64,000 nt of DNA from positions 1-64,000 of the forward strand of contig NZ_JAFBGL010000006.1 of assembly GCF_016811075.1 (NCBI RefSeq), written 5' to 3'. Of the stretch, positions 1-64,000 are shown in pieces. A program made the position numbers and the translations under genes. The DNA comes from Oceaniferula flava (GTDB lineage Bacteria; Verrucomicrobiota; Verrucomicrobiia; Verrucomicrobiales; Akkermansiaceae). The notes under the pieces are model-generated. The model saw nothing but the letters and a program-made list of their open reading frames with translations. It was not told where the DNA came from and ran no database searches. Every line of letters starts with the position of its first letter. The stretch's first letter is position 1.

Positions 1-135
1 ACTTCTGATGTTTGATACTATTGTTCATAAGGTGGTAGCATTCTACAGAAACCGTTGGCTCGGCCTCGACTACCTTCTCATTCAATCTTCGCTACATAAA
101 ATACCCAGCCGCTTGGCTGAATAAGCTCGTCAGCA

Positions 136-224
136 CACCAACAAACCTGAGCGCATGACAGGCAAAATTGACCATGCAGCATGGTAGCTTAGGCGCTTAG
201 CTGTCAGCATCGCCGCCTTGTTCG
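136..224 (-). repeat. attC-like imperfect inverted repeat after the DUF7079 gene
   Basis: On the minus strand the repeat starts 12 bases after the DUF7079 stop. One arm (203-224) carries AACAAGGCGGCG and ends TGACAG when read on the minus strand. The opposite arm (136-161) is an imperfect reverse complement that ends TTTGTTGGTG. The 89-base length, terminal AACAA/TTGTT pairing and position just past a stop codon fit integron attC sites, but the terminal GTTRRRY core is imperfect. Left of it, positions 1-130 hold no supportable gene; a minus-strand ATG at 28 is open to the window edge but too short to judge. Confidence 0.4.
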
Positions 225-235
225 TTCAGCCCCGT

Positions 236-622
236 TCAGCCCCGTTCGCCTTGGTGCTTTCTCTCGTGTTGAACCAGCTCAGAAACCCGCGCCCAATGAT
301 TTCGAATCATCCACCACTGCAGCAGCGGAAGCCGGAACTTCGGTCGCTTGTTCAGGCGCGGCTCAATCGCTTCCCTAAGCCAAACAGGATCGAATCCAGC
401 CCACTCTCCAGCTACACACCGAAGGTTCCATATCAGAACGGGATACAGCTCATACCTGAGGAACTTTTCGGTTTCTTGAACCGAATACGGAGATGAAGCC
501 ACGACTCGAGCAATCCGTTGATAGTCGGCCTCGTCCAAATCAGTATCGAGAAAGAATTCGGAAAGCGCCTCCCACACTGGCAATCGCTCCTCCACCACTG
601 ATGCAGGCCTAGAGATGTTCAA
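236..622 (-). CDS. DUF7079 family protein
   Basis: A 128-residue soluble protein with no signal peptide or membrane segment. The stretch ERLPVWEALSEFFLDTDLDE near residues 12-31 and the later GEWAGFDPVWL motif (about 73-83) are hallmarks of the DUF7079 family of small, uncharacterised bacterial proteins; no biochemical function is known. The start appears to be TTG at 620-622, with no good ribosome-binding site. The gene starts about 13 bases after one attC-like repeat and stops 12 bases before another, so it is probably a mobile gene cassette. The family call is from pattern recognition and fairly secure; the role is unknown. Confidence 0.7.
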   Translation of the reverse strand: MNISRPASVVEERLPVWEALSEFFLDTDLDEADYQRIARVVASSPYSVQETEKFLRYELYPVLIWNLRCVAGEWAGFDPVWLREAIEPRLNKRPKFRLPLLQWWMIRNHWARVSELVQHERKHQGERG

Positions 623-634
623 CTTTTTTTTGCC

Positions 635-755
635 GAGCGTCCAAAGCCAGCCCAGTGCTGACCGACAGCGCGCCTTCGATTTGGGTCTAATGGTTATAAA
701 ATCTTTAAATTTACGACTCGGAGCGGGTCAGGAGTCAGCGTCGCCGCCTTGTTCG
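635..755 (-). repeat. attC-like imperfect inverted repeat after the small lipoprotein gene
   Basis: The arm at 734-755 is the same 22-base sequence as 203-224 with one mismatch, and lies 8 bases past the lipoprotein stop codon. It pairs imperfectly with 635-662 (GAGCGTCCAAAGCC to GCTGAC on the plus strand). The minus-strand end TTTGGACGC resembles an attC R-prime core and sits 13 bases upstream of the next start codon, the arrangement expected of an integron cassette junction. The intervening 70 bases are A+T rich. Confidence 0.4.
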
Positions 756-762
756 CTGCGTG

Positions 763-1422
763 TTATGTTAGGGGAACGACCTCGGGAATCAACTTCCGAA
801 GTAGGTCGTAGTCTTCTCTACTTACACATCCAACGATGCAGTCTTGGCCACCGAGATCGAAATAGAAAAATATCTTCGCAGAATCCGTCTGAGCCAACAG
901 ATTAACGAAGTGGCCAAAAACCTTCGAATCCACCCAATCGTTGTCGACCTCGCAATCAAATCGGATGGGTTTACCATCTAGCTTGAACGAAAGCCACGCC
1001 TTCTTCTCCTCGATGTCTACGTAGTCCTCAATATCTGTGAGAGGGAGAGAGCCATCAGCCATCTCAACCATGCGCTTGGCGATATCGACGTAAGAGCCGT
1101 GATCCTCAATACATTCAGTATCGAAATGCCAGAGATTCTTCGATCTCGGTGTCCAGGGCGGCTCCTCTTGAGTCATTCCAACGCCGACTAGCGTCATGCT
1201 GAATCCGGGTTCTTCGTATTCGGCGCGCCCCCAACTACTCAGCAAATCATCTACCGAGAACTCGGGGCGAAGCTTGATCCCGCAAGATGCCAATGCCTCA
1301 AGCTTTTCCTCGAGCGTCTTTGGTGATGGGGAGGAATCACCCCCGGTGTTGTTGGATGGCTTGTTGCAGCCGAAGAGTGATGAGAAGAAGCCCATGGCGA
1401 GAATTGGCAGGATGCGATGCAT
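763..1422 (-). CDS. hypothetical lipoprotein
   Basis: A 219-residue protein beginning with a hydrophobic signal and a probable lipobox ending at Cys19 (SSLFGC), followed by a Ser/Asn/Pro-rich linker (about 20-36) typical of exported lipoproteins. The remainder is an acidic, soluble alpha/beta-looking domain with several aromatic residues; I do not recognise the family. The gene begins 34 bases after one attC-like repeat and ends 8 bases before another, so it is a candidate integron cassette gene. Location is probably the inner face of the outer membrane or the outer leaflet of the inner membrane; function is not assignable. Confidence 0.6.
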   Translation of the reverse strand: MHRILPILAMGFFSSLFGCNKPSNNTGGDSSPSPKTLEEKLEALASCGIKLRPEFSVDDLLSSWGRAEYEEPGFSMTLVGVGMTQEEPPWTPRSKNLWHFDTECIEDHGSYVDIAKRMVEMADGSLPLTDIEDYVDIEEKKAWLSFKLDGKPIRFDCEVDNDWVDSKVFGHFVNLLAQTDSAKIFFYFDLGGQDCIVGCVSREDYDLLRKLIPEVVPLT

Positions 1423-1455
1423 TATTCTTCAGCGAACGTAAAATTCCATGGCCGC

Positions 1456-1549
1456 GTGTAGAACGCCCGCCAACCATTCATGAGTTGAACTGTAAAATGT
1501 CCTCGGACTGCGAACGGTTAATGGTCGATGGCAATGACTTGTTAGACGA
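1456..1549 (-). repeat. attC-like site after the DUF4272 gene
   Basis: On the minus strand a perfect RYYYAAC core (GTCTAAC, 1547 to 1541) lies 8 bases past the DUF4272 stop codon. The inner arms 1519-1530 and 1468-1478 form an imperfect inverted repeat. The far end, GTTCTAC at 1463-1457, is two bases off GTTRRRY. The lipoprotein gene begins 34 bases beyond. Length 94 bases, within the known attC range. This site has a different sequence from the two at 136-224 and 635-755, as expected for attC sites in one array. Confidence 0.4.
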
Positions 1550-1554
1550 AATTC

Positions 1555-2196
1555 TCAGGTATCAAGAGAAATATCTTCCCAGTCTAGATTAGCGTCACAT
1601 ACCCATTCAAGGGCCTTCCGTCGCTCCATAATAATACTCAAATTCACGCGTTCATCGGTTATGCCCGATAAGCTGTTGTTCCGCGCATACCAATGCACTC
1701 TATAGAACTTGTCTAACTCGATGAATATGGCCCTCTTAGAGAACAGCTTAAAATGGTTGATGCAATCATCCGCAGGCTCGTTTGTCTCGAAAGCAGGCAA
1801 CATCGAAGCAAGTGAATCTTCAACACACGTGTTAAAGCTTAAATTGCTGTGTTTACCACCACACCACATTAATGCCCATATCGCATCCATAGACCAATCT
1901 AGATTAATCTTATCTTGTTGAGGCCATTCATCATAGCTGCGCGAAAGCCGTTCTCTCTCACAATCTGTTAAACCACCCAACAAGCTATTAGATTGAAGAT
2001 AGTTCTCAATATATTCATTCGGAGCACCAAAATGTAATTGAAGTAATGCCGCAAGAATTACAGAGCGAGTAGCAACGTCTTTTGGCTCTCTGAAACGTGG
2101 TTTATCCAAATGAGGTAATGATTCCATTACTGGTATTTCCATTTCATTCAGTAATCGGGTGTTCTCCCCTTTGATTTTATGTGGATTCAGCAGCAT
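1555..2196 (-). CDS. DUF4272 domain-containing protein
   Basis: A 213-residue soluble protein matching DUF4272 by its order of motifs: an N-terminal RSVILAALLQLHFGAP helix (about 45-60), the central NLDWSMDAIWALMWCGG block (about 97-113), a later DKFYRVHWYARN segment (about 165-176), and a C-terminal MERRKALEWV...DWEDISLDT end. The family is uncharacterised and occurs often in mobile cassettes and near toxin-immunity loci. The gene is visibly A+T richer than its neighbours. A consensus attC core GTTAGAC (2212 to 2206 on the minus strand) lies just before the start, and GTCTAAC lies just after the stop, consistent with a transferred cassette. Confidence 0.75.
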   Translation of the reverse strand: MLLNPHKIKGENTRLLNEMEIPVMESLPHLDKPRFREPKDVATRSVILAALLQLHFGAPNEYIENYLQSNSLLGGLTDCERERLSRSYDEWPQQDKINLDWSMDAIWALMWCGGKHSNLSFNTCVEDSLASMLPAFETNEPADDCINHFKLFSKRAIFIELDKFYRVHWYARNNSLSGITDERVNLSIIMERRKALEWVCDANLDWEDISLDT

Positions 2197-2205
2197 ATAA
2201 TCATT

Positions 2206-2212
2206 GTCTAAC
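2206..2212 (-). other. possible cassette boundary core (GTTRRRY)
   Basis: GTTAGAC on the minus strand, 10 bases upstream of the DUF4272 start codon, matches the consensus integron recombination core exactly. No paired repeat is obvious to its right, so it could be the outer edge of the cassette cluster or a chance match. Confidence 0.25.
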
Positions 2213-2286
2213 TCATAATTAACCTCACACTTGAAAATACCCGCTAGGGATTATTTTCCGTGGTGAGATGAATCTCTTTATCTTCC

Positions 2287-3045
2287 CTACTCGGAAACCC
2301 CTGGGCCCATGGTGCCTTTGGTGGTTTCTGATTGGGGTTTGGAAGGTTCTGCTTTGGCGGTCGATTCGATTTCGATGCCTTCGGCGGCGGCGAAGTCGGC
2401 GAGGGCCATTTCGGCGAGGGCTTCTTCCTCGGCGGCTTTCATGTTGATGTCGCCCATGTCGAGGGAGTCCTTGGCGACGCGGGCGCGGCCTGCGGCTTTG
2501 GTGCGTTCTTCTTCGACCATGCCCTCGAGACGGTTCAAGGTATCGCCGGAGCCACCGATGGAGGTGACCATACCGGAGGCCATTTCGTTGAGTTCGGCCA
2601 TGGCGGTTTTCACCTTCATATCGTCGATATCGCGTGAGAGTTCCTCGATCTTTTTCTTGGCGGTGCTGACGCTGACGTCGCGGGCTTTGACCAGCTCCTT
2701 GTAACGGACTTCAGCTTCTTCGAGCTGCACGGCCATTTCATCGTGCTCTTTATCGACGGCTTGCAGCTTCACAGCATACTGCCCGGCGAGCTCGCGGTTA
2801 CCGGCTTTCAGGTTGGCGGCGGTTTTGGCGCGGAGTTCTGTTTCTTCCTTATCGAGCTTTTTCGTCTGCGACATCAACTTCTCGACCAGCCCTGCGTGGG
2901 TGGCGAGCCCCTTGTTAAACTCAGCGATCTGCTTGCGCAGGTTTTCCTTTTCGACATCCAGAAGAGCTTCCGGATTACGTTTTTCAAGGCCGCCGATGAA
3001 CAGGCCCATAAAGCCTTTGATGAGGTTTCCGATTCGTTTAAACAT
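2287..3045 (-). CDS. pspA: PspA/IM30 family membrane-stress protein
   Basis: A 252-residue, highly charged, almost entirely helical protein. It begins with an amphipathic segment (MFKRIGNLIKGFMGLFIGGL), followed by continuous coiled-coil heptads to about residue 180, the standard layout of PspA/IM30 ESCRT-III-like proteins that bind and stabilise stressed inner membranes. The C-terminal 70 residues are Ala/Glu-rich with a low-complexity tail ending in GMGPGVSE-like sequence, longer than E. coli PspA (222). No pspF, pspB or pspC neighbour is present, so regulation is not evident. Start ATG at 3045 preserves the conserved N-terminal helix. Family call is strong. Confidence 0.85.
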   Translation of the reverse strand: MFKRIGNLIKGFMGLFIGGLEKRNPEALLDVEKENLRKQIAEFNKGLATHAGLVEKLMSQTKKLDKEETELRAKTAANLKAGNRELAGQYAVKLQAVDKEHDEMAVQLEEAEVRYKELVKARDVSVSTAKKKIEELSRDIDDMKVKTAMAELNEMASGMVTSIGGSGDTLNRLEGMVEEERTKAAGRARVAKDSLDMGDINMKAAEEEALAEMALADFAAAEGIEIESTAKAEPSKPQSETTKGTMGPGVSE

Positions 3046-3135
3046 GATAAGTTAGGTTGATTGCGTGGGATATTGCAGGAAAGCACTGCAGCACGCAAGT
3101 ATAAGAGAGGGGAGGATTTGTAATCCGGCGCAGGA

Positions 3136-4164
3136 TCAATCGCGGGTTACCAGGGCGCGGAGGTAAACGTCATCCCCAATTTTCTGATACTCGTGACCAT
3201 GCAGGGGGACTTCGCGTGGCAAGCCAGCAAATCCAGCATCCGCACCACCGGTGACCATCGGCGCGTAGAACACCGCCACTTCGTCCACCAAACCGGCGTC
3301 GAGGAAGGCACCTAACAAAACACCGCCAGCTTCCACCATCACTTGGTTGCAACCACGGTCGGCGAGTTGTTTCAAGGCAGCTAACAGATCTCCATCCTCC
3401 TGCACCAGAGTGCGTTCGGCATAGGCATCGGTGAAGACCTTGGCGTGGGCCGGCAGGTTCGCCTGATAGCCACGGGTGATCACCATGCGCCAGGGTTGGG
3501 GCTTGGCTGGAAAATGGGGCGAGCGAATAGTCAGTGCGGGGTCATCGATACGCAGAGTGTTGCCACCGGTGATGATGGCATCGGATTCGAAGCGCAGCGC
3601 CTGGACCTGCTCGCGTGATGCCGCACTGGTGAGCCATTGACCCTCGCCGGGTGGTCGGGTGATCCGACCGTCCAAGCTGATGGCGGACTTTACCAGCACC
3701 CAGGGGAGGCCGGTGACCTGTTTCTTGGCAAAGGCACGGAGCAAGTGCTCGCAAGCCGCCAGCTCAACACCAGTGCAGACATCGACTCCGGCAGCGGTGA
3801 GCAGCTCACGAGCGCGGCCACGGTGCGCTGGGTTCGGGTCCTCAGCGCCGTAGACCACGCGGGTGATGCCAGCCTCCATGATGCCATCGGTGCAGGGTGG
3901 GGTGCGGCCGTGGCTGGAGCAGGGCTCGAGGGTGACATAAATCGTAGCGCCGCTGAGCTCGTGGTTCTGGCTTCGGGCATCGGCCAGCGCCTCGCGTTCG
4001 GCATGCGGCTGGCCGGCACGCTGGTGCCATCCTTTTCCAAGCAGCACCCCATCTTTCACGATGGCGGCACCGACAGCGGGGTTCGGTGAAGTCAGGCCGA
4101 TACCGCGGCGGGCTTCGCGAAGTGCCAGCTGCATCCATTTGCAATCGTAGGCCGTGGGAATCAT
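3136..4164 (-). CDS. ribD: bifunctional riboflavin deaminase/reductase RibD
   Basis: A 342-residue two-domain cytosolic enzyme performing the second and third steps of riboflavin synthesis: deamination of diaminohydroxyphosphoribosylaminopyrimidine, then NADPH-dependent reduction of the ribose. The zinc deaminase domain (about 1-150) shows HAE at 54-56 and PCSSHGRTPPC at 81-91, the complete zinc ligand set. The reductase domain follows (about 150-342), with SLDGRI and MVEAGG motifs. Length is slightly below the usual 360. No other rib gene is adjacent, and I see no FMN-riboswitch signature upstream. It diverges from the candidate origin region on its right. Confidence 0.93.
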   Translation of the reverse strand: MIPTAYDCKWMQLALREARRGIGLTSPNPAVGAAIVKDGVLLGKGWHQRAGQPHAEREALADARSQNHELSGATIYVTLEPCSSHGRTPPCTDGIMEAGITRVVYGAEDPNPAHRGRARELLTAAGVDVCTGVELAACEHLLRAFAKKQVTGLPWVLVKSAISLDGRITRPPGEGQWLTSAASREQVQALRFESDAIITGGNTLRIDDPALTIRSPHFPAKPQPWRMVITRGYQANLPAHAKVFTDAYAERTLVQEDGDLLAALKQLADRGCNQVMVEAGGVLLGAFLDAGLVDEVAVFYAPMVTGGADAGFAGLPREVPLHGHEYQKIGDDVYLRALVTRD

Positions 4165-4524
4165 GGCGGATTTCTATCGGTCTCAGAGGCAAAACGCAAG
4201 CTGTGAACAAGCGGGATCAGAATGTGGATAACTTGTGGAATCATTGAGCCCAAATCGATCGACCCCATTCCAAGCACCCGCTGGCGAGTACCCACCCAGA
4301 GTTTTTCACCATGTTATTGATCCCGTGGAACACCAGTATCTATCGCATGGAACGGCCCAAATCTGAAGTTATTCACATGTAGAAGAAGAAGAAATGATTT
4401 AGGTTTAAAATAATCTCTTAATAGAAACGTGAATAAATAACTTTGGGGAACAAGTCTGGGAAAGAGAAATGGAGAGAAGGATTTCATGACTTGACCGAGA
4501 TCGGGGAAAAGGGGAGCATCACAC
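4165..4524. other. gene-free stretch with DnaA-box cluster; candidate oriC
   Basis: No gene is supported in these 360 bases. They hold two exact TTATNCACA DnaA boxes (4223-4231 on minus, 4369-4377 on plus) and two with one mismatch (4202-4210 and 4428-4436, both read on minus). A strongly A+T-rich run at about 4380-4445 could serve as an unwinding element. The rpmH-rnpA-yidD-yidC block, frequently near bacterial origins, starts 4 kb away. dnaA itself is not in the window. The origin assignment is inference. Confidence 0.4.
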
Positions 4525-4758
4525 GTGGAAAGAAAGCAAAGTAAGATGAAGAGAGACGATTTATTACATACGGAGAAAATCCTGGCCGACCGGAAGACCT
4601 TCTACCTGGACCTGAAACAGAACGCACGCGGTAAGGTGGTCAAGATCACCGAGGAGTGCTCAGGCAACCGTGACACCATCATGCTGCCCACAGAGGTGCT
4701 CGGAGACTTCATAGACGCTCTGACGGACATTAAAAGCACTGCTGACAGCTCGGACTAA
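4525..4758 (+). CDS. Pur-alpha-like (DUF3276/PUR family) nucleic-acid-binding protein
   Basis: A 77-residue protein with one PUR-type repeat: residues 20-70 read as LADRKTFYLDLKQN, then VVKITEE, then TIMLPTEVLGDFIDALTDI, i.e. four beta strands and a helix, as in bacterial Pur-alpha homologues that bind single-stranded DNA or RNA. The start is GTG at 4525 with GGGGAG 8 bases upstream; an ATG at 4546 is an alternative that would remove seven basic residues. It sits alone, immediately right of the DnaA-box cluster, which may or may not be meaningful. Family is likely; exact target unknown. Confidence 0.7.
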   Translation: MERKQSKMKRDDLLHTEKILADRKTFYLDLKQNARGKVVKITEECSGNRDTIMLPTEVLGDFIDALTDIKSTADSSD

Positions 4759-4779
4759 GCGCACAGGCATTTTCAATGC

Positions 4780-5610
4780 CTATTGCTTGACCACAGGTGC
4801 TGTGGCATTGAGCCGCTTCACGACGTTGAAACCGTCGCCGAGGTGATAGAAATCGAGCACCAGGAAGTTGGGCTTCCGCTGGAATGTCTTCACTGCGAGA
4901 TCGACTCGCTGCTGGAGGAAAGGAGCGGCATTGGCCACCTTGGCGTGCTCGATCTTGGGTAACCCGGTGGTGATGAAGTGGTTCAAGATGAATAAGCGGT
5001 TGCTGCGTTTACCTCGTCGGGCTTTGGCCGCTAACAAATCCGCGGTATTTTTTGCCTGCCAGTTGGTTTCCCATGCGTGATCCCAGACAGGCATGTACCA
5101 TTTCGGCACGGCCTTGCCTCTGGCCACGCGGTCTGAGAACACCACCAGGCGTTTTCCAGAGGCTCGCATCGCTGTGAGGGTGGGCCATGGCTTGGTGGGG
5201 TCTTGGAAGTGGCAGAAGCGTGCCAGACCGGCCTGACTGATCTCACGCGCTACCTCAGCGGCTGGCACCTTGGATTCGAGAATCAGGGTGATGACGCTGT
5301 CTGGATGTTTGGTGAGGAAATCGTGCAGCGTTTTGAGCTCGATGCTGAATTTCTTGGAGCCGAGAAAGCGTGCCATCTCCGGTCCGTGGCGCAGCACCAA
5401 TTGACCGTCCTGTTTCCAGATATCAAGCATCAGAGCATGGACACCGTTGTCCAGCTGCGCGGCGATGGTGTGTTTCTGATTGGCAAACCGCCAACCGTCA
5501 TCACTGGAGTTCATCGCATTGTGGCTACACAGCCAAGTGATCTGATCATAGCGGGGCTCTGCTGAGACCGCGGAGCTGAGCATCAAGATGGCAATGAAAG
5601 CTTTGATCAT
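4780..5610 (-). CDS. secreted phosphatidylinositol-specific phospholipase C-like phosphodiesterase
   Basis: A 276-residue protein with a signal peptide (1-17, ending VSA) and a TIM-barrel-like PI-PLC X domain. The first catalytic His is in WLCSHNAMN (His30); the second lies in VLRHGPE (His75), with LMLDIW before it. ITLILESK (about 105-113) is a further barrel strand typical of the family. Such proteins cleave phosphoinositides or glycerophosphodiesters outside the cytoplasm; substrate is not predictable here. It lies 3 bases downstream of the thioesterase gene, so both are probably one transcript. Confidence 0.75.
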   Translation of the reverse strand: MIKAFIAILMLSSAVSAEPRYDQITWLCSHNAMNSSDDGWRFANQKHTIAAQLDNGVHALMLDIWKQDGQLVLRHGPEMARFLGSKKFSIELKTLHDFLTKHPDSVITLILESKVPAAEVAREISQAGLARFCHFQDPTKPWPTLTAMRASGKRLVVFSDRVARGKAVPKWYMPVWDHAWETNWQAKNTADLLAAKARRGKRSNRLFILNHFITTGLPKIEHAKVANAAPFLQQRVDLAVKTFQRKPNFLVLDFYHLGDGFNVVKRLNATAPVVKQ

Positions 5611-5613
5611 GGT

Positions 5614-6066
5614 CTAGGACTTCCACTGGTTCTGCCACTCGGCCGGGAGACGCTGGGGCCGACCAGCTGGCATCTGGACCATGGCGAGTGCTTGGCGACA
5701 GGTGATCAGGTTTTCACTTTCGCCTTTGCGTCTGACAGTGAACTCGCACCAGAATTTCGCACGGTTGAACTCGGCGAGCCAGCCGTGGATTTCCAACTCA
5801 TCGCCTAACTTGGCGGGGCGGCGGTAGTCGATCTCGGTGCGGACCACCACGGGAAACAATCCGGTTTCGGCCATGTCCTTGAGGCGCATGCCCATGGAGG
5901 TGGCCAGCTTGGTGCGGCAGGTTTCGATCATCCGCAGGTAGGCGATGTTGTGCACCACGCCGCCGACATCGGTATCAAAGAACATGACCTCCTCCTCGGT
6001 GGTGAATTCTGGTTTCTTGGCCGGCGCGTCAGACATGCCATCATCATTCTCTGGATTTTCTAACAA
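5614..6066 (-). CDS. YbgC-like acyl-CoA thioesterase (hotdog fold)
   Basis: A 150-residue 4HBT-family hotdog enzyme. The active-site segment FFDTDVGGVVHNIAYLRMIE (about 29-48) contains the DTD motif carrying the catalytic Asp, and the strand RTEIDYRRPAKLGDEL follows (about 86-101), as in YbgC/FadM-type thioesterases that hydrolyse acyl-CoA or acyl-ACP. The start at 6066 adds about 20 acidic residues before the domain; Met11 is an alternative. No tol-pal genes are adjacent, so a Tol-Pal role is not supported by context. Cotranscription with the PLC-like gene (3-base gap) suggests a shared lipid-related function. Confidence 0.85.
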   Translation of the reverse strand: MLENPENDDGMSDAPAKKPEFTTEEEVMFFDTDVGGVVHNIAYLRMIETCRTKLATSMGMRLKDMAETGLFPVVVRTEIDYRRPAKLGDELEIHGWLAEFNRAKFWCEFTVRRKGESENLITCRQALAMVQMPAGRPQRLPAEWQNQWKS

Positions 6067-6114
6067 TCAAGGGTTCTCTTGCCGGTCTAGCAGATGACCA
6101 TGGTTTGACTTGCG

Positions 6115-7227
6115 ATGAGTCGCCGGATGCGCCATGCTGCGCGCATGTTGAAAAAACCGGCCATGCGATCTGTGAACACCGCCCGACTGGTGTATCTGCT
6201 TGTGTGTGAGCTGGCGGGCGCAGGTATCGCGAACTTTGCGGGTGGCCCGGATATGATCTGGGTAGGCATCGTCATCGGCCTGGTGGTGGCTGCCTTTTTC
6301 ATCCTGGTGGAATCGCTGATGAAGCAGTTCACCCTGCGCGGATTTTCTAACGCAACAGTCGGCCTGCTGATTGGTCTGTTCTGCGCCTGGCTGCTCTCGC
6401 GAGTGGGGGTGCTGGATTTGTTAGAGACAATGATGTCGGTCAATGAAAAAGGCCGAACGACCGCACTGAAGCCGGAGCATATCGATGCCATCATCCTTGG
6501 AATGAATGTCACCCTTTTTTCCAGCCTCGGCTTCCTCGGAGCGGTGCTGGCGCTGCGCAGTGGCGGTGATGACTTCTCCCTGTTGATCCCCTACGTCCGC
6601 TTCCATCGCGAATCGACTCCTGGGCCGCCCTTGCTGCTGGATGCCCACGTGATCGCCGACAGCCGCCTCTACGGTGTGCTCAATGCCGGCTTTCTGGAAG
6701 GCAACCTGATCATCCCGCGCTTCATTCTGGAGGAGCTGCACATCATGGCGAACTCGCCCTCATCGAGTCGGCGCGCGCGCGGGTTGCGTGGGCTGGAAAC
6801 GCTGGAGCGACTGCAGAAAAACGACCATTTCCGGATCAATATCCACGATTCCGAGGCCGGTTCCAACTCGGACACCCACGATGCCCGGCTGATGCACACC
6901 TGCCGCCTGCTCACGGCACGCCTGCTCACCACCGATGAAAACCTCACCAAAGCCGCGCGCCTGCAAGGTGTCACGGTGCTCAACATCAACGACCTGAACC
7001 AGGCGCTGAAACCGAAGATTGCCGTTGGCGAGCGCATCCGTCTGCCCCTGGTCCGTGCTGGAAAAGACGAACACCAGGCCGTGGGCTACCTGCCGGATGG
7101 CTCGATGATTGTGGTCAACAATGCGGTCAACAAAATCAACACCACTCAGGACGTGACGGTGATCAGCACGCTGGAAACGGAGGCCGGGCTGATGGTCTTT
7201 GCCGAGCTGTTTGAGCTCGATAACTAG
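6115..7227 (+). CDS. PIN/TRAM domain membrane protein (YacL-like)
   Basis: A 370-residue protein with about four hydrophobic segments in the first 150 residues, then a PIN nuclease domain beginning LLLDAHVIADSRLYGV (about 178) with further acids in VLEEL-like and DTHDARLMH segments, and a C-terminal TRAM RNA-binding domain (about 300-365). This matches YacL-type membrane-anchored PIN/TRAM proteins, whose RNA target is generally unknown. The start at 6115 yields a basic N-terminus; several in-frame ATGs (6130, 6145, 6160) are alternatives. It diverges from the thioesterase gene with a 48-base gap. Confidence 0.85.
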   Translation: MSRRMRHAARMLKKPAMRSVNTARLVYLLVCELAGAGIANFAGGPDMIWVGIVIGLVVAAFFILVESLMKQFTLRGFSNATVGLLIGLFCAWLLSRVGVLDLLETMMSVNEKGRTTALKPEHIDAIILGMNVTLFSSLGFLGAVLALRSGGDDFSLLIPYVRFHRESTPGPPLLLDAHVIADSRLYGVLNAGFLEGNLIIPRFILEELHIMANSPSSSRRARGLRGLETLERLQKNDHFRINIHDSEAGSNSDTHDARLMHTCRLLTARLLTTDENLTKAARLQGVTVLNINDLNQALKPKIAVGERIRLPLVRAGKDEHQAVGYLPDGSMIVVNNAVNKINTTQDVTVISTLETEAGLMVFAELFELDN

Positions 7228-7254
7228 CTAAGTCGCTCACTGGAGCGAGGGGCC

Positions 7255-8487
7255 TCAGAGGCTTTTCTTGGTCGGTAGCACCGCATTGGCGAACAACAGG
7301 CCGATCACCAGCGAGATGAAAATCAGAAAGGCTTGGGTGCCATTGGTGTAGTGGTCCGCGATTTGTTCGCCGGTGATCCACGAGTTCAGCAGCAGGTAAG
7401 TTTTACTACCCGGCACCAGCACCACCAGTCCGCCCGAGAGGATGATCGAGCTGGGGATGCGGCTGAGGTTGGCGTAGAAATTGGCGAAAATTCCTACGCA
7501 AAAGGCGCCGAGAAACATCCCCGAGGCGACGCCGAAGTGCTGCTCACCGCTGCGCGCCACGTAGAACCCGATCAGAGCCGCAACCGCGCACCAGAGCATG
7601 CGCTGGGGGCGGATATTGAAACAGACCGTCAGGGAAATCGACAACAGCGCGATGGCGGGCAGCGTTTTCCACTGGGGCATGTTGTGGATCCCGTGGAGAT
7701 CATCACCGGCTCCCGCGCCCCAGAGCAGCACCCCGATACCGACACCGAGGATGGAGCCGAAGTAGAGCTTGAACAGGGTCATCACCGCATGCACCAGCTT
7801 CGAGGTGCCGGAGATCAAAATCCGACACGCAATCTCACTAAGTGAGGTGGTTAGCGCCAGTCCGGGAATGAAGATAACGATGGTGGATAGGATCACGAAG
7901 GGCACGTTGATCTTCACCCCGATGGCGGCAATGCCGGTGGCCATGATGCCCGCTAGCATGGCTGAGACGATCTCGATGGTGTCCGAGAGTCGATCGACCT
8001 TTCCCCCTAACTTATTGAGGTAGAAAATCACGATCGTAGCGAGCGCGGCGACGATGACGTTGTTGTAGTTGAACGACATCAGCGCGGCAAAACTCGCGCT
8101 CAGCACCACTGCGCCAATCAGGCTGGTGAAGTGGCCGTAACTGGGGCCCATGCGGAAAATCTGCTGCAGCTCGTCCCTGGCCTGGCTGAAATTGCACTCG
8201 CCGCTTTCCACCTGGTCGACCAAGGCATCGATGAGTTCCAGTTTTCCCAGATCACCATCGGCTGGGTGCACCCGTTCGATGTGGATGTGCTGATCGGTCT
8301 TATCGTGTAGCCAGAAACAGGACGTGATGCTGGTGGCATTGATCAAAAAGCTACCATTGATGCCCAGCACCCCACAGAGGTTGGTGAGGTGCTTCTCGAT
8401 GCGATGACTGGTGGCACCACACTCGTGCAGAGCCAGCCCCAGCTCGGAAACAAAGGCGGCTTTCTTGAGATATTCTTCCTCGGTCAT
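7255..8487 (-). CDS. ThrE-type threonine/serine exporter family protein
   Basis: A 410-residue membrane protein with the fused arrangement of the threonine/serine exporter family: an N-terminal cytoplasmic part (about 1-125) followed by roughly ten membrane segments. Motifs LHECGATSHRIEKHL (about 17-31), VILSTIVIFIPGLALTTSLSEIA (about 195-217) and SSIILSGGLVVLVPGSKTYL (about 353-372) are characteristic of the two halves (PF06738 then DUF3815). Such carriers export Thr and Ser using proton motive force; the actual substrate here is inferred. It is convergent with the PIN/TRAM gene and not linked to amino-acid biosynthesis genes. Confidence 0.85.
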   Translation of the reverse strand: MTEEEYLKKAAFVSELGLALHECGATSHRIEKHLTNLCGVLGINGSFLINATSITSCFWLHDKTDQHIHIERVHPADGDLGKLELIDALVDQVESGECNFSQARDELQQIFRMGPSYGHFTSLIGAVVLSASFAALMSFNYNNVIVAALATIVIFYLNKLGGKVDRLSDTIEIVSAMLAGIMATGIAAIGVKINVPFVILSTIVIFIPGLALTTSLSEIACRILISGTSKLVHAVMTLFKLYFGSILGVGIGVLLWGAGAGDDLHGIHNMPQWKTLPAIALLSISLTVCFNIRPQRMLWCAVAALIGFYVARSGEQHFGVASGMFLGAFCVGIFANFYANLSRIPSSIILSGGLVVLVPGSKTYLLLNSWITGEQIADHYTNGTQAFLIFISLVIGLLFANAVLPTKKSL

Positions 8488-8569
8488 GACAGGTTGTTGT
8501 TAGATCGAGGCAAAAAAATTCCCCGCGCCCCCGCGAGTGCATTCGCGGGCATTCGCGGGGATGGGAAAA

Positions 8570-10462
8570 TTAGCCTCCGGTTTTAGGATTGCGCTTTTTC
8601 TTTTTGGTTTCTGGGGTGGCATCGCGCATCGGTTTCTTGGCATCGCCTTGACCCATTTTTTGAGCGCGCTGCTGTTCTTCCATGCGTTCGGCCATGCGTT
8701 CCATGAAGGTTTTCTTGCCGTTTTTCTTCGGTGTGCGTTTCACCAGCTCAGCTTCCGGCATGCGGTTGGTGAGCCAGGTCTGGCCGATGGAGAAGATGTT
8801 CTGCGTGGTCCAGTAGAGCGCCAGTGCGGAGGCGAAGTTGTAACAGAAGAAGAAGAACATCAGAGGCATCAGCATGAAGATCCGCTGCTGCATTTTGTCG
8901 CCAGTTTTCGGCGTCATTTTCATCTGCAGGACCATGGTCACCGCCATCAGAATGGGCAGCAGGTTGATCGGTAAGGCATCGCCGAGGAAGGGCAGGCTGA
9001 AGGGGAGCTCGAGGGTGGTGAGGGTATCGGGCATCGACAGATCGTCCACCCAGAGGAAGCTTTCGCCGCGGAGTTCCACCGCGAACTGGAGCATCTTGTA
9101 GTAGCCGAAGAAGATAGGAATCTGCAGGAACATCGGCAGGCAGCCGCCCATCGGGTTGATCTGATACTCCTTGTAGAGCTTCATCGTTTCCTGATTCAGC
9201 TTGGTCGGGTTATCGGCGTATTTCTCACGCAGGTCCTTCATGATCGGCTGCAGCTTGCTCATGCGCTTCATGGTGCGCGTGGACTTGTTGTGCAGCGGCC
9301 AGATGGCACAGCGGATGAGAATGGTCAGGGCGATGATGGAAAGCCCCCAGGCCCAGGTGTCGGCAGTCTTGGAAAAGGCAACGTCGTGCAGCCAGTTCAG
9401 AACGCTGTAGAGGAAGACCGAGATGGGAGTGAACCATCCGTAGTTCATGACTTCCTTGGCATCGCCATCGAGCTTCTTCAGCACGCTGTAGCTCTTGGGG
9501 CCGAGGTAGACCGAGTAGCTCAGGGTTTCCGCTTCTTCGGAGGCGAGCTTGGTGACCGGCAGGGAGAAGCCGGAGCGGACGGAATACTTCGGCTTTTCAG
9601 GATCGGCACCGGGCAGATCGATCTTGGACGCCTTGGCCCAGTAAGTGGAAGGTTGTTTGACCTTCGGCTGAATCATGGAGGTGAAGAACTGGTTGGAAAC
9701 ACCGGCATACTCGAGCTCTTCCACGCTTTCCTGGAACAGCGGGCGGGCATCGCGCCAGAAGCCTTTTTTGAACCAGTTGCTGTCCTTGATGGTGAAGCTG
9801 CCGTCATCGAGGAAGTAGGCACCTCCTTGGTTTTCCCACTCGCGCGGGTGCAGCGGGGAGACGCTACCGCAGAACATGGAGTAGTTGCCGATGTTGATTG
9901 AGTTCTTGCCGGTGTTGGTCAGGGTGACTTTGAGGTTCAGACGCCAGGCTGCGCCGGGAGCATCGGCATCTTCCTCCAGCGACCAGCGCTTGGTGATCTT
10001 CAGGCCGCCGGGTGTGGTGGCTTCGCAGAAGATAACGCCGTCTTTTTCCACCAGCTGGTAGTGCAGCGCGAGGTAGTCATCGACTCCTTCGGTGAAGGCG
10101 CCGATGGGGGCTGGGGAGTGCTCGTTGATGGTGACGAACTCGCTCTCCGCGTGGATTTTCTTCTGGTCGAGCAGGCGGGCGAAGGCGATGCCGCCTCCGT
10201 TTGAAGTAAAGTGGAATTCCACCTGGGGCCCACCCTCTTTTCCGGAGGTGAGCACGGCGGTTTTCTCACCGACCTTGGGGATATTCGGCTCGCGCACCAT
10301 CTCGCCAACCTCAGGCTTGGCCTCACTTTCAGGGACCTCGGTGAGATCGGTCTCTTCGAGAGTTGGTTTGTTTTCCTCCGGTGCCTGCTTGGGCATGAAG
10401 TAGTAGTTCGCTGCGAGCAGAATGCCGCAGATGGTAAGTATGATCCAGCCTTTGCGATCCAT
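8570..10462 (-). CDS. yidC: membrane protein insertase YidC
   Basis: A 630-residue YidC of the Gram-negative type: an N-terminal transmembrane anchor (about 5-23), a large periplasmic beta domain (about 60-340), then five C-terminal membrane helices that form the insertase core, including NPMGGCLPMFLQIPIFFGYYK split over about 436-455 and WTTQNIFSIGQTWLTNRM near 560. A strongly basic cytoplasmic tail (about 575-630) may contact ribosomes. It inserts membrane proteins alone or with SecYEG. The gene is last in the rpmH-rnpA-yidD-yidC group, 72 bases after yidD. Confidence 0.97.
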   Translation of the reverse strand: MDRKGWIILTICGILLAANYYFMPKQAPEENKPTLEETDLTEVPESEAKPEVGEMVREPNIPKVGEKTAVLTSGKEGGPQVEFHFTSNGGGIAFARLLDQKKIHAESEFVTINEHSPAPIGAFTEGVDDYLALHYQLVEKDGVIFCEATTPGGLKITKRWSLEEDADAPGAAWRLNLKVTLTNTGKNSINIGNYSMFCGSVSPLHPREWENQGGAYFLDDGSFTIKDSNWFKKGFWRDARPLFQESVEELEYAGVSNQFFTSMIQPKVKQPSTYWAKASKIDLPGADPEKPKYSVRSGFSLPVTKLASEEAETLSYSVYLGPKSYSVLKKLDGDAKEVMNYGWFTPISVFLYSVLNWLHDVAFSKTADTWAWGLSIIALTILIRCAIWPLHNKSTRTMKRMSKLQPIMKDLREKYADNPTKLNQETMKLYKEYQINPMGGCLPMFLQIPIFFGYYKMLQFAVELRGESFLWVDDLSMPDTLTTLELPFSLPFLGDALPINLLPILMAVTMVLQMKMTPKTGDKMQQRIFMLMPLMFFFFCYNFASALALYWTTQNIFSIGQTWLTNRMPEAELVKRTPKKNGKKTFMERMAERMEEQQRAQKMGQGDAKKPMRDATPETKKKKRNPKTGG

Positions 10463-10534
10463 GATGTTTGTTGGTTATTAGGAAATTGGGATTAGGAAAT
10501 GAGAGATGGGTTGGCTCAGGCGAGCCGAGAGAGA

Positions 10535-10792
10535 TTACTTTTTGGGTGGCACCGGGTCCTCGCCGCAGCCGCCCCACGGATGGCAGCGGAAAATACGACA
10601 AATGCCAAGCCATGATCCGCGATACGGGCCATGAATTTTGACCGCTTGGAGGAAATAGTTCGAGCAGGTCGGGTGAAAGCGGCAGCCACTGTTCGGCCCA
10701 CCGATGACTTTGAGCACCGGATTGAGGAATTTCTGGTAAAATCGAATGCCAAAATAAATGAAGCGGCTGATGCAGTGAGTGATGAGTTTCAC
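10535..10792 (-). CDS. yidD: membrane protein insertion efficiency factor YidD
   Basis: An 85-residue YidD with the diagnostic FYQKFLNPV, GCRFHPTCSNYFLQAVKIHG and CHPWGGCGEDPVP motifs, including the conserved cysteines. YidD is a small membrane-associated protein that assists YidC. The chosen start is GTG at 10792, which overlaps the rnpA stop as GTGA and gives the expected N-terminus VKLITHCISRF; a longer frame to 10837 adds 15 residues inside rnpA that do not look conserved. Overlap implies translational coupling with rnpA. Confidence 0.93.
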   Translation of the reverse strand: MKLITHCISRFIYFGIRFYQKFLNPVLKVIGGPNSGCRFHPTCSNYFLQAVKIHGPYRGSWLGICRIFRCHPWGGCGEDPVPPKK

Positions 10793-11142
10793 GGCGTGGT
10801 GTCGAGGATTCCGAGACGATTCGCCTGCTTCAACCAATCGGCCTCGAGCTGGTCGAAGCTGGCCTCCGGTGCGCGCCAGCGGATCACGGTGACGATGTAG
10901 CGGCGGCCTTGGATGCGGTGCAGGTGCTTGGCCAGGATCGCTTGCACCCGGCGGCGTAGATGATTACGGGTGACGGCATTGCCGACTTTCTTGGTAATGA
11001 TGACACCCGCCTTGTGGTGCGGCAGTTGCTCATCGGCCAATGTGCTGAGCACGAGGTAGGCGCCGCCTTTGGCCTGTCCTTTCTGGCGCGTCAGCGAGAA
11101 CTCCGCGTGGCGCGTCATGCTGTATTTCCTACGCAGACGCAT
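10789..11142 (-). CDS. rnpA: ribonuclease P protein component
   Basis: A 117-residue basic protein with the RnpA core: GVIITKKVGNAVTRNHLRRRVQAI (about 62-85) contains the RNR-type RNA-binding helix, here RNHLRRRV, and the preceding strands and C-terminal YIVTVIRWRAPEASFDQL complete the fold. It forms RNase P with the rnpB RNA (not in this window) to mature tRNA 5-prime ends. Placed between rpmH and yidD, with a 4-base overlap with yidD and a stem-loop in the upstream rpmH-rnpA gap. Confidence 0.95.
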   Translation of the reverse strand: MRLRRKYSMTRHAEFSLTRQKGQAKGGAYLVLSTLADEQLPHHKAGVIITKKVGNAVTRNHLRRRVQAILAKHLHRIQGRRYIVTVIRWRAPEASFDQLEADWLKQANRLGILDTTP

Positions 11143-11201
11143 GCTGAGTGAGGGGAAAGGGGGCGGCTTGGCCGTTGAGCCACTGGGCTAAACGCAGAAA
11201 C

Positions 11202-11222
11202 GGCCACCGAGGGGTGGCCGTC
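11202..11222 (-). terminator. stem-loop between rpmH and rnpA
   Basis: Minus strand ACGGCCACC-CCTC-GGTGGCCGT is a near-perfect GC-rich hairpin followed by only a short T run (TTTC). It lies in the 149-base rpmH-rnpA gap, and may be a partial terminator or processing signal that lowers rnpA expression relative to rpmH. Confidence 0.5.
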
Positions 11223-11291
11223 TCAAATTATACGTTAATGTCTGTGGCGAGACGCAAGTGTGCACCGTCAACCACAGCCAGACACGCCTAA

Positions 11292-11480
11292 TTAAGCAGC
11301 CTTGGTGTGCTGCTTGACGTGGCGCTTGAAGTGGATCTCGGCACCTTTTGGAAGGAGACGCTTACGTCCCTTTTGGCGGCGACGGCGGAGGCAGTCACGG
11401 CCTGCTTTGGTGCTCATGCGGGCGCGGAACCCGTGTTGACGTTTGCGGGTGCGCTTGGAAGGCTGGAAGGTGCGTTTCAT
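11292..11480 (-). CDS. rpmH: 50S ribosomal protein L34, with C-terminal extension
   Basis: The first 42 residues ([20 protein letters not shown], then [22 protein letters not shown]) are canonical L34, a ribosomal protein contacting 23S rRNA. The protein continues about 20 residues ([20 protein letters not shown]) beyond the usual 44-46-residue end, a basic tail probably contacting rRNA as well. It leads the rpmH-rnpA-yidD-yidC group, and a TTGACA-type promoter lies 139 bases upstream. The extension is in frame with no stop, so it is real sequence and not a frameshift artefact. Confidence 0.95.
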
Positions 11481-11618
11481 GATGAAAGACGGTTGGGACG
11501 GTTAGGTCTGGTTAGTGATGGTTCGTTGCTCGGAGTCTGTGTAGGACGTTGCCCATCAGACGTTCGCCGGTTGGCGGAATTACCCTAGCCAGCGATTCTG
11601 CCAGCGGACGGGGCGGGC

Positions 11619-11646
11619 AACCTAGGGAAATTTTGACCGTTGTCAA
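11619..11646 (-). promoter_or_regulatory. candidate sigma-70-type promoter for rpmH
   Basis: On the minus strand a perfect TTGACA (11646-11641) is followed after 16 bases by TAGGTT (11624-11619), a weak -10. An A/T tract at about 11668-11686 lies upstream, resembling an UP element. It points towards rpmH with a 5-prime leader of about 130 bases. Confidence 0.4.
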
Positions 11647-11723
11647 CCCGGCATTGTCCGGAAAGGCAAAATTCTTAAAAAAAACTACCCAGAGGGGCAA
11701 ATCCTGATAATTTGTCGCCATCC

Positions 11724-12287
11724 ATGGCCGCCAACAACATCCCAGCCAGCGATTTAGCTGAAATGTCCGCCGATCTCTCCGATCGGGCCGAACGCACAAT
11801 GGACAGCAATCCCAGCGTGCGCGTGGAACCTGCTACCATCGAGGACCTGCCGGAGCTGGTGGAGCTGCTGACCGATCTGATGGAACTGCAGGGCGACTTC
11901 ATCCCGGACCGCAACGCCCACGAACGTGGCCTGGCGCTGATTCTCGAGCAGCCGAACCGCGGCCGCATCTTTGTCCTGCGCAACGACGAGCAGATTTTCG
12001 GCATGGTCAACCTGCTGTTCACCATCTCCACCGCGCTCGGTGGCTTGGTGATTCTGATGGAGGACTTTATCATCCACCCCAACCACCGTGGCCAGGGCTA
12101 CGGCGAGGTGCTGCTGGATTACGTGTTCGAGTTCGCCGATAAAAAGGACTTCAAGCGGATCACCCTGCTGACCGATAAAATTGGCTCCGAAGCGCAGAAT
12201 TTCTTCAGTAAGGTCGGCTTTGAATACTCGAGTATGATTCCCATGCGCCGATTGACCAAGCCGGGGCAAGAAGATCAAGCAATCTAA
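11724..12287 (+). CDS. GNAT family N-acetyltransferase
   Basis: A cytosolic acetyltransferase of about 187 residues. The domain starts at VRVEPATIEDLPELVELL, and the acetyl-CoA-binding signature is in IIHPNHRGQGYGEVLLDYVF (HRGQGYG), followed by the typical later strand KRITLLTDKIGSEAQNFFSKVGFEYS. The amine substrate cannot be predicted. Start uncertain: ATG at 11724 used; ATGs at 11763 and 11802 are alternatives, and no ribosome-binding site clearly decides. It diverges from rpmH. Confidence 0.85.
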   Translation: MAANNIPASDLAEMSADLSDRAERTMDSNPSVRVEPATIEDLPELVELLTDLMELQGDFIPDRNAHERGLALILEQPNRGRIFVLRNDEQIFGMVNLLFTISTALGGLVILMEDFIIHPNHRGQGYGEVLLDYVFEFADKKDFKRITLLTDKIGSEAQNFFSKVGFEYSSMIPMRRLTKPGQEDQAI

Positions 12288-12306
12288 ACTAATAGATTAA
12301 AAACTT

Positions 12307-13263
12307 TTACTCGTCCGGCACGAAAAAGGCATCAAACAGCGAGGGAGTGATGTATTTTTCCTCCGCAGGCGCGCTTGAGCTTTTTGGCTGAGGTTGCGGC
12401 GGCGATGCCGGCTCGGGCACTGATTTGACTTCGGGTGCTGGCTCGGTGATGGCTTCGATCTCCGGCTCGCTGACGACTTCGGGCGCAAATTCCACCCAGG
12501 CGGTGGGTTCGTGCTGTTCGGCGCAGTGGACTTGCACCTTGGCGAGTCCGGCCGACTGCAAACCGCGCGTGATCGTGCGGGTGGCGATGTTCGGACAATT
12601 GCAGTCGGAGCTCAGGTGACAGAGCATCACGGTGCTGAGTTTCTCGCAGGCGACATCGCGCAGCAGGCTGGCGGTTTGATCGTTGGAAAGGTGGCCGTGA
12701 CGGGAGGCGATGCGTTGTTTGGTGGCCCAGGGGCGTTTGGTATCGAGCTCCAGCAAGTTTTCATCGTAGTTCGCCTCCACATAGATCGCGTGGCTGCCTT
12801 TGAGCTGCTCGCGCATCAGGTGGGTGACGTGACCGACATCACTGACCATGCCGAGTCGGGTGCCTTGGCCGTTGAGAACGAAACCGACCGGTTCGGCGGC
12901 GTCGTGCGGAATGCGGAAGGCGCGCACCGAGAGCTCGCCTAGTTCGAAATCCTGATCGCTGTGGAACACCCGCCAGGGGATCTGGCTCTTCATCTTGTAG
13001 CTGAGGGCCTCGCGTGTGAGGGCATTGGCATAGACCGAGATCTCGCGTTGGCGCAGCAGCACATCCACCCCGCGGGCGTGATCGCTGTGCTCGTGAGTCA
13101 GTAGAATGGCGTCCAGCTGGTCAGGTTCCACCCCCAGGCGTTGCATGCGCAGCACCAGTTGTTTGGCGCTCAGCCCGGCATCGACCAAGACGGTGGTGGA
13201 TCCGCACTGGACCAAGGTGGCATTTCCACCACTTCCACTCCCGAGAACCGCCATGCGCATCAT
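12307..13263 (-). CDS. WalJ/YycJ-like metallo-beta-lactamase-fold hydrolase with Pro/Glu-rich tail
   Basis: A 318-residue MBL-fold protein starting MMRMAVLGSGSGGNATLVQ, with the metal motif LTHEHSDHARG (about 60-70) and further ligands in FRIPHDAAEP and GHLSNDQTASLL. This is the WalJ/YycJ/VicX type, thought to act as exonuclease-like phosphodiesterase linked to cell-wall or replication coordination. The last 65 residues are a Pro/Glu/Ser-rich low-complexity linker ending in a hydrophobic ITPSLFDAFFVPDE peptide. That ending looks like a tethering or interaction tail, unusual for the family. ATG at 13263 chosen over an upstream TTG. Confidence 0.85.
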   Translation of the reverse strand: MMRMAVLGSGSGGNATLVQCGSTTVLVDAGLSAKQLVLRMQRLGVEPDQLDAILLTHEHSDHARGVDVLLRQREISVYANALTREALSYKMKSQIPWRVFHSDQDFELGELSVRAFRIPHDAAEPVGFVLNGQGTRLGMVSDVGHVTHLMREQLKGSHAIYVEANYDENLLELDTKRPWATKQRIASRHGHLSNDQTASLLRDVACEKLSTVMLCHLSSDCNCPNIATRTITRGLQSAGLAKVQVHCAEQHEPTAWVEFAPEVVSEPEIEAITEPAPEVKSVPEPASPPQPQPKSSSAPAEEKYITPSLFDAFFVPDE

Positions 13264-13374
13264 GGCCGTGAGTGTGCCCTCGTCGATGCGTAGAATCAAG
13301 TGTGGAGTCGTGCCACGCCGTGGCAGCTGGGATAAATACTTGTTAATGCCGAATTTCTCAGACAGATTCCCGCC

Positions 13375-14013
13375 ATGAACATCACCCAGATCTTACTCGG
13401 CTCTACCGCCGCGATGTTACTCGCCGCCTTGATTCTTTCCTACAGCGCCATGCGCGATGGCGAGGTGGAAGATGGATATCGCCAGACCGCCAAAGAATTG
13501 ATGGACGAAAACTCACGGCTGCAGGCCGAGCTCGAGCGCCTTCGTGGTGCCGCCCCGACCGCAGCCCCCACACCGGCCGAAAAACCTGACTCCATGACCG
13601 CCGCTGAACTCGACGCGCTGAAGAAGGAGAACAAACGCCTCCAGGAAGAAAAAATCGCCGCCGAGGAAAAACGCAAACAAGCCGAGGCCGAAACTCTGGC
13701 GATGAATGAACGCAGCGTCGGCCAGCGCGACAAGGAAGCTCGCCGCGCCCGCCTGATCGCCAATGCCATGGTGATGGCCCAGGTCACTGAGGTGCCGGAG
13801 GACAACGGCGTCATTCCTTTCGTGGTCATTAATGTGAAACACACGAACGTCCGCGTGGGAACTCGACTTGCGATCAGAAGAAACACCGGTATCGTCGGCG
13901 AAGTCATTGTCACTCGCATCGATGACGAAGCCCAGATCGCCGATCCACTGCCGAACCCAGTGGGCAAGATTGACATCAAAGTGGGTGACGAACTCATCGT
14001 CGCTCCTTTATAG
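13375..14013 (+). CDS. membrane-anchored coiled-coil protein of unknown function
   Basis: A 212-residue protein with an N-terminal membrane anchor (ILLGSTAAMLLAALILSYSA), a long coiled coil (about 30-125, rich in Glu, Lys, Ala), and a C-terminal small beta domain (about 140-212) with VRVGTRLAIRR and IDIKVGDELIVAPL. That last part resembles short beta-barrel modules seen in verrucomicrobial envelope proteins, but I do not recognise a named family. Probably anchored in the inner membrane with the rest periplasmic. It runs parallel to, and 68 bases before, the LpxR-like gene. Confidence 0.65.
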   Translation: MNITQILLGSTAAMLLAALILSYSAMRDGEVEDGYRQTAKELMDENSRLQAELERLRGAAPTAAPTPAEKPDSMTAAELDALKKENKRLQEEKIAAEEKRKQAEAETLAMNERSVGQRDKEARRARLIANAMVMAQVTEVPEDNGVIPFVVINVKHTNVRVGTRLAIRRNTGIVGEVIVTRIDDEAQIADPLPNPVGKIDIKVGDELIVAPL

Positions 14014-14081
14014 ACTATAGTAGACTACCGCCGAGCGCTCACAGGTCGCTACGTCGATTCAAACCTCCACTTTTCCCCAGT

Positions 14082-15248
14082 ATGAAGCTACGTCCCATGA
14101 TCCAGCCCGCCGCCGCGGGAGTTCTCGCCTTGCTCAGCCAACCACTGCTCGCGCAGAGTGAATCGGTATCGACCACCACTGGTGAGATCATCGAGCCGGT
14201 GTCGGCGGATTTGATCGGCGGCATCGACCCGCATTTTCAGCTGGAAGGACCCATTGCGACGGCTGATGCCGGCTACCTGACGTTTTTCCTGGATAACGAT
14301 TTGTTTGGCGGCACGGATGAGAACTACACCAACGGCGCCCGACTATCATGGATCACCGAGGGCAAGCCGGCGATCGATATTCCCTTCGTTCAGGACAACC
14401 TGCACCGCTTCAGTGGTGGCAGTGAGAGCTTGAACTGGATGCGCAAGATTTGGGGTTTCCGCCACCCGGCGCAGATCGAATACAGCTACGGCTTCGCGCT
14501 CAGTCAGCTGATGTTCACCCCGGCCACGCGCGAAGCGCTGGTGCCTCCCGAGGGCGAGCGTCCCTATGCCGGCTGGGCGGGTCTCGGGTTTTCCCTGCAC
14601 GCCCGCGATGCCCACGCACAGAACTCGGTGGAAATTGCCATCGGTGTGGTCGGTCCGGCGTCCTACGCGCAGGAAACGCAGGATTTCATTCACGACCTGC
14701 GGGATTTTGACAAGTTCCAAGGCTGGGACAGCCAGATCCCCAACGAGATCACGCTGAACCTCTACTTTAACCAACGCCGCCGGATCGAAAGCCTGCACAA
14801 GATTCAGCTGCCAATGGATCTGAAAGTGGACGGTTTTACCGAAACCGGATACGCGCTCGGCAACTTCCGCACCGATGCCCGGATTGGCTTTCTCGTGCGT
14901 GCCGGGTGGAACTTGCCGGTGGAGTTTGCCGATCCCCGCTTATCTGCCACCGCTCACACCCAGCGCCTCTACAGTGGCGCGGGCAATAGCAACAAGTGGT
15001 CGCTCTACGGCTTGCTCGGTGCCCAGGCCACCGGCGTGCTGCATGACATCACCTTGGACGGCCCCTTGTTCCGCAACTACGATACCAATGTCGACCGCGA
15101 ACCTTTTGTCGCCGAGCTCTATGCCGGCTTTGGCGTGCGCTACTCGGATCTCGAGTTCAGCTACGTGCACACCTACCGCACCAAGACCTTCGAAACGCAG
15201 GATAAAAACCAATCGTTTGGCTCGCTGGCCATCCGTCTTCGTTTCTAA
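14082..15248 (+). CDS. LpxR-like lipid A deacylase (DUF2219)
   Basis: A 388-residue outer-membrane beta-barrel precursor with a signal peptide ending near residue 25 (LLAQS). The family motif FFLDNDLFGGTDENYTNGAR (about 69-88), then ERPYAGWAGLGFSLH (about 159-173) and the LNLYFNQRRRIES segment match LpxR/DUF2219 proteins. LpxR removes the 3-prime acyloxyacyl chain from lipid A in the outer leaflet. The N and T residues of the YTNG loop that bind calcium and the active site are retained. The last residue is Phe, as expected for BAM-assembled barrels. A peptidoglycan hydrolase follows directly. Confidence 0.85.
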   Translation: MKLRPMIQPAAAGVLALLSQPLLAQSESVSTTTGEIIEPVSADLIGGIDPHFQLEGPIATADAGYLTFFLDNDLFGGTDENYTNGARLSWITEGKPAIDIPFVQDNLHRFSGGSESLNWMRKIWGFRHPAQIEYSYGFALSQLMFTPATREALVPPEGERPYAGWAGLGFSLHARDAHAQNSVEIAIGVVGPASYAQETQDFIHDLRDFDKFQGWDSQIPNEITLNLYFNQRRRIESLHKIQLPMDLKVDGFTETGYALGNFRTDARIGFLVRAGWNLPVEFADPRLSATAHTQRLYSGAGNSNKWSLYGLLGAQATGVLHDITLDGPLFRNYDTNVDREPFVAELYAGFGVRYSDLEFSYVHTYRTKTFETQDKNQSFGSLAIRLRF

Positions 15249-15257
15249 GTGAGGCCG

Positions 15258-15935
15258 ATGACTGGACTAGTCCGATGGCGTGCATGGGCAGGTGTGGTTC
15301 TGCTGGGACTGACGTTCGGCCAGAGTGCCGTGGCTGATCCCACCAGCTACCTTGAAAATGGCAAAACCTACTACCGTCCGGCAACCCTGCAGACCTCCCA
15401 ACTGCGCGGCTGGGAACAGCTTAGCGATGAGCGGAAGGCGCTGATCCGTCACGCGCTCACGATCCCCAAGCAGCACGGGTGGTTGAAATACCGCTTTGGC
15501 GGTGCTACGCCCCAGGCGGGTGGTTTTGATTGCTCCGGCGCGATGTATTTTGTCCTGCGCGGACTCGGGTTCAAGATTCCGCGAAGCTCGGCGCAGCAGT
15601 ATCTCTGGTTGAAGGATGCCGGGAACATCCACCCGATCCCAGCCGGTGTCAGTCGCCTGGATCACAGCTCCTTTTCCCTACTCACCCCCGGCGATCTGCT
15701 GTTCTGGAGCGGCACCTACCGCCCCACCGACGGCCGCAAGGTGAACATCAGCCATGTCTCGATCTACCTCGGTCAGGAAAAAGACGGCCGTCACGTGATG
15801 ATCGGCGCCACCAAAGGCCGCAGCTACCGAGGAAAGCGCGGCGATGGCTACGGGGTATACGATTTTAAACTGCCGGCGAAAACGAGTCGGGCGAAATTCA
15901 TCGGCTACGGGCCACCGGTCGGGCTGAAGAAATGA
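15258..15935 (+). CDS. secreted NlpC/P60 cysteine peptidase
   Basis: About 225 residues with a signal peptide and an NlpC/P60 domain. The catalytic Cys is in GGFDCSGAMYFVLR and the His in VNISHVSIYLG, giving a complete Cys-His pair; such enzymes cleave peptide links within peptidoglycan stems. Start: ATG at 15258, with GAGG just upstream, although a GTG at 15249 immediately follows the LpxR stop. The 9-base spacing to the lpxR-like gene implies one transcript, joining an outer-membrane lipid enzyme and a wall hydrolase. Confidence 0.85.
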   Translation: MTGLVRWRAWAGVVLLGLTFGQSAVADPTSYLENGKTYYRPATLQTSQLRGWEQLSDERKALIRHALTIPKQHGWLKYRFGGATPQAGGFDCSGAMYFVLRGLGFKIPRSSAQQYLWLKDAGNIHPIPAGVSRLDHSSFSLLTPGDLLFWSGTYRPTDGRKVNISHVSIYLGQEKDGRHVMIGATKGRSYRGKRGDGYGVYDFKLPAKTSRAKFIGYGPPVGLKK

Positions 15936-15985
15936 CGAAATTAGACGATAGATAAAAATCTCCTCACCAGTAAACTAAGCAGCCT

Positions 15986-17509
15986 ATGAAACGGATTTAC
16001 CAACTAGCCGCCGCCGTGGTCGCCTCGACCGCGCTGGCCCAAGCCGCCGAAAAACCCAACGTCGTGATTATCTACGGAGATGACATCGGCTGGGGAGATG
16101 TCGGTGCCTACGGGGCGAAACTCATCCCCACACCGAACCTTGACAAGATGGCCGGACAGTCGCTGCGCTTCACCGATGGCCACTGCTCCGCAGCCACCTG
16201 CACCCCATCACGATTTTCCATGCTCACCGGAATCCACGGATTCCGCCACAACGTCCGGATTCTGGCACCCAATGCGCCGATGAAGATTCAGCCGGACATG
16301 CTGACCCTGCCTCAGCTGTTCAAGAAAGCGGGCTACAAAACCGCGGTGATCGGCAAGTGGCACCTTGGCATTGGCGATGGCAAGAATGAGGTCGATTGGA
16401 ATGGCGCGGTGAAGCCGGGCCCCTTGGAGATCGGTTTCGACTACTCCTTCCTGCTGCCGTCCACCAACGATCGCGTGCCCTGCGTCTATTTGGAAAACCA
16501 CCACGTTGTGGGACTCGATCCCGCCGACCCTCTCTATGTCGGAAAACGTCCACCGGAAGGGTTCACCGGCACCGTTTACCCGGACGCCCGCAAGAGCCCG
16601 GAGGCGATGACCTACTACAAAAGCACCCACGGGCACAATAACAGCGTGATCAACGGCATCGGCCGGATCGGCAAAATGTGGGGTGGCAAGTCGGCGCTCT
16701 GGGACGATGAAACCATCGCAGACGAGTTCGTGAAACAGGCCCGCAAATACATCTCGGCGCAGAAAAAAGGGGAGCCGTTTTTCCTCTACTGGGCCGCGGC
16801 TGACATCCACGTGCCACGCGCACCGAATCCTCGCTTCAAAGGCAAATCCGGACTGTCCTACCGCGGCGATGCCATGGTGCAGTTCGATTGGTGCGCCGGC
16901 GAAATCATGAAGGTGCTGGAAGAACAAGGACTGGCGGAGAACACCATCGTGATCTTCTCCAGCGACAACGGACCGGTCTACGACGACGGTTACGACGATG
17001 GCACCACGGTGAAAACCTCCAGCAAAGAAGTCGACCGCGGTCACGACGGCTCCGGCCCCTACCGCGGTGGCAAATACCAGATTTACGAAGGTGGCACCCG
17101 CGTGCCGCTGATGGTGCGCTGGCCGGCAAAAATCAAACCCGGCGTGTCCAAGGCGATGATTAACCAGATCGACTTCATGGCGAGCTTTGCCGAGCTGCTG
17201 GACATCGAGCTGGCTGCTGACGAAGCGATTGATAGTCGGAACGTCCTGCCGGCCTTGTTAGGCGAAGATCAGGTGGGCACCCGCCTGCTGATCGAAGAAG
17301 CCCGCGGCAAGGCGCTGCGCGATGGCGATTGGAAATACATCGCCCCCAGCGGGAAAAAAGGGAAAGGCGAACTCTACAACCTGGCCACTGATGTCGGTGA
17401 GAGACGCAACCTGATCGGCAAGGAGAAAGAACGCGCCGCCGAGATGAGCGCGACCTTGCAGAAGCTGGTGCAGTCGAAACAAGGCGTCCGTGCCGAGCTG
17501 GCCCAATAA
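15986..17509 (+). CDS. secreted type I sulfatase (formylglycine-dependent)
   Basis: A 507-residue arylsulfatase-family enzyme with a signal peptide (1-20). The metal-binding GDDIGWGD opens the domain and the activation motif is CTPSR (Cys72 to Arg76), where Cys becomes formylglycine. Further motifs are GKWHLG, FSSDNGP and the C-terminal GDWKYI. It hydrolyses sulfate esters, probably of algal or host polysaccharides, a very expanded function in Verrucomicrobiota. No formylglycine-generating enzyme or carbohydrate-utilisation locus is adjacent. It is followed by a strong terminator, so it is likely a single-gene unit. Confidence 0.95.
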   Translation: MKRIYQLAAAVVASTALAQAAEKPNVVIIYGDDIGWGDVGAYGAKLIPTPNLDKMAGQSLRFTDGHCSAATCTPSRFSMLTGIHGFRHNVRILAPNAPMKIQPDMLTLPQLFKKAGYKTAVIGKWHLGIGDGKNEVDWNGAVKPGPLEIGFDYSFLLPSTNDRVPCVYLENHHVVGLDPADPLYVGKRPPEGFTGTVYPDARKSPEAMTYYKSTHGHNNSVINGIGRIGKMWGGKSALWDDETIADEFVKQARKYISAQKKGEPFFLYWAAADIHVPRAPNPRFKGKSGLSYRGDAMVQFDWCAGEIMKVLEEQGLAENTIVIFSSDNGPVYDDGYDDGTTVKTSSKEVDRGHDGSGPYRGGKYQIYEGGTRVPLMVRWPAKIKPGVSKAMINQIDFMASFAELLDIELAADEAIDSRNVLPALLGEDQVGTRLLIEEARGKALRDGDWKYIAPSGKKGKGELYNLATDVGERRNLIGKEKERAAEMSATLQKLVQSKQGVRAELAQ

Positions 17510-17540
17510 GCCAGAGCGACCACCACAAAACCATCATCCA

Positions 17541-17572
17541 AACGCCGGGGCAGATCGCTCCGGCGTTTTTTT
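17541..17572 (+). terminator. intrinsic terminator after the sulfatase gene
   Basis: Stem AACGCCGG pairing with CCGGCGTT, followed by a run of seven T. Located 32 bases after the sulfatase stop codon. Confidence 0.85.
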
Positions 17573-17718
17573 GTGACCCTCATCACGGCGACCTGTGTCC
17601 ACTATAACAGATTTATTGTTTTGATCAGCAGGCGCAGATCGTCTAATGATCAGGATAACGGATCCTGTTCTACAAGATTCAATCTAGCAATACACACAAC
17701 CCAACCAACCCAAATACA

Positions 17719-18126
17719 ATGTTAAAAGACTTTAAAAATTTCATCATCAAAGGCAACGCCTTCGATATGGCTGTAGGTATCATTCTCGGCGGCGCTTTCG
17801 GCCTCGTAGTCAAGTCACTGGTCGATAACGTCATGATGCCCATCATCGGTGGTGCCTTCAAATTGCCTGATTTCAGCCAGATGTACTATGCGATGGATGG
17901 TGGCAGCTACGAAAACCTCAAGGCAGCCCAAGAAGCCGGCCCAACCGTGGCATACGGCCTATTCATCAATAACACAATCAACCTGTTGATCGTTGGTTTT
18001 GCCCTCTTCGTGATGGTGAAATACATCGAGAAGGCCACTAAGAAGAAGGAGGAAGAAAAGCCAGCCCCAGCGCCACCAAAACAAGAGGTGCTGCTGGAAG
18101 AAATCCGCGACCTGCTGAAGAAGTAA
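17719..18126 (+). CDS. mscL: large-conductance mechanosensitive channel MscL
   Basis: A 135-residue inner-membrane protein: FKNFIIKGNAFDMAVGIILG is the conserved N-terminal helix and TM1 pore lining (about 4-30), VDNVMMPIIGG leads to the periplasmic loop, and TM2 spans about 75-98, followed by a charged cytoplasmic helix EVLLEEIRDLLKK. It opens under membrane tension to release solutes in osmotic downshock. It is a single gene between two terminators; the 146-base leader after the sulfatase terminator shows no clear ribosome-binding site. Confidence 0.97.
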   Translation: MLKDFKNFIIKGNAFDMAVGIILGGAFGLVVKSLVDNVMMPIIGGAFKLPDFSQMYYAMDGGSYENLKAAQEAGPTVAYGLFINNTINLLIVGFALFVMVKYIEKATKKKEEEKPAPAPPKQEVLLEEIRDLLKK

Positions 18127-18150
18127 GCGAGTTCTATCACCCAATCTCCC

Positions 18151-18184
18151 AACGGCTCACCCTCACGGTGGGCCGTTTTTTTGT
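18151..18184 (+). terminator. intrinsic terminator after mscL
   Basis: AACGGCTCACC pairs with GGTGGGCCGTT (one mismatch), followed by a T run. Lies 24 bases past the mscL stop. Confidence 0.85.
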
Positions 18185-18240
18185 GACCTCAGACGGAGGA
18201 AGGTCTTTTCATGCGCTTCGCGAGACATTAGTTTGCAGCC

Positions 18241-18729
18241 ATGCCTGTGAGACCTTGGTATTGGCCCGAGCGCGGCCAACCTGAACGCACCGAACCCTTC
18301 ACCTGGATTGTGGAGGATGTCATCGCCGCCTCGTGGTGGCCAGACCCCTACGTGTTTGATCTTTTCGATGAGAAAGGGATCAAGGCGGTGGTCAATGTCT
18401 GCGAGTTCGATAATCGCAACGATGTGCCCAAGCACCTCGATTACCACTTCTTCAATGTGCCCGATTTCGGCGTGCCCACGGAAAAGCAAATCGAGGATTT
18501 CATTGCGGTGATGGATCGGCACCACGCCGCCAAGGAACCGGCGGTGATCCACTGCGTGGCAGGCTGCGGCCGCACCGGTCAGTTCATCATCGCTTGGTGC
18601 GCCAAGGCCGGCTTCATCCCGAAGGGGACCGATCCGGTGCAGTGGATCCGCCAACGCCGCAAGTGCTGCCTGGAAACCGGCCAGCAGATCGAGTGCGCCA
18701 AACGGCTGACCAAAAAATACCGCACCTAA
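18241..18729 (+). CDS. dual-specificity/tyrosine phosphatase-like protein
   Basis: A 162-residue cytosolic protein with the PTP active-site loop HCVAGCGRTG (catalytic Cys105, Arg111) and an upstream Asp candidate in VPDFGVPT (about 73-80) as general acid. The size and layout match cysteine-dependent dual-specificity phosphatases; substrate unknown. DUF1853 follows 13 bases downstream and is probably cotranscribed. Confidence 0.85.
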   Translation: MPVRPWYWPERGQPERTEPFTWIVEDVIAASWWPDPYVFDLFDEKGIKAVVNVCEFDNRNDVPKHLDYHFFNVPDFGVPTEKQIEDFIAVMDRHHAAKEPAVIHCVAGCGRTGQFIIAWCAKAGFIPKGTDPVQWIRQRRKCCLETGQQIECAKRLTKKYRT

Positions 18730-18742
18730 CGGGTCCGATCTC

Positions 18743-19525
18743 ATGTCCGCCGATCTCATTCTATCCGCCCTGCGCAGCAGCCCGGTGCTGGTGGGTGATT
18801 GTCCGGAGGCGGCTGTCTTCGATCGATCGGGGCTAGCGCTGCCGGACGAGGCGGGTGCGATCTCGCTGGATCAAAAGCTCGGCCACATTTATGAAGATGG
18901 CTTGGCAGCGCTGCTGGAGAAGTCGGAGTGCTACGATTTGTTAGAAAAAAGCCTGCAGATTCAGAGCGACAAACATCGCACCCTTGGCGAGCTGGATTTC
19001 CTGCTGCGCGATCGGACGAGCGGAGCCATCATCCACCTCGAGCTGGCGGTGAAGTTCTACCTCGCGGTGGAATCGGCCGATGGTCATCAGCTTCCCGGGC
19101 CGGACGCCCGAGACAATTACGACAAAAAACTCAAGCGTCTCCGCAGCCACCAGCTCACTCTGGTGCAGCAGTTCCGCGAGCATTTGCCAGTCGCCTACCG
19201 TGACCAGCCGATCACTACCCGTCAGCTGGTCATCGGCTGCCTGTTCGATCACATCAGCGCCGCCCAGCCGGCCCAGGCAGCCTACCTCAGCCCCAACGCC
19301 CGCCGCGGCAAGTGGCTGCACCAACACGAGCTGATCCAACATTTCCCCGCTCAAAGCCCACGCATCATCCCCAAGCACCTCTGGCCGGTGGAGGTCAACA
19401 AGCTCCCCTCCAGCAGCCTCGAGCCGCTCGATACCACCGAGCTCTTGGACCGCTGCGTCATGGTCCACCTGGAAAGCGAGCCCATGCCCCTCTTCATCGC
19501 CCCCGATGCTTACCCTGGGGTTTAG
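18743..19525 (+). CDS. DUF1853 family protein
   Basis: A 260-residue soluble protein. The conserved block SLDQKLGHIYEDGLAALLEK (about 34-53), then RTLGELDFLLRD and HLELAVKFYLA, continuing to LPGPDARDNYDKKLKRLRSHQ, identifies DUF1853. The spacing of E-D and E-K residues resembles PD-(D/E)XK-fold nucleases, which I offer only as inference. Its stop overlaps the convergent membrane-protein stop by 4 bases. Cotranscription with the phosphatase is likely, but no joint function is known. Confidence 0.8.
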   Translation: MSADLILSALRSSPVLVGDCPEAAVFDRSGLALPDEAGAISLDQKLGHIYEDGLAALLEKSECYDLLEKSLQIQSDKHRTLGELDFLLRDRTSGAIIHLELAVKFYLAVESADGHQLPGPDARDNYDKKLKRLRSHQLTLVQQFREHLPVAYRDQPITTRQLVIGCLFDHISAAQPAQAAYLSPNARRGKWLHQHELIQHFPAQSPRIIPKHLWPVEVNKLPSSSLEPLDTTELLDRCVMVHLESEPMPLFIAPDAYPGV

Positions 19526-20103
19526 CGAGGAATGAAATCCGATGGCAGGCGCTGGCGGTTGCGGCGGTAGTTGAGCACGATCAAGGCGAGGAAGGCGATC
19601 AGGATCAGGGAAACCGAGATCAGGCCGCCTTCGATGAGGGTGACGAAGTAGGTGGAGATGCCATCGAGCTCTTCGATGCCTTGGCGCAGCGGCATGATGC
19701 CGAGTAGCTGTGAGATCAGGGAGAACAGTAGAAGCGCGACGAGGCCGAACCACATGTCGGGCACAAACATGAGCTCCTCCGCGGGATCCGATCGGCCGAC
19801 GGTGGTGAGTAGCAGGGGCAGGGAGAGGATGGAGATCCACATGCGGATGCGAGCACCCATTTTGATCGCTTTACCAATCAGTCCGACGTGGACTTTACCG
19901 TAAAAACTGGCCGAGGTGAGCCAGGCGTAGCCGATGATGAAGGTGAGAATCCCGCCGAGCATGCCGGCGATGGCCGAGGGGCTGTTAAAGCGAGTTAGTG
20001 CGATGCAGAAGCTGGGGATGGCCGTGACGCCGCAGTGCAACGACCAGAAACCAAGCTGCCGGGCAAAGCTGTTGGGAGGGGGGCTGGGGCTTCCGCTGTC
20101 CAT
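19522..20103 (-). CDS. integral membrane protein of unknown function
   Basis: A 193-residue protein with about four to five hydrophobic segments (about 25-44, 47-68, 88-102, 115-135, 158-182) and a basic C-terminus ending RRNRQRLPSDFIPR. No family recognised. It begins 3 bases after the octaheme cytochrome stop and is in the same strand and reading group, so it may act with that cytochrome and the CPBP protease upstream. Confidence 0.6.
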   Translation of the reverse strand: MDSGSPSPPPNSFARQLGFWSLHCGVTAIPSFCIALTRFNSPSAIAGMLGGILTFIIGYAWLTSASFYGKVHVGLIGKAIKMGARIRMWISILSLPLLLTTVGRSDPAEELMFVPDMWFGLVALLLFSLISQLLGIMPLRQGIEELDGISTYFVTLIEGGLISVSLILIAFLALIVLNYRRNRQRLPSDFIPR

Positions 20104-20106
20104 CGC

Positions 20107-22431
20107 TTAGGGTTGGTTCGGGTTGCCGATCTGGCGTAGCAGCTGGATCGATGGCTGGTGGTTGCGATCGGCTCCGAGGGCGCTTCGGCAGGCTTCAAAG
20201 GCGGCGGCTTTGTCGCCCTTGCGCATATGCAGGGTGGCCCGTGCGTAGGGGTAGTCCGGCACGCTCGGGTTGATTCTTTCCGCCATGCGGATGCTGGCGA
20301 TGGCTTCATCCAGCTTGTTCTGACCGGCGAGCAGCAGCCCGAGGTTGTAGTGGGCGCGGTCGTATCCGGGGTTGATCTGGATCGCTTTCTTGAGCAGCTC
20401 CTCGGTCTTGTCCTTGCGGCCTAACTCGGAGTAGGTCAGCGCCATGAGGTAGGCGTAGCGGGGGTTTCCGGGGGCTAATTGGTCGGCTGTTTGCAGCTGC
20501 TTCAGTGCCTCGTTGGGTTTGCCCATGCGGCCTAGCAGCACGGCATAGGATTCGTGCGCGGCGGCGGATGTTTCATCGAGGGTGACCGCCCGCTGCATCC
20601 ATCGCTCGGCTTTTTCCAGCTGGTTGGCATCGATGGCTAACTGCGCGGTGCGCATCGCTCCGGCTGGCTGGTCGGCGGTGAAGGCGAGCGAGTGCTCGAG
20701 CTCGTTTCTGACCTCGGAGCGGAGTGACAGGCGGGTGCGCATCGCCCAGGCGGCAGCCATGCGGACTTCTTTGACCGGGTCGTTGAGCATCGGTTCCAGC
20801 CATGGTCCGTTATCGGTGCTGAACTCGAGCACCATGCAGGCGGAGGCACGCAGCAGGGAGTCCTTACTGTGCACACCTTCGCGACCGAGCTGCTGCACCC
20901 GGGGGTCGGTGGCCCAGGATTGCATGATCTGTAAAAGCGTGGCTTTCCAGGCGGTGTTCTCCTCCTTGGCGTAGGCGGCGAGCAGGGCGTCGATGCTTTC
21001 TTGCTGACCGTTGAAGGCGGCGCCGATGGCGCGGGTGCGGGCGCGCTGGCGCTGGCGCTCAGGGGAGTTCATCTTGTCGCCAAACCAGGTGTTGGTCCAC
21101 TTGATGGCCCAGTCGGTGTCCTGGTCCTCGTGGCACTTGTTGCAGGCGTTGGGGATGCCGAGTTCCTTGGTCATCTGCGGATCAGGGACGTGGAACCCGT
21201 GGTCGCGGCGGGGGTCGCGACCCATGTAGGTGGTGTGAGTCATGTGGCAATCGACGCAGGAGTGGCCAGAGCCAACACCGTTGTGTTTTCCTACCCCAAA
21301 GTGCTTGGTGTGGGTGGAGGGATCGATGACGATGGCTCCTTCGATGCGACCGTTGCTGCCCCCGGCGTGGCAGGACATGCAGAGGGTGTTGTTGGCCACC
21401 GGCATCTTGAGTTTGGTGGTGTGGGGATCGTGGCAGTCCATGCAGTTGACGCCTTTGTGACCCATGTTCGAGAGCTTCAGCGAGGTCCAGACGTAGTCCT
21501 CGTCCTTGATCTGGCCGTCCGGGTAGTAGAGGTGCGGCTGGGTGGGGAGCTGCAGCTGATAGTGATCGCCAAATTTCTCACCGTGCTTGAATTTACCATC
21601 GAGCTCGCCGCGGCGCGAGTGGCAGGACGCGCAGTTGTCCATGGTGAGAGCTGGGTGGTTTTTCTTGATGCTGTGGTGTTTCGCCAGGTCGATCAGGCAG
21701 CCCGTTTTGGCATCGGCCTTCTCCGCCATGTCGCCGTGGCACTGGGTGCAGCCGATCCCCATTTCCTTCCACTTCGAGTCGTAGCTATCGGTGGCGATAT
21801 CGTAGTTTTTATCAAAATCGGTCATGTGGCAGAAGGCACACTGGGTGTTCCAGGTCATGCCGCGGCCACTCCAGTGACCCCAGTCGGCGGAGGTGCGCAA
21901 GTCGCCGTTGAAGACATCGAACCATTCCTTCTTCTCCGGATCCCAAGCGGCGTTGGGGGTCTGCCAGCGTCCACCTTCGGACGATACCAGATACTGGACC
22001 AGCGGCTCGACACCGATCGCCATGCCGGCGTGGTAGCTCTTGCCATTGGCGGTGACCACCGGTTGGCCGTCGTCGAGGGTGAAGGTCCACTTCTCCGAGG
22101 GGGTGTCGAGTTTCTGATCGGAGAACGGTTCGCTATCGAGCGCCAGGTTGAGCAGTCGGTTCGCCTGACCGTGCTGGGACGATTGCCAATGGTGGTGGAT
22201 GTCTTGGTGGCATTCCATGCACTGACTGGAAACCGCATTTTGGCCGGGCTGCTGGGCCAGCTGCTGGTGCAGGGCGGTGTTGTTGCTGTTCTCCTTGGAG
22301 ACGCCGCCGGTGGGATCGCTTTCCTTTTTCTCCACAGCTTCGCCCTGTTCCTTGCCGCAGGAGGCGAAGAAAACGGCGGACAGGCTGAGCAGCGCAGTGC
22401 GGCAGACAGGGAACGAGGAAGGGAAGGTCAT
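20107..22431 (-). CDS. octaheme c-type cytochrome lipoprotein with HEAT and TPR repeats
   Basis: About 774 residues. A signal peptide with lipobox AVFFASC precedes a heme domain with eight CXXCH motifs (CMECH, CAFCH, CTQCH, CASCH, CMDCH, CMSCH, CVDCH, CNKCH) resembling cytochrome c554/NrfA-like folds. It is followed by HEAT-like helices and then at least four TPR units in the last 200 residues. Exported and lipid anchored, presumably transferring electrons in the periplasm; the TPRs would bind a partner. The start overlaps the CPBP stop as ATGA; a longer frame to 22647 lies inside CPBP and looks unconserved. Similar proteins are known in Planctomycetes and Verrucomicrobiota, mostly without biochemistry. 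Confidence 0.85.
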   Translation of the reverse strand: MTFPSSFPVCRTALLSLSAVFFASCGKEQGEAVEKKESDPTGGVSKENSNNTALHQQLAQQPGQNAVSSQCMECHQDIHHHWQSSQHGQANRLLNLALDSEPFSDQKLDTPSEKWTFTLDDGQPVVTANGKSYHAGMAIGVEPLVQYLVSSEGGRWQTPNAAWDPEKKEWFDVFNGDLRTSADWGHWSGRGMTWNTQCAFCHMTDFDKNYDIATDSYDSKWKEMGIGCTQCHGDMAEKADAKTGCLIDLAKHHSIKKNHPALTMDNCASCHSRRGELDGKFKHGEKFGDHYQLQLPTQPHLYYPDGQIKDEDYVWTSLKLSNMGHKGVNCMDCHDPHTTKLKMPVANNTLCMSCHAGGSNGRIEGAIVIDPSTHTKHFGVGKHNGVGSGHSCVDCHMTHTTYMGRDPRRDHGFHVPDPQMTKELGIPNACNKCHEDQDTDWAIKWTNTWFGDKMNSPERQRQRARTRAIGAAFNGQQESIDALLAAYAKEENTAWKATLLQIMQSWATDPRVQQLGREGVHSKDSLLRASACMVLEFSTDNGPWLEPMLNDPVKEVRMAAAWAMRTRLSLRSEVRNELEHSLAFTADQPAGAMRTAQLAIDANQLEKAERWMQRAVTLDETSAAAHESYAVLLGRMGKPNEALKQLQTADQLAPGNPRYAYLMALTYSELGRKDKTEELLKKAIQINPGYDRAHYNLGLLLAGQNKLDEAIASIRMAERINPSVPDYPYARATLHMRKGDKAAAFEACRSALGADRNHQPSIQLLRQIGNPNQP

Positions 22432-23309
22432 GGCGTGGTTTGAAGTTCCTGAACGATCAGGGTGAAAGCATTGAAGCAGGCGTGAATGCTGATGGGCACC
22501 CAGAGCGAGCCACTCAATTCGTAAGCGATGGTGAGAATGATGGCGAGAATGAACAGCGGCAACAGAGCGGGGATGTTGAAGTGCACGGCGGAAAAGAACA
22601 AGGAGGCAAAAAACGTCGCGATGATGCGCCCGGTGTAACGTTTGCACACTGGGTAGATGTAACCTCGGAAGACCACCTCCTCGACTACCGGAGCGATGAT
22701 GACGGCCGCAAAGGCGAGCATGATCCGGATCGAGACCGCGCTGGTTTCCTGGTAGATTTTGACGATCTCCTGCTGCTTCGCCTCACCGAAAACCGACTCG
22801 ATTATACGCGAATACCCGGCCATTTCCATCAGCACAAAGACGACGTGCACGAAGACAGCGGCAAAGGGGCCAATGAGCACCAGCAGGTAGGCCTTGCGCC
22901 ATTTCAGCCCGAAGAAATCGATCACGCTGATGTGTCTGAAAACGAGGAACACGAGCACGATCATGCCCGGCACCGATTGGCTGATCATGCCGGCTAAGAG
23001 CACTTCGGGGGTGAGCTGGATGGTCTCCGGCTGTTCGGCGGCCGAGCTGCTGAGCCAGCCGATGGAGATGAAGAAATCGATCACCTGCGGCAGCTTCAGC
23101 AACGACTGCAGACAGAAGAGTGCGATCAGTAATCCAAGGCCTAACAAGTCGACCCGACGCAGCGGTTCGATCTGCACCAGTCCATCATAATTCCACCCCA
23201 GTGTGGGAGTTCTGCGCCGGAGGTAGGCGGCCAGTGGTAGCGCCCCCAGCAGTGACAGCAGGCATAGCGCAAATGATGCGAGGAGAACGGTTTGGGTAAG
23301 GTCAAACAT
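22428..23309 (-). CDS. CPBP family intramembrane metalloprotease
   Basis: About 293 residues, eight or so membrane segments. The Abi/CPBP active-site motifs are present: VVEEVVFRGYIYPV (EExxxR) and FFSAVHFNIPALLP (conserved His), plus the final WVPISIHACFNAF His-Asn motif. This is a Rce1-like fold that cleaves or processes membrane proteins or prenylated peptides. The start MFDLTQTVLLAS at 23309 is preferred over an ORF extension of 42 residues upstream. Its stop overlaps the cytochrome start (ATGA), so translation is coupled. Confidence 0.88.
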   Translation of the reverse strand: MFDLTQTVLLASFALCLLSLLGALPLAAYLRRRTPTLGWNYDGLVQIEPLRRVDLLGLGLLIALFCLQSLLKLPQVIDFFISIGWLSSSAAEQPETIQLTPEVLLAGMISQSVPGMIVLVFLVFRHISVIDFFGLKWRKAYLLVLIGPFAAVFVHVVFVLMEMAGYSRIIESVFGEAKQQEIVKIYQETSAVSIRIMLAFAAVIIAPVVEEVVFRGYIYPVCKRYTGRIIATFFASLFFSAVHFNIPALLPLFILAIILTIAYELSGSLWVPISIHACFNAFTLIVQELQTTP

Positions 23310-23400
23310 GAATGGCGGCGGGAGTGTAGGAGCAGAATACGCAATTACCAGAGCTGAGTTTGCAGGATTGCACGACTTCTTAACGGGGTTATAAAAGGGT

Positions 23401-24138
23401 ATGCCTGACGCCACCGCGATCATCGATGCCGCCACGGCATTGACTCAAAAATTGAAACCCCTGCGCTTCGCCGAACCGGTGAGCCACGTGTATCTGCCCA
23501 CCGAGTATGCCTGGGAAACCCACCGGCAGTATCTCGAGCAATACGGTGCCGGAAAAAAGCGGGTGCTGATGCTCGGCATGAACCCCGGACCGTGGGGCAT
23601 GGCGCAGACCGGTGTCCCCTTCGGTGAAATCCCCGCCGTGCGCGACTGGATGGGTATTTCCGGAGAGGTGCGGAAACCGGAGCCGGAGCACCCGAAGCGG
23701 GAGGTGGTCGGTTTCGCCTGCCAGCGATCCGAGGTCAGTGGCCAGCGACTCTGGGGGCTGTTCTCGGAAAAGTTCCCCCAGGCGAAGGACTTCTTTGCCG
23801 AGCACTTTGTGGTCAACTACTGCCCGCTGGTGTGGATGGGAGAGACCGGCAAAAACATCACCCCGGACAAGCTGCCGAAGGCTGAGATGGAGCCGGTGGA
23901 AAACGCCTGCCGCGAGCATCTCGCCACCGTCATCGCCGCCCAGCAGCCGGAATGGCTGATCGGTGTGGGGGCCTACGCAGAGAAGAAACTGATCGAGACG
24001 GTGAAGCAGTATTTCCCCGAGCAGGCATTCAAGACCGGCAAGATTCTCCATCCCTCGCCAGCCTCACCAATCGCGAACCGTGGCTGGGCGCCGCAGGCTG
24101 AGAAGCAGTTGCTCGATCTGGAAGTTTGGTCGTCATGA
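23401..24138 (+). CDS. SMUG1-type single-strand-selective uracil-DNA glycosylase
   Basis: A 245-residue base-excision repair enzyme. Diagnostic motif LGMNPGPWGMAQTGVPFGE (about 58-76) with catalytic Asn61, PAVRDWMGI just after it, the central FVVNYCPLVWMG, and the C-terminal HPSPASPIANRGW loop identify the SMUG1/family-3 clade. It excises uracil and oxidised pyrimidines. Bacterial SMUG1 is unusual outside a few phyla including Verrucomicrobiota. Its stop overlaps the start of the next gene (ATGA). Confidence 0.9.
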   Translation: MPDATAIIDAATALTQKLKPLRFAEPVSHVYLPTEYAWETHRQYLEQYGAGKKRVLMLGMNPGPWGMAQTGVPFGEIPAVRDWMGISGEVRKPEPEHPKREVVGFACQRSEVSGQRLWGLFSEKFPQAKDFFAEHFVVNYCPLVWMGETGKNITPDKLPKAEMEPVENACREHLATVIAAQQPEWLIGVGAYAEKKLIETVKQYFPEQAFKTGKILHPSPASPIANRGWAPQAEKQLLDLEVWSS

Positions 24139-25823
24139 GTCGTGCCGCCGCCCCCATCCTCGCAGCGGTGCTGTCCTGCCTGCTGCTCTGCCACTGCAGC
24201 GACTTCGCCGTGAAGCGGTTGAGCGATCCTGTGCGCGTGGTATCGAAGAATTTGCCGGAACCGGACGGTAATCGCTCCCGTGTCTACCACCGCGCCTATC
24301 AGCTGGTGAAGCAGGCGCAATCGATGGAGTCGTCCGCCCCGGCGGCGGCATTGGGACGCTATTTGGAGGCGGCCGAGATGCTCACCGAAGCAGGCGATGA
24401 TCAACTGCTGCCACTGACGAACTTTGCCACCGGTCAGGCGGCCGAGCTGCTGGTTAGTCAGCCGGACCTACGTGTCGGCCACGGCCGCGAGCGGCGCTAT
24501 CGGGTGGAGATCCCTCGGGTCACGCGGGCGGACTCGTTGCGGGGTAAGATTGCCCTCAGTGAGTTCACGAAAGTCGTCGCCGCCGAGACCTTGGAGCTGA
24601 AAGGGTGGAAACATCGTGTGATGCGCGGCGGAGTTGGTGCCGCGATGGTGGCGCACTATCAACCGGCGAAAACTGGGCGGGCAAAGGAAGATCAATTTCT
24701 CCATGAATCTGGGATCTTTCTGCCGGTCACCGTGGTGGTGGATTTCCCCCGCCGGGGCGTGGCTCGGTTTCAGACTCACGACAGCACGGTGGAGAGTCGA
24801 GTGCGGGTCAACGGTCGGCAGCGACTGCTTTCGGCCGACCTCACCGCCCCGATAGCGCTCAGTCTGGAAAAGGCGAGGTCGCGCGGGCTGCTGGAGGACC
24901 TCAGGGGCGTGTTCTACCCGGTGCGCTACGTCAAAAACCTCGGGCTCTACTCGGTGCAGAAGTTCGATCGGCGCAAGACCCCGCTGATCCTGGTGCACGG
25001 ACTGGCATCAGACCCCTCAACCTGGTCGACCACCCTGAACGGCCTGTTCACCGATGCCGAGGTGCTGGCGAAGTACCAAATCTACTTTTTCTACTACCCC
25101 ACCGGATTTCCGATCCGCCGAACGGGCAGTGCCTTGAAAAAAGAGCTGCTCGAGCTGCAAGGATTCTACCACAAGATGGGGATCACGCCCGACCAAGCAG
25201 TCATCGTCGGCCACAGCATGGGTGGGCTGCTGACCAGCATGCAGGTGCGCAATTTCGGACCCAAAACCTGGCGCAAGATCGCCACCATTCCGCTGCAAAA
25301 GGCGCAGCTGGCGGAGCAGGTGAAAAAGGATTACCGCACCCTGATGCAGTTGCCGCGCCCGACGATGATCGATCGCGCGGTGTTCATCGCCACGCCGCAC
25401 CGAGGCAGTCAGATGGCGAACGATTGGATTGGCCGCGTGGTCATCTCCCTGATCAAAATCCCGCAGCAAGCACTGACCTTGGACCCGGTGAAGGCAAGCC
25501 GATCGCTCACCGAGCTCGGCCGGACGATTCTACTCAACGACGACATGACCAATGGCGTGCAGGCGCTCAAGCATAACAATCCGGCGCTGAAACTGGTGGC
25601 GTCCACGCCCGTGGCCGACGCGGTGAGCTACCACAGCATCATTGGCGATCGGGGCCTGGGCGACAGTCCACACAGCTCGGACGGCGTGGTGGCATACCGC
25701 AGCGCCCACCTTCAGGGAGCACAGTCGGAGGTCATTGTGCCGGCAGGTCACAGCGCCCACACCCACCCGCAGGCGATCCGCGAGCTGCGCCGGATTCTGC
25801 GGCTGAATTTGAAGTCAAACTAA
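24135..25823 (+). CDS. alpha/beta-hydrolase lipoprotein
   Basis: About 562 residues. An N-terminal signal with a Cys-rich h-region (LLLCHC) suggests a lipoprotein, though the lipobox is atypical. A beta-rich 200-residue region follows, then a C-terminal hydrolase domain with PLILVHGLASDPSTW (oxyanion region), VIVGHSMGGLL (nucleophile Ser), a PHRGS motif, and HSAHTHPQAIREL (candidate His). Probable lipase or esterase in the periplasm. The start overlaps the SMUG1 stop codon by ATGA, implying coupling without an obvious functional link; 12 bases separate it from the DUF4105 gene. Confidence 0.8.
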   Translation: MSRAAAPILAAVLSCLLLCHCSDFAVKRLSDPVRVVSKNLPEPDGNRSRVYHRAYQLVKQAQSMESSAPAAALGRYLEAAEMLTEAGDDQLLPLTNFATGQAAELLVSQPDLRVGHGRERRYRVEIPRVTRADSLRGKIALSEFTKVVAAETLELKGWKHRVMRGGVGAAMVAHYQPAKTGRAKEDQFLHESGIFLPVTVVVDFPRRGVARFQTHDSTVESRVRVNGRQRLLSADLTAPIALSLEKARSRGLLEDLRGVFYPVRYVKNLGLYSVQKFDRRKTPLILVHGLASDPSTWSTTLNGLFTDAEVLAKYQIYFFYYPTGFPIRRTGSALKKELLELQGFYHKMGITPDQAVIVGHSMGGLLTSMQVRNFGPKTWRKIATIPLQKAQLAEQVKKDYRTLMQLPRPTMIDRAVFIATPHRGSQMANDWIGRVVISLIKIPQQALTLDPVKASRSLTELGRTILLNDDMTNGVQALKHNNPALKLVASTPVADAVSYHSIIGDRGLGDSPHSSDGVVAYRSAHLQGAQSEVIVPAGHSAHTHPQAIRELRRILRLNLKSN

Positions 25824-25835
25824 GGAGAGAAATGG

Positions 25836-26906
25836 ATGGAAACGATAAGCAACGAGGAAGAGAACCACGAGGCCGGTGAGGCCACTGAGGCCTGCGAGCG
25901 ACCGATGTGGCAGCAATGGCTGCTGCGACTGGGCAAGGGCTTGCTGATCGGTCTGGTGAGTCTGCTGCTGCTCTACTTCTGGGGCATGATCTGGTTCGAC
26001 GGCCCATTTTCCTCGGGTGGCTTTGGCAATGCGCTGCTGGCCACGCTGTGGCTGGCTCTGCTGGTGGTGGCTTGGCGGAAGTTTGCATCGAAAAAACATC
26101 GCTGCATCGTCTGCCTGCTGGCCTGGTCGGTGATCGTCGTCCCGAGGTCGTTTGTGCAGCCCTCGAACGATCGCGACTGGGCGCCGGAATTTGCCAAAAC
26201 CGGGTCGTCAGAAATCGACGGTGACGTGGTGACCTTAAAGCAGGTGCGCAACTTCGACTACACCCGCGACGGCGAGCAGACCGAGCGCTGGGAAACGCGG
26301 CAGGTGAAGCTCTCCAACCTTCGCGGCATGGACCTGTTCCACTCGACCTTTGGAGGCGATCGGATTGGCCACCCGCTGCTGTCCTTCGATTTCGGCCCGG
26401 ACGGTCGGATCTGCCTGTCGGTGGAAACCCGGCGAGAGAAAAACGAGGAGTTCTCGGTCGTGGGCGGGCTCTACAAGATGTTTGAGCTGCAGTATATCTT
26501 CGCCACGGAAGAAGACTGCGTGCGGCTGCGAGCCAGCGTGCGTGACGAGCCTTGTTACCTGTATCGGATCGATATGCCTGCCGAGGATGTCCGTGCGTTT
26601 TTTCTCAGTGCCCTGGAAGTGCAGAACGACCTCGCGCAGAAGCCGCGTTTTTACCACATCATTTACTCAAACTGCACCACCAGCCTGCGCAATCGCCTGC
26701 CAGCCGACCAGCGGGGCGAGTTCGATCTCCGCATGCTGGTCAATGGACTGCTCGATGAATACCTCTACGGTCACGGTCACTTCCATGACGAAGGACTGCC
26801 ATTTCCTGAGCTGCGGCAAAAAGCCTACATCAACCCCGCCGCCAAAGAGGCGCACGATAGCTCGGAGTTTAGTGAGAAAATCCGCGCAGACCGCCCAGGC
26901 TGGTAG
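25836..26906 (+). CDS. DUF4105 (Lnb N-terminal periplasmic-like) membrane protein
   Basis: A 356-residue protein with two hydrophobic segments (about 34-55 and 60-80) that anchor it in the membrane, then a periplasmic domain containing the DUF4105 signatures FHSTFGGDRIGHPLLSFDF, YKMFELQYIFATEEDC, and YSNCTTSLRNRL (Cys-Thr-Thr). DUF4105 proteins resemble NlpC-type cysteine hydrolases, so the Cys in NCTTS is a plausible nucleophile; substrate unknown. AGGAG precedes ATG 25836 by 9 bases. Third in a likely operon with SMUG1 and the lipoprotein hydrolase. Confidence 0.8.
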   Translation: METISNEEENHEAGEATEACERPMWQQWLLRLGKGLLIGLVSLLLLYFWGMIWFDGPFSSGGFGNALLATLWLALLVVAWRKFASKKHRCIVCLLAWSVIVVPRSFVQPSNDRDWAPEFAKTGSSEIDGDVVTLKQVRNFDYTRDGEQTERWETRQVKLSNLRGMDLFHSTFGGDRIGHPLLSFDFGPDGRICLSVETRREKNEEFSVVGGLYKMFELQYIFATEEDCVRLRASVRDEPCYLYRIDMPAEDVRAFFLSALEVQNDLAQKPRFYHIIYSNCTTSLRNRLPADQRGEFDLRMLVNGLLDEYLYGHGHFHDEGLPFPELRQKAYINPAAKEAHDSSEFSEKIRADRPGW

Positions 26907-27052
26907 CTTTGGAGTGCGGTGAGTGATCACCGCTTTGGATGCTGCTGGGTGGTGATTTGGCTGGGGGAGGTGTTGGGTTGGTGAGGGTGATTTGGGATGG
27001 TCGGCCACAGGGTGTTCGAAAGCGGCGATTTGGGATCACCGCACTCCGAAAG
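26907..27052. repeat. long imperfect inverted repeat with nested hairpins
   Basis: The outer arms 26907-26938 and 27017-27052 are imperfect reverse complements that share GGAGTGCGGTGA and CACCGCTTT modules. Each arm is itself a hairpin (GCGGTGA-GTGA-TCACCGC at 26915-26932, and GCGGCGAT-ATCACCGC at 27022-27042). It is not a classic terminator because no T tract follows. It looks like a REP or MITE-like element; no second copy in this window. Confidence 0.7.
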
Positions 27053-27094
27053 GGGTCCCCGGCGGGATCTACCATACCGCTTTCCTCCTAACGC

Positions 27095-27131
27095 AAAAAA
27101 GCGCCAGGGCGGGTGACCCTGGCGCTTTTTT
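27095..27131. terminator. bidirectional terminator, DUF4105 gene and accC
   Basis: AAAAAAGCGCCAGGG and CCCTGGCGCTTTTTT form a perfect stem with a 7-base loop (CGGGTGA), with A and T tracts on both sides. It can terminate accBC coming from the right as well as the plus-strand genes from the left. Confidence 0.9.
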
Positions 27132-27151
27132 GGTGATCTGTGAACCGCCTG

Positions 27152-28513
27152 TTACGGTTGAAGGCCTTCGCTCTTCATGTAATCGGCCACCCACTCAATG
27201 CCGTAGTCGCCATTTTTGAAGTCGGGGTGATCGATGATTTCCTGCTGGAAAGGAATGGTCGTCTTGATGCCCTCGATCTTGAACTCGGACAGCGCACGCT
27301 TCATGCGTGAGATGGCGATTTCACGGGTGGCACCGGTGACGATCAGCTTGGCGATCATGGAATCGTAGTATGGGGGCACGCTGTAGCCGGAATACACGTG
27401 GGTATCCAAGCGCACGCCCTTGCCACCCGGTGTGTACCAGAGGGTGATCTTTCCAGGGCTAGGGCAGAAATTGTTGTAGGGGTCTTCGGCATTGATCCGG
27501 CACTCGATCGAGTGTCCGCGCGGATTCGTCTGCAGCACGTGGCTCGACAGCGGTTCGCCAGCGGCGACGCGGATTTGCTCCTTGATCAGCTCGCAGCCCA
27601 TGACTTCCTCGGTCACTGGGTGTTCCACCTGGATGCGGGTGTTCATTTCCATGAAGTAGAAGTTCTCCGCCTTTTCGTCCACGAGATACTCGATGGTGCC
27701 GGCGTTTTCGTAGCCGATGGATTTGATCAGATTGACTGATGCCTCGGCCATTTCCACACGCATCTTGTCGGAGATCAGAGGCGACGGGCACTCTTCGATG
27801 ATCTTTTGGTTGCGGCGCTGCATCGAGCAATCGCGCTCGCCGAGCTGGATGAAGTTGCCATGGGTGTCGCCGATGATCTGCATCTCGATGTGGTGCGGTT
27901 TCATCACCAGTTTTTCGAGGTAGCAGTCGCCGTTGCCGAAACAAGCAATCGCTTCCTTGCTGGCGGCATCGTAGAGCGAGACGAAGTCTTTTTCATCGAA
28001 GCAAGGGCGCATGCCGCGACCACCACCACCGGCGGTGGCTTTGATCATCACGGGGAAGCCCATGTCCTTGGCCAGTTTCAGGCCGTGTTCGGCGGATTCG
28101 AGGATGCCATCGGAGCCGGGGGTGATGGGCACACCGAACTCGACGGCGGTGGCACGGGCGGTGTTTTTATCGCCCATGCGGCGGATCACCTCGGCAGAGG
28201 GTCCGATGAATTTGATATTGCAGCTCTCGCAGATTTCAACGAAGCGGGCATTCTCTGAGAGAAATCCGTAGCCGGGGTGGATGGCATCCGCACCGGTGAT
28301 CTCAGCGGCGGCGATGATGCGGTCCGGTTTCAGGTAGCTGTCCTGACTGGGACCAGGCCCGATGCAGACGGCTTCATCGGCCAGTTGCACGTGCATGGAA
28401 TCGACATCCGCCTCAGAGTAGACAGCCACAGAGGCGACGCCCAGCTCACGGCAGGCACGGATGATCCGCAGGGCAATTTCCCCACGGTTGGCGACAAGAA
28501 CTTTGTTGAACAT
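27152..28513 (-). CDS. accC: acetyl-CoA carboxylase biotin carboxylase subunit
   Basis: A 453-residue ATP-grasp enzyme that carboxylates biotin on AccB. The sequence begins MFNKVLVANRGEIALRIIRAC, has the Gly-rich nucleotide loop KATAGGGGRGMR (about 157-168), the QRRNQKIIEECPSP segment, the MNTRIQVEHPVTEEV active-site block (about 286-300), and a normal C-terminal domain. Full length, all motifs intact. It lies 42 bases downstream of accB and is therefore expressed with it; no accA or accD is in the window. A strong terminator follows. Confidence 0.97.
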   Translation of the reverse strand: MFNKVLVANRGEIALRIIRACRELGVASVAVYSEADVDSMHVQLADEAVCIGPGPSQDSYLKPDRIIAAAEITGADAIHPGYGFLSENARFVEICESCNIKFIGPSAEVIRRMGDKNTARATAVEFGVPITPGSDGILESAEHGLKLAKDMGFPVMIKATAGGGGRGMRPCFDEKDFVSLYDAASKEAIACFGNGDCYLEKLVMKPHHIEMQIIGDTHGNFIQLGERDCSMQRRNQKIIEECPSPLISDKMRVEMAEASVNLIKSIGYENAGTIEYLVDEKAENFYFMEMNTRIQVEHPVTEEVMGCELIKEQIRVAAGEPLSSHVLQTNPRGHSIECRINAEDPYNNFCPSPGKITLWYTPGGKGVRLDTHVYSGYSVPPYYDSMIAKLIVTGATREIAISRMKRALSEFKIEGIKTTIPFQQEIIDHPDFKNGDYGIEWVADYMKSEGLQP

Positions 28514-28555
28514 TGGGCAAAGATTACAGAATCAAAGAATCCAGCGAAAATTGAT

Positions 28556-28996
28556 TTACTGAACGCGGAAAAGCGCATCGCCAAACTGCACAGGCTCACC
28601 GTCTTGGGCGACGATGGCGGTGATGGTGCCGGCGGTTTCAGCTTTGATTTCGTTCATCACCTTCATGGCCTCGATGATGCAGAGGGTCTGGCCGACGCTG
28701 ACGGTATCGCCAACGCTGACGAAGGCCGGGCTATCAGGGGATGGGGCGGAATAGAAGGTGCCTACCATTGGGGCTGGAATTTCATTGCCGGCGGCTTCAG
28801 GGGTAGCGGCGGGTGCATCACCAGCGGCAGGTGCTGGTGCGGCGGCTGGAGCAGCGGGCATGGCGGCTTGAGCCACTTGCACGATGTCAGCTCCTTTTTT
28901 GAGCTTCAGGTTCACCCCCTCTTCTTCGAGGTGGAAATAGGACAGTTCATGCTCGTTCATGAGCTCCACGATTTTACGAATTTCCTTAAGGTCCAC
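28556..28996 (-). CDS. accB: biotin carboxyl carrier protein
   Basis: A 146-residue carrier of acetyl-CoA carboxylase. An N-terminal helix (MDLKEIRKIVELMNEHELSY) is joined by an Ala/Pro-rich flexible linker (about 38-72) to the biotinyl domain. The lysine in CIIEAMKVMNEI (EAMKVM) is the biotinylation site, and the thumb segment VGDTVSVGQ is present. Normal length. The 155-base gap to the divergent plus-strand gene should hold its promoter; I see no convincing -10/-35 there. Confidence 0.97.
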   Translation of the reverse strand: MDLKEIRKIVELMNEHELSYFHLEEEGVNLKLKKGADIVQVAQAAMPAAPAAAPAPAAGDAPAATPEAAGNEIPAPMVGTFYSAPSPDSPAFVSVGDTVSVGQTLCIIEAMKVMNEIKAETAGTITAIVAQDGEPVQFGDALFRVQ

Positions 28997-29157
28997 GGTA
29001 TGTATTTGGCTAATGGTGTTTATGAAGAAGTGCGCGGCAGACAGAGAGTGCAGGCCGCAGAGGATAATCTGGCAAGAGACTAGGGGCTAGGCCTGCCAAG
29101 CGTCAAGCCCTCATGCGCTCTTGCCTTATCCGGTGACACTGTCAGAGTTCAGTGATT

Positions 29158-30210
29158 ATGGCGATGATTTCCCGACGCAAGAACTTCTACCCGGTGAGTG
29201 CCTCTCTGGGCCAGTATCTCTACCACTTCGGCCGCTATTCGGAAATCCCCCTGGTTTACGATGATCTGCTGCGTTTCACCGGCTCGGTTCCCTACGAAGA
29301 CCCCACCGGCAAGGAGACTTTGTGGCTCACTGTGATGTATCCGCACGAGGTGATGATGGAGCTTCGTCCCCAACTCACGAAGATCTACGCCGAGCTCAAG
29401 ATCGGCGGTGGCACAACCTATCACGAGCACCTGATCGTCGATCGCATCGATTTTGGTGAGTTCGGAAACTCCCGCCCGTTCCGTATTCGAATCACCAATC
29501 AGTACAACGACAACTCCGATTACTACTACGTGAAAAACCTCGATGCCTCGCGGATCTACGGACTGGAGCTGGAGCATATTTTGTCGCCTAACCGCATCAA
29601 CTACCTCGCCAGAGGCAACACCCTGATCGAGGAGCACATCGCCGGGCTGCCGGGGAATGTTTTTGCCGATGAGTATTTGCAGAAAAAAAATGTCAACCGG
29701 GTGCGGATTGCCAAGGAGTTTGTGAAGTTCAACGAGCGTTGTTTCATCCGCCTGTTAGGCGATATGCGATCGGTGAACTACGTCGTCGACGTCACCCCGG
29801 ACTTCGAGGAGGTGCAATACCGCGTGCGCCCGATCGATTTCGACCAACAATCCTACCAGGGCAAGGGCAAGACCTACATGGCCTATCACTTCGACTCGAA
29901 CAAGGACGTCACCCGGCTCAGTTTCCGCGAGATGAACCGCAAAACTATCGCCCAGTATGCCGAGGAAGAGCGGACCCAGATGGCGCGGCGTGCACAGGTG
30001 GAAAAACGTCGCCTGCAAGCGCTGCTGACCAGCATGGCGCGCGATGAGTTATCTCCGCAGCAACACGTGGAACAGCTCCGCGAAGACCTTTGCCGGATTC
30101 ACGAGACCAACGAGTTCGAAACCTGCAACACGATGGGCGAGCTGACCCGCGCGCATATTGAATTTATGTTAGGGAACCGACAGTTTACCTACGCGAAGCG
30201 GAAGCGCTAG
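29158..30210 (+). CDS. conserved hypothetical protein, about 350 residues
   Basis: A soluble protein without signal peptide or membrane segment. It begins with a basic stretch MISRRKNFYPVSASLGQYLYHFGR, carries many Tyr and Asp residues in a mixed alpha/beta body (about 40-250), and ends in a charged helical region (about 265-340) with EEERTQMARRAQVEKRRLQ. I do not recognise a family. Alternative starts are GTG 29152 and ATG 29164, with no ribosome-binding site to decide. It diverges from accBC and converges with the prenyltransferase-repeat gene. Confidence 0.6.
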   Translation: MAMISRRKNFYPVSASLGQYLYHFGRYSEIPLVYDDLLRFTGSVPYEDPTGKETLWLTVMYPHEVMMELRPQLTKIYAELKIGGGTTYHEHLIVDRIDFGEFGNSRPFRIRITNQYNDNSDYYYVKNLDASRIYGLELEHILSPNRINYLARGNTLIEEHIAGLPGNVFADEYLQKKNVNRVRIAKEFVKFNERCFIRLLGDMRSVNYVVDVTPDFEEVQYRVRPIDFDQQSYQGKGKTYMAYHFDSNKDVTRLSFREMNRKTIAQYAEEERTQMARRAQVEKRRLQALLTSMARDELSPQQHVEQLREDLCRIHETNEFETCNTMGELTRAHIEFMLGNRQFTYAKRKR

Positions 30211-30263
30211 AATGGGTGGGATCGGGCTGCCGATTTCGACAGCCGAAACACACGGTTACCGCC

Positions 30264-31388
30264 CTATTGGCAGCGACCGAGAATTGTCAGCACGTAGCCG
30301 GTGCCGTAGGCGTAGTGGTAGTTGTAGAGTGGGAAGTCCCACCAGCTGCCGTTTTTCTCCTGCTTGGTAATCATCAGGGCGGCGAGTTTTTCTTTCCACT
30401 GGGCTTGCTCGTTTTCGGGCAGCATCTCGATGCACTCGGCGGCGTAGTAGTGGGCGTAGAAATAGAAATAGCCAGCGACTTGGGCAGGTGCTTCGTGGGG
30501 GATCGGACGTTTTCTGCCGATGTCGAGCCAGCCGTTGCGCTCGAACAAGCGATCGATCCAGGTGCGCAGGACCTCATCGGTGACTGCCTCATCGCCGAGC
30601 ACGCGGGAGGCGGCATTGCAGGCCTGGGACCGACCCAGTGAGCCGGCAGGGCGGTTGATGGCGCTACGCGGACGGAAACGGTGGCCGCGGCCGTAGACGT
30701 AGGAAAAGTCAGTGGTGCGCATTTCCTGCAGTGATTCCAAGCTGCGCTTCATTAGCACGGGCGGGAGCTCGATGCCCATGGTGGTGGAGGCGTCGTGCAG
30801 GGCGAGCACCGCGGTGGCGGTGGTGAAGCTCATGATCTTGCCGCTGGGCTTGTAGGTTTTATCGTCGAAATCGTAGTAGCCCCAGCCTTTGTTGACGTCT
30901 TCGTAGGCTTGCAGCTTGGCGATCTGGATTTTCGCATGGCGCACGTATTCGGCGCGTTTGGCGGGGTCCGGGTAGCGGCGGTAGAGCGATGCCAGGGCGC
31001 GCAGCCCGTAGGAGTGGCCCCAGATGTTGTAGGTGGCGCTACGGTTGATACTGCGTTGGCTCGGCAGCACCGAGAGCAGCCACTTCTCACCCTTCTCGAT
31101 GGCGGCAATGGTGGCGGGGCGCTGGTCGCCACACTCGAGCAGACCGTGCAGTGCCAGTGCGGAGCTGGCGGCGTGGTAGGACTGGTGCGCATCCGGCAGG
31201 GGGGCGTAAATATTCAGCCCCTTGGTGCGGTGCGCACTGCCCCACGAGCCATTTTTATTCTGATGGCTGACCAGATAATCCACGCCGCGCTTGATGGCGG
31301 CCTGGATGTTGGGCTTCGCAGCCACTTGGTCATCCTGTGCCGAGGCACTGACGACAAAGAGACCGAGGATGACAAGGGTGCGTAGCAT
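30264..31388 (-). CDS. secreted prenyltransferase/squalene-cyclase-repeat protein
   Basis: A 374-residue protein with a signal peptide (MLRTLVILGLFVVSASAQ, cut after about 17) and an alpha/alpha-toroid built from terpenoid-cyclase-type repeats, e.g. GVDYLVSHQNKNGSWG (about 36-51) and ITKQEKNGSWWDFPLYNY near the C-terminus. The catalytic DxDD of squalene cyclase is not seen, so a binding or structural role is more likely than cyclisation. It follows the HlyD-like gene by 21 bases on the same strand, so the two are probably cotranscribed. Planctomycetes and Verrucomicrobiota carry many such secreted toroids of unknown role. Confidence 0.75.
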   Translation of the reverse strand: MLRTLVILGLFVVSASAQDDQVAAKPNIQAAIKRGVDYLVSHQNKNGSWGSAHRTKGLNIYAPLPDAHQSYHAASSALALHGLLECGDQRPATIAAIEKGEKWLLSVLPSQRSINRSATYNIWGHSYGLRALASLYRRYPDPAKRAEYVRHAKIQIAKLQAYEDVNKGWGYYDFDDKTYKPSGKIMSFTTATAVLALHDASTTMGIELPPVLMKRSLESLQEMRTTDFSYVYGRGHRFRPRSAINRPAGSLGRSQACNAASRVLGDEAVTDEVLRTWIDRLFERNGWLDIGRKRPIPHEAPAQVAGYFYFYAHYYAAECIEMLPENEQAQWKEKLAALMITKQEKNGSWWDFPLYNYHYAYGTGYVLTILGRCQ

Positions 31389-31409
31389 AAGACGTGAGTG
31401 TTGAGTCGT

Positions 31410-32810
31410 TTACTTAACGATGACTTGAGCCTTATACAGACCTTCGGTGATCACCACGGTATCCTTGGTGGCATCGGCCACCACGACCTTGCGGGCTTCA
31501 GTTTTGCCGTCAGCGAGCTTGAGTTTCACGCTGTAGCTGCCGTCGTCTTCGCGAGTCAGGTAGTCGGCTGGCACGGTGATTGCCTGAGCGATTTTGGAAG
31601 TGACGAGTTTCACATTGGCTGTCATTCCGGTCACGGCTTGGGTGTCGGAATCAACGCTGAGCGAGACGTGGAAGCTGCCGTCGGTCTGCGGGTAGCGATC
31701 GATCCCGGTGATGGTGACGGGGATGTTCTGGTAGCGGTTCAGGTGAGTGATGGCGAAACCTTTGAGGCCTTTCTTGAGGGCGCTCAGCTTGTCCTCCTTG
31801 GCGAAGGCGGAGAGCATGAGAGATGTCTTGGCGGGGATGAAGGTCATCAGTGGGGTGCTGGCGGGCAGCTTGCCACCGACTTTGAGAACTTTCACCGCGG
31901 TGGTGGCGGACCAGCGACCGTTGCGGATGCTGCCGTAGTAAACCACACCGTCGCCGGGGGCTTGGATGTTCATCAGGGTGCGGTCGGCTTTCAGCTTGGC
32001 CAGTTTGGCATCGGCTTCAGCGTCGGCTTTTTCAGCCTTGGCGACTTCTTTGCGTTTCAGTTCGAGTGCGCGTGGCAGGGTGGCCTTGGCGTTCTCGTTG
32101 GCGATGCGGCTGTTCTCGGCGGCGAGCTCGTAGCTTTTCAACTGGCGTGGCAGCTCGGTCTCGAGCTTGCGGGCGGAGCTCAGCTTGCTGGACTTCAGGC
32201 CGAACTTGGCACGCTTCACTGAGTTGCGGGTGCGGGTCAGGATGATCTCTTCGGTTTCCTCGATCTTGTCGTCCTCCTTGTACATCTTCTCCAGCTGCTT
32301 GAGTTCTTCCAGCTGGTAAGCGAGGTTGAGCTCGTCGTTGATCACGCTGTTCTTGGTGGCTTCGATGCTCAGTGGCAGGCCGGTTTCCTTGAACCACTTC
32401 AGGTTCTCGGCGGCTTCTTTGGCGGCGCGGGCGTGGCTTTCGAGGCTGCGTGGAGTGGTGATCTCGAGGCTGGCGAGCTCTTGCTTCGCCTTGGCGAGGT
32501 TGAGTTTGCCAATCACGCGGTCTTTTTCCATCTTCTCGATTTGCTCATCGATCTTCTGGCTGTCGATGCCGATCAGGGTGTCGCCTTTTTTCACCACGGC
32601 ACCTTGGGAAACCAGAGAGGTGATTTCGAAATCGGTCCACACGGCCGGATCAACGCTGATGGCGGTGGATTGAGTGGGAAGGAAGGTGGCGCTTAGGCTG
32701 ACTTCTTTTTTAAAGGGCTTTTCCGTGACGGAGTATTCGTCAGCGGCGGTAGCAAGTGTGGGCAGCATCCCTGTGAGACAGAGTGCGGTGAGTGTGGAGC
32801 GAGTAATCAT
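31410..32810 (-). CDS. HlyD-like periplasmic adaptor protein
   Basis: About 466 residues, start at MITRSTLTALCLTGM (32810) giving a signal peptide; an upstream extension of six residues is disfavoured. It shows the membrane-fusion layout: a barrel/lipoyl half-motif around FEITSLVSQGAVVKKGDTLIGID, a long coiled coil with two arms (about 95-240), a second lipoyl half near APGDGVVYYGSI, then a beta-barrel domain and C-terminal domain. No ABC, RND or MFS transporter or outer-membrane factor lies nearby. It precedes the secreted toroid gene. Function as an efflux or secretion adaptor is inferred. Confidence 0.75.
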   Translation of the reverse strand: MITRSTLTALCLTGMLPTLATAADEYSVTEKPFKKEVSLSATFLPTQSTAISVDPAVWTDFEITSLVSQGAVVKKGDTLIGIDSQKIDEQIEKMEKDRVIGKLNLAKAKQELASLEITTPRSLESHARAAKEAAENLKWFKETGLPLSIEATKNSVINDELNLAYQLEELKQLEKMYKEDDKIEETEEIILTRTRNSVKRAKFGLKSSKLSSARKLETELPRQLKSYELAAENSRIANENAKATLPRALELKRKEVAKAEKADAEADAKLAKLKADRTLMNIQAPGDGVVYYGSIRNGRWSATTAVKVLKVGGKLPASTPLMTFIPAKTSLMLSAFAKEDKLSALKKGLKGFAITHLNRYQNIPVTITGIDRYPQTDGSFHVSLSVDSDTQAVTGMTANVKLVTSKIAQAITVPADYLTREDDGSYSVKLKLADGKTEARKVVVADATKDTVVITEGLYKAQVIVK

Positions 32811-32879
32811 AAGGGTAAGACGGTGCAATATGGACTGGGTAACAAGTGTGAAAGCGACAAGATTGGGTCGCTTGTTTAA

Positions 32880-33563
32880 TTAAAAATGCTTCTTTCTGGC
32901 GAGCCAGATGGTGTGGGTGCGGGTTTTTCTGCCTTTGTGGGCGGCGGCCACGGCGTTTTCGCTGACATCGAAACCGGCCTTGCGGAGGGTTTTGGTGAAC
33001 GCTTTGTCTCCGCGTGCCGACCATACGGCGAGGATGCCTCCGCCTTTCAGTGCGTTCTGGATCTCGCGCAGACCTTTGAGGGTGTAGAGGCTGTCGTTGT
33101 TCTTGCCGTGGAAGGCGGACGGGCCGTTATCGACGTCTAACAAGATGGCGTGATACTCGCCAGACGCTTGGCGGATGACTTTCTGCACCGGCTGGATCTT
33201 CACGGTGATCCGCTCGTCATCGAGTAGTCCGGGGTTGAGGTGGGAGAGGTGGGATTTGTTCCACTCGACAATGGTCGCTGTGAGCTCGGAAACGATGAAC
33301 TGGGCGCGCTTTTTTGTCACGGCGCGGGTGGCGGCGGCCAAGGTGTAGCCCATTCCCAGCCCTCCGATGAGAAACTTCGGCTGGTTCACCGGGCTGAAGG
33401 GGGCGCAGGCGAGCTCGGCGAGAGTTTCCTCGGACCCGTGGGAAAAGCTGGTCATGAGCTGCTCGCCATTGGAGCAAATCATGTAGGTGCCGTCGTGCTC
33501 GATGAGCTCGAGCGGTTCACCTTCCGGAGTTTTGGTTTCTGCGATTTTGATGTAGGGCTTCAT
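32880..33563 (-). CDS. spermidine synthase-like methyltransferase-fold protein
   Basis: About 227 residues, start MKPYIKIAETKTPEG. It has a Rossmann-like FLIGGLGMGYTLAAATRA glycine loop (about 65-82), an acidic ELTATIVEW (about 93-101), and ILLDVDNGPSAFHGKNN (about 140-156), typical of the spermidine/spermine synthase family found in many bacteria without polyamine pathway genes. The polyamine acceptor Asp-Tyr motifs of true SpeE are not clear, so substrate is uncertain. Gene stands alone between HlyD-like and TM2 genes. Confidence 0.7.
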   Translation of the reverse strand: MKPYIKIAETKTPEGEPLELIEHDGTYMICSNGEQLMTSFSHGSEETLAELACAPFSPVNQPKFLIGGLGMGYTLAAATRAVTKKRAQFIVSELTATIVEWNKSHLSHLNPGLLDDERITVKIQPVQKVIRQASGEYHAILLDVDNGPSAFHGKNNDSLYTLKGLREIQNALKGGGILAVWSARGDKAFTKTLRKAGFDVSENAVAAAHKGRKTRTHTIWLARKKHF

Positions 33564-33651
33564 GGACTGAAATAGAGGTCGGGCAGCGTGTGGGTGCAGG
33601 AGTTTCATTCCTCGCTTGCACCGAAAGCTGGCTGGGTGGTATAGGGTAGTT

Positions 33652-33987
33652 ATGTCAGACGATCAACAACAACCACCTGCGGAAACCTCCGTGGAGCCGA
33701 CTCCCCAACAGCCAGCTCCAGCGGCGCCTCTCGAAGGCAAGGCGGCCGCCGATAAGAAAATGCTAGCCGGTATCCTGGGTATCGTTCTAGGCGGATTCGG
33801 CATTCACAAATTCATCCTCGGTTACCAAAAAGAGGGCATCATCATGCTGGTCATTTCCGTGGCCACCTGCGGTTTCGGCTACACGGTCATTGGTATCATT
33901 GGCCTAATCGAGGGCATCATGTATCTCACGAAGTCGGACGAAGAGTTCGTGGAAACCTACATCACCAACAAAAAAGCCTGGTTCTAA
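33652..33987 (+). CDS. TM2 domain-containing protein
   Basis: About 111 residues, starting MSDDQQQPPAETSVEP, with a Pro/Gln/Ala-rich cytoplasmic N-terminus and then a TM2 domain: KMLAGILGIVLGGFGIHKFILG, a short loop, and GIIMLVISVATCGFGYTVIGIIGLIEGIMYL. TM2 proteins have two membrane helices and unknown biochemistry. The start at 33652 is preferred over an upstream extension of 12 residues. A strong terminator follows. Confidence 0.85.
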   Translation: MSDDQQQPPAETSVEPTPQQPAPAAPLEGKAAADKKMLAGILGIVLGGFGIHKFILGYQKEGIIMLVISVATCGFGYTVIGIIGLIEGIMYLTKSDEEFVETYITNKKAWF

Positions 33988-34011
33988 CGAGGCGACAGCA
34001 AGACTCTCAAA

Positions 34012-34045
34012 AAAGACCCCAACGGAGATTCCGTTGGGGTCTTTG
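34012..34045 (+). terminator. intrinsic terminator after the TM2 gene
   Basis: AAAGACCCCAACGGA pairs perfectly with TCCGTTGGGGTCTTT. It can act in both directions, since the neighbouring gene on the right is on the minus strand and ends 30 bases away. Confidence 0.9.
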
Positions 34046-34074
34046 CTTGGGAGGGGAAGGGGTCAAGAGCTAGC

Positions 34075-35247
34075 CTAACGCGCGAGGAAAACCGGCACGT
34101 TATCGGTCTCCCATTGCCAACCACGGAACTTGTTTAAATCGGCGATGTCTTCGGGCGACAGCGGCCCCATGGTGAACGGAGGCAGCACCGGCTGACCGGA
34201 TTTCGTGTTGCGGTATTTGGCGCCTTTTTCCTCAAGCATCAGGATAAAACCGACCATGCCACCGGGACGCTCGCCGAGGGTTAGGCTGATGTCCAAGACC
34301 TCACCCTCGCGGACCGTGAACCAGTCGCCATAGGTCAGTGGGGTTTTGCCGAAGGGGCTGTGCTGGCCTGACTGACGAGTCGCATTCGCGCCGCGCACCT
34401 CGACGGTTTCGCTGATGTCCGGCCAGGCGGCGACCAGTCGGAATTTTTTATTCAGAGTGACGGCGAGGTAGTCATCGCCGGCGCCCACCAGTCTGAAGGT
34501 GCCACTCTTCGGTGCCACCACTTGGCCCTGGTAATGGGCGATCCAGCCGCTGGGTTTGATTTCCTTTTCCGCGTTGAAAAACTTCGGTCCCTGACTGGCG
34601 CTGGAGTTGGGGATGGCGATGTAGCGGATGAACAGGGGCTGCTGCGTCTGGTAGTGCCGGTTCAGTGAGCTCTGGCTGTAGCGGCTGCGCTGCAGGCGAT
34701 TGATGCGATCGGTGAAGTGCGAGCGGTTCCTGATGTCGTAGCCGCTGATCGGTTTGCCGTTTGGGCTTTGTTTAAAATCGTAGAGTCGGCCGGCCAGGGT
34801 GCCCTCGAGTTTGCTGCTGGAGCCGAAGCCGCCACCGCTGCCGCCAGCTTCTCCCCAGGCATCGCCCCAGCCGTTGCCGAAATCATCGCCATCGCCGAGT
34901 TCCAGCGAGGGGGTGTCCACCACGCTGTCCGGCACAGGGATGGCGACGGTGGATGCGACCTTGGCCGCGATCGCTTTCGCGGCGGATGATGAAGGGGCCG
35001 ATGGCTGCCGCTGCACTGCGCGGGTGAATTCCGGCTTATGGGTCGGCTTTTTTTCCTCCCCCCGGCTCTGGTAAGAAACAATCTCCGGCGTGAAGTGATC
35101 CACCTTCGGGAGCAGCAGGAAGAGCAAGATGATCCCGACCAAGGTGACCAAGAGAATGGAAATAATAATACTGGTGATGGTGGAGTTCCGTTGCTGGGCC
35201 TGTAGCCGTGCAACAGCTTCTGGACTGAGTTGAGCGTGAAGTGACAT
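34075..35247 (-). CDS. single-pass membrane protein with C-terminal PA14-like domain
   Basis: A 390-residue protein with one membrane helix (about 25-46, IISILLVTLVGIILLFLLLP) and a Pro/Ser/Ala-rich linker (about 60-140). A C-terminal beta-rich region (about 195-355) has WIAHYQGQVVAPKSGTFRLV, GAGDDYLAVTLN and DWFTVREGEVLDISLTLGE. The pattern of a carbohydrate-binding PA14 domain (GTFRLV...GDDYLAV) is clear. Probably anchored in the inner membrane with the PA14 domain in the periplasm; ligand unknown. Near dapL but separated by a terminator. Confidence 0.7.
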   Translation of the reverse strand: MSLHAQLSPEAVARLQAQQRNSTITSIIISILLVTLVGIILLFLLLPKVDHFTPEIVSYQSRGEEKKPTHKPEFTRAVQRQPSAPSSSAAKAIAAKVASTVAIPVPDSVVDTPSLELGDGDDFGNGWGDAWGEAGGSGGGFGSSSKLEGTLAGRLYDFKQSPNGKPISGYDIRNRSHFTDRINRLQRSRYSQSSLNRHYQTQQPLFIRYIAIPNSSASQGPKFFNAEKEIKPSGWIAHYQGQVVAPKSGTFRLVGAGDDYLAVTLNKKFRLVAAWPDISETVEVRGANATRQSGQHSPFGKTPLTYGDWFTVREGEVLDISLTLGERPGGMVGFILMLEEKGAKYRNTKSGQPVLPPFTMGPLSPEDIADLNKFRGWQWETDNVPVFLAR

Positions 35248-35352
35248 GGTAGCGGTGGTTTTACAGCGAGTTCAATGGTTCGCTGATAGAGTCCCAACGC
35301 AGCTGCGTGGATTTCTCTTAGTCACCGTTGTGTCATACAAGGATCAGGGCAC

Positions 35353-35384
35353 AAAAAAAGGCGGGGTGCTGGACCCCGCCTTTT
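35353..35384. terminator. terminator after dapL
   Basis: AAAAAAAGGCGGGG pairs with CCCCGCCTTTT across a short loop. On the minus strand it ends dapL with a seven-T run, 22 bases past the stop. Confidence 0.85.
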
Positions 35385-35405
35385 GAAATAAAGAGATGTG
35401 ATCAG

Positions 35406-36632
35406 TTAGGAGATCGCCGCGATGCGCTTGCAGACTTCCTCGACGTTCTCGCGGGTGTTGAAGGAGGAAATACGGAAGTATCCTTCACCGGCAGCACCGA
35501 ATCCGGCACCGGGGGTGATCACCACCTGGGCTTCCTCGAGCATCTTGTCGAACATGTCCCAGGAGCCGACACCTTCCGGGCACTGAACCCAGACGTAAGG
35601 TGCGTTCTCACCGCCAAAGACTTTCAGTCCGAGGTCTTGGCAGGCTTTTCTCAGCAGGGCGGCATTGCCCATGTAGTGCTCGATCAGTGCTGACACCTGC
35701 TCTTTTCCTTCGGGGGAGAAGACGGCGGCGGCACCGCGCTGGACCGGGTAGGAGGCGCCGTTGAACTTGGTTGACTGGCGGCGGTTCCACAGTGAGTGTA
35801 GGCTGACTTCCTCGCCGGTGGATGCTTTCACGGTGAGTGTCTTGGGGATCACGGTGTAGGCGCAGCGGACGCCGGTGAAGCCACCGTTCTTGGAGAACGA
35901 GCGGAACTCGATGGCGCATTCGTGGGCACCTTCGATTTCGAAAATGGAGCGTGGCACCGAGGAGTCACGGACGAAGGCTTCGTAGGCGGCATCGTAGAGG
36001 ATGATGGCGCCGTGGTTCTTGGCGTAGGCAACCCAGGATTCCAGCTGCTCGCGGGTGGCGGTGGTGCCGGTGGGGTTGTTCGGGTAGCAGAGGTAGACGA
36101 GGTCGACTTTTTCCTCGGGGATGGCGGGGACGAAGTTGTTCTCGGCGGTGCAGGGGAGGTAAACGAGACCCTCGTAGGCGCCATTTTCATCGGCCTCACC
36201 GGTGTTACCGGCCATGACGTTGGTGTCGACGTAGACCGGGTAAACAGGATCGGTGATGGCGATCTTGTTGCCCTTGCCAAAGATGTCGAGAATGTTGCCG
36301 GTGTCGCATTTCGAGCCATCGGACACGAAGACTTCGTCGGCGGAGATGTTCAGGCCTTCGAACTGGTTTTCCACGATGGCGTCGCGCAGGAATCCGTAAC
36401 CTTGCTCCGGGCCGTAGCCATGGAAGGTTTCAGCTACACCTTGCTCATCGATGGCGGCGTGCATGGCATCGCGCACCGCTTGTGGCAGGGGCTCGGTGAC
36501 GTCGCCGATGCCGCAGCGGATCAGGCGGTCGGTCTTGTCAGGGTTGGCTTCGGTCCAAGCGGTGACGCGGCGGCCGATTTCCGGAAACAGGTAGCCGGCT
36601 TTCAGTTTGAGGAAGTTCTCGTTGATGTTCAT
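35406..36632 (-). CDS. dapL: LL-diaminopimelate aminotransferase
   Basis: A 408-residue PLP aminotransferase that converts tetrahydrodipicolinate to LL-diaminopimelate in one step, feeding lysine and peptidoglycan. The motifs [17 protein letters not shown] (about 37-53), [16 protein letters not shown] (about 177-192) and [15 protein letters not shown] (about 248-262), where the Lys binds PLP, are those of DapL rather than general AspC. This route is typical of Chlamydiae, Verrucomicrobiota and plants. No other dap gene adjacent. A minus-strand neighbour of unknown function begins upstream. Confidence 0.96.
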
Positions 36633-36688
36633 AGTTACTATTGGGTGTTAGAATGGTTTCTTGGGGAAATGGGTGGGGGCGCAAGCGC

Positions 36689-37510
36689 TTAGGCTTCGTT
36701 GGCTTTCTTGCGCCGAGCGAGGTAGATGATGCCGCTGACGATGGCAAGGAAGATGACGGCGACCACAGCGAAGCCTTTCATCAGTCGATCAATGAGTGGC
36801 TGGCGATCTTCCGGCGGGGCGCTGGGTGCGCGGTAGCTGGGGTCGGTCTGCAGCAGCAGTTGCTTGCCTTCGATCTCGACCGCGGAGAGACGTTTGAAAA
36901 TCGGCCCAATCTCATCGTCATTGCGCACCGGGTGCAGCAGTGTCTCCGAGATGAACTCTCTGAATTGCTCGGGGACTTCCTGGCCCTCGACGGTAGTGAC
37001 GCTGATCACTCGGGGGAACACGGCGCCATCGACCAGTTCCGGGTGGATTACCAGTCGGGCATTGATGTAGCGCATCTCATCGCTGCCGATGCCGGGTTTC
37101 ACCGGGAAGGAGATATCCGCCTCGATGTTGTCGTTGCGCACGGCGATGATTTTCAGGGCGCCGCGGTGGGGTTTGAGGATCTCAAAGGTGCCGATGGCGA
37201 GGTTCATTTCCTCGGCATCGAGGGAAATCTCATCCTGGTGCTCGGCTTCGATGTTGTGGCGGAAGCCGACGAGCTTGCTTTTCAGCGCCGTCTGTTCGGA
37301 CTCCTTGCCGGTGACGTCGATGGTCAGTTCGGTGCGCGGTTTTTCCTCGGTGAAGCCGGTGATGGTGTCCTTCATCTGGAAATAGGTCCAAACGGTGAAG
37401 GCAATCATGCCCGCAGCGAGCACGCCCGCGATGATGAAAATCGAGCAGCCGGCGAAGGGAGAAAACTTCCTATCTTCCTGCTTGGAATCGGCTGGTGTGG
37501 CGTCGGACAT
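36689..37510 (-). CDS. membrane-anchored protein of unknown function
   Basis: A 273-residue protein with a short cytoplasmic start (MSDATPADSKQEDRKFSPF), a membrane segment (about 22-45), a soluble beta-rich domain (about 50-225), and a second membrane helix near the end (about 247-268) followed by RRKKANEA. The topology suggests a periplasmic domain held by two helices. No family recognised. The gene precedes dapL, 56 bases apart, in the same direction, and diverges from mnmA across the 37528-37621 inverted repeat. Confidence 0.6.
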   Translation of the reverse strand: MSDATPADSKQEDRKFSPFAGCSIFIIAGVLAAGMIAFTVWTYFQMKDTITGFTEEKPRTELTIDVTGKESEQTALKSKLVGFRHNIEAEHQDEISLDAEEMNLAIGTFEILKPHRGALKIIAVRNDNIEADISFPVKPGIGSDEMRYINARLVIHPELVDGAVFPRVISVTTVEGQEVPEQFREFISETLLHPVRNDDEIGPIFKRLSAVEIEGKQLLLQTDPSYRAPSAPPEDRQPLIDRLMKGFAVVAVIFLAIVSGIIYLARRKKANEA

Positions 37511-37527
37511 GCGTGGGTCTTAAACGC

Positions 37528-37621
37528 TAAACCCCAAGTTCTAAACTCCAAAAACAGGAAAAATCACTCATCGTGGCCAGAAATGCAAAATTGGTATTTG
37601 GAGTTTAAAATTGAGGGTTTA
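37528..37621. repeat. imperfect 25-base inverted repeat between divergent genes
   Basis: Arms 37528-37553 and 37597-37621 (TAAACCC...TAAACTCCAAA and its reverse complement) match at most positions. The 43-base loop is A+T rich. It lies in the shared upstream region of mnmA and the minus-strand membrane gene, so it could be an operator, a 5-prime UTR stem for mnmA, or a MITE-like insertion. Confidence 0.7.
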
Positions 37622-37631
37622 AATAAAGCGC

Positions 37632-38711
37632 GTGTCGAAGATTCTCGTAGGACTTTCCGGAGGTGTTGATTCCGCCGTGGCCGCCGCCTTGCTTTTGGAG
37701 CAGGGGCATGAGGTCGCGGGTGGCTATATGAAAAACTGGATCAACGAAGATGGCATCGCCGGCGATTGCCCCTGGGAGCAGGATGTCGAGGACGCCCATG
37801 CCGTGGCCAAGACGCTGGGCATCGAGTTCAGGGTGGTGGATTTGATCGATCAATACCGTGACCGCATCGTCGACTACATGCTGGAAGGCTACCGCAACGG
37901 CATCACGCCGAACCCCGACGTCTACTGCAACCGCGAGATGAAGTTTGGCGTTTTTCTCGATTACGCCCTGTCGCAGGGGTTTGAGGCCGTCGGCACCGGC
38001 CACTACGCGCGTCGCCGTGAACGATCCGATGGCAGCGCCGACATCCTCCGTGGTGCCGATCCGAACAAGGATCAAAGTTATTTCCTCGCCCTGATGGAGC
38101 AAGAGCAGGCGGTCCGCGCCCGCTTCCCCTGCGGCGAAATGCTGAAACCCCAGGTCCGCGAAGTCGCCGAGCGATTCAATCTCCCGGTCGCGGGGAAAAA
38201 AGACAGTCAGGGCATCTGTTTCATCGGAAATGTCAAGATGAGCGACTTCCTGCGCCATTACGTGCCGGACAGCCCGGGCGACATTGTTGATCTCGATGGC
38301 AAGGTCTTAGGAAAGCACAAAGGCCTGCATCTCTACACGCTCGGCCAGCGCAAAGGACATGGTGTGGCATCGCCGCGCGAAGGAATGGCCTATGTGGTGG
38401 TGGGGAAAAATGCCGCTGAAAATCAACTGGTGGTCGGCTGGGACATGGAAAACACCCCCGGGCTTTACGTGAAAAAATGCACCGTCGGCACTGTCAGCTG
38501 GGTGAATAAACCGATCACCGCCACGCGAAAAGTCGAAGCCCAACCACGCTACCGCTCGAAAAGTGAACCGGTCACGGTAACCCCCACCGACGATGGTAAG
38601 CTGGCCTTGGAGTTCGTCCGGCCACAGCGGGCGGTGACTCCCGGCCAGATCTGCGCCTTCTACGATGGTGGCACCCTGTTAGGCGGCGGCGTCTTCGAGA
38701 CCGTCGAGTAA
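37632..38711 (+). CDS. mnmA: tRNA-specific 2-thiouridylase MnmA
   Basis: A 359-residue tRNA-modifying enzyme that adds sulfur to U34 of Lys, Glu and Gln tRNAs. N-terminal P-loop ILVGLSGGVDSAVAAALLLE (about 4-23), acceptor Cys in PDVYCNREMKFG (about 97-108), second Cys in SQGICFIGNV (about 193-202), and the C-terminal beta-barrel. Start is GTG (37632), which gives MSKILVGLSGG; an ATG would truncate the P-loop. All catalytic residues present. Confidence 0.96.
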   Translation: MSKILVGLSGGVDSAVAAALLLEQGHEVAGGYMKNWINEDGIAGDCPWEQDVEDAHAVAKTLGIEFRVVDLIDQYRDRIVDYMLEGYRNGITPNPDVYCNREMKFGVFLDYALSQGFEAVGTGHYARRRERSDGSADILRGADPNKDQSYFLALMEQEQAVRARFPCGEMLKPQVREVAERFNLPVAGKKDSQGICFIGNVKMSDFLRHYVPDSPGDIVDLDGKVLGKHKGLHLYTLGQRKGHGVASPREGMAYVVVGKNAAENQLVVGWDMENTPGLYVKKCTVGTVSWVNKPITATRKVEAQPRYRSKSEPVTVTPTDDGKLALEFVRPQRAVTPGQICAFYDGGTLLGGGVFETVE

Positions 38712-38730
38712 GGTAGCCGAGATAGGAGCA

Positions 38731-38810
38731 TGGACATTCTTGTCCATGGGCAACCCCAGCCCGCAACCTAAGAGCACTGTGCTTAGGTTGCCGGCGGACA
38801 AGAATGTCCA
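38731..38810. repeat. cruciform-type palindromic element between mnmA and the STN-domain gene
   Basis: A 15-base perfect inverted repeat (TGGACATTCTTGTCC at 38731-38745 and its complement at 38796-38810) encloses a 10-base stem GCAACCTAAG/CTTAGGTTGC (38763-38772, 38782-38791) with a 9-base loop. Each outer arm can also fold alone (GGACA-TGTCC). This can form a three- or four-way cruciform. No T tract, and it lies between convergent genes. Looks like a REP/MITE family element. Confidence 0.8.
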
Positions 38811-38866
38811 CCCTCCGTTCGGAAAGCTGACAAACAAAACCCAAGCACTATTCGCGCATTGAAAAA

Positions 38867-39361
38867 TTACTCCTCAACGGAAAAAATCCGCACCACCCCA
38901 CCATCACTCAGCTCCCAGCGGCAATCCGCTTCTTCGCAAATCACATTGAGCGCCTCCGTGAATGTGACGTCTTCAAGATAGAGCGACACCGTAGTTTCAG
39001 CATCCGTGCTCACTGTATCTTGCGCTTTGCTGATCACGAACTGATAATTACGACCCGATCCTTCCATCTCGCGGACTTTCAGGTTGAGGAAATCCACCAC
39101 CTCTTCAAGAGCCACCTCGCGGAAATCAAGCACCGGGATCACGAGGGTGTCCAGGCTAGCGGGGGTGTGCTCGGCCACCTCGCTGGGGACGTCTGCTGCG
39201 GTCGGCTCAGGCGTCTGGGCGCTGACCGACTTCTTGGCTGCGGGCGCATCGACGGAACTCACTGAGATACTCGCAGGCTCGCGGAACATCAGCCATCCGG
39301 TGATCGCCGAAAAACAGACAATGAATATGAGGCACGCATTTTGGACCGTCATGTGTGTCAT
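38867..39361 (-). CDS. membrane-anchored protein with secretin/STN-like domain
   Basis: A 164-residue protein with an N-terminal membrane or signal segment (about 5-24) and a low-complexity linker. The C-terminal domain (about 80-160) has FREVALEEVVDFLNLKVREM, ISLYLEDVTFTEALNVICEEADCRWEL and VVRIFSVEE-like elements, the two-strand-helix-two-strand pattern of STN/secretin N domains. These mediate subunit contacts in secretins or TonB-related receptors. On its own it might be a small accessory or a regulator; function not assignable. Confidence 0.6.
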   Translation of the reverse strand: MTHMTVQNACLIFIVCFSAITGWLMFREPASISVSSVDAPAAKKSVSAQTPEPTAADVPSEVAEHTPASLDTLVIPVLDFREVALEEVVDFLNLKVREMEGSGRNYQFVISKAQDTVSTDAETTVSLYLEDVTFTEALNVICEEADCRWELSDGGVVRIFSVEE

Positions 39362-39456
39362 TATAACGTATTGGGAAGGAAAAAATAGTCACAATGCTGA
39401 ATCCTACTAAAATTCGGCGTTTGGTTTTGGGAAAATTAGTTTAGAATGCCTAAGTA

Positions 39457-40368
39457 ATGAGCGATCCCCCGGACGATGTGGCTGCCTATCTCGAGTTTCT
39501 CCGGATCGAGCGCAACGCCTCGGTGCGCACGTTGAGAAACTACAGCCACGCGCTGAATGCCTACCTGGAATGGCGCGGCGACGGCTTCAAATCGTGGCGC
39601 GATTGCAGCGCCAACGACTTCCGCGAGTATCTGTTTGAGCTGATGAAGCAGGAGCTGGCGAGATCGACCATTCGCCTGCGCTTCGCCGCGCTGCGATCGT
39701 TTTACAAATTCCTCGTCCACCGTGGCGGTTTGGCGGCCAGTCCGCTGGTGGAAATCCAGCTGCCAAAGCCGGAGCGCAAGCTGCCGGTCGTCTTGACCTT
39801 GGCGCAGATGGAAGACCTGCTGGCGATGCCGCTGAAACTCGACCCCGACCCCCGTGCCCAGCCGTGGCAGCCGCTGCGCGACGTCGCGATCATGGAGCTG
39901 TTTTATTCCAGCGGCCTGCGGGTGTCCGAGCTGGTGGCGCTGGACGTGAAGGATGCCGATTTCCTCTCCGAAACCCTGCGCGTCTTCGGTAAGGGCAACA
40001 AGGAGCGCATGGTGCCGATCGGATCTCATGCCATGGCTGCGCTGCAAAAATACCGTCAAGCGGCAGCGGTGCATGAAGGCCCGCTGTTCATCAATAAAAA
40101 CAAGGACCCGAACAAGCGTCGACTTTCCGTTCGCTCAGTGCAGCTACTTCTGAAGAAATACCTCGCCGCCACCGACATCGGCTTCGAGGTCACGCCGCAC
40201 AAACTGCGCCACACCTTTGCCACCCACATGCTCGATTACGGTGCGGATTTACGCAGTGTCCAGACGCTGTTGGGTCACGCCTCGCTCTCGACCACCCAGA
40301 TCTACACCCACGTCACCAAGGAGCGGATGCGCGAGGCCTACGATGCCGCCCACCCCCGGGCGGAGTGA
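39457..40368 (+). CDS. XerC/XerD-type tyrosine recombinase
   Basis: A 303-residue site-specific recombinase. The N-terminal SAM-like core-binding domain (about 1-90) precedes the catalytic domain with Arg in SSGLRVSEL (about 151-159), Lys in GKGNKERMVP (about 179-188), HKLRHTFATHML (His-x-x-Arg, about 246-257) and the Tyr in TTQIYTHV (about 280-287). The full R-K-H-R-H-Y set is present. It probably resolves chromosome dimers at dif; XerC versus XerD cannot be told here. Gene stands alone, with no phage or cassette context, arguing for the housekeeping recombinase. Confidence 0.9.
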   Translation: MSDPPDDVAAYLEFLRIERNASVRTLRNYSHALNAYLEWRGDGFKSWRDCSANDFREYLFELMKQELARSTIRLRFAALRSFYKFLVHRGGLAASPLVEIQLPKPERKLPVVLTLAQMEDLLAMPLKLDPDPRAQPWQPLRDVAIMELFYSSGLRVSELVALDVKDADFLSETLRVFGKGNKERMVPIGSHAMAALQKYRQAAAVHEGPLFINKNKDPNKRRLSVRSVQLLLKKYLAATDIGFEVTPHKLRHTFATHMLDYGADLRSVQTLLGHASLSTTQIYTHVTKERMREAYDAAHPRAE

Positions 40369-40386
40369 GCTTACGAGGGGGAGAAA

Positions 40387-41013
40387 TCACTCCTGCACGG
40401 TGCCGAAGATCCGGTCGCCGGCGTCGCCCAGGCCGGGTAAAATGTAGCCGTGTTCGTTCAGTCGGGAGTCGAGCGCCGGATAGTAAACCGGCACATCCGG
40501 GTGGTCGGAATTGAGTCGTTCGAGCCCTTCCGGGGCAGCGACAATGCAGGCGAAGCGCAGGTGCTTGGCGCCGTGTTTTTTTAGCTCGTCGATGGCGGCA
40601 CTGGCGGAGCCGCCGGTGGCGAGCATTGGATCGAGCACCATGACATCAGCATCGGTCAGGCTGGTGGGGGCGTTGAAATAGTAGCTTTCGGGAGACAGCG
40701 TGTCCTCATTTCTGGCCATGCCGATATGCGCCACTGCCGATTCAGGAAGCAGCCGGAGAAATCCTTCCAGCATACCAAGTCCAGCTCTGAGAATGGGCAC
40801 TAAGACAATTTCCCGTTCTAATTTCCGACCCGTAGTGATTTCCAAGGGCGTCTCGACCTGTGTCGGCAGCGTGAAAAGATCGGCAGTGACCGCAGGCACC
40901 ATCATCTGGGAGATTTCCTGCACGTAGGCGCGGAACTGGGAAGTGGGGCAGTCGCGCTGGCGAAGGCGCGCCATGCGGTCGTCGATGACGGGGTGCTGGA
41001 TAGGCTGGTTCAC
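40387..41013 (-). CDS. upp: uracil phosphoribosyltransferase
   Basis: A 208-residue pyrimidine-salvage enzyme converting uracil and PRPP to UMP. The PRPP motif VMVLDPMLATGGSASAAIDEL (about 124-144) and the C-terminal uracil-binding HGYILPGLGDAGDRIFG segment (about 188-204) are intact, as is ILRAGLGML. Full length. It faces the xer recombinase gene with an 18-base gap and is not linked to a uracil permease. Confidence 0.96.
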   Translation of the reverse strand: MNQPIQHPVIDDRMARLRQRDCPTSQFRAYVQEISQMMVPAVTADLFTLPTQVETPLEITTGRKLEREIVLVPILRAGLGMLEGFLRLLPESAVAHIGMARNEDTLSPESYYFNAPTSLTDADVMVLDPMLATGGSASAAIDELKKHGAKHLRFACIVAAPEGLERLNSDHPDVPVYYPALDSRLNEHGYILPGLGDAGDRIFGTVQE

Positions 41014-41075
41014 GATGTCCCACTCTGCCGCGATCGCTGGGCGGGATCAAGGTGGAAGTCGGTGGGCGGTCCGAC

Positions 41076-42374
41076 TTAGTCCTCCAACGCTCCAAGTTCC
41101 TCGGCAATCCAGCTGGCGGCTTTTTTGCCTTTGGGCACCACCTTTTTCAGATGCTCCAGCGCCTGGCGGGTCGCTTGTTGAGTGTCGTCGGACTCGGTAA
41201 ATGTCCGGGTGAACTGGATATCGGACGGCAGCAAGACCTCGTTCGATGCCAGGGCGCAGGCGCGGGCGATAGTGTTTTCCAGCTCGCGCACGTTGCCGGG
41301 CCAGCGGTGGGTTTGCAGGTGCTCCAGAGCTTCGGCACTGAACTTGATGGCGGGGATACCATTGCGCTTGATGGTCAGGCGCAGAAAGTGTTCGGCCAAC
41401 AGGGGGATGTCCTCGGTCCGGGCACGCAACGGTGGCAGGTGCAGCTCCACCACATTGAGACGGTAGTAGAGGTCCTCGCGGAAATTCCCTAAGGCCACTT
41501 CCTCGGCGAGGTTTTTATTGGTGGCGCCAACGATACGGACATCGGACTTCTGAGTCTCGGTGCTGCCGACACGGCTGAAAGTTCCGTCCTGCAGCACCCG
41601 CAGAAGTTTCACCTGCACCGGTGGGGGCATGTCGCCAATTTCATCGAGGAAGAGAGTGCCGCCATCGCCCTGCTCAAACAGACCTGCGCGCTTGGCAATG
41701 GCCCCGGTGAAGGCGCCTTTCTCGTGACCGAAGAGCTCGCTTTCCAGCAAGTTTTCCGGAATGGCGCCACAGTTGATGGCGATGATTTTATTTTTCGACC
41801 TCGGTGAGTATTCGTGCACCGCGTGGGCTACGAGCTCCTTGCCGGTGCCGCTTTCTCCGGAGACGAGCACGGGAGCATCCGTGCGGGCGACACGGCCGAC
41901 GATTTTGAAAACGTCCTGCAGCGCACTCGAGTTCCCGATGATTTTCACCCGGGCATCTTGTTTCTGCGGTGCGGTTTTGGTTTTGCCGGCGGTGCGGCGG
42001 TCTTCGATGGCCTGCAGCGCTGTTTCCACGACCCCTCGAAGCTCGAAGGTGAGGGATTCCTTTTTCAAGATATCCTGGGCCCCCAGCTGGGTGGCCTCGA
42101 TCACTTGTGCTGTGGTGGGGAAGGCGGCGGTGAGCACCACCAGCACCGCTGGATGGGCGGCGCGAAGTCGGGTCAGCAAGGTGAGGCCGTCAAATGGCTG
42201 CAGCGAGAGATCTGCGATGACCAGATCTACGCGAGTGGTGTCGCAGACTTTGACGGCCTTTTCGGCGTGGTCACAACGTAGAATGCGAAGGTCCTCGGCG
42301 CCGAGGTGTTTGGTCGCCCAATCAAGATAATCAATATCCGGGTCGACGAGGAGAATAGTCTGAGGTTCGTCCAA
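41076..42374 (-). CDS. sigma-54-dependent response regulator lacking a recognisable Fis-type HTH
   Basis: A 432-residue NtrC-like regulator. Receiver domain (about 1-120) with phosphoacceptor Asp in [11 protein letters not shown], then AAA+ domain with Walker [15 protein letters not shown] and the sigma-54-contacting GAFTGA loop, and Walker [13 protein letters not shown]. After the AAA+ domain only about 45 residues remain ([14 protein letters not shown] then [17 protein letters not shown]), which do not match the usual C-terminal Fis-like helix-turn-helix. Such regulators can act from solution or bind DNA by another region. Target genes and its partner sensor kinase are not in view. Confidence 0.85.
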
Positions 42375-42395
42375 AGTAGCGAGGTGTGTGGGGGG

Positions 42396-43106
42396 TTAGA
42401 CGGTGCCGAAACGGCGGTGGCGGCGGGCGTATTCATCCACGGCGGCACGTAGGTCGGCATTGCGGAAATCGGGCCAATTTTTCGGACTGATCACGATTTC
42501 CGAGTAGGAGATTTGCCAGAGCAGGAAGTTGGAAATCCGCAGCTCCCCTGAAGTGCGAATCAGCAGATCCGGGTCGGGGATGCCTGCGGTGTAGAGGTGG
42601 TTGTCGATCATCGAGGGATCGATGTCGGAGGGTTCGATTTCGCCTGCCACTGCCTTGGCGGCGAGTCGGCGCGCGGCATCGGTGATTTCCTCGCGCGAGC
42701 CGTAGGACAGGGCGAGGATGAGATTCAGGCCGGTGTTGTCGCGCGTTTTCTCGATCGCTTGGTCGATTTCCTTGCGGCAGGACGCTGGCAGCATGTTGAG
42801 CCGACCGATCGCGTGCAGGCGGACGTTTTGTTTGAGCATTTCCGGCAACTTGTCGCGCAGGAAGCGCTCGAGAAGTTTCATCAGTGAGTCGATCTCCTTT
42901 TTTGGTCGGTTCCAGTTTTCCGAGGAGAAGGCGTAGAGGGTGAGGTAGCCGACGCCGAGCTGGCGGCAAGTTTCCACCGCTTCACGCACGGATTCCGCAC
43001 CGGCACGGTGACCCTCGCCGCGCGGCAGTCCGCGGGCGTTGGCCCATCGGCCATTACCATCCATGATGATGGCGATGTGGTGGGGGAGATCGTTCTTCAC
43101 TTCCAT
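42396..43106 (-). CDS. uppS: undecaprenyl diphosphate synthase (isoprenyl transferase)
   Basis: A 236-residue cis-prenyltransferase making the C55 carrier lipid for peptidoglycan. Catalytic Asp in HIAIIMDGNGRWA (about 10-22), the GHRAGAES block, LYAFSSENWNRP (about 70-81), and DLLIRTSGELRISNFLLWQ (about 189-207) are present. The start ATG at 43106 is chosen; a TTG three codons upstream is an alternative. The regulator gene follows 22 bases downstream and is probably cotranscribed. Confidence 0.97.
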   Translation of the reverse strand: MEVKNDLPHHIAIIMDGNGRWANARGLPRGEGHRAGAESVREAVETCRQLGVGYLTLYAFSSENWNRPKKEIDSLMKLLERFLRDKLPEMLKQNVRLHAIGRLNMLPASCRKEIDQAIEKTRDNTGLNLILALSYGSREEITDAARRLAAKAVAGEIEPSDIDPSMIDNHLYTAGIPDPDLLIRTSGELRISNFLLWQISYSEIVISPKNWPDFRNADLRAAVDEYARRHRRFGTV

Positions 43107-43168
43107 GCGTGGCAAGTGTTATAGGGTGCTATTTTCCTGTCAAGCTGGACGCATGTCAGGAGGGTAAT

Positions 43169-43726
43169 TTATGAGAAGATGCGCCGCGCCTTGGGCGTTT
43201 TGATAATGGCGGCAATAACGAGGCCGGCCAGGGTGTAGGCGATGATGGGATCGAGGGCATTGGCCAGCAGGTGTTTGCCGGGAGTTTCAAACCAGTTCCA
43301 CTGCGGCAGGACCACGCTGATGGCGGCGAAAACTCCCATGGTGATGCCCACGCTGGCTCTCGAAATGTAGCGAGTGGCACGGATCCGAAGGACGGAAATC
43401 GTGATGATTAGGCAGCCGAGGACGTTGATGGCAAAGGAGTAGATCAGTGGCTCGGTCATGCTCCATGGTTGCTCGAGACGACCGGGCCGGATGGTGGCGT
43501 AGACGAAGGGCCCCTGGGTGATGCGGGCCGCGTGATCGGCATCGTTGCTGGGAGTGGGGAGTAGGTAAACGCCGTGGGTGTCGGCATTGTCAGAGATCAC
43601 TTGGCGTACAGCATCGTCATTCTTGAAGCTGGCGGGGCTGTGCCAATCAAGCACCGTCCATGAGACAAATCCCCAGAGAAAGGCGATGAGGGATCCAGTG
43701 ATGATGGCGGTGATGACTCTCTTCAT
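43169..43726 (-). CDS. membrane protein of unknown function
   Basis: A 185-residue protein with an N-terminal membrane segment (about 4-27), a soluble part rich in Asp and Pro (about 30-90) and three further hydrophobic segments (about 90-110, 121-141, 155-175), ending KTPKARRIFS. I do not recognise a family. Same strand as uppS and 63 bases upstream of it. It might be a small periplasmic-domain membrane protein; no function inferred. Confidence 0.55.
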   Translation of the reverse strand: MKRVITAIITGSLIAFLWGFVSWTVLDWHSPASFKNDDAVRQVISDNADTHGVYLLPTPSNDADHAARITQGPFVYATIRPGRLEQPWSMTEPLIYSFAINVLGCLIITISVLRIRATRYISRASVGITMGVFAAISVVLPQWNWFETPGKHLLANALDPIIAYTLAGLVIAAIIKTPKARRIFS

Positions 43727-43838
43727 GTTGGCTGCTAGCTACGATGCCCCTTACCCATTAACAAAGCTGTGCCGCTTTGTCAGCACGTAATGTAAATACA
43801 GACTTGCACCATGTAAGGTCATCGCACCTACTGGCGCC

Positions 43839-44294
43839 ATGTTGCACGTCGTTCTCGTCACACCCGAAATCCCTCATAACACCGGCGCGGCTGGTCGGCT
43901 CTGCCTGGCCACCGGTGCTCGATTGCATTTGATAAAGCCGCTGGGCTTCTCACTCGACGATCGGCAGGTGAAACGTGTGGGCTTGGATTATTGGAAGGAT
44001 GTTGATCTCCAGGTGTGGGAAAGTTGGGATGAATTCCGTGCCGGCATCGATCCGGATGCGGGGGTGTATTTTCTCACCACCAAAACCCAACAGCCGCACT
44101 GGGACGTGGCGTTCAATGATGGTGATTACCTCGTTTTCGGCTGCGAGACCAAGGGGCTGCCCGAGAGCTTGCTGGAGGAGAACCCCGACCAGTGCCTGAC
44201 CATCCCCATGGTCGAGGGATCGACCCGTAGCCTAAACCTTGCCACATCCGTAGGCATCGTGCTCTATGAGGCCGTGAGACAGATTAGGAGCTAA
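43839..44294 (+). CDS. trmL: tRNA (cytidine(34)-2'-O)-methyltransferase TrmL
   Basis: A 151-residue SPOUT-fold methyltransferase that modifies position 34 in Leu tRNAs. The motifs LVTPEIPHNTGAAGRLCLAT (about 6-25), LVFGCETKGLPESLLEE and IPMVEGSTRSLNLATSVGIVLYEAVRQ (trefoil knot) match TrmL rather than TrmH. Full length. Alone between opposite-strand genes. Confidence 0.94.
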   Translation: MLHVVLVTPEIPHNTGAAGRLCLATGARLHLIKPLGFSLDDRQVKRVGLDYWKDVDLQVWESWDEFRAGIDPDAGVYFLTTKTQQPHWDVAFNDGDYLVFGCETKGLPESLLEENPDQCLTIPMVEGSTRSLNLATSVGIVLYEAVRQIRS

Positions 44295-44585
44295 TGGTGC
44301 CCGTTCAGGCGAGGCTGGGTCTTTGCGCGGTGGGTCGCCTTCTGTCGTCCCTCCGGGACTTGATCCACGCACTGCACGTTAGTCCCAGGGTTTCACCCCG
44401 CGCTAGTTTTTATCGACCCTTTCGGGTCTTGCGAATTGCGGGCGCTGGCTGCGGAGATCGACTCGTAGGTCGTGCCGTTTAGCCTCTGCAGCGAGAATGT
44501 GGAGCCGAGCAGGCGCACCCTGGCATGAGTAGAGGACAGTCAGGGCTCTTAGACTTCGAGCCATCGAGATTCCTCGACTTCCAAT
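44295..44585. repeat. gene-free stretch with short stem-loops, possible intergenic repeat family
   Basis: No gene is supported; an apparent 62-residue frame at 44294-44482 is an artefact of the repeat. Two perfect palindromic hairpins are seen: GTCCCTCCGGGAC (44347-44359) and GACCCTTTCGGGTC (44415-44428), separated by CCCAGGGTTTCACCCCGCGC. The composition resembles dispersed palindromic intergenic repeats known in Planctomycetes and Verrucomicrobiota, but I cannot confirm family membership from one copy. Confidence 0.55.
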
Positions 44586-46004
44586 CTACTCCCCCCCAGC
44601 GGGTTCGAAGCGCATTTCTTGGCGCTCTTCCTGTTTTCCTCCGGGGAAGAAGGAGCCGACGTCTTTCGAGGTGATATACATGAAGAGACCGAAGATCACG
44701 AGGACGAAGCCGGTTTGCACGAACTCCAGAACGCGTGCCTTGACCGGGCGGCGCGCGATGATTTCGAGGATGGAAAGGGTGATGTGACCGCCGTCGAGCA
44801 CGGGGAATGGCATCATGTTGAGGATCGCGAGGTTGATGTTGAACAGCACGGTGAATCCGAGTGCCAGCTTCCAGCCGTCAGGGGAGGAGGTGATCATCTC
44901 GTAGTAGCCTTTACCGATGCCCACCGGGCCGGCGAGTTGGTCGACGCCGATGCTGGAGGTCTTCGAAGCGACCAGTTGGATGGTCTTTTTCATCACCAGG
45001 GCGCTGTCGACAATTTGCTGCCAAGGTCCTGGGTGGACGATTTCTTCGCTGACCAGTGATTCATCGAATTTAAATCCGAGACCGTAAGCGGTGTATTTGT
45101 CGTTGGGTGGTTCCGGCTTGCGGGGCACCATGGTGACTTCGAACGATTCGTCACCGCGTTGCACGCTGAGCTCGGCCGTTTTGCCATCGCGGGCGGCGGT
45201 CAGAAGCTGCATGGACGAGGTGGCGGGGGCGCCGTTGAAGGTGAGAATGATGTCGTCCTCTTTCAGGCCTGCCTCAGCGGCCGGGCCGTGTTCGACGATC
45301 TGGCCGACGGTCACCTGCTCCTTATAGCCGATGCCGATCTTGCGCATGCCGGAGCGGTGATACCAGGATGAGCTGGGGATCTCGAAGCCGGACTGCAGTG
45401 TCAGTGGCTGTTCCACGCCGGGGCGCTGAACTACGATCTCGATCTTCTCGCCCTCGCTGGTGGCGATGCTTTCCACGATGCCGCTGTCCATGTTGCCCGC
45501 CCATGAATCGATCTCGTTGCCACCGATGGAAAGGATCTTGTCTCCGGCTTTCAGGCCGGCTTTATCGGCGGCGGAGTCGGCTTGCACGTAGCCGACCACC
45601 GTTTGGTTCAAGCGGGTGTCCGGTTTCCCGACACCCCACACCAGGAAGGCGGTGACCAGGGCGAGCAGGAAGGAGAAGAAGGGGCCGGCGAAGGCGACGA
45701 TGATCTTGTCCAGCGGCTTCACCGGTGGCAGAGGTTTGTCGTTCATGTTATCGCCCTCGATGGCTTCCATGGTGACCATTTGAGGCAGGGCGACAAAGCC
45801 GCCGAAGGGGATCCAGCCAAGGCCGTATTGCACGCCATTGTAGGTTCTTTTCCAAATCGGCTTACCGAACCAGATCTGGAAGCGTTCCACCTCAAGCCCA
45901 CGCCAACGTGCGGCGAGAAAGTGCCCGAGCTCATGCACGAAGATGATGATGTTGAAAATGACAACAACGAGAAGAATGACGAGGATGGGAGTGATGATGG
46001 TCAT
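44586..46004 (-). CDS. rseP: site-2 protease RseP
   Basis: A 472-residue intramembrane metalloprotease that starts MTIITPILVILLVVVIFN, with the zinc motif HELGH at about 24-28 in the first membrane helix, two PDZ domains (about 130-200 and 215-300) and LNMMPFPVLDGGH near the C-terminus carrying the third zinc ligand (LDG). It cuts membrane-bound anti-sigma factors or signal remnants in envelope stress. A frame extending to 46160 would add 52 Pro/Ser-rich residues with no conserved content. No rseA or sigma-E gene is adjacent, but degQ lies 0.6 kb away. Confidence 0.93.
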   Translation of the reverse strand: MTIITPILVILLVVVIFNIIIFVHELGHFLAARWRGLEVERFQIWFGKPIWKRTYNGVQYGLGWIPFGGFVALPQMVTMEAIEGDNMNDKPLPPVKPLDKIIVAFAGPFFSFLLALVTAFLVWGVGKPDTRLNQTVVGYVQADSAADKAGLKAGDKILSIGGNEIDSWAGNMDSGIVESIATSEGEKIEIVVQRPGVEQPLTLQSGFEIPSSSWYHRSGMRKIGIGYKEQVTVGQIVEHGPAAEAGLKEDDIILTFNGAPATSSMQLLTAARDGKTAELSVQRGDESFEVTMVPRKPEPPNDKYTAYGLGFKFDESLVSEEIVHPGPWQQIVDSALVMKKTIQLVASKTSSIGVDQLAGPVGIGKGYYEMITSSPDGWKLALGFTVLFNINLAILNMMPFPVLDGGHITLSILEIIARRPVKARVLEFVQTGFVLVIFGLFMYITSKDVGSFFPGGKQEERQEMRFEPAGGE

Positions 46005-46253
46005 GATGGATGACAAGTTAGAAGGGCGATGGGTGGAGAATGTAATGGAATTTGAGATGCTGGCAAGTCTAGTCGGCGGGGGAGATGGACACCTAAGCGA
46101 CCCCAGCTCCGAAAGGCGGGATTCCGGACCGTGTGGCGAGATCAGATCGGGCAACTCCACGGCGCCAAACGGGCGATGATTTCGTGCCGATAATCATTTC
46201 CAGTCTCAATTTCTGAGTTGCAAAGTCATGAGGATGCTCTTACCGGTTTGTCT

Positions 46254-46466
46254 ATGAAACATTCCTGTTATTTGGCTGTCCTCACCGTTGCTACACTGGC
46301 CTTGGGTTCTTGTAACACATTCATCGGCATGGGCCGTGACCTTCAGGGCGCTGGAGCTGCTATGCAAAATCGCGGCACCACAGGCACTTGGGATGGCTCT
46401 GGAGCTAACCCCAATGCCGTGACCCCAACCGCGCAGAATCCTTACGGCGTTCCTGTTGCTCAGTAG
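46254..46466 (+). CDS. small lipoprotein, entericidin-like
   Basis: A 70-residue lipoprotein starting MKHSCYLAVLTVATLALGSC, with a good lipobox (LALGSC, Cys at 20). The mature part is Gly/Ala/Asn-rich and ends PYGVPVAQ. Size and NTFIGMGRDLQ..GAGAAMQ pattern resemble entericidin-type lipoproteins. An extension upstream to 46218 would place Met at residue 13; ATG 46254 is preferred. A terminator follows at once. Confidence 0.7.
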   Translation: MKHSCYLAVLTVATLALGSCNTFIGMGRDLQGAGAAMQNRGTTGTWDGSGANPNAVTPTAQNPYGVPVAQ

Positions 46467-46476
46467 GGGGCCAATG

Positions 46477-46557
46477 CAAAAAAGCTCCCCACCGACGAAT
46501 TTCTCGAAGCTCTCTTCGGCTGAACCATCACTGGCTCAGCTGGAGGGAGCTTTTTGA
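46477..46557. terminator. long hairpin terminator between lipoprotein and degQ
   Basis: AAAAAGCTCCC and GGGAGCTTTTT form the outer stem across about 60 bases of internal sequence that can itself fold, ending in a T run. It can act in both directions between convergent genes. Confidence 0.7.
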
Positions 46558-46623
46558 TTGGTGGAGAGATGGATGGTTGGGCAAGCGCTCGCTTTGCGCT
46601 CGCGAGGCTAGAAAATCAGCCGC

Positions 46624-48126
46624 TTACTGCGCCTTGACCACGGAGATGCGGATGCGGAAGCTTTGGCGACCACGGTGGATTTCCAGCTCGGTGTTCTGAA
46701 CCGAGGCGGAGGCGGCGAGGCGGGTATTAAAATCTTCGACGCTTTGCACGGCCCGGCCATTGATGGCGTGGACCACATCGCCGATGTGCAGGCTGCCGCT
46801 GAGCTTGCTGCCGGCGAGGATCTGCTTGATCACCACGCCGGTGACCCCCAGCGATTGTTCCCTCTCGTTGGCCTCGCGCACCACCAGGCCGATGGTGGTT
46901 AGCACGGTTTTGGGATCGGGCCGTGAGGTGGTTTCGTCTTCCTCATCGCGGAGGATGCGCTGGCTGAAGTTATCCGCCTCACCCACGGTGGCGGTGATGG
47001 TGTGTTTCGCCCCCTCGCGCCAGATTACCATGTTGACCATGGAGCCGACTTCGCTTTGCTGGATCAGGCCGATTAGGCGGCGCATGTCGGCGATTTCGTT
47101 GCCGTCGTAGCTGATGATGATATCGTCCTCGCGCAGGCCGGCTTTTTCCGCCGGGGAATCGGGCACTAGACCGACGATGCGGATGCCATCGCGTCCTTGG
47201 TAGCCAAATTCGCGGCGCGTGTAGGGATCAAGATCTTCGAAGGCCATGCCGAGGAATCCACGGATCGGACGCCCGCGTGCGAGGATGTCCTTCATGGTTT
47301 TCAGCGCGGCATTGGAGGGGATGGCAAAGCTGATCCCTTGGAATCCCGGGTTCTTTTTATCGGTGGAGTAGATCCGTGAGTTAATGCCGACAATTTCGCC
47401 GAGGATGTTCACCAGCGGCCCGCCGGAGTTCCCTGGGTTGATCGCGGCGGAGGTCTGCAGCAGGTCGACGCGGCTATCGGAGAAGGTGCGTTTTTTCGCA
47501 GAGATCTTGCCATCGGTGACGGTTTCACCGAGACCGAAAGGGCTGCCGACGGCAAAGACGATGTTGCCCACCTCGATCTTGGACGAGTCACCGAATTTGA
47601 GTGGCGCGAAGGGGCCTTTGCCATCGATTTTGAGAACGGCGATGTCCACGGCGGGGTCTGAGCCGATGACCTTGGCCGAGTGCACTGTGCCATCGTGCAT
47701 CGTCAGGCGGATTCGCGGGTTTCCTTGAATCACGTGGTGGTTGGTCAGGACGTGGCCTTCCTGGGTGACAATTACTCCGGACCCTTGACCTTGGACCGTG
47801 CGTGGCTGCACCCAGGTGCGCCCCCAGACGTCGCGGAAGCGATCGTGGCGCACGCCGGCGGTATCGATGCTGACCACAGAGGGCACCACAGTTTTCACCA
47901 GTGCGGCGCTTTCCGCATTGATGGCGGCCAGCACCTGGACGTCTTGCAGGTTCAGCGCCGGCTTGTCGCGCAGGGTGAACTGGCCGTCATTGGCGGCGGA
48001 GTCCCGCCCGGTGATGATATCCATCAGGCTGCTGCCGTCCTGCATTTTGCGGACCACAAAGACGGTGAGAAAGGCCATGACAAACACGACCAGTAAGGTG
48101 AGAAAACGGCGAAATCCAGGATTCAT
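46624..48126 (-). CDS. degQ: DegQ/HtrA-type serine protease
   Basis: About 500 residues: membrane or signal anchor (RFLTLLVVFVMAFLTVFVV), trypsin-like domain with catalytic triad His in VLTNHHVIQ, Asp in VDIAVLKIDG and Ser in INPGNSGGPLVN, then two PDZ domains. It degrades or refolds misfolded periplasmic proteins. Start ATG 48126 (MNPGFRRFL) is preferred to the longer frame at 48276. A promoter-like TTGCAA-16-AATAAT lies at 48308-48335 on the minus strand. The adjacent upstream gene encodes the S16-like secreted protein. Confidence 0.93.
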   Translation of the reverse strand: MNPGFRRFLTLLVVFVMAFLTVFVVRKMQDGSSLMDIITGRDSAANDGQFTLRDKPALNLQDVQVLAAINAESAALVKTVVPSVVSIDTAGVRHDRFRDVWGRTWVQPRTVQGQGSGVIVTQEGHVLTNHHVIQGNPRIRLTMHDGTVHSAKVIGSDPAVDIAVLKIDGKGPFAPLKFGDSSKIEVGNIVFAVGSPFGLGETVTDGKISAKKRTFSDSRVDLLQTSAAINPGNSGGPLVNILGEIVGINSRIYSTDKKNPGFQGISFAIPSNAALKTMKDILARGRPIRGFLGMAFEDLDPYTRREFGYQGRDGIRIVGLVPDSPAEKAGLREDDIIISYDGNEIADMRRLIGLIQQSEVGSMVNMVIWREGAKHTITATVGEADNFSQRILRDEEDETTSRPDPKTVLTTIGLVVREANEREQSLGVTGVVIKQILAGSKLSGSLHIGDVVHAINGRAVQSVEDFNTRLAASASVQNTELEIHRGRQSFRIRISVVKAQ

Positions 48127-48307
48127 GGCAAGGGTGGAGGGGTGGGATGGTTCTTGCTGCCAGACTGGCCTCGGCCCGTAAGAGCTCTCGGCATCTCGCG
48201 GGTGTTCGGGCCGACAGCGAACCGCTGACTTGATGGCCACGAACACTTCCAATGAGTGTCGGCATGGGACACCCAACGAGTGGATTCGGAATCACCAAGT
48301 CGCAAGG

Positions 48308-48335
48308 ATTATTCTCGCATGAGTGGCACTTGCAA
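48308..48335 (-). promoter_or_regulatory. candidate promoter for degQ
   Basis: Minus strand TTGCAA (48335-48330), 16-base spacer, AATAAT (48313-48308), about 180 bases before the degQ start. Four of six and five of six matches to the sigma-70 consensus. Rest of the 254-base gap (48127-48380) shows no gene. Confidence 0.3.
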
Positions 48336-48380
48336 AGGCTAAAAGCGAGTGCCTGGAATCGGTTGAGGGCTGCCGCGTGC

Positions 48381-50219
48381 TTACGGTTGCTGCTTTCCAG
48401 CGATGGAATCTACTTTTTTGTTCACCTTTGTTTCCAGGGCGATCACGTCTTTTCTGAGGCTCATGATCATCGATTTGATGCGGCTATCGCTGTTATTGGC
48501 ATCGCGGATATTGCGTCTGATCAGGAGGTTCAGGCTGCGGATGTCATTGGCCAGCTCCATGGTATCGTGGTAGAGGCCCTCGTCACGGCGGGTCACCAGA
48601 CGTTCCATGGGATCGAGGACTTTGCGGGCATCGACATGCAGCTTTTTCAGCGTCGCGGTGGACGGGTGATCGAGATCGACTGCATTTAGTAGAGTGTAGG
48701 TCATTTGGTTCACCAGTGGCTGGAGGTGGAAGGCCAGGCCTGTTTCGTTCAGGCGCATTGGGCGTTTGCCACTGCCTTGCAGGAGCAGGATTTTGGCGGA
48801 TAGGTGGTTGGGTGCTAATGCGACAACGTCGGAGAGGCGCTTACGGACGGTGCTGTTCACCGCCAGCTTGACGACCTCGGCTTTATCGCTGAGCTGGTGC
48901 ACGGGTTGGAACAGTTGGCTGGCTTCGGCGATTTTTTCATCGGTTTTTTTTGCCGCAACAGCGAGTGCTTCATCGATGGTGTTGCAGGTATAAATTTCCC
49001 AACGGGTGAAAAAGTCCGGCTCGTCAAACACGAGTAACTGGATGAGCGGGCGGATGGCGCTTTCCGGCACGATCAGGCGACCACGCTTGCTCTTTTCCGA
49101 CCGCAGCGCGTTCAGCACTGTCCAGAAATTCGGCGGCAGGCGGAATTGGCCTTCGCTATCGAGCGAGGCGCAGAGGAAGATGTCATCACGCAGCGGAATG
49201 TTCCGGTGGCAAGCTTCCAGCATCAGCCGGACGGCAGCCATACCGGCTGCACCGTTCTTGTGGGAGTAGGTCAGAGGGCCGAATGTGATGTTTACTTGCG
49301 CGCCAGCCGCCGGGACTTTGTTTGTTTTCAGCGTGTTGAGTGCTTTTTTCAGTCCCGCGGCATCGGTATTCTTCGGGTTGATTTTACTGGCGATTTTGAG
49401 ATCGAAGTAATTGGGGTCTTGGTTCGGCTGGATCTGGATGGTTATCGGGGAAATTCGATAGGTGGTGGTGATTTTGGGTTTTTCCTTAAGCGCATCCTTG
49501 GGGTCGCGAAACACGCTGTGCTGCTCCACGGTGAGAGGCATGTTGATCGTCATCGTGGAAATTGGATAACTCGGTTCCGTGTTTTGCGGTGTGCTGGGGG
49601 GGGCGACTGGGGTGCCGGGTGCTGTGGGAGTGTCGGAATTGGCAGCCGTTGGGGTGGTTGGCGGTGTTGGTGTTTCCGTGGGGGCTGCGGATCCTTGGTA
49701 TTTTGCGAGCGGTGGGATGACGCCTGACCAGTCGGCCTGATCGGCTGCATTAGCGGTTTCCTGCTGCAGCACTTTGGTGGCATCGATGAGGTATTTTGAG
49801 AGCGCATTGGCATCGGTGCCGGCTTGCGGGTTCTCCAGCCAGCGGTGGTAGAAGCGGATCCGGGCTTTTGCTTTGAGCAGGGCGTCGTCGGAGGATGTCG
49901 ACGGTCCGTCATCGCGCAGCAGCGCTTGATTGGCGTGGCGGGCGTGTTGGTTGGCGGGATCGAGTCGCATCGCGAGCGCCAGCATCTGACCGGTGGCGCG
50001 CTGGTTGATGGCTGAGCCGTCGTGCTCGCGTAGTGCGAGCACGGTGAGGTGCTTCGAGAGCTCCTTCATGCTGTCCACCTGCAGCGGAATTTTTTCCAAT
50101 TTGAAGAGTTCCTTGAAGGGTTCTGGGCGCAAGTATTTTGCTGCCTGTGCCTGCTCGATTGAGGTGCAGGCCAGGCTGGCGCAGAGCGCCGAAATCATGG
50201 TGATTTGAAGGATCTTCAT
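48381..50219 (-). CDS. secreted protein with inactive Lon/S16-protease-like domain
   Basis: A 612-residue exported protein; MKILQITMISALCASLAC resembles a lipoprotein signal (LAC), though AQA cleavage at 26 is possible. A Pro/Thr-rich linker (about 165-215) precedes a domain in which GAAGMAAVRLMLEACHRNIP, DDIFLCASLDSEGQF and GRLIVPESAIRPLIQLLVF track the order and spacing of the Lon S16 domain (PSAG, then GEI..GRV, then IP..N). The catalytic Ser is replaced by Ala and the Lys is missing, so it should be proteolytically dead. A helical C-terminus follows (about 420-600). It lies just upstream of degQ on the same strand. The S16 assignment is my inference from pattern. Confidence 0.6.
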   Translation of the reverse strand: MKILQITMISALCASLACTSIEQAQAAKYLRPEPFKELFKLEKIPLQVDSMKELSKHLTVLALREHDGSAINQRATGQMLALAMRLDPANQHARHANQALLRDDGPSTSSDDALLKAKARIRFYHRWLENPQAGTDANALSKYLIDATKVLQQETANAADQADWSGVIPPLAKYQGSAAPTETPTPPTTPTAANSDTPTAPGTPVAPPSTPQNTEPSYPISTMTINMPLTVEQHSVFRDPKDALKEKPKITTTYRISPITIQIQPNQDPNYFDLKIASKINPKNTDAAGLKKALNTLKTNKVPAAGAQVNITFGPLTYSHKNGAAGMAAVRLMLEACHRNIPLRDDIFLCASLDSEGQFRLPPNFWTVLNALRSEKSKRGRLIVPESAIRPLIQLLVFDEPDFFTRWEIYTCNTIDEALAVAAKKTDEKIAEASQLFQPVHQLSDKAEVVKLAVNSTVRKRLSDVVALAPNHLSAKILLLQGSGKRPMRLNETGLAFHLQPLVNQMTYTLLNAVDLDHPSTATLKKLHVDARKVLDPMERLVTRRDEGLYHDTMELANDIRSLNLLIRRNIRDANNSDSRIKSMIMSLRKDVIALETKVNKKVDSIAGKQQP

Positions 50220-50280
50220 GGTGAATATTCAAGGTAACAAGCCGGATGTTTATTTCAAGGCGGCATTGTGACGGAATTTT

Positions 50281-51240
50281 ATGCGTGCCGAGACGCGCTG
50301 GGTATGGTTTCTGTGGGGCGTGCCAGCCATCGCCCAGCCACTCATCGATTACCTCCGCCATCTGCAAGGGCAGGGGCAGACGCATGTCAGCATCGATGAC
50401 GAAGCTCGCTTGATTCTGCGCGAGTTTTTCATTCGGGCGAAAACCGGGAAACCGAGCCAGCCGGCGGCGAAGCAAGCCGTCCCGGCGTCAGCCAGCGCAC
50501 CCGCGCAGGCACCCGCCCAGCCGGCACCGGCTGCCCAGCCAACCAATGTCGATCTCACCGCGCTCGCCGCCCCGGCGCCGAAGGAGAAGTCCGACCGCAT
50601 CACGGTTGCCGGTGGCAGCCAGGAGGAGAAATTGGCGCAGCTGAAGCATCAGGCCAGCCAGTGGGCCCCCGCCAAGGCGCTCGGCACCCTTCGTCAGACC
50701 ATGGTGTTTTCCCACGGCAGCCCGAATGCCGATATCATGCTGGTCGGCGAGGCTCCGGGTTTTGACGAGGAGCGGATGCAGGAACCTTTCGTCGGCCTGG
50801 CCGGTCAAAAGCTCGATGGCATCCTCGGTGCCATGGGCCTGAGCCGCAGCAGCGTCTATCTCACCAACATCGTCAAATTCCGACCGTCGATGGTGAATCA
50901 AACCACCAACAACCGCAAACCTAGCCTCGAGGAGCGCGCAGCCTGCATGCCGATCTTTCAGGCGGAAATCGACATTGTTGCGCCGAAGGTGATCATCGCC
51001 CTCGGGGGCACAGCGGCTCAGTCGCTGCTCGATAGCACCGAGCCGGTGACCAAACTGCGCGGTGCCTTCCACGAGTTTTCCGGCGTTCCGGTGCGGGTGA
51101 CCTACCATCCATCGTATATCCTGCACAACGAAGCCACCTCCGAGAAGCGCAAGCTCTGGGAAGATATGCTCAGCGTGATGGAGCTGTTGAACATGCCGAT
51201 CAACGACAAACAACGTGGCTATTTCCTGCCGAAATCCTGA
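50281..51240 (+). CDS. family-4-like uracil-DNA glycosylase lacking most Fe-S cysteines
   Basis: A 319-residue protein. The UDG core includes [19 protein letters not shown] (about 154-172), [12 protein letters not shown] and the C-terminal HPSYILHN (276-283), all typical of family-4/5 glycosylases that cut uracil from DNA. Family 4 normally carries a 4Fe-4S cluster held by four Cys. Here there is no Cys before residue 155, the usual VKCRPP Cys is Phe200, and only Cys222 remains, so the cluster appears lost. An Ala/Pro/Gln-rich linker (about 55-100) links an extra N-terminal helix region. Start uncertain. Confidence 0.85.
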
Positions 51241-51264
51241 CCTCTCAGGGTTGATATTTTTCTC

Positions 51265-51747
51265 ATGTCTCTTCTCATTATCACCGTAGGTGGCACCATC
51301 GATAAGGTGTATTTCGACGCATCATCCGAGTATGAAGTGGGCGAGCCCACCGTGCCCCACGTTTACCAGGGGGCGCTAGTCACCCTCGATTACGAACTGC
51401 TGCCGCTGATGCGCAAGGACAGTCTGGAAATGACGGAGTCGGATCGCGTGCTCATCCGGGAAACCTGTGAGCAGGTGGAACAGGACAAGATTCTCATTAC
51501 CCACGGCACCGATACCATGGCGGACACCGCCGAGGCGCTGGCGGGGCTGGAGGGCAAGACCATCGTGCTCACCGGCGCGATGGCACCGGCACGCTTCCGC
51601 GAGACTGATGCGGTGTTCAACATCGGCGTGGCCACCGGCGCGGTGCAGGCGCTGCCGCCCGGCGTTTACATCGCCATGAATGGCCAGATTTTCCCAGCCG
51701 GGCAGGTTCGGAAAAACCGTGAAGAGCGTCGCTTTGAAGCGGTTTGA
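51265..51747 (+). CDS. single-domain asparaginase-like protein
   Basis: A 160-residue protein carrying only the N-terminal catalytic domain of type I/II L-asparaginase: first active-site Thr in IITVGGTIDKV (about 5-15), second in ILITHGTDTMADTAEAL (about 77-93, THGTDT). The C-terminal domain that completes the dimer interface is absent, and the protein ends REERRFEAV. A compact family of such half-length proteins exists. Whether it hydrolyses asparagine or another amide is uncertain. It follows the glycosylase gene by 24 bases. Confidence 0.8.
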   Translation: MSLLIITVGGTIDKVYFDASSEYEVGEPTVPHVYQGALVTLDYELLPLMRKDSLEMTESDRVLIRETCEQVEQDKILITHGTDTMADTAEALAGLEGKTIVLTGAMAPARFRETDAVFNIGVATGAVQALPPGVYIAMNGQIFPAGQVRKNREERRFEAV

Positions 51748-51840
51748 GAGCAGGGAGAGAGGTGAATTTTTGATCTCCGCGCCGGCGAAATGCCGTTTCT
51801 TCCTCCTTGCAACTTAGCGCCGCCTTCCTAACTTCCGGAC

Positions 51841-53910
51841 ATGTCCGAAAGTCATCCATTCTTCTCCGCCGCGTATCACATTCCCTGGAACGAACTCACT
51901 GCCGACAAGGTGGAGGGCGATATCGCCGTTGCCTTGGAAAATGCCGAGGCCAACCTCGCCACCCTCCGTGCACTGGATGAAACGTCTCTGAGCTATGAGA
52001 ACACCTTTGCCGCCCTTGAAGATGCGTCCATGGATCTCGACCGCGCCTGGGGCCGACTGAACCATCTCGACTCCGTCTCCAACAACGACGAGCAACGCGC
52101 CGCGCTGAATGCCGTGCTGCCCAAGGTCACCGCTTTCTACTCTGCCATCGCCCTGGATCCTGCCATCTGGAGTAAGCTCAAGGCCTTTTCCGAATCACCC
52201 GCCGCCGCTGAGCTGGATGCTACTCGCAAGCGCTACGTGGAAGAAACCTGCGCCAGCTTCATCCAGTCCGGTGCCGATCTGCCGGAGGAGAAGAAAACAC
52301 GCGTGGCGGAAATCCAGTCCCGTCTCTCCGAAATCACCCAGAAGTTCAGTGAGAACGTCTTGGACTCGACCAATGCCTGGGAGCTGATCGTCGAAGATGA
52401 GGCCGAGCTCGCCGGACTGCCCGAGTCCGCTAAGGCCGCCGCCGCCGAGGACGCCAAGGGGAAAGGACACGAAGGAAAATGGCGCTTCACCCTGCAGCAG
52501 CCGTCGATGAGCCCCGTCATGCAGTTCGCTGAGAACGATGCGCTGCGCAAGAAAGTCTGGGAAGCTAGCTGCACCGTCGGACTGGCAGACGGCTTTGATA
52601 ACACCGACCTCATCAAGGAAATCCTGAAATTGCGTCAGGAAAAAGCCGAGCTGCTGGGCTTCAAGAACTTTGCCGATCTCACCCTCGCTCGCCGCATGGC
52701 GAAGAATGGCGACACCGCCCTCAAGTTCACCGGCGATCTGCACGACCAGATTGTCGATAAATTCCAGAGCGAAACCAAGGCCCTGCAGCAGTGGAAAGCG
52801 GAGCAGACAGACAGCGAGATCTCGCTGATGGAGCCATGGGAAGTTGGTTACTGGGCGGAGAAGCGCCGCAAGGCCGAGTATGCCTTCGATGACGAAGAGC
52901 TGCGTCCTTATTTTCCTCTGCACAAGGTGATGGCCGGCATGTTTGGCATCGTCAGCAACCTTTACGACATCCGCATCGAAGAGCGCCCCACCACCACTGA
53001 TGATGGCGATATCCAAACCTGGCACCCGGAAGTGAAGTTCTACGATCTCTTCGATAACCGGACCGAAGAGCTGCTGGGGTCATTTTACGCCGATTGGCAC
53101 CCGCGCGAGTCGAAACGTGGCGGTGCCTGGATGAACTCGTTTGAAACCGGCCTGCCCGGCGACGACAAGAACCCGCGCGAGCCGCACCTCGGCCTGATGG
53201 TGGGGAACATGACGAAGCCGATCGGTGACAAACCTGCGCTGATGACGCACTACGAAGTGGAGACGATTTTCCACGAGTTCGGCCACCTGCTGCATCACCT
53301 GTTAGGAAACGTCACGGTCAAATCCCTCTCCGGCACCAACGTCGCCTGGGACTTTGTCGAGCTGCCATCGCAGATCATGGAGAACTACTGCTGGGATCGT
53401 GAGAGTCTGGATCTGTTCGCCCGTCACTTTGAGACGGACGAGCCCATTCCACAGGAGCTGTTTGATAAAATGATCGCCGCGCGGAACTACATGAGTGCCA
53501 GCGTCACCATGCGCCAGCTCGCCCTCGGCAAGCTGGACCTGGAGCTGCACACTCAAGTGGAGAAATACACCGCCATCGATCTGGACGACGCCGACCGCGA
53601 AATCCTTGCCGATTACAAAGCTAAACTGGCCACCGATTCGCCATCAATGGCGCGTCGCTTCAACCACCTCTTCAGCTCGCCCACCGGCTACGCTGCGGGC
53701 TACTACTCATACAAATGGGCCGAGGTTCTGGATGCGGATGCGTTCACCCGTTTCCAGAAAGAAGGCATCATGAATCAGGAAACCGGCCAAGCTTTCCGCG
53801 AAGCTATCCTCAGCAAAGGCAACTCGGTGCCCGCCGATGAGCTTTACCGCAACTTCATGGGTCGCGACCCGGATCAAGTGGCCTTCCTCGAGCGCAACGG
53901 CTTGGCCTAA
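51841..53910 (+). CDS. M3 family oligopeptidase (oligopeptidase A-like)
   Basis: A 689-residue cytosolic zinc metallopeptidase of the thimet family. The zinc motif is IFHEFGHLLHHLLG (HEFGH, about 479-483), with the third ligand Glu following in WDFVELPSQIMENY, and the late HLFSSPTGYAAGYYSYKWAEVL near 600-625 that shapes the active site. Full length, unbroken. Degrades oligopeptides, including signal-peptide fragments. Resembles PrlC/OpdA more than Dcp. Single gene, start ATG 51841. Confidence 0.94.
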   Translation: MSESHPFFSAAYHIPWNELTADKVEGDIAVALENAEANLATLRALDETSLSYENTFAALEDASMDLDRAWGRLNHLDSVSNNDEQRAALNAVLPKVTAFYSAIALDPAIWSKLKAFSESPAAAELDATRKRYVEETCASFIQSGADLPEEKKTRVAEIQSRLSEITQKFSENVLDSTNAWELIVEDEAELAGLPESAKAAAAEDAKGKGHEGKWRFTLQQPSMSPVMQFAENDALRKKVWEASCTVGLADGFDNTDLIKEILKLRQEKAELLGFKNFADLTLARRMAKNGDTALKFTGDLHDQIVDKFQSETKALQQWKAEQTDSEISLMEPWEVGYWAEKRRKAEYAFDDEELRPYFPLHKVMAGMFGIVSNLYDIRIEERPTTTDDGDIQTWHPEVKFYDLFDNRTEELLGSFYADWHPRESKRGGAWMNSFETGLPGDDKNPREPHLGLMVGNMTKPIGDKPALMTHYEVETIFHEFGHLLHHLLGNVTVKSLSGTNVAWDFVELPSQIMENYCWDRESLDLFARHFETDEPIPQELFDKMIAARNYMSASVTMRQLALGKLDLELHTQVEKYTAIDLDDADREILADYKAKLATDSPSMARRFNHLFSSPTGYAAGYYSYKWAEVLDADAFTRFQKEGIMNQETGQAFREAILSKGNSVPADELYRNFMGRDPDQVAFLERNGLA

Positions 53911-53965
53911 GCGCACCGCATCGTATACGCCCTTGCTTCGGCAGGGTGCGTGCGAGCTGCAGGGC

Positions 53966-54265
53966 TTACGATCGCCTGCCTTCGCGGTAGCCGATCACAA
54001 AGCCCCAGACCAAACAGACGGCGCTGAATAACAGGCCGGTGGCGATCGCTGCCGTGCCTGCGACGACCAGCATCCCCGTGATCATCCCGCTATGTGGATC
54101 GCGGACGACGGCGACGACGATGCCCAGTCCGAAGAACACGAAGCCTGCGGTAAAGCACCACATGCGGAAGCGGTTCAGCTTGGCGTAGAGTTCCAGCCCC
54201 TCCGGATCAGGATCGGGCGGGAGTTCTTGCTGACTGCTGGGGGGCGCGTAGGGGTTATCGCTCAT
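53966..54265 (-). CDS. small two-helix membrane protein
   Basis: A 99-residue protein with two or three membrane segments (about 33-53, 60-80, and 82-93) after a Pro/Glu-rich N-terminus MSDNPYAPPSSQQELPPDPD. No known family; the NPYAPP start recurs in small membrane proteins. Its start codon overlaps the SMP-30 stop by ATGA, so it belongs to that transcript. Confidence 0.6.
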   Translation of the reverse strand: MSDNPYAPPSSQQELPPDPDPEGLELYAKLNRFRMWCFTAGFVFFGLGIVVAVVRDPHSGMITGMLVVAGTAAIATGLLFSAVCLVWGFVIGYREGRRS

Positions 54266-55161
54266 TGGGCACCTTGTTGTAGAGTTTTCACCGAGTAGAG
54301 CGACTTCCTGGCGGTGATGAACAGGGTGTCAAACTGCTCGCCGCCAAAGCAGACGTTGGCCGGCTTTTCCGGCACCGGGATGAGGGTGATCTTTTTGCCG
54401 CTGGGATCGTAGACGTGGATGCCTCCGCCGGCGGTGGTGTAGAGCCTGCCTTCGCGGTCGAGACACATGCCGTCGCAGCGTAGATCGATTTCAAAAAGTG
54501 GCTGCGGGTCGATGTTCTTGCCGCTCACCTTGAAGGCGCGGATCTTGCCGATTTTCCCTGAGTCCGCGATGTAGAGCACATTTTCATCGGGGGAAAAAGC
54601 GATGCCGTTTGGCATGTCGAAACCTTTGTAGACGACCTCCACCTGCTTGGTCTTGGGATCGAAGCGGTAGACCCATTTCCCTGGGGTTTCAGCGGCCCGA
54701 CCACGCAGGCCGTAGCTGGGGTCGGTGAACCAGATCGAGCCATCCGAGTGCACTGCGAGGTCGTTGGGAGAGTTGAATTTCTTCCCCTGATACTTGTCCA
54801 CCAGCACCATCTGGCTGCCGTCATTGTCGATACGAATGATATTCCGTCCGGCGTGCTGGCAGGAGAGCAAGCGGCCCTCGGCATCGAGCAGGTTGCCATT
54901 GCTTTGCTCGACTTTTCTGAACGGCTGCAGACCCTCTTTCTCCGACCACTGCATCAGCATGCTGTTGGGAATATCGCTGAAAATCAGTTTGTTCTCGGCA
55001 CCGATCCAGACCGGGCCCTCGGTGAATTTCATCCCGGTGGCGAGGCGTTTGACCTCCGTGTCGGGAGCGACGATGGCGTCTGCGAGGCGCTCGCGTTTTT
55101 CAGCGAAGGCCGGCATGCAAGTGAGCCAGGCCAGTAGGAGGTGAATGGGGAGGGATTTCAT
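54262..55161 (-). CDS. secreted SMP-30/gluconolactonase/LRE family protein
   Basis: A 299-residue six-bladed beta-propeller with a signal peptide (about 1-20, ending AFA). KFTEGPVWIGAENKLIFSDI (about 45-64), FNSPNDLAVHSDGSIWFTDPSYGL (about 129-152) and MPNGIAFSPDENVLYIADS (about 182-200) match the SMP-30/LRE family, whose members are calcium-dependent lactonases acting on sugar lactones. Glu and Asn-Asp metal ligands appear retained. Exported here, so probably periplasmic sugar-lactone hydrolysis. Followed by an overlapping small membrane gene. Confidence 0.88.
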   Translation of the reverse strand: MKSLPIHLLLAWLTCMPAFAEKRERLADAIVAPDTEVKRLATGMKFTEGPVWIGAENKLIFSDIPNSMLMQWSEKEGLQPFRKVEQSNGNLLDAEGRLLSCQHAGRNIIRIDNDGSQMVLVDKYQGKKFNSPNDLAVHSDGSIWFTDPSYGLRGRAAETPGKWVYRFDPKTKQVEVVYKGFDMPNGIAFSPDENVLYIADSGKIGKIRAFKVSGKNIDPQPLFEIDLRCDGMCLDREGRLYTTAGGGIHVYDPSGKKITLIPVPEKPANVCFGGEQFDTLFITARKSLYSVKTLQQGAQ

Positions 55162-55170
55162 GGGTCGAGC

Positions 55171-55398
55171 ATGTCAAAACAGCTGAACTTTGTCACCCAA
55201 GATCTATCAGCATCAGTCGCTTGCGTGGACGAGGTGATAGCTGATTTGCTACCCCATGAGGAAAAAATTATATTGAGCCGCTCGGAGAACCACATTTTAA
55301 TCTATTTCAACGCACTTACTCCGTCCATGGAGAAGTCAGACAACCCAGCCTCCCGCCCAGCTGCCGAGACTCGCTCTCGCCCTGCTTTCTGGGAGTGA
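55171..55398 (+). CDS. possible small protein upstream of the BLUF gene
   Basis: A 75-residue frame starting MSKQLNFVTQDLSASVACVD. The middle (VDEVIADLLPHEEKIILSRS) looks like ordinary coding sequence, but the C-terminal third (Pro/Ala/Arg) does not, and there is no ribosome-binding site. It ends 17 bases before the BLUF start. I do not recognise it. Could be a real short gene or chance; alternatively the 253-base gap simply holds the BLUF leader. Confidence 0.3.
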   Translation: MSKQLNFVTQDLSASVACVDEVIADLLPHEEKIILSRSENHILIYFNALTPSMEKSDNPASRPAAETRSRPAFWE

Positions 55399-55414
55399 AC
55401 TTTTTAAAAAGCGC

Positions 55415-55855
55415 ATGCATCTCATCATCTACATCAGCGATTATACAGGTAACGCTGGGCAAATCTCCACAGATCTGGAGGACATCTGCCAGACGGCTAA
55501 AAACAGAAACCCGGAGCACGACATCACCGGCTTGCTCTTTTATCACAACGGTAATTTCCTGCAGGCGATCGAGGGAGAAAAAGCCAAGCTCGAAAGCCTG
55601 ATGGCTGCGCTGGAGCGAGATCCACGGCATGAGAAAATCACCCGCGTGGTGGACTGCCCCATTGCGGAACGCGGGTTCTCCGATTGGAACATGGATACCT
55701 TCGAGCTGGAGGAATCCGAATCGATCAGCAGGGACACACTGCACGCGTATAAGAAAACTTTCACCAGCCAGATGGAGATGGACAGCGCTGTGTTTATCGA
55801 ATCGCTGAAGTCGATGTCCCAGGACCGGAACCTGCGCGCCATTGTGGTGAGCTAA
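55415..55855 (+). CDS. BLUF-domain blue-light photoreceptor
   Basis: A 146-residue protein composed almost wholly of a BLUF domain, which binds FAD and senses blue light. The conserved Tyr is in LIIYISDYTG (about 3-12), the Asn in NRNPEHDITGLLFYHNGNFL (about 29-48), the Gln in NFLQAIEGE (about 46-54), and RGFSDWNMDTFEL supplies the Trp and Met near the flavin. There is no output domain beyond about residue 100 other than a helical tail, so it is a short BLUF that signals by protein contact. The partner is unknown. Confidence 0.9.
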   Translation: MHLIIYISDYTGNAGQISTDLEDICQTAKNRNPEHDITGLLFYHNGNFLQAIEGEKAKLESLMAALERDPRHEKITRVVDCPIAERGFSDWNMDTFELEESESISRDTLHAYKKTFTSQMEMDSAVFIESLKSMSQDRNLRAIVVS

Positions 55856-55875
55856 GCGGGCTCGCCATGCACGGC

Positions 55876-56298
55876 TCAGATCATCTCCAGCAGGCGTTCG
55901 GCCTTATCGGCCACGATGGCATCCTGCGAGTGGCTGAGCTTATTGATGAAGCGGTGCTCGTTGTGCAGCTGCATACGCAGGCGTTTATGCCAGTCCTCGG
56001 CGGTCTCGTCATTGGGGACGGTGGCGAATTTTAAAAACAGATCCAGCACCTCACCCTGCACCTCCGGCTGCGCGATGCCGAGGATATCGACGAGAAAAGG
56101 GAAAGCCGGCTCGGCGGCGGGCCAGACTTGGCCGGAGCAGAGCGCCACCCACATATCGTGACCTGCCTTCATCGCCCGTGGGCCTTTGCGCGATGCCAAT
56201 GCCTCGAGAATGCGCGGCACCTGCTTCTTGGATGCCGGTGCCATCTTGAATTTTGCCCAAGGCACCTTGCGTAGTTTCATCCACATTGCGTCCGCCAT
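55876..56298 (-). CDS. hypothetical soluble protein, helical-repeat-like
   Basis: About 140 residues, starting MADAMWMKLRKVPWAKFKM. Helical throughout with alternating hydrophobic positions, and FPFLVDILGIAQPEVQGEVLDLFLKF near the centre, a HEAT-like pattern. No signal or membrane segment; no named family recognised. The longer frame to 56379 adds 27 residues without conservation. It is convergent with the BLUF gene. Confidence 0.55.
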   Translation of the reverse strand: MADAMWMKLRKVPWAKFKMAPASKKQVPRILEALASRKGPRAMKAGHDMWVALCSGQVWPAAEPAFPFLVDILGIAQPEVQGEVLDLFLKFATVPNDETAEDWHKRLRMQLHNEHRFINKLSHSQDAIVADKAERLLEMI

Positions 56299-56412
56299 GC
56301 CGATAGCGTTAGCAGGTTCGGAAACAATAACCGACCGCGAAATGCACGAGTGTGGAAAAATCTGCCAGCGGGTGATCACTTGCTCTTTGTGGGAGCTGGA
56401 GGATAGTATCAG

Positions 56413-56823
56413 ATGCGAACCATACTCTGCACGGCCGGCTTGTTAATTGCCGGCGTCCTGATTTCCTGCGCCAAGGAGAAGCCCGTGACGCTGGAAAAAT
56501 ACCAGTGGAAGAAACGCCTCATTCTCAGCTACCCCATAGATGCCCAAGCTTGGGCTGAGCAGTTGAAGTCGGTCCGGGCGCATTATGCCAAGATGGAGGA
56601 GCGGGATCTCGTCATGTTACGCCTCGATGCGGAGATGCAAAGTTTCAGCGCCGCGGAGCGCAAGGCCTTGATCGTGAAATACCAGCTCAGCCCCGGTAGC
56701 CACGTGCTGATTGGCAAGGACGGTGGGGAAAAAGCCCGGCAGCAGGGGGCACTCGATCTCAAGCCGTGGATACAGCTCATCGATACCATGCCGATGCGCC
56801 GCAATGAGATGAAAAAGGACTAG
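56413..56823 (+). CDS. DUF4174 lipoprotein
   Basis: A 136-residue lipoprotein: MRTILCTAGLLIAGVLISCA carries a lipobox (VLISC). The mature domain LEKYQWKKRLILSYPIDAQA, LVMLRLDAEMQ, and the C-terminal IGKDGGEKAR...LIDTMPMRRNEM match the DUF4174 thioredoxin-like family, whose C-terminal GKDGG and MPMRR.EM motifs are distinctive. No CXXC, so no disulfide activity is expected. Its stop overlaps the convergent tspO stop by 4 bases. Confidence 0.85.
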   Translation: MRTILCTAGLLIAGVLISCAKEKPVTLEKYQWKKRLILSYPIDAQAWAEQLKSVRAHYAKMEERDLVMLRLDAEMQSFSAAERKALIVKYQLSPGSHVLIGKDGGEKARQQGALDLKPWIQLIDTMPMRRNEMKKD

Positions 56824-57314
56824 AGGACGTCCGGATTGAGCTGCCACATGGTGTAGCAGAGTGCGGCGGCGAAGCTGACCCAGATGAGATAGGGGAGCAG
56901 TAGGACCGCAGCGACTTTGTGCAAGCGCCAGAAAGCCACGACATTGGCCACGATCAGACACCACAGCAGCAGCACCTCGACAAAGGCGAGGGCGCCCAGG
57001 TGCCATTTGAAGAAAAGCCACGACCAAAGCGCGTTGGTCGCCAGCTGGACCAGGAAGATACCCAGTGCCAGCTTGGTTTTCCGACCAGATGGCTGTCGCC
57101 ACACCAGCCAAGCAGACACCGCCATCATGGCGTAGAGAGCACTCCACACCGGCCCGAACAACCAAGCCGGCGGCGCCCAGCTGGGCTGCGTGAGTTCTTG
57201 GTAAAAACTACCCGCCGTGGCCGATGCAATTGCATCTAGCGCAGCGGCTGTGAAGGTGACGATACAGCAGGCGATGAAGCCGACAATCTGGCTCTTGAGC
57301 GGTTTGGGGGTCAT
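56820..57314 (-). CDS. tspO: TspO/MBR-family tryptophan-rich sensory protein
   Basis: A 164-residue protein with five membrane helices. The loop after helix 1, FYQELTQPSWAPPAWLFGPVWSALY (about 35-59), and WLVWR are the TspO signatures, and Trp and Asn residues lining the binding pocket recur in helices 3 to 5. TspO binds porphyrins and cholesterol-like ligands; in bacteria it influences stress and photosynthetic gene regulation. Located near a BLUF photoreceptor, though not in the same transcript. Confidence 0.94.
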   Translation of the reverse strand: MTPKPLKSQIVGFIACCIVTFTAAALDAIASATAGSFYQELTQPSWAPPAWLFGPVWSALYAMMAVSAWLVWRQPSGRKTKLALGIFLVQLATNALWSWLFFKWHLGALAFVEVLLLWCLIVANVVAFWRLHKVAAVLLLPYLIWVSFAAALCYTMWQLNPDVL

Positions 57315-57341
57315 TGTGAGGAGGAGGGAAATACGAGACGC

Positions 57342-58097
57342 CTACTTCGTCTCTGCCACCGGCAGAGCGGCGGCGATCTCCTTGGCAACTTGCTCGGCGA
57401 GGTGTTGGTAGCCTTTGCCCTTGAAGTGGACGTCGCCCACCTTGGCTTGGATTTCCGGCAGGCGCTTGAGGGCGTGCGCGTGGAGGTCGTTGATCGCGAT
57501 GTCGTTCGCCTTCATGATCTCGGCGGCGATGGCATTGTATTTGATTTCATCGCCCACCTTGCGGCCGGCTTCTTTTTCCGGCACGGGGGTGGTGGCGCAC
57601 CAGATCAGGGTGGCTCCGGTCTTTTTCAAGCGGGCGACGATTTGTTCCATGCTCTGGCGATACTGCTCGGGCGTGGCGGTCAGGGTGCCGTCGATCTTAT
57701 CGCGGTGGCCTTGGGTTTTGGACTTGGGGTTGCGGTAGCAGATGTCCCAGAGGCCCCAGTTGAAATGAATCACATCCCAGTGTCGTGTGCCTAACCATTT
57801 TTCCAAATTGGCAGCTCCATGGGCCGCGAATTTGCCATTGCTGGGGATGCGGAAGACGTCTGCCTTGCCATGCAGCTTCTTCCTCACAGGGACGGTGTAG
57901 CCGATCGAAATTGAGTCGCCGATGATCAGCACATTAGGACGATCCGGATGGTCCTTGGGGTTGGCGAAGGCTTTGGAATATTCCTTGCCGGTATAGAGCT
58001 CCGAAGCATCGGCGAGCTTATCGGCACGGAGTGCCGTGCAGGGGACAAGCAGACAGAGGGCGAGGGTGAAAAAGGATGGGCGACGGCGTGAGGTCAT
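57342..58097 (-). CDS. secreted SGNH/GDSL-type esterase
   Basis: About 251 residues, start MTSRRRPSFFTLALCLLVP with signal peptide. Block I GDS in VLIIGDSISIGY (nucleophile Ser), the Asn in FNWGLWDI (block III-like), and VHFKGKGYQHLA with the C-terminal His. Secreted esterase of the SGNH family, often deacetylating polysaccharides or acting on surface lipids. A frame to 58229 would add 44 residues with no signal-like features. Same strand as the CotH gene upstream, 31 bases apart. Confidence 0.85.
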   Translation of the reverse strand: MTSRRRPSFFTLALCLLVPCTALRADKLADASELYTGKEYSKAFANPKDHPDRPNVLIIGDSISIGYTVPVRKKLHGKADVFRIPSNGKFAAHGAANLEKWLGTRHWDVIHFNWGLWDICYRNPKSKTQGHRDKIDGTLTATPEQYRQSMEQIVARLKKTGATLIWCATTPVPEKEAGRKVGDEIKYNAIAAEIMKANDIAINDLHAHALKRLPEIQAKVGDVHFKGKGYQHLAEQVAKEIAAALPVAETK

Positions 58098-58128
58098 AAC
58101 TAGATGATGCGTGAATCTGGCGATCTGT

Positions 58129-59670
58129 CTACTCTTTAGCCGCCCCCTTGATGGCGGGGTGCGAGAGCAGGAAGGCGCGGCGACCATCGGCAAAGGTCCG
58201 GATCGGGGTGCCGGCGCCCCGCACTTCACTGAGCTCGTCAGGCTGATCGGCGGTGAGCTTGAGGAAGGCCTCGGTGCTGCCGTTTTTCCGGGTATCGGCG
58301 ATGACGTCGTCTTTGATCATGGCGCGATATTCGGCGACGATCGGGCCGAGCTTTTTCCAGTCAAGCCAATCGCGGGCGATGCTCTCACAGTGGGCGAGGT
58401 AACGTTTCCGCAGCGAGGGGACTTTGAGCAGCTTGGAACGCAGCGGTTTGGAGTCGTCATCCAGTCCGACCAGGGGGTCGAGTGAAAATGGGCTGGCGTC
58501 CGCGGCGGACTCACCACGGCGGCGGTGGCCGGCGCGGAAGGCTTCGTTCATATCGTGGGGCACGATGTGGAACATGCCTTTGGGATCGCGGTAGAGGGTG
58601 AAATCACTGGCACGTGCCCAGTAGCCATCGCTGTTCATCAGGGTGCAATCGATGGCGAGGAAGCGCAGGGTGCTCTCGATGTCGAGGATGGGAGCGAGCG
58701 CGGCTTCGAGTTGGTCGATGGGGGTTTCGTTGAGCACCTTGCAGAGGCCGATCAGCGCTTGCCAGTCCTCAGCATCGCCTTTTTTCTGCTCAAAGCGCTT
58801 CTTGTATTCGGCCAGATCCTCGCCGAGGTATTTCAGTCCGGCATCGCCGCGTGGGGAGCCGGGGGCCTTCCAGCGAGCGCCTTTTTTGGTGTCGTAGTTC
58901 TCCTTGAGGAAGTCCTTATCGAACTGCTGCTGGTTCTGATAGATGCCCCAGTATTCGCCATTGATGACCACGCGGACGAGGTTCACTTTCGGCGCCGGTG
59001 TCAGGCTGCGGGCGATCTGCGAGTAGATCACGGCCCCCAGCAGGCTGGCATCGCCGAAGGAGTTGTTCAGATTGAGTGTTTTGTAACCATCGAGTCGCTG
59101 GTCCTTGTCGCTGTGGTCGAGCGAAACGTTGAGCGAGCGTTTCTGGCCGCTGCGGGTTCTGAAGTAGCTGGACGCACCGCGGAAATGTATGCCTACCCCT
59201 TCGTAAACCTTGCCATCGATGGTGAGTTTGGCCGGCACATCGACGTCCGAGTTGTTGAACGCCTCCAGCTCTTTTTCCCACTGGTCGTTTTCAAAATCAA
59301 TGAATAGGGTGCGCAGAAGCTTCGGATCGTAGACCTCGCCCTTGACCTTCTCGATGTCGGACGGGCTGATTTTTTTGCCCGCTTGGATTTTCAGTTCCTG
59401 CTGCTCGCCGCGCCGTGGGCCCCGGCGCCGCGATGTGGGGTTCTGCTGAACGAACTCGAGGGCTTTGCTGCGTTCGGCGGTTTCGAGTCGACCGTTTTTA
59501 TTGGCATCGAACTTGTCTAACAATTCGCGCTCGGGCGATTCATTCGGTCCGCCGCCGCCACCGGGTGGGCGGCCTGCTCCATTAGCCCCCGGAGGTGGTC
59601 CTGGCTGGGCAAAAGCACTCGCAGTGAGAAGGACAGCGCCGGCGGTGGTCAATGGAATGAATCGTTTCAT
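58129..59670 (-). CDS. CotH-kinase-fold secreted protein with EF-hand segment
   Basis: A 513-residue exported protein: signal peptide (1-22, SAFAQ), a Pro/Gly-rich stretch, an EF-hand loop DANKNGRLETAE (about 54-65), then a CotH domain (about 108-470). Motifs include LTIDGKVYEGVGIHFRGAS (about 142-160), YKTLNLNNSFGDASLLG, and HIVPHDMNEAFRAGH (about 367-381), where Asp-Asn-Glu resemble catalytic residues of protein-kinase-like CotH enzymes. These phosphorylate surface proteins; here calcium dependence is plausible. Expansion of such proteins is common in Verrucomicrobiota and Planctomycetes. Confidence 0.85.
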   Translation of the reverse strand: MKRFIPLTTAGAVLLTASAFAQPGPPPGANGAGRPPGGGGGPNESPERELLDKFDANKNGRLETAERSKALEFVQQNPTSRRRGPRRGEQQELKIQAGKKISPSDIEKVKGEVYDPKLLRTLFIDFENDQWEKELEAFNNSDVDVPAKLTIDGKVYEGVGIHFRGASSYFRTRSGQKRSLNVSLDHSDKDQRLDGYKTLNLNNSFGDASLLGAVIYSQIARSLTPAPKVNLVRVVINGEYWGIYQNQQQFDKDFLKENYDTKKGARWKAPGSPRGDAGLKYLGEDLAEYKKRFEQKKGDAEDWQALIGLCKVLNETPIDQLEAALAPILDIESTLRFLAIDCTLMNSDGYWARASDFTLYRDPKGMFHIVPHDMNEAFRAGHRRRGESAADASPFSLDPLVGLDDDSKPLRSKLLKVPSLRKRYLAHCESIARDWLDWKKLGPIVAEYRAMIKDDVIADTRKNGSTEAFLKLTADQPDELSEVRGAGTPIRTFADGRRAFLLSHPAIKGAAKE

Positions 59671-59790
59671 GAAGGAGTTAACCTAGAGGAATCTGATTGG
59701 TTTTCAAATATTTCGAGTGGAATTTGATCATGACGCAGATGCTCGGCGCTGAACGATTGATCCCCGGTGCAGGCTACGTATAGTGGCTTT

Positions 59791-60624
59791 ATGAAGACAC
59801 CCTCCATGACTCGGCGCGATATGATGAGGCTTGCCGCACTGGCATCACTGGCTCCTGCCGGCAGTGCCTTGGCAGCACCCGGCGGTGGCAGGTCGCCCAA
59901 AAAGGGACTGGCGATTGCGGTGAAGAACAACGGCTGGGCGGAAAAAGTGCGCAAGCTGAACTGCAAGTGGTTCTACTCCTGGGGGGCAAAAATCCCCAAT
60001 GGCATCCCTGCGGGGGTCGATTTCAAACCGATGATTTGGGGTTACTGGGGCGATAAGGCAGGGCTCGCCAAAACGGGTCAAAAGATCAAGGAAGCCGGTA
60101 TTAAAGAGCTGTTAGGATTCAATGAACCCGATGGCAAACATCAGGCGAACATGTCGGTGGAAAAAGCCCTGCGCATCTGGCCGCTGCTGATGGAGACCGG
60201 GCTGCGACTCGGCAGTCCGGCTTGTGTTCACCCGGATAACGACTGGATGAAGGCCTTCATGGCCGGCGTGAAGAAAAAAGGCCTGCGGGTCGACTTCGTC
60301 ACCGTGCACTCCTACGGCGGACCCCATGCGAATCAACTGGAGAAACGCCTGCACAAGATTCAGAAAATGTACAACAAGCCGCTCTGGATCACCGAGTTCG
60401 CGGTGGGCGACTGGGATGCCAAGACCCCGAAGGCGAACAAGCACCACCCGGACAAAGTGCTCAAGTTCATGGAAACCATCCTTCCGAAGCTCGATCGCAT
60501 GGACTTCGTGGAACGCTATGCCTGGTTCCCTGCGGGTCAGAAATCAGCGCCGCTGGGCACCAGTGCACTTTACGATGGTAAGGGGAATCTGACACGCCTC
60601 GGTAAGGCATACCGAGACGCCTAA
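59791..60624 (+). CDS. GH128 family glycoside hydrolase, Tat-exported
   Basis: About 277 residues. The N-terminus MTRRDMMRLAALASLAP has a twin-arginine motif, so export is probably Tat-dependent. A TIM barrel follows: WFYSWGAKIPNGIP, then catalytic acid GFNEPDGKHQ (Glu about 112) and nucleophile in LWITEFAVGDW (Glu about 200), with VTVHSYGG between. This is the Asl1/GH128 fold, acting on beta-1,3-glucans such as laminarin. Ending at DA after RLGKAYR. Start ATG 59791; a longer frame adds eight residues. Confidence 0.9.
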   Translation: MKTPSMTRRDMMRLAALASLAPAGSALAAPGGGRSPKKGLAIAVKNNGWAEKVRKLNCKWFYSWGAKIPNGIPAGVDFKPMIWGYWGDKAGLAKTGQKIKEAGIKELLGFNEPDGKHQANMSVEKALRIWPLLMETGLRLGSPACVHPDNDWMKAFMAGVKKKGLRVDFVTVHSYGGPHANQLEKRLHKIQKMYNKPLWITEFAVGDWDAKTPKANKHHPDKVLKFMETILPKLDRMDFVERYAWFPAGQKSAPLGTSALYDGKGNLTRLGKAYRDA

Positions 60625-60861
60625 GGGGTGGGTAAGGAAAGGTCAGCTACGGCTGCGGCATGGCGGAAACTGTTCTGCTCGGATTTTCCTAACTGAGTAT
60701 GTCGCCTGCTCACTCAAGTGATCAGTTTAGGTATTGCCGCGTGGACGATCCATGTGATGCTGGGTGGGTTCATAGATGAGAGAATCACTTCTAGGCGCGT
60801 TTGCAGTGCCTGAGTGAGTTCTTTTGATCTATGGGATGGTTCAATACCGAGAAACCGTAAT

Positions 60862-61575
60862 ATGATGAAGATAGAACAAACAATGAAATCAATCAGGTCT
60901 CTGACCGCTCTGACGCTGACGGGCGTCGCCATGGTCTCCGCATCAGCAAATGCCGCAACTCTGGCATCCTGGGATGCCTGGGCGGACAGTGACACAGCCG
61001 GTGGCTTAGCTTCCGATTTTTCCACGGCGTCGATAACTACTACGATCACCGGTACTGCGGTCCGGGACATTGTCACCAATAGAGGCAGTAATGACGGAAC
61101 GTTCGGAACCTTAGCTGGAGCGGTATCCGATACAAACGCACTACGGATGAACAAACCTGACGGTTCAATCTTGCAAGTGAATGTTGCCAACAATTCAGGA
61201 GCTACCCTGTCCTTCGATCAATTGCATTTCGATGGCGTGTTTACGGGTGACAGCATTCGGGACTTTGAGGTCGTATTTGTGAACACTTCCACGGCGACCA
61301 CCAGTGGTCTGTTAGGTTCAGGCTCAATCACCTCTGATACGAATACCGTCACATTCGTTGCTGACTACGATGATTTCGATATTGATGTAAGCTCGATCAC
61401 TTTGGATAGCGGTGATGAAGGATACTTTCAGATCACCTTCGATGGTGGCACTGGTGGTATCAATAGCGCTTCAACGATCGACAATGTTGCTCTTACGACC
61501 GTCGTTCCTGAGCCATCTTCCGCGGCCTTGCTTGGCCTCGGTGGACTTGCGCTGATCATGCGTCGGCGCCAGTAA
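60862..61575 (+). CDS. PEP-CTERM sorting domain protein 1
   Basis: About 237 residues: signal peptide (MKSIRSLTALTLTGVAMVSA), a Thr/Ser/Asp-rich beta-type mature part, and a C-terminal PEP-CTERM signal with VPEPSSAALLGLGGLALIM then RRRQ. The exosortase cleaves such signals during sorting to the cell surface or extracellular matrix. Start MMKIEQTMK at 60862; ATG 60883 is an alternative. No exosortase is in the window. A terminator follows. Confidence 0.9.
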   Translation: MMKIEQTMKSIRSLTALTLTGVAMVSASANAATLASWDAWADSDTAGGLASDFSTASITTTITGTAVRDIVTNRGSNDGTFGTLAGAVSDTNALRMNKPDGSILQVNVANNSGATLSFDQLHFDGVFTGDSIRDFEVVFVNTSTATTSGLLGSGSITSDTNTVTFVADYDDFDIDVSSITLDSGDEGYFQITFDGGTGGINSASTIDNVALTTVVPEPSSAALLGLGGLALIMRRRQ

Positions 61576-61597
61576 GTCTCTCAACTTTGTGTGTGTA

Positions 61598-61629
61598 GGG
61601 TGCCAGTTTCTAACTGGTGCCCTTTTTTT
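61598..61629 (+). terminator. intrinsic terminator after PEP-CTERM protein 1
   Basis: GGGTGCCAGTT and AACTGGTGCCC pair with two mismatches (G-U capable), followed by seven T. Confidence 0.8.
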
Positions 61630-61718
61630 GTCTTGTTCCCTTGCTGACTGAAGAGCCGCCCAGTTCAGCTCTAGCGCTGTTTACAAAGGTCAGGGGGGCT
61701 TAACGCGATAATGTGATG

Positions 61719-61757
61719 CATAAACGGCCCACGCGCAGGACGTGTGAGCCGTTTATG
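61719..61757 (-). repeat. hairpin downstream of PEP-CTERM protein 2
   Basis: CATAAACGGC and GCCGTTTATG are a perfect 10-base stem (39 bases overall). In the direction of the minus-strand gene no T run follows, so it may be a transcript-end stem or an operator rather than a standard terminator. Confidence 0.6.
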
Positions 61758-61780
61758 AAAAAATGGGTGTGTCAGCTGAA

Positions 61781-62377
61781 CTAACTTCTCTTACGGCGGG
61801 CTGTCAGTGCGAGAGCACCAAGTCCTAATAGAAGAGCGGAAGATGGTTCCGGCACAGCAGCTGCACCGACTTGGTGGGCGAGTTCTGGCCCAGCGTCGAT
61901 AACGGTGTATCCCCAGGAAACGATGACATCTTCGGGATTGAGCAAGGTCGCGTCACCGTCGAAATCTGAGAAGTAAATGTTGTGGTTTAAGACATCTCCG
62001 ACAGCAAAACTAGCCTGTGAAGCTTTTTCAATATGGATAATGTCTGTTGCCAGATAAGTGGCTTCGTTGGGAAACATGTAGATCAAACCCAAGTTTACGG
62101 CACTGGGGTCGAGGCGGGTGGAGCCGCGGAGGATATCGCTGTAGTCGATATCGTTGGTGACAAATTCAGGATTGCCGCCGGGGATGCCGATGACGAGGCG
62201 TTGTTGGGCATTTCCTCCTGCGACGTCGTCGGTGATGGTGCCCGTGATATCGAAGGAGAGTGTCGATTCGGTGGCACTCCAATTGGAGATCGTCAATGCG
62301 GCATTAGCGGCACTGGTGAAGGAGCTGATCGCGAACAAAGCCGCTGCGATACTGCGTAGTTTGGATGTATTTTTCAT
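61781..62377 (-). CDS. PEP-CTERM sorting domain protein 2
   Basis: About 198 residues. Start MKNTSKLRSIAAALFAI gives a signal peptide (cleaved after about 26); mature beta-rich domain with Asp/Asn pairs (FSDFDGDATLLNPED) that might bind calcium; C-terminal signal AVPEPSSALLLGLGALALTA then RRKRS. Exported and exosortase-sorted. A 10-base perfect inverted repeat lies just before the start codon. Confidence 0.9.
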   Translation of the reverse strand: MKNTSKLRSIAAALFAISSFTSAANAALTISNWSATESTLSFDITGTITDDVAGGNAQQRLVIGIPGGNPEFVTNDIDYSDILRGSTRLDPSAVNLGLIYMFPNEATYLATDIIHIEKASQASFAVGDVLNHNIYFSDFDGDATLLNPEDVIVSWGYTVIDAGPELAHQVGAAAVPEPSSALLLGLGALALTARRKRS

Positions 62378-62876
62378 GGTTGTATCATTGCTATAACCAT
62401 CGGTGAATGGAACTAGTGGGAGTTGTTCCATTCAACGAGAATTATGATGCGTTTTAAAGGAATGTCGTGATGACACCCTTAGAAAGGAAGGTGGGGACTG
62501 AGGCGCAAGACTGGGCGCGGAGATAAGATGAATTAACATGAAATTGATTCACTTTTATGATGTCTGTGTAGGTATTGAGGTGACTGTTTTTCCGCCAGGG
62601 CCAGATTCAATCGCTGAACCTCCATCGTGTGGTGGGGAGGGAGCGATCTGGTGACGTGCAAGAGAGTCTATTTTGTAGGCACATCAACGCAAGAAATGGG
62701 GGCATGGTCCAACTGTGTCTATGATAGGCACACCCAAATGAGGTTTTTTGAGATAGCCGACTGAGCGGTATGCTGGTGCTTTAGATTGAGATGATCACAT
62801 GTTTCATGTGTGACTCAACTGTCGATCTGGTAGGTGCAGGCTTATCAGATATGCAAACAGCACAAAGCTATAAAAT
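62378..62876. other. intergenic stretch with inverted repeats between PEP-CTERM genes
   Basis: No gene supported in these 499 bases. A perfect 10-base inverted repeat (TGAATGGAAC/GTTCCATTCA, 62404-62434) ends 27 bases from the divergent PEP-CTERM 2 start. A 6-base inverted repeat CACATG-TTT-CATGTG (62796-62810) lies upstream of PEP-CTERM 3. Both are operator-like. No matching sigma-54 promoter was found by eye. Confidence 0.5.
62404..62434. promoter_or_regulatory. inverted repeat upstream of PEP-CTERM protein 2
   Basis: Perfect 10-base arms with an 11-base spacer. The centre is 42 bases before the start codon. Either an operator for an unidentified repressor or a stem in the 5-prime leader. 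Confidence 0.55.
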
Positions 62877-63608
62877 ATGAAAACACAGAACATCAAGAAA
62901 ACGATCACCAAGCACGCTGTATCCGCGCTGCTGGTTCTCACATTGGGCGGATCAGCAAGTGCGGCTACACTGAGTGTGACGGCCTTGGGGGACCCCGATC
63001 AAGCCATCGACCTAACGGCTCTCGGCACCGGCGATTGGGCGCTCTATACGACGACTGATCTTGAGCCGACCGAGAGTAAAGCGGGAGGCAGTGGGATCAA
63101 TGCTGTCACCTATGCGGGCTCCGACGTTCTTGGAGCATCTAATTCGAGCCAGAGTATTTTGTACTCATGGTCGGACGGTAGCCCGACTGCGAGCAACCCA
63201 GGCGGAACCTTTGACGCTGACCATTTGAGCACTGTTAATGAGCCAGGCTCAGCGGTGTTCTCGACAAGTGTGCTGGCCTCGACAACGCTCAACACGCTTT
63301 ATGTGACCTACGGACAGTGGAATGCAGTTTCTCGTATTACAGTGTCGTTATCGGATGGCTCGATTGCTGATCAGCAACTTGATTTGTCCACCAACGATCA
63401 CCAAACGGTGCAGATTGATTTTGCCTCGGATACGGATGCGGTGCTTGATGTGGAAATTGAATTTCTATCGGATACGGGAAATAATAACAGCCAGCTGCGT
63501 TTTCAGAGTTTAGCCTTGGCGAACGCTGTTGATCCGATTCCAGAGCCCTCCACGAGCGCTCTGCTCGGACTGGGTGGTCTGGCTCTGATCTTGCGTCGTC
63601 GCAAGTAA
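62877..63608 (+). CDS. PEP-CTERM sorting domain protein 3
   Basis: A 243-residue exported protein: MKTQNIKKTITKHAVSALLV starts the signal peptide (cleaved after ASA), then a Thr/Ser/Asp-rich beta domain with low Cys content, and a C-terminal PIPEPSTSALLGLGGLALIL then RRRK signal. Resembles protein 1 in tail sequence, but the mature parts differ. Exported, with sorting by exosortase encoded elsewhere. Confidence 0.9.
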   Translation: MKTQNIKKTITKHAVSALLVLTLGGSASAATLSVTALGDPDQAIDLTALGTGDWALYTTTDLEPTESKAGGSGINAVTYAGSDVLGASNSSQSILYSWSDGSPTASNPGGTFDADHLSTVNEPGSAVFSTSVLASTTLNTLYVTYGQWNAVSRITVSLSDGSIADQQLDLSTNDHQTVQIDFASDTDAVLDVEIEFLSDTGNNNSQLRFQSLALANAVDPIPEPSTSALLGLGGLALILRRRK

Positions 63609-63646
63609 TTCAGCGGCGTCTCCGGGAGGAGACTGTAACCATCGAC

Positions 63647-63679
63647 ACGAGACGGTCTGTTCGCGGGCCGTCTCGTTTT
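63647..63679 (+). terminator. intrinsic terminator after PEP-CTERM protein 3
   Basis: ACGAGACGG pairs with CCGTCTCGT, followed by TTTTG. Lies 38 bases past the stop codon. Confidence 0.8.
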
Positions 63680-63699
63680 GTTAGGTGGCGAGCTGATTT

Positions 63700-64000
63700 T
63701 TACTTGGTCGGTGGACTGAAATGGAAGGAGTCGAAAAGGCCATAGTTCTCCTGATGCGGAATATGGTCGCCAATGAACTTAAGATTCTCAACGCTGCAAT
63801 GCGCGGTGAAGGTGATCTCGTCTCCGAAGGCCGTTTGCAGCTGCTTCACTTGCTTGCCGTTGACGAACCATGAGATCAAATACTTGCCATCTTTTCTGTG
63901 AGCGATGTCGATGGCCAGCTTATACCAGGCCTCAGCCTTGATCAGAATTTGGTCTGAGCTGAACGGGTTTCCCTGTGAGGTGCAGTAACAAACAAGGTCG
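63700..64000 (-). CDS. partial CDS, C-terminal part of a beta-sandwich (LamG-like) protein
   Basis: A stop at 63700-63702 ends an open frame that reaches the window edge, so only the last 100 residues are seen. The sequence WYKLAIDIAHRKDGKYLISW, FVNGKQVKQLQ and the final ENYGLFDSFHFSPPTK resemble the strands of a LamG/concanavalin-like sandwich (AWYKLAIDI, then WFVNGKQV). The family is uncertain and the start is outside the window. Confidence 0.5.
   Translation of the reverse strand, partial: DLVCYCTSQGNPFSSDQILIKAEAWYKLAIDIAHRKDGKYLISWFVNGKQVKQLQTAFGDEITFTAHCSVENLKFIGDHIPHQENYGLFDSFHFSPPTK

Follow-up and report, generated by a model that had tools for sequence, protein, structure and literature searches.

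What does an exported-looking protein with the fold of the Lon (S16) proteolytic domain, but without the catalytic dyad of Lon, do upstream of a degQ-type protease gene? The question is raised by the window, a stretch of 64,000 nucleotides from the verrucomicrobium Oceaniferula flava (Akkermansiaceae; contig NZ_JAFBGL010000006.1, positions 1 to 64,000), which codes for such a protein, called P below together with its relatives. An earlier note, made from the letters of the window, had described it as an exported, catalytically dead Lon-like protein and had suggested that it could be an adaptor or inhibitor of periplasmic proteolysis. The observation itself is confirmed: the protein is an exported-looking, dyad-less S16-fold protein encoded upstream of degQ, and the match is beyond chance.

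Domain architecture and fold of P

The AlphaFold2 model of P (window protein plus 31 relatives) has a mean pLDDT of 83.0 and displays, in order, a helical N-terminal domain, a proline-rich linker of low confidence (residues ~178 to 214), an alpha/beta domain, and a helical C-terminal domain (Table 1). The alpha/beta domain superposes on the proteolytic domain of Escherichia coli Lon (3wu6/1rr9) with a VIA Z score of 15.1 and an rmsd of 2.8 over 173 to 174 residues, and a Foldseek comparison of the model with the Lon proteolytic domain returned an E value of 9.9e-7. The S16 assignment of the earlier note, for which it had named structure prediction and Foldseek against E. coli Lon as the check, is thereby borne out. 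The note had located the domain at residues 305 to 395, where order and spacing do follow Lon, but this extent is too narrow, and the real one is ~220 to 426. The S16-like domains of ComM (Z 14.6), BrxL (Z 14.1), and RadA (Z 13.7) were also matched in VIA; since the scores of Lon, ComM, and BrxL are tied (Z within 1), the fold is in itself no evidence of proteolysis and does not establish descent from a protease.

The N terminus of P is signal-peptide-like, in agreement with the exported type that had been read from the sequence. A stretch of 12 residues with a mean hydropathy of at least 1.4 lies near the N terminus in 74 of 78 P rows, a count that is indicative only, a few rows being truncated or over-extended. 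From this N terminus and the crude hydropathy scan of the relatives, we consider that P is probably exported.

Table 1. Features of the P locus in the window (positions of the window; strand relative to the sequence as read)
Feature	Coordinates	Strand	Evidence
degQ-type protease, two PDZ stretches	46624..48126	-	Pfam PF13365 (Trypsin_2) E 1.8e-32 and PDZ
P, signal-peptide-bearing, dyad-less S16-like protein, 612 aa	48381..50219 (including stop codon)	-	ORF, hydropathy, AlphaFold2 model, profile comparison
P, C-terminal helical domain, residues ~427-612	48384..48941	-	AlphaFold2 model; A profile match ends at residue 561
P, S16 (Lon proteolytic) fold, residues ~220-426	48942..49562	-	AlphaFold2, Foldseek, VIA
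P, Val368 codon, catalytic Lys position	49116..49118	-	Alignment
P, Trp366 codon, two residues before the lost Lys	49122..49124	-	Alignment
P, Ala325 codon, catalytic Ser position	49245..49247	-	Alignment
P, N-terminal helical domain, residues ~27-175, homologous to the long-A N-terminal domain	49695..50141	-	Model and profile comparison
P, signal-peptide-like N terminus, residues 1-26, hydrophobic core 6-17, AQA/AKYL	50142..50219	-	Hydropathy scan
Uracil-DNA glycosylase superfamily gene (UDG), divergent; upstream slot boundary	50281..51240	+	PF03167
Stand-alone asparaginase N-terminal domain gene, 160 aa	51265-51747	+	PF00710

The direct sequence evidence that would tie P alone to S16 is weak. 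None of 32 P proteins matched the Lon_C domain of Pfam (PF05362) at an E value of 0.01; phmmer with P against the PDB placed the Methanocaldococcus jannaschii Lon domain 1xhk second in the list at an E value of 0.083, and a P profile recovered the same entry at 0.085, at rank six, beneath chance matches to helical and repeat proteins. For the window protein, family assignment by Pfam, NCBIfam, and PDB sequence searches was tried and gave no match clearly above chance, and a match to COG5_N (E value of 0.92) was discarded as weak.

An intact paralogue connects P to Lon

The relatives in the family sort into two sets, P (41 proteins) and a second set, called A (13 proteins). A profile comparison with hhalign aligned P with A (99.9%, E value of 2.5e-32) over 507 columns, which begin in the N-terminal domain and end at residue 561 of the 612 residues of P; on this alignment, P is a paralogue of A over most of its length. 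A itself is recognizable as Lon-like: it retrieves Lon structures by sequence (best E value of 1.3e-16), the Lon_C domain was matched at an E value of 0.01 in 35 of 35 A proteins, and the A model superposes on the E. coli Lon proteolytic domain with a Z score of 22.1 and an rmsd of 2.0 over 180 residues in the same test as that applied to P. The sequence link from P to Lon thus runs via A. A sub-threshold match to the NCBIfam family SepM_fam_S16 was seen in 29 of the 35 A proteins. At an E value of 0.01, Pfam found no PDZ domain among the 35 A proteins or in the scanned P proteins, and no AAA+ family was matched among 32 P and 35 A proteins; the N-terminal part is helical and common to both. 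No fold could be named for the helical domains of P and A, the structure searches of both models being filled by S16-domain matches. Near the N terminus, 62 of 65 A rows carry a 12-residue stretch with a mean Kyte-Doolittle value of at least 1.4, some of these rows having over-extended starts.

The catalytic positions separate the two sets cleanly. The earlier note had read the catalytic Ser as substituted by Ala and the Lys as lost, and this holds: P has Ala325 and Val368 at the two positions, 43 residues apart, which is the spacing of Lon and also that of Ser305 and Lys348 in the A protein of L152 (Haloferula rosea KCTC 22201, a strain with the order P-A-degQ). Both dyad residues are present in 51 of 51 nonredundant A rows versus 0 of 67 P rows (two of the latter being gapped there). 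These counts were taken after rows more than 97% identical had been collapsed, and before collapsing they were 65 of 65 for A and 0 of 78 for P; the two source collections overlap, sharing 11 identical P rows and 11 identical A rows. A lone Ser is kept in six P rows and a lone Lys in two, never together.

P has, in addition, conserved residues of its own. Trp366 occupies all 65 filled nonredundant P rows versus none of the 51 A rows, and Asn322 occurs in 60 of 67 P rows at a position that is Asp in all 51 A rows; Phe403 and Phe404 are further derived conserved residues. Such positions could be taken as signs of a different catalytic activity provided by other residues. However, inspection by eye (not systematic) of the 45 most conserved columns of P revealed no evident conserved constellation of Ser, Lys, His, Asp, or Glu, and we regard this explanation as highly unlikely.

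The source genome encodes an A-type protein on another contig (L001, 400 aa), with a signal-peptide-like start, a PF05362 match at an E value of 3.8e-16, and an intact dyad. As the only PF05362 matches in this genome are to A and to one protein that we take to be ComM-like, A may be its sole Lon-type peptidase.

Selection and phylogeny

In all 14 close P pairs tried (13 distinct, the pairs not being independent), dN/dS lies between 0.11 and 0.27, which indicates that P is a maintained gene under purifying selection. These values speak against P as a decaying pseudogene of A, an explanation that could otherwise draw on the dyad-less state of all P rows with residues at these positions, on stop codons in the P matches of two genomes (two in G073 and one in G066), and on one locus (L175) where P is split into two frames. 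Moreover, no stops were reported in most other P matches, and P falls into a single clade that has its own conserved positions (e.g., Trp366), so that we give decay hardly any credence.

The tree was built by a quick method, with SH-aLRT as the only support measure, from 35 of the 67 P proteins, 30 of the 51 A proteins, five sister-family proteins, and eight Lon proteins. P emerges as a single clade (SH-aLRT of 100) on a long stem. A is not a single clade (two changes): the short A proteins join the sister-family proteins (SH-aLRT of 90), and the long A proteins lie apart (SH-aLRT of 94). The placement of P versus A is limited in its rooting by the meeting of long branches (P and the Lon outgroup), about which the tree program warned. 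The short A protein of the source genome was considered as an operon partner of P and rejected, as it groups with the proteins of the other family, not with long A, and lies on a different contig. The sister-family S16 proteins of four genomes (L108 to L111 and L102; ~640 to 760 aa) seem by eye to have an intact dyad, and their N-terminal parts resemble neither those of P nor those of long A.

Gene neighborhoods of P and A

In the window, the likely start of degQ is the ATG at 48126 (the ORF tool gave a TTG at 48276), at whose Met two of four congeneric homologue alignments begin. This start lies 254 nt past the stop of P on the same strand; with a gap of this length and a promoter-like match in it (9/12; two overlapping sites in 4.1 kb versus 0.9 expected), cotranscription of P and degQ in the window is unproven. 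The UDG, asparaginase-domain, and peptidase M3 genes have the opposite orientation to P. Asparaginases as a rule also possess a C-terminal domain; the stand-alone N-terminal domain gene recurs at the same locus, with 76 to 81% identity, in L034, L035, L215/L183, L182, and L220, and no match is listed for it in L036, L037, L221, and L224.

We compared 41 P loci, 40 from relatives plus that of the window, with genera distinguished by group codes. The synteny with degQ to which the earlier note had pointed recurs, degQ following P or P-A in 14 of the 41 loci and in five genera. What the note had missed is the intact paralogue: A is the next gene after P on the same strand in 12 of the 41, and in a congener it occupies the slot of P (see below). 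Both A and degQ follow, in the order P-A-degQ, in three loci, and neither follows in 18, some of which are cut by contig ends. With 12 Trypsin_2 places in the source genome, we infer that chance would hardly place P beside the same degQ orthologue repeatedly.

A second collection, gathered from the side of A and overlapping with the first, has 52 Verrucomicrobiales-type loci among the best 80 of 377 (43 with long A and nine with short A). In this collection, P is directly upstream of long A in 36 of 43 loci (including L175, with its split P); the other seven, L182 and L183/L215 among them, have long A without P, and two of the seven lie at contig edges. The gaps between P and A are at most 133 nt in 47 of 48 cases, the remaining one being 164 nt. 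degQ follows A in seven of the 52 A-based loci, and P and degQ are absent from the flanks covered at all nine short-A loci.

Several other arrangements were seen. Upstream of P in 20 P-A loci (L040, L042, L060, L063 to L065, and relatives, from overlapping collections and hence fewer genomes) is a gene for what is presumably a CAP/SCP-like secreted protein. P-A-degQ is also present on a contig (L145) that is attributed, perhaps wrongly, to an Akkermansia muciniphila metagenome-assembled genome. In L049, L050, L051, L058, and L062, P is followed by genes for proteins of ~413 aa and ~247 aa, the latter methyltransferase-like by eye.

These neighborhoods bear on a serious rival explanation, namely, that P has been co-opted as a scaffold for an unrelated role in the envelope (such as binding to a cell-wall, outer-membrane, or ligand target) and that its neighbors are left over from an ancestral P-A-degQ order. 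The 18 loci without an adjoining A or degQ, five of which have the ~413-aa and ~247-aa pair instead, would fit such a function, as would the length of the stem that leads to P and the invariant Trp close to the lost Lys. Against it, A or degQ lies beside P in 23 of the 41 loci, in divergent genera. We consider an unrelated function somewhat unlikely.

One slot with three states, and the distribution of P and A

Within the genus of the window, the same flanks recur, UDG and then the M3 peptidase on one side and degQ on the other. The slot between UDG and degQ holds P in the window, L034, L036, and L037; it holds an intact A with the dyad present in L215 (the contig of G081, which has its A in common with L183) and in L182, for which no genus was assigned; and it is empty in G025, G035, and G068, in none of which a tblastn search with five query proteins (three P and two A) detected a remnant at an E value of 1e-3. 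Contig ends leave P-degQ in G060 and P-UDG in G089. Altogether, seven of the 11 genus genomes searched have P, one has long A, and three have neither; the genome of the window and G044 have P plus a short A elsewhere. The simplest history would be an ancestral P-A-degQ order followed by differing losses. The three congeners with UDG, degQ, and an empty slot indicate that P is not required by DegQ, and in G044 P lies beside UDG with degQ on a separate contig. Both observations weaken the earlier proposal of P as an adaptor or inhibitor of DegQ.

Across the family, P was matched in 69 of 97 genomes. A survey of 288 genomes spread over the phylum gave P matches in 13 genomes, nine of this family and four of a sister family, the latter to A-like proteins. 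A-type proteins scoring above 300 bits were found in 31 of the 97 family genomes, 30 of which also have P. Conversely, A-type proteins above this score are lacking in 39 of the 69 P genomes, including the single-contig assemblies G019, G036, and G082. Canonical Lon above the cut-off was found in none of the 97 family genomes, the same search being positive in eight of 14 control genomes; G088 has broken Lon-like pieces below the cut-off (best E value of 1.6e-44).

This distribution tells against P as an inhibitor of A or DegQ that coassembles with or caps the active protease until stress. The position of a dead paralogue directly upstream of an intact one and the purifying selection on P would suit an inhibitor. 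The survival of P in genomes without A speaks against P as an inhibitor of A only, and the seven long-A loci without P would be unexpected if A needed one; for an inhibitor of DegQ, the empty slots beside degQ stand in the way. Inhibition is in our judgment unlikely.

A proposed role for P

The reading that we favor, tentatively and at somewhat less than even confidence, is that P, descended from or co-ancestral with A, takes part as a noncatalytic partner or adaptor in a module for envelope proteolysis that works without ATP; its export, the common history, and the mechanism are the parts of this reading that we infer. P would have kept the three-part layout of A (helical, S16, helical) and lost the Ser-Lys dyad. 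The S16 scaffold and the helical arms might then bind unfolded or damaged envelope proteins as a noncatalytic subunit or adaptor, and P would support cleavage by the partner protease at hand, which would be A where it is encoded and DegQ otherwise. In the window, the partner would be DegQ, the only A-type protein of the source genome being short, of a separate lineage, and on another contig. The P genomes without A, the loci without either neighbor, and DegQ without P argue against tight coupling.

A more specific mechanism can be conceived, although we think it quite unlikely, in which P and A form a two-subunit ATP-independent periplasmic Lon, with mixed rings of substrate-binding P and cutting A, and in which P works with DegQ after A is lost. 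If true, a pseudo-enzyme would have outlived its enzyme, in a lineage without canonical Lon above the cut-off.

Relationship to known S16 proteins and implications

Neither a dead S16 protein nor an S16 domain outside the cytoplasm is new by itself. In its excerpted text, a 2008 survey of 117 S16 proteins reports two inactive homologues and one PDZ-Lon_C protein (PMC2605481). The excerpts of a study of YlbL from Bacillus subtilis describe a membrane-anchored protein with S16 and PDZ domains and no AAA+ domain, which its authors place likely outside the cytoplasm, so that the premise of the earlier note that Lon-type S16 domains are cytosolic was too strict (PMC6051672). According to the same excerpts, no activity was detected when YlbL had been purified, and the authors weighed the idea of an adaptor, to which their screen did not point; a dead twin goes unmentioned there (PMC6051672). 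YlbL differs from the scanned A and P proteins in its PDZ domain, for which these have no match in Pfam, and from P in its intact dyad. In their predicted layout, an S16 domain without AAA+, with an intact dyad and behind an anchor or signal sequence, the A proteins resemble YlbL (presumably the same protein as DdcP) and SepM of streptococci, an S16 protease without AAA+ that acts outside the cytoplasm; P would have the same layout minus the dyad.

With the proteolytic domain of Lon (MEROPS S16), P has in common the fold of residues 220 to 426 and the order and 43-residue spacing of the catalytic positions; unlike Lon, it has no Ser-Lys dyad, no AAA+ match, and no Lon_C match, and it has a signal-peptide-like start and two helical domains common to A. 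ComM, RadA, and BrxL are cytosolic ATPase proteins acting on DNA and, to our knowledge, are not proteases. Their S16-like domains have the fold of P, which differs from them by its signal-peptide-like N terminus and its frequent intact S16 neighbor. A precedent for an inactive paralogue encoded beside an active one is offered by ClpR of the cyanobacterial and plastid Clp proteases and by other inactive ring subunits; fold and compartment differ from those of P, and coassembly of P with A is hypothetical. Among the matches listed in open-licence literature, a tandem pair of dead and intact S16 proteins beside degQ was not found.

Extracytoplasmic S16 proteases without an AAA+ motor are thus already known, and their working mode is unclear. 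The occurrence of such an S16 protein in tandem with a dead twin, sometimes by degQ, makes the idea of an extracytoplasmic S16 protease with a noncatalytic partner testable, and the slot that holds P, A, or nothing within one genus offers a natural comparison. In these bacteria, P may help or regulate the clean-up of envelope proteins.
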